Positions 1 to 21,819 of a DNA stretch of 21,819 nucleotides are shown piece after piece. A model generated the notes under the pieces. The model saw nothing but the letters and a program-made list of their open reading frames with translations. It ran no database searches and was not told the DNA's origin. Positions within the stretch are counted from its first letter, which is position 1, and each line of letters begins with the position of its first letter. The position numbers and the translations under genes were made by a program. Origin of the DNA: a virus; the IMG/VR virus record IMGVR_UViG_3300010370_006461, positions 1 to 21,819 of that record; one strand, written 5' to 3'.

Positions 1-96
1 ATTAGCCTCACGATAGACATTAGAAAGACGGGTTAGATTGTCAAACCCGATAAAAAAAGGATCTCTAAAAAGATCCATGGCAAATTGAGTTACCAT
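1..96 (-). CDS. Hsp20-family small heat-shock protein, N-terminus only
   Basis: Only the first 32 codons are in the window; the gene continues past its left edge. The visible protein begins MVTQFAMDLFRDPFFIGFDN and continues into LTRLSNVYREAN. The 'DPFF-IGFDNL-RL' pattern is typical of Hsp20/IbpA-like chaperones, including those of marine and cyanobacterial phages. Known role of the family: ATP-independent holdase that binds unfolding proteins; in phages it is thought to help virion protein folding (inference). The start is fixed by a full AGGAGG SD (plus coordinates 101-106) four nt before the ATG. It has its own predicted promoter and leader hairpin. The conserved alpha-crystallin domain is not visible, so the call rests on the N-terminal signature. 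Confidence 0.72.
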   Translation of the reverse strand, partial: MVTQFAMDLFRDPFFIGFDNLTRLSNVYREAN

Positions 97-120
97 TATT
101 CCTCCTTTAAGCGAATAAGT

Positions 121-149
121 TATATAGGCCCCATTTGGCGACCTATATA
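121..149 (-). promoter_or_regulatory. Leader hairpin upstream of the Hsp20 gene
   Basis: Read on the minus strand, TATATAGG pairs with CCTATATA (8 bp), then T-G and C-G, one bulged G, two further C-G pairs and an AAAT loop. No U tract follows, so it does not look like an intrinsic terminator. The predicted transcription start (about position 144) falls inside the 5' arm, which would leave the transcript with a hairpin at its very 5' end. Such hairpins can stabilise mRNA; the SD site itself is not in the stem. Confidence 0.55.
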
Positions 150-150
150 T

Positions 151-178
151 ATTATACCAAATTAAAAAAATTAATCAA
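151..178 (-). promoter_or_regulatory. Extended -10 promoter for the Hsp20 gene
   Basis: An extended -10, TGGTATAAT (151-159), is preceded by TTGATT (173-178) at a 16-nt spacer. The -35 box overlaps the stop codon of the upstream glycosyltransferase. The same TGGTATAAT recurs before the candidate terminase small subunit. Confidence 0.6.
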
Positions 179-1154
179 TATCTGCTATTTTATAAAATTG
201 CTCAAAGTCAAAACCAACTACTTCTGAATATTCTTTTAATAACTCCCTATTTGGTGCCCCCCAATAGCCAATTTCATTTCCTAAAAATATATTTTTTATA
301 ATGTTTAAGCTTTTCCCCATTTTTAAATTAAAAATATCTGATTTTGATTTATCTCTCCAATCTATATCAGATTTGGTAATACCTTTATCTAGATGGTACA
401 CTATAGCTTTAGGAACAGAAAAAATTTTATATCCACGAGTCCAAGCCCTCATGGCAAAAACGCCTTCATCTGCACCCCAGACACATCTAGGGTCATGCTG
501 TATCTCAAAAAACATTTCTTTTTTAGCAAAAACAAATGGACCCGTAACTGAAAATATTTCTAAATATTTTTGTCCTTCCCAATTTATTTGATATCCCCCA
601 GTTATAGGGTACCCGTGAGGAAAAGATTTTTCGAAGCTATCAAACTTAAGCATTGGCCCAAAGGGTTTAACTTTTGATAAATATTCATTATCAGGCATAT
701 TATTAGGATCAAAAATTTCATCCTTAATAGATGGACTATTTAAAAGATAAATGTTGCCATTTTCTTCTTTCCAATTAAATGCCATACCAGATATTATAAG
801 TTTATTATATTTTTTTTCTAGCTCATTAAAAGATTTTATAAGCTCATCGTCCCAATTTTTAACAAAAAGCATATGTGCATCTACTTGCAAAATAAAATCT
901 GCGTCTTCTGGGCACATATTTATACTATACATCCTACTAACACCAATCCCTGGGGGAGATTCAGCATATAAATTATTTACTATTACATTTGTTTTTTCAT
1001 TTTTATAAACTGTTTTATCAAAAGTAGTATTTAAAACCCCAATATAAATACTTTCTGGATTTTTTGCATTATTAATTGCGCTATCAATTGTTTGATTTAA
1101 ATATGGCTCTCTGCATGCTATTATTGAAATAAATATTTTATTTATTTTAATCAC
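171..1154 (-). CDS. GT-A glycosyltransferase, GlcNAc-transferase-like (PF11397 type)
   Basis: A 327-aa protein with the layout of the PF11397 'GlcNAc' glycosyltransferases (Skp1 hydroxyproline GlcNAc-transferase type). It has an N-terminal strand FISIIACREPYLNQTIDSA (residues 8-26), a metal-binding DxH motif in 'QVDAHMLFVKNWDDEL' (D92, H94), and a C-terminal 'GADEGVFAMRAWTRGY' segment (around 222-237) resembling the acceptor/base region. Expected role: transfer of a nucleotide-activated sugar to a protein or glycan acceptor in the cytoplasm; donor and acceptor cannot be read from sequence. The start is GTG; TAA lies in frame four codons upstream, so no longer start exists. The AGGGG just upstream is too close for a normal SD. 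An extended -10 lies 8 nt before the GTG, suggesting a nearly leaderless message. It follows the SDR/cupin/GMD genes, which could supply its donor. Confidence 0.78.
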   Translation of the reverse strand: MIKINKIFISIIACREPYLNQTIDSAINNAKNPESIYIGVLNTTFDKTVYKNEKTNVIVNNLYAESPPGIGVSRMYSINMCPEDADFILQVDAHMLFVKNWDDELIKSFNELEKKYNKLIISGMAFNWKEENGNIYLLNSPSIKDEIFDPNNMPDNEYLSKVKPFGPMLKFDSFEKSFPHGYPITGGYQINWEGQKYLEIFSVTGPFVFAKKEMFFEIQHDPRCVWGADEGVFAMRAWTRGYKIFSVPKAIVYHLDKGITKSDIDWRDKSKSDIFNLKMGKSLNIIKNIFLGNEIGYWGAPNRELLKEYSEVVGFDFEQFYKIADID

Positions 1155-1162
1155 CCCTATGT

Positions 1163-1171
1163 ATTATAACA
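1163..1171 (-). promoter_or_regulatory. Extended -10 promoter before the glycosyltransferase
   Basis: TGTTATAAT, a perfect TGnTATAAT, ends 8 nt before the GTG start, predicting an untranslated leader of about two nt. I see no convincing -35 at 16-18 nt, which fits an extended -10 promoter. Confidence 0.5.
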
Positions 1172-1193
1172 GAAACAATATTTTTAGTAATAT

Positions 1194-1904
1194 TTATCCA
1201 CATTTTAAATTATTTTTTTTACATTTTTTTGCATATTCTATAACATCGTATGCATCTGGACCAGTACCTGTATTTTTTAAGTATTGATCATCAATTTTGT
1301 TTCCAAAATTTGAAGTTGAAAAAATACTATTGGCTATTTCTTCAAGAGTTATATAATTTTTAGCACTTATGTTGTTTATATCTTCTAACGAATCTATTCT
1401 ATTTACTATATTTTTTGCAACCCAATTAACATTGCAGTACCCGTATTTAGTTTTGTTAGAAAAAAATATATTTTTATCATCTATAATATCTTGCAGTGTA
1501 GATTTTCGTGGATTACCACCAAACATTGGTCCAAGTCTAACAACCTTTCCCTTGTTTAATAAGGTATTTTTTTCAACTTGAGCTCTATTTTTGGCGTAAA
1601 AAGTATTTGGCTCAAATAAAACTGATAATGAAGATATAGTAATAATGTTTTCATATTTGTAATTTTTTAAAATAAAATTTGTTTTTTCTACAGATTCTTT
1701 ATAGTCAATTAATGGATTATTATTTGCAAAATATCTTTTAGCTGGATTGGCAGAGTGTATGATAATATCAAATTTATTTTTTTGATAATCAATAAAATTT
1801 TTTCTATTTAATTTAAATAAATTAAATTTATTTAAAGACTCTATCTCTTTACAAATAGCATGTCCAACATATCCATCACAACCAAAAACTGCAATATTAG
1901 TCAT
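1194..1904 (-). CDS. Extended SDR NAD(P)-dependent sugar-nucleotide epimerase/reductase
   Basis: A 236-aa Rossmann-fold protein beginning MTNIAVFGCDGYVGHAICKE, with the GxxGxxG nucleotide-binding loop at residues 8-14. 'IITISSLSVLF' is the catalytic Ser strand. The catalytic segment reads YAKNRAQVE, so the usual YxxxK is YxxxR here; the Arg codon is AGA, one base from a Lys codon. At 236 aa it is shorter than most sugar epimerases/dehydratases (about 300 aa), closer to the RmlD/GMER-type reductases. Likely role: reduction or epimerisation of the 4-keto sugar made by the adjacent GMD and cupin proteins (inference). Its ATG overlaps the cupin stop by one nt (TAATG), implying translational coupling. 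The exact substrate is unknown, and the Lys-to-Arg change could lower or alter activity. Confidence 0.72.
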   Translation of the reverse strand: MTNIAVFGCDGYVGHAICKEIESLNKFNLFKLNRKNFIDYQKNKFDIIIHSANPAKRYFANNNPLIDYKESVEKTNFILKNYKYENIITISSLSVLFEPNTFYAKNRAQVEKNTLLNKGKVVRLGPMFGGNPRKSTLQDIIDDKNIFFSNKTKYGYCNVNWVAKNIVNRIDSLEDINNISAKNYITLEEIANSIFSTSNFGNKIDDQYLKNTGTGPDAYDVIEYAKKCKKNNLKCG

Positions 1905-2308
1905 TATATTAAATCTTCAAAAATTATTGGATTTTTACATTCATCCCAAGGCTTTGTTAAAAATGCCATGCATGTAGATTCTTTAATTGCATGAATTGCA
2001 TGTGGAACATAAGCTGGTGATTTCCAGGAAGAACCTGGGCCCATTAACATATTTAAATCTTTTCCAGTTTCTTTATCTCTTGTTACTAAGACAACAGAAC
2101 CGCTGATAACCAAAAAATATTCATCAAATTCGGGATGATAGTGATTGCCTCTAACCATATTTTTATTTAAGTTTAATAATACGATTTCTTTAATATCTTT
2201 ATCTGGATTCCAATTAAAAATGCCACCTCTTCCATCTATGACTGTTGACATATTGCAACTTGGTTTTAATATTTCAATTTGACCTAATTTACCAATCCCA
2301 TTTACCAT
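1904..2308 (-). CDS. Cupin-fold sugar-nucleotide isomerase/epimerase-like protein (FdtA/WxcM type)
   Basis: A 134-aa single-domain cupin. The core 'NMVRGNHYHPEFDEYFLVIS' with following strands matches cupins of the FdtA/WxcM/3,4-ketoisomerase group and related capsule-biosynthesis proteins; HYH and the downstream Glu resemble the metal/active-site cluster. Cupins of this group act on dTDP- or GDP-4-keto-6-deoxyhexoses, either isomerising 3-/4-keto groups or epimerising C3/C5. Which reaction occurs here is not resolvable by eye. AGGAGG lies five nt before the ATG, so the 20-nt overlap with the end of the GMD gene is real. The gene sits between GMD and the SDR, as expected for the middle step of a deoxysugar pathway. 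Confidence 0.7.
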   Translation of the reverse strand: MVNGIGKLGQIEILKPSCNMSTVIDGRGGIFNWNPDKDIKEIVLLNLNKNMVRGNHYHPEFDEYFLVISGSVVLVTRDKETGKDLNMLMGPGSSWKSPAYVPHAIHAIKESTCMAFLTKPWDECKNPIIFEDLI

Positions 2309-3275
2309 TTTGTCCTCCTAAATCAAATTCTACCATTATTTCAACAAGTTTTTCAAATGTTACTTCTGGAGACCAGCCCAGTTTATTTTTTGCTTTTGAA
2401 GGATCCCCCAAAAGCAAGTCTACGTCTGCTGGCCTATCAAAACTTGAATCATGTATTATAAAATTTTGCCAGTCTCCCAATCCAGATTTTTTAAAAGCAA
2501 TATCTAAAAACTCTATAACAGAATGAGCTTCTCCAGTTGCAATGACATAATCCTCTGGGACATCTTGTTGAAGCATTAAATGCATTGCTTTAACATAATC
2601 TCCTGCGTATCCCCAATCTCTTTTTGCATTTATATTGCCAAGAGATATTTTATCAATTTCACCATTTTTTATTTTTGAAATTCCAGAAGTTATTTTTCTT
2701 GTAACAAACTCTTCTCCTCTTAAAGGAGATTCGTGATTAAATAAAATTCCGCAGCATGCAAAAGCTCCGTATGATTCTCTATAGTTTACAGTTATATTAT
2801 GCCCAAAAGCTTTAGCTACTCCATATGGAGATCTTGGATAAAATCTAGTTTTTTCATTTTGTGGATATTCATTTACAGACCCAAACATTTCTGAACTTGA
2901 GGCCTGATAAAATTTTATTTTATACATTTCGTTATTAGTGTATATTCTAATTGCTTCTAGCATTCTTAAAACCCCAAGACCAGTTACTTCAGCAACTAAT
3001 TCTGGCTGATTCCATGAAAGACCAACATGAGTTATCCCTGCCAAATGATATACTTCATTAGGATTTGATATTTTTAAAGCATTTATAAGACTGGACATGT
3101 CACGTACATCACCGTCTATCAAATTAACCTTTGGTAAATTTTTAACAATCCATTCTCTATTTGGGTTATTTTGACCACAAGCCATTCCGTAAACTTTATA
3201 TCCAAGCTTGATTAGGTACGATGAAAGATATCTACCGTCTTGTCCTGTTATTCCTGTTATTAATGCAGTTTTCAT
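2289..3275 (-). CDS. gmd: GDP-mannose 4,6-dehydratase
   Basis: A 328-aa extended SDR. It has the N-terminal TGITGQDG nucleotide loop (residues 7-14), catalytic SSSEMFG (126-132) and YGVAK (Y151, K155), and the diagnostic GMD stretch 'FNHESPLRGEEFVTRKI'. Known reaction: GDP-D-mannose to GDP-4-keto-6-deoxy-D-mannose with tightly bound NADP, the first step to GDP-fucose, GDP-rhamnose, GDP-perosamine and related sugars. It is somewhat shorter than the E. coli enzyme (about 373 aa), but all key motifs are present. The start is supported by AAGGAG four nt before the ATG. It lies immediately after the tRNA-Leu gene and leads the cupin-SDR-glycosyltransferase genes. GMD genes are known in chloroviruses and some marine phages. 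Confidence 0.92.
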   Translation of the reverse strand: MKTALITGITGQDGRYLSSYLIKLGYKVYGMACGQNNPNREWIVKNLPKVNLIDGDVRDMSSLINALKISNPNEVYHLAGITHVGLSWNQPELVAEVTGLGVLRMLEAIRIYTNNEMYKIKFYQASSSEMFGSVNEYPQNEKTRFYPRSPYGVAKAFGHNITVNYRESYGAFACCGILFNHESPLRGEEFVTRKITSGISKIKNGEIDKISLGNINAKRDWGYAGDYVKAMHLMLQQDVPEDYVIATGEAHSVIEFLDIAFKKSGLGDWQNFIIHDSSFDRPADVDLLLGDPSKAKNKLGWSPEVTFEKLVEIMVEFDLGGQNGKWDW

Positions 3276-3288
3276 TTATCTCCTTAAG

Positions 3289-3361
3289 TGCCCCTAGTTG
3301 GATTTGAACCAACGCTTTTACGATTTTAAGTCGCATGCCTCTACCGCTGGGCTATAGGGGC
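3289..3361 (-). tRNA. tRNA-Leu(UAA) with a short variable loop
   Basis: A 73-nt cloverleaf: acceptor GCCCCTA/TAGGGGC, discriminator A, D arm with a 13-22 mismatch, anticodon arm TGCGA-CTTAAAA-TCGTA, T arm GTTGG-TTCAAAT-CCAAC. The anticodon UAA reads UUA (and UUG), which is leucine. The variable region is only five nt (AAAGC), whereas bacterial tRNA-Leu normally carries a long variable arm. CCA is not encoded. The GMD ribosome-binding site begins within ten nt of its 3' end. Confidence 0.85.
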
Positions 3362-3362
3362 G

Positions 3363-3436
3363 CATCCCTAGCAGGATTTGAACCTGCGACAACCTGCTTA
3401 GAAGGCAGGTGCTCTATCCTTCTGAGCTATAGGGAC
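3363..3436 (-). tRNA. tRNA-Arg(UCU)
   Basis: A 74-nt cloverleaf with anticodon loop CTTCTAA (anticodon UCU, codon AGA), anticodon stem CCTGC/GCAGG, T arm GCAGG-TTCAAAT-CCTGC, discriminator G. The acceptor stem GTCCCTA/TAGGGAT ends in a G1-U72 wobble. CCA is not encoded, and only one nt separates it from tRNA-Leu. Confidence 0.93.
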
Positions 3437-3441
3437 TAGAG

Positions 3442-3513
3442 AGCCCCCCGTCAGGATTGAACTGACGACCTTCCGCTTACAAGGCGGATGCTCTACCACT
3501 GAGCTAGAGAGGC
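3442..3513 (-). tRNA. tRNA-Thr(UGU)
   Basis: A 72-nt cloverleaf with anticodon loop CTTGTAA (anticodon UGU, codon ACA), anticodon stem TCCGC/GCGGA and T arm GTCAG-TTCAATC-CTGAC. The acceptor stem GCCTCTC/GGGGGGC contains two U-G wobbles. The discriminator is U and CCA is not encoded. Confidence 0.92.
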
Positions 3514-3517
3514 TTAG

Positions 3518-3591
3518 CGATCCATATCGGACTTGAACCGATGACCTCTACCGTGACAGGGTAGCGCTCTAACCAACTGAGCTAATGGACC
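3518..3591 (-). tRNA. tRNA-Asp(GUC)
   Basis: A 74-nt cloverleaf with anticodon loop CTGTCAC (anticodon GUC), stem CTACC/GGTAG, T arm ATCGG-TTCAAGT-CCGAT and acceptor GGTCCAT/ATGGATC. G73 is the usual Asp discriminator. First of four tRNAs in transcription order, starting 6 nt after the AhpD stop codon. Confidence 0.94.
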
Positions 3592-3597
3592 ACTATA

Positions 3598-4107
3598 TTA
3601 AGAATTTAAAATCTTAGCCAATGCATTTACTGTTGCAGCAATTCTTCCAATATCTCTTAATTGCTCTACAGTAAATCCTTCTTGCTTTAATGTTTCATAG
3701 TGTGCCTTCACACAAAAATGACATTTGCCAATAATTGAAGATGCTAGCGAGTATGCTTCAAAATTAGACTTTGTTGTTCCTCCGTGTGATGTTATAGCAT
3801 TCATTCTTAATTGTGCAGGCAACCCTTTAAGATTAGAATCGTCTGCCATTTCAATGTACGGATACCAGACATTATTCTGTGCCATGATAGCGCCTGCAGT
3901 CATTGCAGCATTTTTTTCTACTTCATTTGTAGAGCTTGCAGCAATGAAAGCAATTAACTTTCCGTTACCAGTAGCAAAAGAAGCTGCCAGGGCTAGGTGT
4001 GTTGCTAGCTCTGGGTCAACTGAACTGCGATTAATAACAGCGTCAAGATTTAATTTTATATCTTTAGCATACTCTGGTAAAGATTCTTTTAACTGTTCAA
4101 CCCACAT
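3598..4107 (-). CDS. ahpD: AhpD-like alkylhydroperoxidase (carboxymuconolactone decarboxylase family)
   Basis: A 169-aa all-helical AhpD-family protein; the M. tuberculosis enzyme has about 177 aa. The catalytic block is 'GKCHFCVKAHYETL' with C129, C132 and H136, and an upstream E117 matches the proton-relay Glu. The CxxC reads CHFC rather than the mycobacterial CSHC, so the internal His is shifted by one position. Known role: a thiol peroxidase that also reduces AhpC, taking electrons from lipoylated dihydrolipoamide acyltransferase and dihydrolipoamide dehydrogenase of the host. Its ATG overlaps the AhpC stop (TAATG) with GGAGAG upstream, so the two are coupled and probably form a relay. 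The residue comparison relies on recalled family knowledge. Confidence 0.87.
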   Translation of the reverse strand: MWVEQLKESLPEYAKDIKLNLDAVINRSSVDPELATHLALAASFATGNGKLIAFIAASSTNEVEKNAAMTAGAIMAQNNVWYPYIEMADDSNLKGLPAQLRMNAITSHGGTTKSNFEAYSLASSIIGKCHFCVKAHYETLKQEGFTVEQLRDIGRIAATVNALAKILNS

Positions 4108-4676
4108 TATAGAGTCTCTCCGCCTACTGTTCTATTGCAAGCGCAAAGTTCTCCTGTTTGAAGAGCATCAAGAATTCTTAAAGTTTCTTCTGGACTACGT
4201 CCAACATTAAGATTATTTACAGTGACATGCTGAATAATATTTTCTGGATCAACAATAAATGTAGCACGTAATGCTGCCCCAGACTCATAGGAAAACACTC
4301 CAAGCTGTTCTGCCAGCCCCTCTACTGTTTCATCCTCGCCATCATAATGATACCTCATAGTATCAGCAAACATCCAAGAATTTGTTTTCTTTAAATCCTC
4401 ATGTGCATTTCGCCATGCAATTTTACAAAATTCATTATCTGTTGAGCCTGTCATAAGAATTGCATCACGATCATTAAAATCATTTACTAATTTATCATAT
4501 GCAACAATTTCTGTTGGGCATACAAATGTAAAGTCTTTTGGATAAAAGACAATTACTTTCCATTTTCCTGAAAAAGATTTTTCATTAATTTCTTCGAATG
4601 CATCATCGCCAGAAAGTGCTCCTGGCTTAACACCTGTTACTGAAAATGGTTTTAGTTTATAACCAATTGTTTTCAT
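4107..4676 (-). CDS. ahpC: AhpC-type 2-Cys peroxiredoxin
   Basis: A 189-aa typical peroxiredoxin. The peroxidatic motif 'FYPKDFTFVCPTEI' places C53; the C-terminus 'GELCACNRTVGGETL' carries C178 and C180, the paired C-terminal cysteines characteristic of actinobacterial (M. tuberculosis-like) AhpC. R137 in 'ALRATFIVDP' is the conserved active-site Arg. Reaction: reduction of H2O2, alkyl hydroperoxides or peroxynitrite in the cytosol. The start is supported by AAGGAG five nt before the ATG. The 3' end is fused to ahpD by a one-nt stop/start overlap; tRNA-Asn lies just upstream. In a phage it is an auxiliary metabolic gene that could protect the cell or replication machinery from oxidative stress (inference). 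Confidence 0.93.
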   Translation of the reverse strand: MKTIGYKLKPFSVTGVKPGALSGDDAFEEINEKSFSGKWKVIVFYPKDFTFVCPTEIVAYDKLVNDFNDRDAILMTGSTDNEFCKIAWRNAHEDLKKTNSWMFADTMRYHYDGEDETVEGLAEQLGVFSYESGAALRATFIVDPENIIQHVTVNNLNVGRSPEETLRILDALQTGELCACNRTVGGETL

Positions 4677-4709
4677 TTTTCTCCTTATATATAAGTGGGC
4701 TTAATCCCG

Positions 4710-4782
4710 CTGGACCACCAGGGCTCGAACCTGGGACATCAGAGTTAACAGCTCTGCGCTCTGCCGACTGAGCTATGGTCCA
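4710..4782 (-). tRNA. tRNA-Asn(GUU)
   Basis: A 73-nt cloverleaf with perfect acceptor TGGACCA/TGGTCCA, anticodon loop CTGTTAA (anticodon GUU), stem CAGAG/CTCTG, T arm CCAGG-TTCGAGC-CCTGG and discriminator G as usual for Asn. CCA is not encoded. Its first ten nt are also the last codons and stop of the upstream SGNH-like gene. Confidence 0.94.
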
Positions 4783-5531
4783 AAAGATATAATTTTTTTG
4801 TTATCTATAAAATCATTTAGTATTTTATTATAATACTCTGGCAAGCAGTGATCATTATAAATATATTGTATTGGCTTTTTGTATTGCATTGAAGAATAAA
4901 TCCATGGGACTCCCAGGATATCAGATATATCTATTGGACTTTGTAAGCCATGACGTTTACACTTTTGCTCAAGCCGTTCACAAAATTCAATATGTGCAGA
5001 ATGTCTTACCTCAAATTCTAATCCTGGATCGGCAGAAAAAGTTTTCCATCTTGCACTTACTATTACTTCAAATTGTGGTATGGGTTTTATAAATATAATA
5101 TTTGAATTTTTAAAATTTTTTAAAACATTATTTACATAAGTCTCTACAACCTGCTTAGGATTTTTAAAATTATCTAAAGTTTTTATAGGTAAATAATTTT
5201 TTATATCTATGTACCCAAACCATGGCATTATAGTGTTACTACTTTTGTTCCAATCACTTGTATAGCCATACATGCTGTAATCAAAATTTAATGCTGATCT
5301 TCCTAAAAAAGCAGCAGTAGACATACTTTTGTCATCTACTGAAATTGTATGCAACTCTGATCTAAGGAATAGGTGCTCGCCATCTTGATCTTGCTTTTCC
5401 GTTCTTAAACTTTCAACTGTATGCTGAGTAAAATAATTTTGATCTTTATTGAGTCTATTAATTATATTATCAAATAATATATGTCCGAGCCTTAAAGCAT
5501 GAGAATCTCCTAATATATATACTTTTTGCAT
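4773..5531 (-). CDS. SGNH/GDSL-like hydrolase-related protein, copy 1
   Basis: A 252-aa protein with an N-terminal 'VYILGDSHALRLG' block; S10 fits the nucleophile of the GDSHA type seen in SGNH and OafA-like acetyl-transfer/esterase domains. 'GRSALNFDY' may be block II (Gly), 'FGYIDIKN' block III (Asn), and 'YNDHCLPEYY' near the C-terminus block V (His). Spacing in block V is not the canonical DxxH, so catalysis is uncertain. No signal peptide or membrane segment is visible, so it should be cytoplasmic. It is a clear paralogue of the next gene upstream (5586-6338). Possible role: acyl transfer or removal on the glycan made by the neighbouring sugar genes (inference). No SD is present; a strong promoter ends exactly six nt before the ATG, predicting a leaderless message. 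The last ten nt overlap tRNA-Asn. Confidence 0.6.
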   Translation of the reverse strand: MQKVYILGDSHALRLGHILFDNIINRLNKDQNYFTQHTVESLRTEKQDQDGEHLFLRSELHTISVDDKSMSTAAFLGRSALNFDYSMYGYTSDWNKSSNTIMPWFGYIDIKNYLPIKTLDNFKNPKQVVETYVNNVLKNFKNSNIIFIKPIPQFEVIVSARWKTFSADPGLEFEVRHSAHIEFCERLEQKCKRHGLQSPIDISDILGVPWIYSSMQYKKPIQYIYNDHCLPEYYNKILNDFIDNKKIISFGP

Positions 5532-5537
5532 TTTTAT

Positions 5538-5566
5538 ATTTTATCAAAATTAAATAATATAGTCAA
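5538..5566 (-). promoter_or_regulatory. Strong promoter predicting a leaderless mRNA for SGNH copy 1
   Basis: TTGACT (5561-5566), a 17-nt spacer and TAAAAT (5538-5543) with an upstream TG (extended -10, TGATAAAAT). Six nt then separate the -10 box from the ATG, so the predicted +1 is the A of the start codon. There is no SD. Confidence 0.68.
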
Positions 5567-5585
5567 TAGTAAGCTAATCAACCAA

Positions 5586-6338
5586 CTAATTCCATAATTT
5601 AGTTTTATCTATAATACTGTCCAAAATAATATCATAAAATTCTGATCTTAAATGATCATTATATAAATGTTTTATTGATTTATTATATTGCATATCCGTA
5701 GTAACCCATTCAATATTGAGTATATTGGCAATATCCATAGGGATTTCTAAACCATTATCTATACACTTATTTTTTAAAATTTCTGTAAACTCTAAGTGTG
5801 ATTCGTGCCTTTTCTCAAAATCTATGGCTTTATCAGATTTAAAACTAGCTTGGGCTATTATAATCTCAAATTGTGGTACTGGATTTATAAAAATAATTTT
5901 TGAATTTGGAAATCTTTTAACAGTATTTTCAAAATATATTTCAACAACTTCTTTAGCATCTTTATAATTTTTTAAAGTTTTATCTGGTATCCAGTTTTTT
6001 ATATCTATATAACCTAGCCACGGCATAACTATAGAATTATCTTTATTAAATTTCTTTAATATATCATGCGAATCATAATTATAATTTAATGCTGATCTTC
6101 CTGGAGTACTTAATATACTTAAACTAGAGTTATTATATTCTAAAGAAACCATGTCGCTATGTGTAGTTATATATTTTTTTTCATTGTTTTCTATTTTATG
6201 CACAAAACTTTTAGTATTCTTAACATTTACAATTGAGTATTCTTTTTCGCTAACACCAGTTTTTTTTAAAAAATTATTAAAAATTAATGCTGACATTTTA
6301 AGAGCATGAGAATCTCCGTATATATACACGTTATTCAT
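5586..6338 (-). CDS. SGNH/GDSL-like hydrolase-related protein, copy 2
   Basis: A 250-aa paralogue of the downstream gene. Shared blocks are 'VYIYGDSHALKM' (S10), 'GRSALNYNYD', 'VMPWLGYIDIKNW', 'IIFINPVPQFEIII', 'FEKRHESHLEFTE' and 'LYNDHLRSEFY'. The conserved region spans the whole length, so this looks like a tandem gene duplication that has since diverged rather than a domain repeat. The central 'NSKIIFINPVPQFE' strand is nearly unchanged between copies. Function is not established; the GDSH start suggests an SGNH-fold esterase or acyltransferase, with the same doubt about the catalytic Asp-His pair. Like copy 1, it has no SD and is preceded by an extended -10 six nt from the ATG. It lies 24 nt after a 2OG-Fe(II) oxygenase gene. 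Confidence 0.6.
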   Translation of the reverse strand: MNNVYIYGDSHALKMSALIFNNFLKKTGVSEKEYSIVNVKNTKSFVHKIENNEKKYITTHSDMVSLEYNNSSLSILSTPGRSALNYNYDSHDILKKFNKDNSIVMPWLGYIDIKNWIPDKTLKNYKDAKEVVEIYFENTVKRFPNSKIIFINPVPQFEIIIAQASFKSDKAIDFEKRHESHLEFTEILKNKCIDNGLEIPMDIANILNIEWVTTDMQYNKSIKHLYNDHLRSEFYDIILDSIIDKTKLWN

Positions 6339-6344
6339 ATATAA

Positions 6345-6353
6345 ATTAGACCA
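6345..6353 (-). promoter_or_regulatory. Candidate extended -10 before SGNH copy 2
   Basis: TGGTCTAAT (TG + n + TCTAAT, one mismatch to TATAAT) ends six nt before the ATG, the same geometry as the promoter of copy 1. No clear -35 is visible. The gene has no SD, which favours leaderless initiation. Confidence 0.4.
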
Positions 6354-6362
6354 AAACTTTTA

Positions 6363-7169
6363 TTATTTTGCTGTAATTTCAGACGGGTACAATGCTTTTG
6401 GTGGAAGAGTTTTAGTATTTTTATCATCAAGCTCTTTTTTCAAAGAATCTGATGGCTCCCATTTAAAATTTATAGGAGTTGCCCACTCGGCAACCCCAGC
6501 TTTCCATCTATCTTCGTTTTCTTTAGTTCCATAAATAGGGAAAGTGCCTGGATTTTTATCTACTGGTAAAACAAAATTAGAAAATGCATACCTTACCCCA
6601 GATGTTATTTCTTTTACTCCATGTGCATAATCATCATGGGCTCCATGAATTATAAGGTCTCCAGATTTTGGCTTTACAGATAACTCATTGCCTTCTTTAA
6701 AAGGTATATTATCTCCTACCCATGTTCCATCATTGCGAACATTTGGATAAAATACCTCCCCGCCTTCCCAGTCCCCGAAATAAACAATTGCTCCGTAATG
6801 CAAAACACAACAAGTATTCCATTTATCTTCTGCTGTAAGATCTGATTCCATAGCCTCTCCAGGACTATCAGAATGTATGAACATTTCGTCCCCAGCTCTT
6901 GTTGTAAGCATAAATATTTGAGGGTGTATGCAATATTCTGGTAATAATAGTTTATTGATTTCGCACCAAATGTCATATAGTTGCGGTATAGTTGGTGTCA
7001 TTTTATCATTATACCAGTCTATATAATGTCTTGGATCTTTTCCAAAATCAATCTGCTCCCAAGGCTTAACCTGGTCTAAAATATCTTTACAAACTTCTTC
7101 ACTAATAAAATTCCTATAAATAAATACTTTTTCTGATAATCTTTCTACATTCGGGTTATCGTAAAACAT
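6363..7169 (-). CDS. 2OG-Fe(II) oxygenase (prolyl 4-hydroxylase superfamily)
   Basis: A 268-aa protein with the double-stranded beta-helix iron triad: HSD in 'MFIHSDSPGEA' (H99, D101) and H183 in 'DDYAHGVKEITSGVRYAF', with R193 as the expected 2-oxoglutarate-binding Arg ten residues after the distal His. 'GGEVFYPN' and 'KPKSGDLIIH' are the usual strands between. Expected reaction: 2-oxoglutarate- and O2-dependent hydroxylation of a protein or small substrate; the substrate is unknown. Family members are frequent in marine phages. The start is supported by TAGGAG five nt before the ATG, and it has its own promoter region. It heads a group with two SGNH-like genes, so glycan or protein decoration is possible (inference). 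Confidence 0.83.
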   Translation of the reverse strand: MFYDNPNVERLSEKVFIYRNFISEEVCKDILDQVKPWEQIDFGKDPRHYIDWYNDKMTPTIPQLYDIWCEINKLLLPEYCIHPQIFMLTTRAGDEMFIHSDSPGEAMESDLTAEDKWNTCCVLHYGAIVYFGDWEGGEVFYPNVRNDGTWVGDNIPFKEGNELSVKPKSGDLIIHGAHDDYAHGVKEITSGVRYAFSNFVLPVDKNPGTFPIYGTKENEDRWKAGVAEWATPINFKWEPSDSLKKELDDKNTKTLPPKALYPSEITAK

Positions 7170-7193
7170 TTTTCTCCTATTAAAAGTTAGCCT

Positions 7194-7217
7194 GGTCTAA
7201 TATAAATATATTATACC
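7194..7217 (-). promoter_or_regulatory. Palindromic promoter region before the 2OG-Fe(II) oxygenase
   Basis: The minus strand reads GGTATAATATA-TT-TATATTAGACC: two 11-nt arms with one mismatch around a TT centre. The arm contains a -10, TATAAT (7210-7215), with TTGTCT (7232-7237) at a 16-nt spacer. A second TATAAT lies at 7226-7231. This is the main non-coding stretch (7170-7247) of this part of the window. The symmetry could be an operator over the start site or simply AT-rich coincidence. Confidence 0.45.
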
Positions 7218-7247
7218 TTTTATATATTATAAGACAATTATACAGCA

Positions 7248-7778
7248 TTATATAGAATCTCGATTCCTAAGCACGGTATCCTTATTGGCCTTTAATACAT
7301 TATATATTACATTTAAATAATCTTTTGAAACCAAGCCAAGGAGGGGGTTTTGTTTTAAAAATATGGGCTCATTTTCTATTTTAGACTGTATGTCAGGCAT
7401 ATATTTATCCAGATCCATGCCTCTTTCACAAAACTCCATAAATACATCATAAAAGAATTCATTAAATTCATGAAAAAATTCTAAATGTTTTATAAAAGCC
7501 CACATTAAATCTACTGATTCTTTAGAATCTACATTTATTTTATTAACTACAGCATTGTAAAACATTTCTTCAAGTATAAAAGATTCTTTTAGCATTTCTT
7601 TTATTTCTTTTTTAGATGCTGACTTCATTCTATCCCCAAAAACCCTACACCAATAATTTTCAGGATACTTTTTGTATAATTCTTGCCAAAAATAAACCCT
7701 GGCATTAAATCCGTTGTATTGTATATGCATTTCATTACTTATTTTTGGTAATAATAAATTATCATCGTATTTATTCAT
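7248..7778 (-). CDS. Helical protein of unknown function, homologous to the product of 8712-9110
   Basis: A 176-aa protein from the chosen ATG. I do not recognise the family. It is predicted to be mostly helical and carries the segment 'MKSASKKEIKEMLKESFILE ...' followed by 'AFIKHLEFFHEF'. The same pattern ('MKTSSKEEYKKMLKQGYELQ' and 'DFIKHIEWFFKI') occurs in the smaller protein two genes upstream, so they are paralogues. The C-terminal 40 or so residues are unique to this copy. A GTG six nt further upstream is possible, but AGGTGA is correctly spaced for ATG at 7778. The start overlaps the end of the oxidoreductase gene by 8 nt, implying co-translation. The two paralogues bracket that enzyme, so they may be its partners (inference). 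Confidence 0.6.
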   Translation of the reverse strand: MNKYDDNLLLPKISNEMHIQYNGFNARVYFWQELYKKYPENYWCRVFGDRMKSASKKEIKEMLKESFILEEMFYNAVVNKINVDSKESVDLMWAFIKHLEFFHEFNEFFYDVFMEFCERGMDLDKYMPDIQSKIENEPIFLKQNPLLGLVSKDYLNVIYNVLKANKDTVLRNRDSI

Positions 7779-8715
7779 AATCACCTATCTCGTTTTTATT
7801 TATTAAAACAGATTTTCCAATGGAATTTCTATTTCTAACATTGAAATGAACTGTTTTACAATCTTCTAAATTAAACTTTTTAGCAAGTTTAATTTTAATT
7901 TTATTTGATAAAATTAAATTAAATATTTCATTTAAATCATGATTAAATTTATTTAAATTCTCTAAACTTTTTTTAACCCAGAACCCAGAAATTGTTTTAG
8001 AATCTTTTACTAGATCTAAAATATTTAAACTTGGGTATTTTTCTCTATAAGATGAACCATAAGCACAAATAATTCCTCCAGGTTTTAGCATTCTGTAATA
8101 ATTTAAAAATCTTTGTCCTCCATAAGAATCAATTATTATACTTGGACTTATATCTTTATATTTTTTTAAATCTGATTCATCTATTAATATATCAGCTCCT
8201 AAACTTTTAACAAAATTAATTTTTTCTTCTCCAGATGTTACAGCTGCAACCGTAGCTCCTATATTTTTACACATCTGTATAAGAAACATGCTAACTACGC
8301 TTGATGCTGCATTTATTAAAACCAAATCATTACTTTTTACTTTACAAACATCATTTACAATATTGTATGCTGTCATTCCTTGAGATATACAAGCAAGAGC
8401 TTCTTCTTCTAGTATGCCTTCTGGGATTTCAAACATATGGTTTTTATTTACTAATATTTTTTCTGCATAAGCCCCGCTTGATGTTATACATACAAATTTT
8501 TTATTATTATAAGAAATTGTAGACGTACCACCTGGTATTATTGGTGGTAGTTTTTGTACAAGATATGTGTTTTCAGTTTGATGAGTGTCAGAGTAATTAA
8601 CTCCAATCATTCTTGTGCTAGCAATTATATGCCCCTCTATAAGCTCAGGTTCTTGTACATCACATATTTCAATTGAATTTTGGTCTCCAAATTTTTTTAC
8701 CACTGCAGCTTTCAA
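7771..8715 (-). CDS. MDR-superfamily quinone oxidoreductase/enoyl reductase-like protein
   Basis: A 314-aa medium-chain dehydrogenase/reductase without the structural zinc loop, like quinone oxidoreductase (QOR) and MECR-type enoyl reductases. Recognisable parts are the N-terminal GroES-like domain ('MKAAVVKKFGD', 'MIGVNYSDTHQTENTY'), 'EEEALACISQGMTAYNIV', then the Rossmann domain with 'GATVAAVTSGEEKINFVKSLGAD' and 'IIIDSYGGQ', and 'LKPGGIICAYGSS'. The nucleotide-binding loop, usually AAGGVG, reads 'NAASSVVSMFLIQ': all three glycines are gone. NADPH binding may therefore be altered or lost. The start codon is TTG, 7 nt after AGGAGG, with a TTGA overlap with the preceding stop. Substrate unknown. 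Confidence 0.78.
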   Translation of the reverse strand: MKAAVVKKFGDQNSIEICDVQEPELIEGHIIASTRMIGVNYSDTHQTENTYLVQKLPPIIPGGTSTISYNNKKFVCITSSGAYAEKILVNKNHMFEIPEGILEEEALACISQGMTAYNIVNDVCKVKSNDLVLINAASSVVSMFLIQMCKNIGATVAAVTSGEEKINFVKSLGADILIDESDLKKYKDISPSIIIDSYGGQRFLNYYRMLKPGGIICAYGSSYREKYPSLNILDLVKDSKTISGFWVKKSLENLNKFNHDLNEIFNLILSNKIKIKLAKKFNLEDCKTVHFNVRNRNSIGKSVLINKNEIGDYE

Positions 8716-9110
8716 TCTACTACCTCCTTTTTGTAGTTTAGTAATAAATTTAAAAGAAATTCAGAATATTCTTTATTTACTATTAAAAATTGATCCCTAT
8801 GAGGCTGACACAATTGTATTAATTCATTATAAGAAGATGCGTCTATTTTAAAAAACCATTCAATATGTTTTATAAAATCAAAAAATAATAACCTTGCCTC
8901 ATTAGAATGTATATCTAATTTGGATAATACTGCCTCATCAAATTTATTTTGCAATTCATAACCCTGCTTTAGCATTTTTTTGTATTCTTCCTTAGAAGAA
9001 GTTTTCATTTTTTCAGTGGCTTTTATTACCCAAGGGTTGTCTGGAAAAAAATTTACTATATTCTGAAACAAAAATCTTCTATTTTCAAAAATCTTATCTT
9101 CAAAATTCAT
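8712..9110 (-). CDS. Helical protein of unknown function, homologous to the product of 7248-7778
   Basis: A 132-aa, probably helical protein with no motif I can name. Residues around 35-90 ('MKTSSKEEYKKMLKQGYELQ', 'DFIKHIEWFFKI') match the equivalent part of the 176-aa protein on the other side of the oxidoreductase gene. GAGG about six nt before the ATG supports the start. Its beginning overlaps the preceding gene by 11 nt, and its TGA overlaps the TTG start of the oxidoreductase (TTGA), so the three genes look translationally linked. Confidence 0.58.
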   Translation of the reverse strand: MNFEDKIFENRRFLFQNIVNFFPDNPWVIKATEKMKTSSKEEYKKMLKQGYELQNKFDEAVLSKLDIHSNEARLLFFDFIKHIEWFFKIDASSYNELIQLCQPHRDQFLIVNKEYSEFLLNLLLNYKKEVVD

Positions 9111-9414
9111 CTTGTTCCTCTATAGGAATGATGCCCTTATTTTTAGCTATTTGGTATCCCTCTTTTGTAAAATGCATTGTTGCTTCCAAATTTTCATCAT
9201 ATTCAACATTCATTAATCCTTCTTCAAATAACTCTGTAAGATTATGGTCAACGTATTCCATATGAGCTTCCCATAGTTCTGGTGCTAAATCTTTAGTAAC
9301 CGCTTCATTTAATTCAAAAATAGCTTCGCCTTCTTCGTTATAGCCAGCGAGCCTTATTGCACCTATCTCTATATAGTATTGTATTTGTCTTAGCGCTTCT
9401 TCTTCGTCCACCAT
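9100..9414 (-). CDS. Acidic phage protein of unknown function, possibly winged-helix-like
   Basis: A 104-aa acidic protein, 'MVDEEEALRQIQYYIEIGAI...'. Alternating helices followed by a beta-hairpin and 'MHFTKEGYQIAKN' suggest a winged-helix-like fold, but I do not recognise the family. AAAGGAG lies directly before the ATG with only one or two nt spacing; the next codon, GTG, would be better spaced, so initiation could be at either. The SD begins within a few nt of the 3' end of the CAU tRNA gene. It sits just downstream of the packaging genes, suggesting a packaging or morphogenesis role (weak inference). Confidence 0.6.
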   Translation of the reverse strand: MVDEEEALRQIQYYIEIGAIRLAGYNEEGEAIFELNEAVTKDLAPELWEAHMEYVDHNLTELFEEGLMNVEYDENLEATMHFTKEGYQIAKNKGIIPIEEQDEF

Positions 9415-9423
9415 TCTCCTTTG

Positions 9424-9497
9424 TGCACCAGGTAGGACTTGAACCTACGACTACCCGATTATGAGTCGGGGGCTCTAACCAACTAAGCTACTGGTGC
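9424..9497 (-). tRNA. tRNA with CAU anticodon (elongator Met or Ile2)
   Basis: A 74-nt cloverleaf: acceptor GCACCAG/CTGGTGC, D arm GCTT...GAGC, anticodon loop CTCATAA (CAU), stem CCCGA/TCGGG, T arm GTAGG-TTCAAGT-CCTAC, discriminator A. G1-C72 pairing excludes an initiator tRNA. C4-G69 and C5-G68, plus similarity of the anticodon and T arms to tRNA-Ile2, make a TilS-modified tRNA-Ile(k2CAU) possible; elongator Met is the alternative. CCA is not encoded. Confidence 0.9.
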
Positions 9498-9509
9498 TTA
9501 GTTAATCAA

Positions 9510-9758
9510 TTATATATTTTCTGGCAGCTTATTGTCAATAGATTGTTCAACAATTTGCTGAACATATTCAGAAAAATGTTTTCTTATATTTCCTGGAGGC
9601 CTTTTGCCTATTTCATTCCATATTCTTTTATATTCCAGTATGTTGTCAAATGTAGTTGGACATACCTTAATGCCATTATATTCTTTTAATCTAACTGGAA
9701 GTGGAACATGTTTTCCACAACATTTGCATTCTTTAGCTTTATCTTGATATATACTCAT
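9510..9758 (-). CDS. Small Cys-rich (zinc-binding?) protein next to terminase
   Basis: An 82-aa basic protein. C11, C13 and C14 in 'KECKCCGKHVPLP' and C33 in 'GIKVCPTTF' could form a small zinc ribbon or knuckle. The remainder is helical. Function unknown; it immediately follows TerL with an ATGA overlap, so it is co-translated with the packaging motor. Possibilities include a DNA-binding accessory of packaging or an HNH-like remnant; no HNH residues are visible. Confidence 0.6.
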   Translation of the reverse strand: MSIYQDKAKECKCCGKHVPLPVRLKEYNGIKVCPTTFDNILEYKRIWNEIGKRPPGNIRKHFSEYVQQIVEQSIDNKLPENI

Positions 9759-11545
9759 ATTATTTCCATTCCATCTAGTGCTTCCGCCAAATTTCTAGGC
9801 ATAGTAGACGGAGCTTTTATTAAATTAGGGCTCTCTTGTTTTTCTTGTTCTCTATGCTGTTTTTTAAGTGAACTATATGTATGTACCTCCACCGCTCCAA
9901 AGTCTGGCCTAGTAAGGCTAATAGCATTATATATTGAGCCACACACAGCATCAGCCAAATCTTTAGATCCTTTTCTAGGGTGATCTACTTTATCTCTCAT
10001 AATTCTTAACTCAAGTAACTCGTCAATTAATAATTTTATATGTGGCCCAGATAGTCTTTCTTCTAAAACAATCATTGCCATGTCATCATAATGTTTTTTA
10101 GCTACAGACAAAGTTTCTGTATTAATTCCGTACTGTCTTAATTGCTGCATCATATCGTGGGAATTCCATCTATCAAATGTGCATATCCTTATATTAAATC
10201 CTCTTGATCTTAAGGACAATATGTAGTCTCTTACTTCTGCAAAATCTACTGACTTATCTGTAGTTGGAGTCCAATATCTTACTGCATCTACCTCAACTAT
10301 TGGGGCTGGCTGAGAATAATTATCTGTTACTTTTACATTTACCCATTTATTAATATGAGCCATAGAAACTGCACAGTGGTCGTGTTTTTGAGCTAAATCT
10401 ACATGTATAAAATAATCTTTATCCTCTATTGGTACAAACCAGTCTTCAAATCTACCGAACTGATCTACTCCTAAAGCAATATTATTAAAAGCTTTTTCTA
10501 TTTTTTCACGAGACTTAAAAAATGCATCAATTGCTTCTGGTGGCATACACGCAAATCTTCCCAATGCATCCACTGTATCTCTATAAAAAGCAATTTTAAA
10601 ATCATCTATGCTTCTAGTAGGATTGACTTCCCAGGTTGGTCTTTTAATTGCATAAACTTTTGGATATCTATATGAAATAATATGGTCTTCATCCCAATAA
10701 ACTTCAAACTCATTACCTGCAGTATCGTCTGGCAAATCGGGATCAACTTTAAACTTATGACTTCTTTGTACGGTTTCCTTTTCTGCCACAATCTCATCAT
10801 ATCTTTGCTGTATGTAATCATTTTTAAAACGAGGAAATGAAAGTAATATAACTTTTCCATAATCTGGAAAACGAGAATCAACAGAGGCACGATACATTTC
10901 ATATATTGCACTAGCAGTTTTAGCCTGATCATGACCAGTAGTGCTTTCAAGAGCGAAACCAGATATCTCGTCAAGCACCGCAACTAAAACGTTGTAACCC
11001 TCAAAAGCTTCTCTTTCTGAATGACCTGAATAAACAGTTACGTTTTTATTAAATTTAATTTCAGATGCTTTTTCAAAATACTTTCCAATGAACCAGGGAG
11101 AGTTTACAATTCTATTTCTAAAACCTTTAAAGAAAACATTGTTGGCTTGCTGTGCGTTAATAGCAATATTAATAATATCTATTGAGTCACCAGGAGGCTT
11201 GCCATAATAAGATGCTGGATCCTTTAAACATAATAACAAATAAACTATGTATGCTACTGAAATAGTAGAGCAATAGTCTTTACCACTGCCCTTTCCAAGT
11301 TGTGCAACTACTTCATTGCAGGTTTGCTTGTAACGATCTTCGCCTTCTCTTTCTCCAAATAATTTGATAAGAGTGGATTGTTTATAGATTTGTGAGCTTT
11401 TTTCGATAAGCGTATATTGGTACTCCGAAAGTGGAGGGAGTCCAAGGTATTCTTTCCCTGTGACAAATGTTCTAAGGTCGACTGGTCTTTCATCAAATTC
11501 CTCCCCATCTAATATATCTATTAAATCATTAAAGTTTAAATCCAT
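9755..11545 (-). CDS. terL: Terminase large subunit
   Basis: 596 aa from the chosen start. The ATPase domain has a Walker A-like 'QLGKGSGKD' (around residues 83-90), the Walker B 'VLVAVLDEISG' (D192, E193) and a coupling-motif-like 'ILLSFPRFKND'. The C-terminal RNase H-like nuclease has 'DYFIHVDLAQKHDH' (D383), 'FDRWNSHDMMQQL' and 'KDLADAVCGSIYNAI'. It cuts concatemeric DNA and drives it into the prohead. A start 14 codons further upstream (11587) is open but lacks an SD and would overlap the preceding gene by 43 nt; the ATG at 11545 gives the TAATG junction common in this genome. It belongs to a block with a candidate TerS and a zinc protein. Confidence 0.93.
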   Translation of the reverse strand: MDLNFNDLIDILDGEEFDERPVDLRTFVTGKEYLGLPPLSEYQYTLIEKSSQIYKQSTLIKLFGEREGEDRYKQTCNEVVAQLGKGSGKDYCSTISVAYIVYLLLCLKDPASYYGKPPGDSIDIINIAINAQQANNVFFKGFRNRIVNSPWFIGKYFEKASEIKFNKNVTVYSGHSEREAFEGYNVLVAVLDEISGFALESTTGHDQAKTASAIYEMYRASVDSRFPDYGKVILLSFPRFKNDYIQQRYDEIVAEKETVQRSHKFKVDPDLPDDTAGNEFEVYWDEDHIISYRYPKVYAIKRPTWEVNPTRSIDDFKIAFYRDTVDALGRFACMPPEAIDAFFKSREKIEKAFNNIALGVDQFGRFEDWFVPIEDKDYFIHVDLAQKHDHCAVSMAHINKWVNVKVTDNYSQPAPIVEVDAVRYWTPTTDKSVDFAEVRDYILSLRSRGFNIRICTFDRWNSHDMMQQLRQYGINTETLSVAKKHYDDMAMIVLEERLSGPHIKLLIDELLELRIMRDKVDHPRKGSKDLADAVCGSIYNAISLTRPDFGAVEVHTYSSLKKQHREQEKQESPNLIKAPSTMPRNLAEALDGMEII

Positions 11546-11739
11546 TATATGTCCCACCAGCCTCTTATTGTTCCGCCCAGCGGACATTGCATTTCAAGAT
11601 GTTTACCGTCTGAAATCCATTGTCTGTGTAAATTGTTTTGAAATTCATAATCTGGCTCATGAGTATCTCTTCCACAGTATGGACAAATTTGCTGATTGAC
11701 ATATTCATAGATATGTCTACAATGCTTCTTGATCGTCAT
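11545..11739 (-). CDS. Small zinc-binding protein between TerS and TerL
   Basis: A 64-aa protein with 'KKHCRHIYEYVNQQICPYCG' (C7, H9, C19, C22) and later H47 and C52, consistent with one zinc site. No further domain is visible. Function unknown; the CxxC pair resembles zinc ribbons of packaging- or recombination-associated phage proteins. The start overlaps the end of the candidate TerS gene by 23 nt and no strong SD is present, so the exact start is uncertain, although no other Met precedes the cysteines. The stop overlaps the TerL ATG by one nt. Confidence 0.6.
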   Translation of the reverse strand: MTIKKHCRHIYEYVNQQICPYCGRDTHEPDYEFQNNLHRQWISDGKHLEMQCPLGGTIRGWWDI

Positions 11740-12253
11740 GTATCACTACTGGCTCAACAATACCCGTTATTTGAGATAATCTTTTAGCAACTTCCATTTT
11801 ACATTTAGGACAGGTTGCCGTAACTTCTTTTAATATCTTCACAAGTATTTCTTGTTTTCTCTCTGTTTCTGCCAATTGTGTTGCAAGCTCTGCGTTATCA
11901 AGAAGTCCTACCTCTTGAAGCATTCCAATTCTTTTGCCTTCAATATCTGCAATTAGCTTTAATGAGGTTGCTTTTACATTTAATTGACCTGATTGATCTG
12001 CGTCCTCTACAGTTTTCCAGGCTTCTTTGATTAGCATTGCATAGTGTTGATCTGCTCCAGATATGGCTTGCTTTGCCCTTTCACGAGCCCCAGAATCGTT
12101 TTTAACGACCTCTTTCCACTCGTCTATATACCCAATGACCTCTGCTCTTTTAAAACCAGTCAGAGTGGCAATCTGAGTAGGATTATTGCCCTTAAGTAAT
12201 TCCTCTACAACCTTATTCATGCGATCAAAATGATCAGCTAATTCAATATCCAT
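11717..12253 (-). CDS. Candidate terminase small subunit (HTH protein)
   Basis: A 178-aa protein with an N-terminal helix-turn-helix ('NPTQIATLTGFKRAEVIGYI', residues about 24-43), a long helical centre suited to oligomerisation, and a C-terminal 'CPKCKMEV' CxxC. The architecture (DNA-binding HTH, coiled centre) and the position two genes before TerL match small terminases, which recognise the packaging site and form rings. The sequence itself is not diagnostic, so this is largely context. There is no SD; an extended -10 ends 8 nt before the ATG, predicting a near-leaderless message and separate transcription of the packaging block. An ordinary HTH regulator is the alternative. Confidence 0.68.
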   Translation of the reverse strand: MDIELADHFDRMNKVVEELLKGNNPTQIATLTGFKRAEVIGYIDEWKEVVKNDSGARERAKQAISGADQHYAMLIKEAWKTVEDADQSGQLNVKATSLKLIADIEGKRIGMLQEVGLLDNAELATQLAETERKQEILVKILKEVTATCPKCKMEVAKRLSQITGIVEPVVIHDDQEAL

Positions 12254-12261
12254 ATATTAAA

Positions 12262-12270
12262 ATTATACCA
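12262..12270 (-). promoter_or_regulatory. Extended -10 promoter of the packaging block
   Basis: TGGTATAAT, identical to the Hsp20 -10, ends 8 nt before the ATG of the candidate TerS. No -35 matches at 16-18 nt, and no SD is present. The predicted leader is about two nt. Confidence 0.58.
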
Positions 12271-12282
12271 TATCTTAGTTGA

Positions 12283-12612
12283 CTAGGATTGAGATTTAGC
12301 TATTTTTAATAACACTAAATATCCAATTAAATCATCAATATCATTGTCTCCTGGATAATCTGTGCCCTTCATAAGTCTATTTAATTTATCATCAATTCTG
12401 ACATGAAGTTGTTCTCTTGGCCCCGCCTTTGAAAATATACGCACAGGGTCAAGGGCTGAGTTTCCATAGGCGATATTTTTCTTTATTAACATATGTGCAA
12501 TTTCATGGCAGGTGTCCCAAATTTCCCTACCAGCTTCTGTGCCTACTGTTAATAAATATAGATCTGAACAATTAAAATCTTTTGAATCCTCAAATACTGG
12601 CTCTAAACTCAT
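12283..12612 (-). CDS. DUF1599/Nmad1-like protein
   Basis: A 109-aa protein with 'CHEIAHMLIKKNIAYGNSAL', 'DPVRIFSKAGPREQLHVRID' and 'DKLNRLMKGTDYPGDNDIDD-LIGYLVLLKIAK'. This pattern is common among phage proteins and, from memory, matches the DUF1599 / 'nucleotide modification associated domain 1' group. The helical, acidic pattern is reminiscent of MazG-type NTP pyrophosphatases. Possible role in nucleotide metabolism or base modification (inference). The ATG overlaps the stop of the small HTH gene (ATGA). It ends 29 nt before the candidate TerS start. Confidence 0.6.
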   Translation of the reverse strand: MSLEPVFEDSKDFNCSDLYLLTVGTEAGREIWDTCHEIAHMLIKKNIAYGNSALDPVRIFSKAGPREQLHVRIDDKLNRLMKGTDYPGDNDIDDLIGYLVLLKIAKSQS

Positions 12613-12749
12613 TTAATTAATCCGCCTTCTTTTAATGCACGATATATGGTCATAACTGTTACGCCACACTCTTTTGCAATTTCTTCCATAGTTTTCTTTT
12701 GAACTACATATCTACGATATAGCCAATCTTTACTTTTATATAGCTTCAT
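12609..12749 (-). CDS. 46-aa helix-turn-helix protein
   Basis: A short gene clearly supported by ATGA overlaps at both ends: its ATG overlaps the RuvC-like stop and its TGA overlaps the next ATG. The product starts MKLYKSKDWLYRRYVVQKKT and continues 'MEEIAKECGVTVMTIYRALK', a textbook HTH (helices about 21-28 and 32-40) of the kind found in resolvases, homing-endonuclease tails and sigma region 4. The basic N-terminus fits DNA binding. It is probably a small DNA-binding regulator or accessory protein; the target is unknown. Confidence 0.8.
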   Translation of the reverse strand: MKLYKSKDWLYRRYVVQKKTMEEIAKECGVTVMTIYRALKEGGLIK

Positions 12750-13312
12750 CTTTTAGTTAACACTTCATTAGCATAATAGGCAATCCCAAATGAATCTGCC
12801 ACATCAAAATCTTCTAAATTTAAATTATATTTTTTATTAAAATAATCTACGGTGCGCTGTTTCCTAATTTCCCGCATTTTTGCCTTATACCAAGACTCAG
12901 CGTATCCAGGATTTTCAAAACGAAGTCTGTCTTTCTCCATCTTTGTTGGGTTCTTATTTCCAATATGAGCCTGCCAAGATGAAGGAGATATAGTGATAAC
13001 ACTAGCACCGCTAGACATAAGCTCAGCAATAACGACACCGTATACATAAGACAATTTTATCACAGCATCAGCAGATTTGACAAGTATGGCACCTTCGATT
13101 GCAATATAGTCTGATTTTAATTCATCTATCATTGCAAACGTTTTGCATTTAGCATCATATATCTTTTCGTATATATCATTGCCTACTAAATTAATTTTCC
13201 CCCACTTTATTGGCTTATTGTTTTCCAGCAGACAAAAAGCAATTGAATTTGTAGATGCGTCAATACCTAAAACTCTGTTTGCTTTAGTTTTAACTAGGCT
13301 TGCTAATGTCAT
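12746..13312 (-). CDS. RuvC-like Holliday junction resolvase
   Basis: A 188-aa RNase H-fold nuclease. The acidic residues of RuvC are visible: D18 in 'RVLGIDASTNSIAF', E73 in 'YIAIEGA', and D170/D173 in 'EDFDVADSFGIAYYA'. 'ISPSSWQAHIGNK' matches the RuvC segment before the last motif; an insertion of about 40 residues follows ('RFENPGYAESWYKAKMREIR'). Expected role: cutting branched recombination or replication intermediates before packaging. AAGGATG upstream supports the ATG, which overlaps the zinc-finger gene by 23 nt. It lies with RecA, SSB and two nucleases. Confidence 0.85.
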   Translation of the reverse strand: MTLASLVKTKANRVLGIDASTNSIAFCLLENNKPIKWGKINLVGNDIYEKIYDAKCKTFAMIDELKSDYIAIEGAILVKSADAVIKLSYVYGVVIAELMSSGASVITISPSSWQAHIGNKNPTKMEKDRLRFENPGYAESWYKAKMREIRKQRTVDYFNKKYNLNLEDFDVADSFGIAYYANEVLTKR

Positions 13313-13577
13313 TTATCATCCTTAAAATAGTAGATCTGTTTTTTATAGCCGAATTTTTTTCACATTTAGAGCAAATGTTAGACTGATTATATCTGCTTAA
13401 TCTAGATTTACAAATTCTACACTCTCTCTTAGCCCCAGAACGAATAGACTTTTTTTCATAATATTTTTCCATAATCTTTTTATTTGTTGCAACTCTGCAA
13501 CATTCATCATTATGATATTTTTGATTATGAGTTTTTGGCTCAAATTCTATTGAGCATTCTTTATTTCCGCATATCAT
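13290..13577 (-). CDS. Double zinc-finger protein
   Basis: A 95-aa basic protein. The first finger uses C3, C8, H22 and C26 or C27 ('MICGNKECSIEF ... KYHNDECC'); the second is C53-x2-C56 ... C69-x2-C72 ('CRICKSRLSRYNQSNICSKC'). Basic linkers suggest nucleic-acid binding. The exact family is unknown to me. It overlaps the Cas4-like nuclease gene by 4 nt (ATGA) and the resolvase gene by 23 nt, so it probably works with them in recombination (context inference). Confidence 0.7.
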   Translation of the reverse strand: MICGNKECSIEFEPKTHNQKYHNDECCRVATNKKIMEKYYEKKSIRSGAKRECRICKSRLSRYNQSNICSKCEKNSAIKNRSTILRMINDISKPS

Positions 13578-14350
13578 ATTTTAATTGGTTCATATGGAGC
13601 TATTTCTATTAAGCCTTCCTCCATAGACCAGCACTCCTTCTTGACTGGACAATTTTTGCATTGCGATGCAGATTTTTTATATGGGCGCACTGGCAAGTCT
13701 CCATGATTAAAATTATCATATACAGAACATAACCACTCAAATAATTCTTCAATAATTTTTTTATTGCGATCATTCATTTGAACTGGAATAATTAATACCT
13801 GTTGTGTATTTTTATTTTCATATAAGAAAAATCCTTCTTTAACATTACGTAATTTCATATATGTTAATATTTGAAGTAAGTGATTCGGAGCTGGACTCAT
13901 TTTGCCTTGATAAGTATCCCAACTTTCTTGCTTTGCTGTTTTAATTTCTCCAATAACTTCTTCGTTATTCCAATCAAGTATTACATCGATAAAGCCACGT
14001 ATAGGAGGATATTCATTAACAATTTCGTACTCTTCATGCTTCATTACTCCCATTTTTGTGATCATTTTTTGTATTCTTTCGTGGGCCTGTGTACCTTGTG
14101 ACATATTTGCAATCGCAATAGAATCATTTTCATCTATAAACATTGCTCCAGAAAATGCCAGATACCAGTATCTTGGACAATTACCATGTCCATATCCTAA
14201 AGAACTTGGACTAAAACTAGTTTTTGTTGTTTTTTGATTTGGTTTTTTTGTTGACAAATATGCTTCATTTAACATTTTAGAAAATGAAGATGGGTCAAAA
14301 TTACCTGTAGTTTTTTTAAATTTTAAATTGCTTACTATTTCTCTAGCCAT
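13574..14350 (-). CDS. Cas4/RecB-like PD-(D/E)XK exonuclease with a likely Fe-S cluster
   Basis: A 258-aa protein with the full RecB-type nuclease signature: H90-E91 ('GTQAHERI'), D122 ('IRGFIDVILDW'), E135-x-K137 ('VIGEIKTAK') and Q160/Y164 ('LLQILTYMKL'). C58 ('NCPRYWYLAF') and C231, C234, C240 ('CKNCPVKKECW') are arranged as in Cas4, AddB and phage exonucleases that hold a [4Fe-4S] cluster. Expected activity: DNA exonuclease for recombination. No Cas1, Cas2 or repeat array is present, so this is a phage recombination enzyme rather than a CRISPR component. It overlaps the upstream gene by 8 nt; there is no strong SD, so translational coupling is likely. Confidence 0.85.
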   Translation of the reverse strand: MAREIVSNLKFKKTTGNFDPSSFSKMLNEAYLSTKKPNQKTTKTSFSPSSLGYGHGNCPRYWYLAFSGAMFIDENDSIAIANMSQGTQAHERIQKMITKMGVMKHEEYEIVNEYPPIRGFIDVILDWNNEEVIGEIKTAKQESWDTYQGKMSPAPNHLLQILTYMKLRNVKEGFFLYENKNTQQVLIIPVQMNDRNKKIIEELFEWLCSVYDNFNHGDLPVRPYKKSASQCKNCPVKKECWSMEEGLIEIAPYEPIKI

Positions 14351-14678
14351 TGTATCTTACGACATACTTGAGGGCATCCACAAGTTTATCTATTGACTCC
14401 TTCGCTGAATAATATATGTTCTTCTTATTGTTATTTGCAGTGCCCGCTTTATCTTTTGCAATTGTAGAATACACCGCAGCCATCATTGAAAATTTTGTAG
14501 ACATTGCCTGTAATTCAATAATTAACTGCGGTGCTTTAGCAGCAGGAACATCTGGATTCATTAAAAGCTTAACAACAATTGCTAAAGCTTTGTCTAACTG
14601 ATCATCCTTCATATATTCATGAAGATCATTAAATTCAGTTATTTTATTAATTAATTCCAAAGTGTTCGTATCTGACAT
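14343..14678 (-). CDS. Conserved-looking helical protein of unknown function
   Basis: 111 aa from the ATG at 14678, which follows the XapX stop by one nt (TAGAATG). A TTG at 14687 with AAAGG six nt before it would add three residues and is a real alternative. The product is all-helical ('MSDTNTLELINKITEFNDLH', 'KALAIVVKLL', 'APQLIIELQAMSTKFSMMAA', 'SAKESIDKLVDALKYVVRYN'). I do not recognise it. It lies between a tiny membrane protein and a Cas4-like nuclease within the recombination block, so it could be a nuclease or SSB accessory (weak inference). Confidence 0.6.
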   Translation of the reverse strand: MSDTNTLELINKITEFNDLHEYMKDDQLDKALAIVVKLLMNPDVPAAKAPQLIIELQAMSTKFSMMAAVYSTIAKDKAGTANNNKKNIYYSAKESIDKLVDALKYVVRYNG

Positions 14679-14679
14679 T

Positions 14680-14841
14680 CTAGCCAACCATAACCTTTGT
14701 TACTAATGAATAGCCGATCCATAATCCGACTATTCCCATCAGACCAGCAAATACTGGTGGAGCTGGGATCGGCAATCTAAATGCGCTAAAAATTGCTCCA
14801 ACGCCAGCGCCGACCAATGTTGTCAAAAATATTTCTTTCAT
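14680..14841 (-). CDS. XapX-domain small membrane protein
   Basis: A 53-aa hydrophobic protein, MKEIFLTTLVGAGVGAIFSA followed by 'FRLPIPAPPVFAGLMGIVGL' and 'WIGYSLVTK'. Two transmembrane helices (about 5-20 and 31-47) flank the 'LPIPAPP' loop that is diagnostic of XapX proteins, a short bacterial membrane family of unknown role. The ATG overlaps the SSB stop (TAATG), with GAGG ten nt upstream; the stop is one nt before the next ATG. In a phage it might act at the host membrane, but no function is known. Confidence 0.88.
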   Translation of the reverse strand: MKEIFLTTLVGAGVGAIFSAFRLPIPAPPVFAGLMGIVGLWIGYSLVTKVMVG

Positions 14842-15236
14842 TAAAATGGAACCTCTATTTCATCAAAAGATCTATCTGATGAACGATCTTTTTGTAAAGT
14901 ATAAGAAGTTACTGCTATACAGTGACCTTCCATTTGTTTATAAACCTTGATCTCATGTTCACTTCTATTGTTTCCAGACTTGTCCACCCAAGTTGATTCA
15001 TGTATTGTGCCTGTAAGTGTAATTTCTTGACCTTTCTTTATGGTATATCTTGCCTGATCGGCAAATTTACCCCAAAGCTTTACAGTCCACCAAGAAGTAG
15101 CAGCATCTTCATACTTACCAGTTTCTTCATTTTTTACTCTATCATGTGTTACCACACGCAGTCTAAGTCCAGTGTCTCCAATTGGAGCTGGATCTTGACC
15201 AAGCCTACCGACTAATGTAATAGTTGGATTTGGCAT
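14841..15236 (-). CDS. ssb: Single-stranded DNA-binding protein
   Basis: 131 aa from the second of two in-frame ATGs. AGGAG stands 7 nt before this ATG but only one or two nt before the one at 15242, so 15236 is preferred. OB-fold pattern: 'TITLVGRLGQDPAP', 'LRVVTHDRVKNEETGKYEDA', 'SWWTVKLWGKFADQARYTIK', 'GQEITLTGTIHESTWVDKSG'. The C-terminus ends in 'DEIEVPF', a version of the acidic DDDIPF tip that binds partner proteins. Role: protecting ssDNA during replication and recombination. It is preceded by a small AT-rich palindrome and followed without gap by the XapX gene. Confidence 0.88.
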   Translation of the reverse strand: MPNPTITLVGRLGQDPAPIGDTGLRLRVVTHDRVKNEETGKYEDAATSWWTVKLWGKFADQARYTIKKGQEITLTGTIHESTWVDKSGNNRSEHEIKVYKQMEGHCIAVTSYTLQKDRSSDRSFDEIEVPF

Positions 15237-15262
15237 CTTCATTCTCCTTTTAACATAAAAAC

Positions 15263-15277
15263 ACTATACGATATAGT
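15263..15277. repeat. Perfect short inverted repeat upstream of ssb
   Basis: ACTATA-CGA-TATAGT, six-bp arms around three nt, in the 15237-15294 gap between ssb and the upstream gene. On the minus strand GTTTTT follows, so it could be a weak hairpin terminator, an operator, or part of a promoter (TATAGT resembles a -10). Confidence 0.4.
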
Positions 15278-15294
15278 ATTTAATTAAAAATTTA

Positions 15295-15981
15295 TTATTT
15301 TTCTACATTTAATTTAAGCTTAATAACTTCATGCTTGCCTATAATATTTCCCATATGATCTTTTCCACTTCTATATAGTTTTAGCCTTTTACCCTCATCA
15401 CGACCTTTATGCAAGGCATTAATATAGTCTTGATTACCGTGTATTTTTTCATATGGAAATGCAGAGTTATTTATTTTTATTACGCTATCATCGAATTGTT
15501 TTATAGAAATAGGCAATATACAAGCGACGTTAGTATTTGCTGGAATAAATATTTCTTTTCCTACATAATCTTCATTTATTTTTAAAACTACTGAAAATAC
15601 ATTTGCAAAAAAAGATGTAGATATTATAGTACTTATTGCTTCATATTCTTTTACAAATTGATTTGGAACAGAAGTTGTTAATAAACTTGTATTTTCATCA
15701 GTTTTAAATATTAAATTTGTTATTAGGCTTACAGTGCCATCTGGCCTGCCTGACCATATGTATTCTTTTCCTAAAATTCCATACCCTGGTTCCCATAGTT
15801 TACCATCCCATATAAAAGATATATCTACTGGAAATGATATTCCGTATCCTAAAGTATTTGCTAATGTTACTGGGTCACAGTTATAGGTTTCAGAACCCAT
15901 CCAATCTCTTCTTATAGATAATTGTGAAATATTAGCTGGAGCTAAAGACGGGTTTTCTATATATGCATTCACACTATACAT
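15295..15981 (-). CDS. DUF6065-like phage protein of unknown function
   Basis: A 228-aa protein rich in beta strands. The pattern 'NCDPVTLANTLGYGISFPVDISF' and, later, 'EIFIPANTNVACILPISIKQ' resembles the DUF6065 group of phage proteins ('CPP...GY.IPLP.D' and '...IPAGTPIAQIIP'). Recognition is by pattern only. No catalytic motif, signal peptide or membrane segment is seen. AGGA about ten nt before the ATG supports the start, and the first eight nt overlap the preceding nuclease gene. Function unknown. Confidence 0.55.
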   Translation of the reverse strand: MYSVNAYIENPSLAPANISQLSIRRDWMGSETYNCDPVTLANTLGYGISFPVDISFIWDGKLWEPGYGILGKEYIWSGRPDGTVSLITNLIFKTDENTSLLTTSVPNQFVKEYEAISTIISTSFFANVFSVVLKINEDYVGKEIFIPANTNVACILPISIKQFDDSVIKINNSAFPYEKIHGNQDYINALHKGRDEGKRLKLYRSGKDHMGNIIGKHEVIKLKLNVEK

Positions 15982-16273
15982 CTTTATTGTTCCTAACTAA
16001 ATCTTCTAACATAGACCATTCTAGTACAGCTAGTCTTACTTTATTTTTATCTCCAAGTATTAATTTTAGCAAAGGGTGCCTACTTCTGTCAACCCTAAAT
16101 GTATCAGTACATATTTTAGACCACATATCTTCTGATACAGCAATTGATTTTAATGACTCTTTATAATCTACTACAAAAATATCCCATAGGGCATCTCCTT
16201 TTTGATAGTCACCCCGACCACTATTTTTTTGCTGTTTGGCTCCATCTCTTTTAGCCTCTGACCTTTCAGACAT
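15974..16273 (-). CDS. Small PD-(D/E)XK nuclease / resolvase-like protein
   Basis: 99 aa from ATG 16273, preferred because AGGTGA is correctly spaced; a GTG nine nt upstream is the other option. The N-terminus is basic and holds 'KNSGRGDYQKGDALWDIFVV' and then 'DYKES': D27 and D36-x-K38 fit a minimal PD-(D/E)XK site. The rest ('KSIAVSEDMWSKI', 'PLLKLILGDKNKVRLAVLEW') has the strand-helix layout of small phage resolvase-like or RecU-type nucleases. Likely a DNA nuclease in recombination or repair; substrate unknown. Overlaps the preceding oxygenase gene by 8 nt. Confidence 0.65.
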   Translation of the reverse strand: MSERSEAKRDGAKQQKNSGRGDYQKGDALWDIFVVDYKESLKSIAVSEDMWSKICTDTFRVDRSRHPLLKLILGDKNKVRLAVLEWSMLEDLVRNNKDV

Positions 16274-17078
16274 TACTATCACCTACTGGGATCTCGTTAT
16301 CATAAACTTTGATTGTTTGTAAATTATTTACAATATAATCATTTTCATTTTCTAATAATTTAATATGATCATTATTTAAATTATTATCTACATTGTCCAA
16401 GTCACAAGAAACAAAAAGTCTACAAAAATACCTATCATTGTTGTAAAATTTTTTTACAGCATGATAAAAAGGAGAATTAGAAGGCATCACGACTGCATCT
16501 CCCGCATTTGGTTTATACTTATATAATAAATTTTTATCTGAACTATACATACAAATTTCACCATCTTCATAATTATCATTTAGATAAATATTTATTGTTA
16601 CTATATTTTTTTGCCTATCTAAATTTTTAAAAGGATATTCATCAACATGATATTGTAAAAATAAATTATTTTCTGAGTCTTTATACTTATATTTTACTTT
16701 TTCATATTCATATTTAAAAAAATCTATTTCATATTGATTTTTATATTTTTCTATTTTATCCCAATTAATAATAAAACTTGGCCATACTCCTTTATCTTTT
16801 TCAAAATCTTTAAAATAATCATATATAACATACTCAAATGATTTAATTAAGTTTGAAATAATATTAAACTCATACGAGTTATCACTAAAAATTTTATCTT
16901 TTTTATCTATATACGCAGAAGTCCTAAAGCCTTGATCATACCATTCAGACCAATCTTTAAAAAAATATTTATTTGAATTTGAATTTAATAAATCAATGAT
17001 TTCTTTATTCTGCCCAAAAATATTTTTATATATTGATATTTGAGGTGCAACTATAATTTTACTATGATTGCTATTCAT
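16266..17078 (-). CDS. 2OG-Fe(II) oxygenase, second family member
   Basis: A 270-aa protein with the iron triad H144-x-D146 ('FLQYHVDEYPF') and H206 ('NSPFYHAVKKFY'), R220 ('RYFCRLFVSCDL') for 2-oxoglutarate, and 'NIVTINIYLNDNYEDGEICM' plus 'PNAGDAVVMPS' between. The N-terminal 130 residues are Lys/Tyr-rich and unlike the other oxygenase in this window, so the two are not recent duplicates. The gene sits inside the replication/recombination block, between a zinc-ribbon protein and a nuclease, where its role is unclear. Candidates: modification of a protein, nucleobase or host target. Its ATG overlaps the previous stop (TAATG), and its base composition looks even more AT-rich than that of the adjacent genes. 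Confidence 0.8.
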   Translation of the reverse strand: MNSNHSKIIVAPQISIYKNIFGQNKEIIDLLNSNSNKYFFKDWSEWYDQGFRTSAYIDKKDKIFSDNSYEFNIISNLIKSFEYVIYDYFKDFEKDKGVWPSFIINWDKIEKYKNQYEIDFFKYEYEKVKYKYKDSENNLFLQYHVDEYPFKNLDRQKNIVTINIYLNDNYEDGEICMYSSDKNLLYKYKPNAGDAVVMPSNSPFYHAVKKFYNNDRYFCRLFVSCDLDNVDNNLNNDHIKLLENENDYIVNNLQTIKVYDNEIPVGDSNV

Positions 17079-17272
17079 TAATTATTTACCGAAACAGTAT
17101 TGCTATGACCGTTGCTACATGTCCAACTCACAACATATTGTATGGGGTCCCAAAAATATTCATCTACGTTTAAATCGCATTTAAAGCACGGCTTTACGCC
17201 AATTATTTTTTCTAAATTATTTATATCTTTTTTATCTGGCTTTGGACCTATGAATTCATTAATACTTGGCAT
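17078..17272 (-). CDS. Zinc-ribbon protein
   Basis: A 64-aa protein with a C-terminal ribbon: 'PCFKCDLNVDEYFWD' (CxxC) and 'VVSWTCSNGHSN' (C...H), consistent with one zinc ion. GAGG before the ATG supports the start, which overlaps the recA end by 14 nt; its stop overlaps the next ATG by one nt. Function unknown, probably nucleic-acid or protein binding. Confidence 0.6.
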   Translation of the reverse strand: MPSINEFIGPKPDKKDINNLEKIIGVKPCFKCDLNVDEYFWDPIQYVVSWTCSNGHSNTVSVNN

Positions 17273-18263
17273 TAATTTCCTCTTTTAACTTATTAACTAT
17301 ATCTGGATTATCTTTTAAGTATTGAATTGCTTTTGCTCTTCCCTGAAATCTTTCTCCATTTACAGTATACCAAGCCCCGCCCTTTTCTACAATGCCACAC
17401 ATTTCTGCAACATCCAAAGTTTCACCAACGCTGTCTACCCCTAATGTTTCTCCTTGGAAGTAGAAATCGTATTGCCCTGATAAATTTGGGGGGCCAAGTT
17501 TGTTGTAATCAATAATCCAATTGACTGGCCTTCCGACCCTCTGCTCAATAATTTTGTCGCCAACCTTAACGCCAGATTTAATAGCATTAGCCTCAGCCTC
17601 TGAAGACCATAGCTTGATAACTGTTGACGAGAAGAATTTAACTGCCATCCCTCCTGTTGGAATGTGGCTGGCATGCATAGACCCAAATTGATTTCTTTGC
17701 TGTGAGATAAGAACAAGTAACGTATTTTTGTTTGCATAATTTAACATTTTGACCGCATGGGTCATATCCTTTGCTTCTGCTCCTATTTGCTTTGTATCCT
17801 CAAGCTTTTTGAGTTCGTCTGAGTCTTTTTCAAAATATATTGCAGGAAGAAGTGCAGATATAGAGTCAACTATAATTATATCTACTTCGGCCTCCATTAG
17901 CTGAGTTGCTACATCAACCATATCGTTTACTGTTTTAGCAGACGAATATATTAATTCCTCAGAATTGACACCAAGCTTTTCTGCCCATGACTTATCATAT
18001 GAATGCTCTGCATCTATCCATGCACAAGTCTTACCAGATTTTTGTGCCTCTGCAATCATTTGTAGGCAAAAAGATGATTTACCAGCGGACTTATTTCCCC
18101 AAACTAAAACTTGTCTGCCAAATCCTAGACCACCTCGCAAAGCTAGATTTAATCCTATGCTTGGGGTAGGCTGCTTTTCTACAGTAACATCTACTGCAGA
18201 CTGAACTCTATTTCTAGTTTTTGGGTCAAGCCTTGCTAATATATCATCTATTTGTATTGTCAT
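17259..18263 (-). CDS. recA: RecA-like recombinase
   Basis: 334 aa, slightly shorter than bacterial RecA. Walker A 'VWGNKSAGKSSFCLQ' (about residues 54-68), 'CAWIDAEHSYDKSWAEKLGV', Walker B 'VDIIIVDSISALLP', 'LLVLISQQRNQFG' and the RecA C-terminal pattern 'VEKGGAWYTVNGERFQGR' are all present. Role: strand exchange for recombination-dependent replication and repair. The SD is weak (AAAGAG), and a TTGTATAAA box stands upstream, so an independent promoter is possible. The gene precedes a zinc-ribbon protein, an oxygenase and a nuclease in one tightly packed series. Confidence 0.94.
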   Translation of the reverse strand: MTIQIDDILARLDPKTRNRVQSAVDVTVEKQPTPSIGLNLALRGGLGFGRQVLVWGNKSAGKSSFCLQMIAEAQKSGKTCAWIDAEHSYDKSWAEKLGVNSEELIYSSAKTVNDMVDVATQLMEAEVDIIIVDSISALLPAIYFEKDSDELKKLEDTKQIGAEAKDMTHAVKMLNYANKNTLLVLISQQRNQFGSMHASHIPTGGMAVKFFSSTVIKLWSSEAEANAIKSGVKVGDKIIEQRVGRPVNWIIDYNKLGPPNLSGQYDFYFQGETLGVDSVGETLDVAEMCGIVEKGGAWYTVNGERFQGRAKAIQYLKDNPDIVNKLKEEINAKY

Positions 18264-18291
18264 TATTCTCTTTCTTTATACAAGTATATCA

Positions 18292-18633
18292 TTAAAAACG
18301 GTTTCCGTGAAGTGTTGGCCTATCTTTATTTTTATACATTTTATTTTGTAAAACTTCATCCAAACTATGTATAACAAATTCTTCATTACGCATTGCAGCA
18401 TATAAATCTAATAATCTAATAATTGTATCTGCTATTTCTTCTACAACTTTTTCAGATCCTTGATCTTTACGAATAGCTTCCAAAACCTCAGTAACTTCTG
18501 AATGTACAAGAGCTAGTTTATTACCAATTTTGTCATATGAATATTCACCATCCCAAAATCCTTTATCTCTTGCTGTCTCATGCAACAAGGCAGATAAGGC
18601 GTCTAAACCATAATCAGTTGGCAGGGAGTTCAT
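18292..18633 (-). CDS. MazG-like nucleotide pyrophosphohydrolase
   Basis: 113 aa from ATG 18633, preferred because AGGAAG is correctly spaced; a start at 18690 would overlap the upstream gene by 77 nt. The MazG metal-binding pattern is visible: 'LALVHSEVTEVLEAIRK' (E46, E49) and 'VVEEIADTIIRLLDL' (E66, D69), followed by 'VLQNKMYKNKDRP...HGNRF'. Known activity of the family: hydrolysis of NTPs, dNTPs or (p)ppGpp. In phages it may adjust nucleotide pools or stress signalling (inference). Overlap with the previous gene is 20 nt. Confidence 0.82.
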   Translation of the reverse strand: MNSLPTDYGLDALSALLHETARDKGFWDGEYSYDKIGNKLALVHSEVTEVLEAIRKDQGSEKVVEEIADTIIRLLDLYAAMRNEEFVIHSLDEVLQNKMYKNKDRPTLHGNRF

Positions 18634-18838
18634 TTTCTTCCTGACTACTTTGTTCACGTAACTTAAATTCAAACGATAATGTTTCATCATTGTAAGTTAC
18701 TGATAATTGTTTATCTTCATTATTTGAAGCCATAAATACTTCTGTAGGAATTTCTATTGTTCCTAATTTAGTTAATATAGCCACTAAAATCCTAGAGGCA
18801 TTCATTGCCTGAAAAATTTCTTCTGGTGTTTGTGTCAT
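18614..18838 (-). CDS. Small phage protein of unknown function
   Basis: A 74-aa protein, 'MTQTPEEIFQAMNASRILVA...', with an N-terminal helical half and a beta-rich half ('KQLSVTYNDETLSFEFKLRE'). I do not recognise the family. AAGGAG lies five nt before the ATG, and the ATG overlaps the DnaE stop (ATGA), so it is certainly a gene. Its place between the polymerase and MazG suggests a replication accessory role (weak inference). Confidence 0.65.
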   Translation of the reverse strand: MTQTPEEIFQAMNASRILVAILTKLGTIEIPTEVFMASNNEDKQLSVTYNDETLSFEFKLREQSSQEENELPAN

Positions 18839-21819
18839 TTTATCTCCTTAATCATTAAAGTACCATCATCTAATTCTTTAGTAATTGGCTTGCATATCAT
18901 TCCATCCCTCATTTTAGCTAGTGCTATTGGGTACATGCTTGCAAACACGATGGCTCTTTTTAGATTTTTATATTTATCAGACATTACTATGTGAGCCATA
19001 GTCTGTCCTTTTTTCGTTTTATACGGAGTAAAGTTTACCACAATCTGCTCGTCCTCCGCAAGGTCATATTCTCTTCTATACAAATAATCAATAAACAAAT
19101 CATTATTTTTTGGATCAATATCTTTTACATTAATATATCTAACAATGCGATTGTCTCCTACTAATATGAAGTACATTTGATTTGTTTCTATTTGTGTCTG
19201 TTCATTATGGAATAAACCTATTGAACCAGTCTCATCTACTATTTCTACCCTTGCCCATCCGTCTCCTCTTTTTATATTCTTTACCATTCCAAATATAACA
19301 AAAGAACCAAGTGAATCAAAATCTTCTATAGGTCTTGCCTGTGCTTTTATTCTTGGAGGCAAATCAATATTAAAGGTAGGTATTCCTAAAAATTCATAAT
19401 AAGATTCAGATTCCTTACCTGTACGTGGATTGTCATCGAATGCTGCAGCGCCTATAGCATTTAAAGAAGAAATTGCTCTTGAATTTATTCCGCTTCCCTT
19501 TTTTCCTGCCTTTGATTTAAAATCTTCATAATTAGAATATGGCCTATTATCTATAATTTTATTTGCTATACTGTCTGAAATAAATTTAACTTCAGCAAGA
19601 CCAAATCTGATTGAATCTCCCTGTAACGAGAAATTGATGCCTGATTCATTAATGTGAGGTAATTTAATTTTAAGACCTAATCTTTTTGCCTCAATTAAAT
19701 ATTCTGTTCTTGTATCTTTGTCTCCTTCGTTTTTAAGGAGCGAGAATAAAAATTCCAAAGGATAATGAAGCTTAAGCCAAGCGGTATAATAAGAAAGCAT
19801 AGAATAAGCGACAGCGTGACTACGATTGAACGAGTATCCAGCGTGAGCCTCAAATGTTTTCCAGAGCTGCTCTGCTTCTTGCTTGCTAATATGTAGCGAA
19901 GCCCCTTGAATAAACTTATCTTGGAATTGATCGAATTCTTTTGCATCTTTCTTCTTTCCAATAATCTTTCTTACCTTATCAGCTTCTGACCAGGTCATGC
20001 CTCCCAAGTGTACGCAAGCCTGCATAACTTGTTCTTGATAAATAATAACTCCAAATGTATTTTCTGTAAAAGGCTTCATGATCGGATGTACAAATCTTAC
20101 GGCCTCTTCTCCGTGCTTTCTTTTAATATAAGATGGACCTACAGTATCCATTGCGCCTGGTCTAACAAGAGCATTAGATGCAGCTAAATCTTCAAATGTG
20201 CTTACTCCCATTTTCATTAATAGGTTTGTATATGGAGTTGCCTCAGCCTGAAAAACGCCTTTTGTATAACCTTCGCTTAATATTTTATAAACATTTTCAT
20301 CATTTAAATCTAACGACGAAAGGTCTATATCTTTATTATATCTCTGCTTTATTGACTTTAATGTATCAGATATTACTGATAATGTTTTTAGTCCAAGAGC
20401 ATCTAATTTAATAAGACCTATGTCAGCAACGGTATCCATATCATATGCAACTACTGGGATTCTTCCAGATACTTTATCCTGTGCATCTTCACGAGATTCT
20501 ACTGGAGCGTACTTTCTAATATCATCTTTTGCTACTACAACACCAGCAGCATGGACTCCTACGCTTCTAATTTTTCCACGCAGTCTTTCTGCAAGCCAAG
20601 TAACTTCTGGGTACTTTGTCCTAAATTCTTTTGTATTTGGAGAATCTAAATAATCTTCAAATGTATCAACTGACTTCAACGCCTTATTGACATCACCTAG
20701 TGGAACCATAAATACACGAGCAGCATCTCTAATAACACCCTTATCTTTAAAATAAGTATATGTTGATATTGATGCTACGTGCTTAAACTTCTTTTTAAGA
20801 TATTCTTTTACTTCTTTTCTACGTCGGTCCTCAAAGTCAGTATCAATATCAGGAAAATCATTGCGTTCTGGATTAATAAAACGGAAAAATAGAAGATCAT
20901 ATTTAATTGGATCAACATCTGTAATTCCAATTGTATAACAAACAAGAGACCCAGCAGCAGAACCACGTCCAGGTCCAACAAGCATGTCCTGAGACTTTGC
21001 CCAATTAATCATGTCAGCAACAACTAAAAAGTATGAGGCAAATTTCTTTTGTTTAATTATATCTAATTCTTCATTTAGTCTATCTATATATATCTGATTA
21101 TTATCTAGCCCTAATTTTTTTAATCCAGAAAATGACAGGTCTGATAATTTATTATCAGCATTAGTTTTAGGAATTGGAAGCAGATCTAAATTTTGATAAA
21201 AATCATATTGACCTACTTTATCTGCTATCTCTAATGTATTTTCAAATACATCTACTCTATTTATTCCAGCCTTTTTGAAATCTGATTCAATCTCTTCACG
21301 AGTTTGTATAAATAAATTGTAGTCTTGAAACGATATTCTTCTGTCTGGATATAGATAATTAAACCTATCTAGCATATCCTTCATTTTACGTGACTCATCA
21401 AAGTCTGCCTCTTTATCCATTTTAGGATTTGTAGATAAAATAAGCATTGCTTCTTCTAGAACTTTATCTTCACCTTTAGCAAAATGAGCATCTCCTGTTG
21501 CTACCGCTTTAATTTTTAATTCATCTGCTAATTCTAAAAGATTATCATTTACTTCTTTCGGGTTATGGGACTGAACCTCAATATAAAAGTCTTCACCAAA
21601 AGTTTGTTTAAAATCTTTGAGTATAAGTTTGGCTTCTGAGAACTCCTGACGTTCAATAGCTTTACTAATAAGGCCATTAAGGCATCCGCTAAGAACAATA
21701 ATACCTTCCGCATATTCTTTTAATACCTCTCTATCAATACGTGGCTTATGATAAAAGCCTTCGTTCCATGCAATCTCTTGCAAGGTATTTATATTTTCTA
21801 AACCTTTTTTATTTTTTGC
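18835..21819 (-). CDS. dnaE: DNA polymerase III alpha subunit (DnaE type), 5' end outside the window
   Basis: 994 codons are visible and the frame is open to the window edge, so the N-terminus lies outside. Order of parts: end of the PHP domain ('GLENINTLQEIAWNEGFYHK', 'ATGDAHFA'), then the C-family palm with 'GPGRGSAAGSLVCYTIGI' (near 20973), the catalytic pair in 'PDIDTDF' (Asp codons near 20850 and 20844) and the third Asp in 'GLIKLDALGLKTL' (near 20400). Next come fingers with 'GVIIYQEQVM', a helix-hairpin-helix region and an OB fold ('FVIFGMVKNIKRGDGWARVE'). The protein ends soon after the OB fold, so the C-terminal tau-binding part of E. coli DnaE appears absent. It would be the phage replicase; C-family polymerases are less usual in phages than A or B family but are known, including in actinophages. 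Confidence 0.95.
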   Translation of the reverse strand, partial: AKNKKGLENINTLQEIAWNEGFYHKPRIDREVLKEYAEGIIVLSGCLNGLISKAIERQEFSEAKLILKDFKQTFGEDFYIEVQSHNPKEVNDNLLELADELKIKAVATGDAHFAKGEDKVLEEAMLILSTNPKMDKEADFDESRKMKDMLDRFNYLYPDRRISFQDYNLFIQTREEIESDFKKAGINRVDVFENTLEIADKVGQYDFYQNLDLLPIPKTNADNKLSDLSFSGLKKLGLDNNQIYIDRLNEELDIIKQKKFASYFLVVADMINWAKSQDMLVGPGRGSAAGSLVCYTIGITDVDPIKYDLLFFRFINPERNDFPDIDTDFEDRRRKEVKEYLKKKFKHVASISTYTYFKDKGVIRDAARVFMVPLGDVNKALKSVDTFEDYLDSPNTKEFRTKYPEVTWLAERLRGKIRSVGVHAAGVVVAKDDIRKYAPVESREDAQDKVSGRIPVVAYDMDTVADIGLIKLDALGLKTLSVISDTLKSIKQRYNKDIDLSSLDLNDENVYKILSEGYTKGVFQAEATPYTNLLMKMGVSTFEDLAASNALVRPGAMDTVGPSYIKRKHGEEAVRFVHPIMKPFTENTFGVIIYQEQVMQACVHLGGMTWSEADKVRKIIGKKKDAKEFDQFQDKFIQGASLHISKQEAEQLWKTFEAHAGYSFNRSHAVAYSMLSYYTAWLKLHYPLEFLFSLLKNEGDKDTRTEYLIEAKRLGLKIKLPHINESGINFSLQGDSIRFGLAEVKFISDSIANKIIDNRPYSNYEDFKSKAGKKGSGINSRAISSLNAIGAAAFDDNPRTGKESESYYEFLGIPTFNIDLPPRIKAQARPIEDFDSLGSFVIFGMVKNIKRGDGWARVEIVDETGSIGLFHNEQTQIETNQMYFILVGDNRIVRYINVKDIDPKNNDLFIDYLYRREYDLAEDEQIVVNFTPYKTKKGQTMAHIVMSDKYKNLKRAIVFASMYPIALAKMRDGMICKPITKELDDGTLMIKEIK

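Follow-up and report, generated by a model that had tools for sequence, protein, structure and literature searches.

A phage-borne protein of predicted TipAS fold and its constant partner, a quinone-reductase-like enzyme

TipAS and AlbA belong to the bacterial proteins that trap drugs, and both are described as neutralising drugs by enclosing them (PMC7762955; PMC6078987). TipAS (PF07739; TipA of Streptomyces lividans, PDB 1NY9 and 2MBZ) can also occur as a short protein on its own. AlbA, the albicidin-trapping protein of Klebsiella oxytoca (PDB 6ET8 and 8RKY), holds two TipAS-type units in one chain; single units are reported to bind albicidin with micromolar affinity and the tandem with low nanomolar affinity (PMC6078987). 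Searches of the open-access literature, judged by title and start of abstract, yielded no paper on a phage-encoded TipAS-fold protein or on a TipAS-reductase pairing, and searches on phage quinone oxidoreductases yielded none on the pair described below.

The DNA analysed here, referred to as the window, is a whole virus record of 21,819 bases and is probably a fragment. The three overlapping minus-strand genes at 7248-9110 that had been reported at the outset are confirmed, and the overlapping run extends to GP104, thus comprising four genes and not three (Table 1). The overlaps amount to 11 bases between GP104 and A132, 4 bases between A132 and MDR and 8 bases between MDR and B176. An open frame of the observed length is expected by chance in base-shuffled sequence with p of ~1e-6 to 1e-14 per gene. 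B176 is counted from the ATG at 7778, which gives 176 aa; the open reading frame as called by program begins 6 bases upstream at a GTG. The 2OG-oxygenase-like label of OG2 derives from Pfam 2OG-FeII_Oxy_3 (0.014, a weak match) and PHROG 61 (9.9e-7).

Table 1. Positions of the genes and sequence elements discussed in the text.
Feature	Position	Strand	Basis or remark
GP104, 104-aa protein	9100..9414	-	Fixed gene upstream of the variable slot; overlaps A132
A132, predicted stand-alone TipAS-fold helical protein, ligand-binding-type	8712..9110	-	Pfam PF07739, AlphaFold model, VIA
AAAGGAGG, Shine-Dalgarno-like, inside A132	8723..8730	-	Read directly; 8-15 bases upstream of the MDR TTG
MDR, quinone-oxidoreductase-like, 314 aa, TTG start	7771..8715	-	Pfam ADH_zinc_N
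Altered NAD(P)H loop AASSVVS, MDR residues 136-142	8290..8310	-	G142 replaced by S
B176, second predicted TipAS-fold protein, separate B-type lineage	7248..7778	-	Profile-profile comparison, AlphaFold model, VIA
OG2, 2OG-Fe(II)-oxygenase-like	6363..7169	-	Weak Pfam 2OG-FeII_Oxy_3, PHROG 61

A132 and B176 align at 32% identity over 99 aa in a single BLASTP comparison (4e-16). The paralogy claimed in the preliminary description withstood the profile-profile comparison that had been set as its refutation test (A132 family against B176, probability 99, E 2.5e-18), and at the level of sequence the two proteins are true paralogues. The accompanying statement that they belong to no known family has to be given up, both being of TipAS fold by PF07739 for the A-type and by VIA comparison of the two models. 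Pfam TipAS matches 12/12 A-type members scanned at E<=1, with a best value of 1.3e-5; A132 of the window scores 23.3 bits, just under the gathering cut-off of 23.8, and a relative (G009, in L012) exceeds it with 25.7 bits. The Pfam search of B176 gave no TipAS match by sequence. Structure prediction of each protein singly, which had been suggested as a check, yielded models that both pick AlbA/TipAS first, AlbA being the best structural match for each. The A132 model (pLDDT 78.5, pTM 0.74, 13-row alignment) places AlbA/TipAS entries at VIA ranks 1-10 against the PDB, with Z of 8.2-10.1 and rmsd of 2.8-4.1 over 90-131 residues, followed by myoglobin at Z 4.8; Z below ~13 can mean little for helical bundles and a Z of ~10 is not decisive alone. 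Similarly, the B176 model (pLDDT 78.5; a different first row, with an alignment overlapping that of A132) places them at ranks 1-6, with Z of 6.4-7.6 over 100-130 residues and the next entry at 3.0. Foldseek ranked TipAS 2MBZ first for A132 at a poor E of 0.37, and its best TipAS match for B176 was likewise poor (0.49). The TipAS fold is assigned to both helical proteins, very probably correctly, because of the gap to unrelated entries, the coverage and the agreement with the independent sequence match.

Comparison with TipAS domains of host-type genomes by hhalign was positive but weak for the A-type profile (E 2.2e-4, probability 45) and weaker for the B-type profile (E 0.014, probability 3); controls with an unrelated gene were null (E 0.8 and 0.42). 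A132 resembles TipAS in fold and in the helix pattern around the W-F motif, at 10-12% identity in structural alignment, and differs from it in being phage-encoded and tied to an MDR gene, in having no helix-turn-helix form and in carrying Ile or Val for the reactive cysteine. The 132 residues of A132 are all spanned by the TipAS match of its model, and no helix-turn-helix family exceeded its cut-off. In the hhalign register Ile89 lies opposite the cysteine of the TipAS W-F-Y-D-C motif, presumably the reactive C207, and Ile or Val occupies this position across the A132 family. Covalent TipAS-like capture is therefore not expected. Covalent thiopeptide capture was considered as a function, but the cysteine position is not kept, and the invariant C101 aligns at a different place. 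Searches of PDB sequences with the A-type profile, the combined A/B profile and the single protein retrieved no TipAS chain, NCBIfam gave no match over cut-off for the helical proteins, tblastn of phage records with A132 and B176 gave no significant matches, and no cellular relative turned up when genomes were scanned with the A132 family. Assignment to toxin-antitoxin or defence systems was also discarded, PADLOC returning only one weak AbiEi match (0.014) and Pfam a RelB-like match to B176 at 0.31.

MDR scores 59.9 bits against Pfam ADH_zinc_N, over the cut-off of 31.8, and on this match is a genuine member of the medium-chain dehydrogenase/reductase superfamily, as first described. Its nearest solved structures are quinone oxidoreductases. 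NADPH:quinone oxidoreductases (PIG3 TIGR02824, 1QOR) are similar to it over the full length, although the score against NCBIfam PIG3 TIGR02824 is 113.2 bits, far below the cut-off of 296.8, and the phage enzymes differ in a shortened catalytic domain and in the cofactor loop, which changes from AAAGGVG to GASSAVG-like sequences in the relatives and to AASSVVS in the window. The motif AxxGxxG, which characterises the cofactor loop of the quinone oxidoreductase type, is absent from the latter. The closest cellular sequences found, MDRs of freshwater Nanopelagicales (~33%), share the QTENSYL segment with the phage enzyme but keep the canonical AAAGGVG loop, and a long branch sets the phage clade apart from them. 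The abnormality of the loop, reported early on, is thus confirmed, and all three of its glycines are indeed missing from the window; the combined loss is nevertheless no special event of this phage, since the two middle glycines are already gone from 11/14 phage relatives. Among 67 cellular homologues the loop reads AAAGGVG or AGAGGVG. Residue 136 is G in all 14 phage relatives and A in the window, as in the cellular homologues; residue 139 is S in 11 relatives and G in 3 (S in the window); and residue 140 is A in 11, T in 2 and G in 1 (V in the window). Residue 142 is G in 81/81 homologues (14/14 phage, 67/67 cellular) and S in the window, so that G142S is the only glycine loss in the loop unique to the window. 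Neither T115 nor K165 varies, in the window or in any of the 81 homologues.

A scan with A132 retrieved 14 contigs, and a scan seeded with the MDR alignment retrieved the same 14; viral-contig scans with B176 alone and with MDR alone gave no matches. The MDR gene begins at the A132 stop codon in 14/14 contigs. Another 16 relatives, searched over their whole records, gave neither an A-type gene nor MDR; 4 of them have B-type genes only and 12 have none of these. Because A132 and MDR adjoin in 14/14 and MDR is absent from 16/16 relatives lacking A132, the conserved unit is the A132-MDR pair and not a trio. The circumstance named in advance as telling against a linked system, relatives with a normal glycine loop and without linkage to the helical proteins, thus applies in part: the last loop glycine is present in the relatives, but without exception the enzyme is linked to one helical protein. 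GP104 lies upstream of A132 in 14/14 relatives and upstream of the B-type gene in 4/4 loci. The latter are found in four contigs without MDR (L112-L115, three of them near-identical) in the order GP104-B-OG2, the OG2-like gene being 67-71% identical. In L115 the order is GP104-B-C-OG2, a C-type third paralogue (4791-5345, 184 aa, 27% to B176) standing between B and the 2OG-oxygenase gene, all overlapping. When 11 relatives were searched with the combined A/B profile each had one copy; the window has two. The window therefore joins GP104-A132-MDR to B176-OG2 and so combines two cassettes, each of which usually has GP104 in front of it. TipAS-type genes lying close together, A132 and B176 in the window and the adjacent B and C in L115, recall the tandem units of AlbA, although the phage units are separate genes and most relatives have one copy.

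The large terminase subunit (TerL) encoded in the window has its closest counterparts in ~128 kb Streptomyces phages such as Gilson (64%), and its identity to the relatives is an ordinary 77-88%. WhiB, described as a mark of actinophages (PMC10202952), occurs in 6/9 related records searched, the window itself being without it. The nearest cellular MDR sequences, found in a scan that preselects by two short peptides, are nearly all actinobacterial and mostly of freshwater Nanopelagicales. From the actinophage-like TerL, WhiB in related records and the actinobacterial cellular MDRs we infer a freshwater actinobacterium as host, and the virus probably infects actinobacteria. The G+C content, 32% in the window against 44-50% in five host-type loci, is of no help here. 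Of 12 host-type genomes searched, 7 encode a TipAS domain, in three cases within a short open frame of ~120-130 aa; these freshwater actinobacterial proteins stand alone, with no helix-turn-helix domain (L203 1489-1851, L205 1489-1857 and L206 1492-1881).

Taken together, the identity of the parts is well supported: a phage-borne TipAS-fold protein is invariably accompanied by a quinone-reductase-like enzyme, and the window has a variant of this pair. This partnership suggests that the viruses capture, and perhaps chemically change, a small molecule in the host cell. The function tentatively favoured is that of accessory cargo of freshwater actinophages, in which the TipAS-fold protein would bind a small molecule and the reductase-like enzyme would reduce one. 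The genes occupy a variable slot behind the terminase gene. A132 would enclose a hydrophobic small molecule, as TipAS and AlbA do, and capture would be non-covalent because the position of the thiopeptide-reacting cysteine holds Ile or Val. MDR would use NAD(P)H to reduce a compound resembling an enone or quinone, which could be the captured ligand itself or something related to it. B176 is a second TipAS-fold protein, drawn from the 2OG-oxygenase linkage and now lying directly behind the pair, and with two such proteins the binding capacity may be doubled in this phage. If actinobacterial phages do carry small-molecule traps, they would be countering chemical defence, a form of immunity described for metabolites of Streptomyces (PMC13250531), at the level of proteins, and A132 would offer a defined bait for isolating the captured molecule. 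Two uses fit, the removal of a harmful or signalling compound and a biosynthetic role alongside the SGNH-like, carbamoyltransferase and oxygenase neighbours.

The second use can be stated as a distinct explanation, in which the pair is part of a phage biosynthetic route for decorating some metabolite, such as a glycan or a nucleotide. The TipAS-fold protein would carry or present an intermediate that MDR reduces, with SGNH-like, carbamoyltransferase and 2OG-oxygenase steps. An SGNH-like gene of ~275-282 aa follows MDR in 14/14 loci, a label read from the motif G-C-S-E-T-E-G (Pfam gave no family for two). A carbamoyltransferase (PF16861, PF02543) comes next in the 12 contigs that extend far enough, in L001 after one more gene, and a carbamoyltransferase with the same Pfam domains is described as acting on 5-hydroxymethylcytosine (PMC8670742). 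The window moreover contains sugar-nucleotide and glycosyltransferase-like genes, labelled by reading of their translations. These neighbours, the glycosyltransferases included, suit a biosynthetic pathway as well as detoxification. In contrast, loci that lack A132 and MDR can have carbamoyltransferase and SGNH-like genes too, and the NodU/TobZ-like carbamoyltransferase (~475 aa), frequent in the relatives (L001-L014, L056), is absent from the window, which has the pair all the same. The pair is thus not tied to that route; the biosynthetic explanation, while a possibility, is on the unlikely side.

A narrower version of the favoured cargo function, itself rather improbable, would have the TipAS/AlbA-type proteins act as sponges that soak up a host anti-phage metabolite or signal, which the coupled reductase inactivates; the variant in the window would then have shifted from turnover to two-sponge capture.

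The state of the window enzyme could also mean that MDR is decaying, its function lost after divergence or transfer and the gene on its way out. MDR of the window is changed at 40/144 columns that are invariant in the 14 relatives and has lost 7/20 invariant glycines, one of them to a gap; the P-G-I-E-A-S segment is among the changes. When non-redundant relatives were left out in turn, 0-5% of invariant columns differed. In the tree the window enzyme joins the phage clade (100/100) on an end branch of 1.33, as against 0.01-0.27 for the phage relatives; within that clade, a grouping of the other nine was not rejected (p-AU 0.195). However, the frame is intact, the Shine-Dalgarno-like sequence and the overlaps are present, and A132, just as divergent (19/76 invariant columns changed), is intact too. 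Differences from eight relatives at codon positions 1, 2 and 3 are ~0.38, 0.25 and 0.57, a pattern that indicates purifying selection. Decay is thus unlikely. Because T115 and K165 are kept and constraint persists, the window MDR is taken to be altered and not defunct, and may bind NADPH. Within the favoured cargo function it would probably bind the cofactor more weakly or have a changed substrate, since the last loop glycine and other invariant residues are lost while constraint is kept.

Competition with the host's own TipAS/TipA-class proteins for their inducing ligand, by which the phage proteins would blunt the host drug response, finds a footing in the TipAS domains of host-type genomes noted above, but it leaves the constant MDR partner unexplained and is quite improbable. 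A dedicated three-gene system or complex, in which an enzyme or sensor would work with the two paralogues, as first proposed from the overlapping genes and the A132/B176 paralogy, is highly improbable because the three-gene order, far from being conserved in other phages, occurs only in the window, in 0/14 A132/MDR loci and 0/4 B-type loci.

Several further genes of the window lie outside the overlapping run. Six tRNA genes (Leu, Arg, Thr, Asp, Asn and Met) are situated at 3288-3591, 4709-4782 and 9423-9497, that for Met just upstream of GP104. A peroxiredoxin (AhpC/TSA) gene and an AhpD-like gene of the carboxymuconolactone decarboxylase family are arranged in tandem at 3598-4676, and this pair or its first gene was counted by eye in ~22/80 terminase-seeded loci. 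Two adjoining SGNH-like proteins of 252 and 250 aa, encoded at 4773-6338, match one L012 protein at 49% and 43%, and SGNH-like genes of other types occupy the same slot in the relatives. A 270-aa open reading frame at 16266-17078 is 2OG-oxygenase-like by reading and has multi-copy relatives in the related records.
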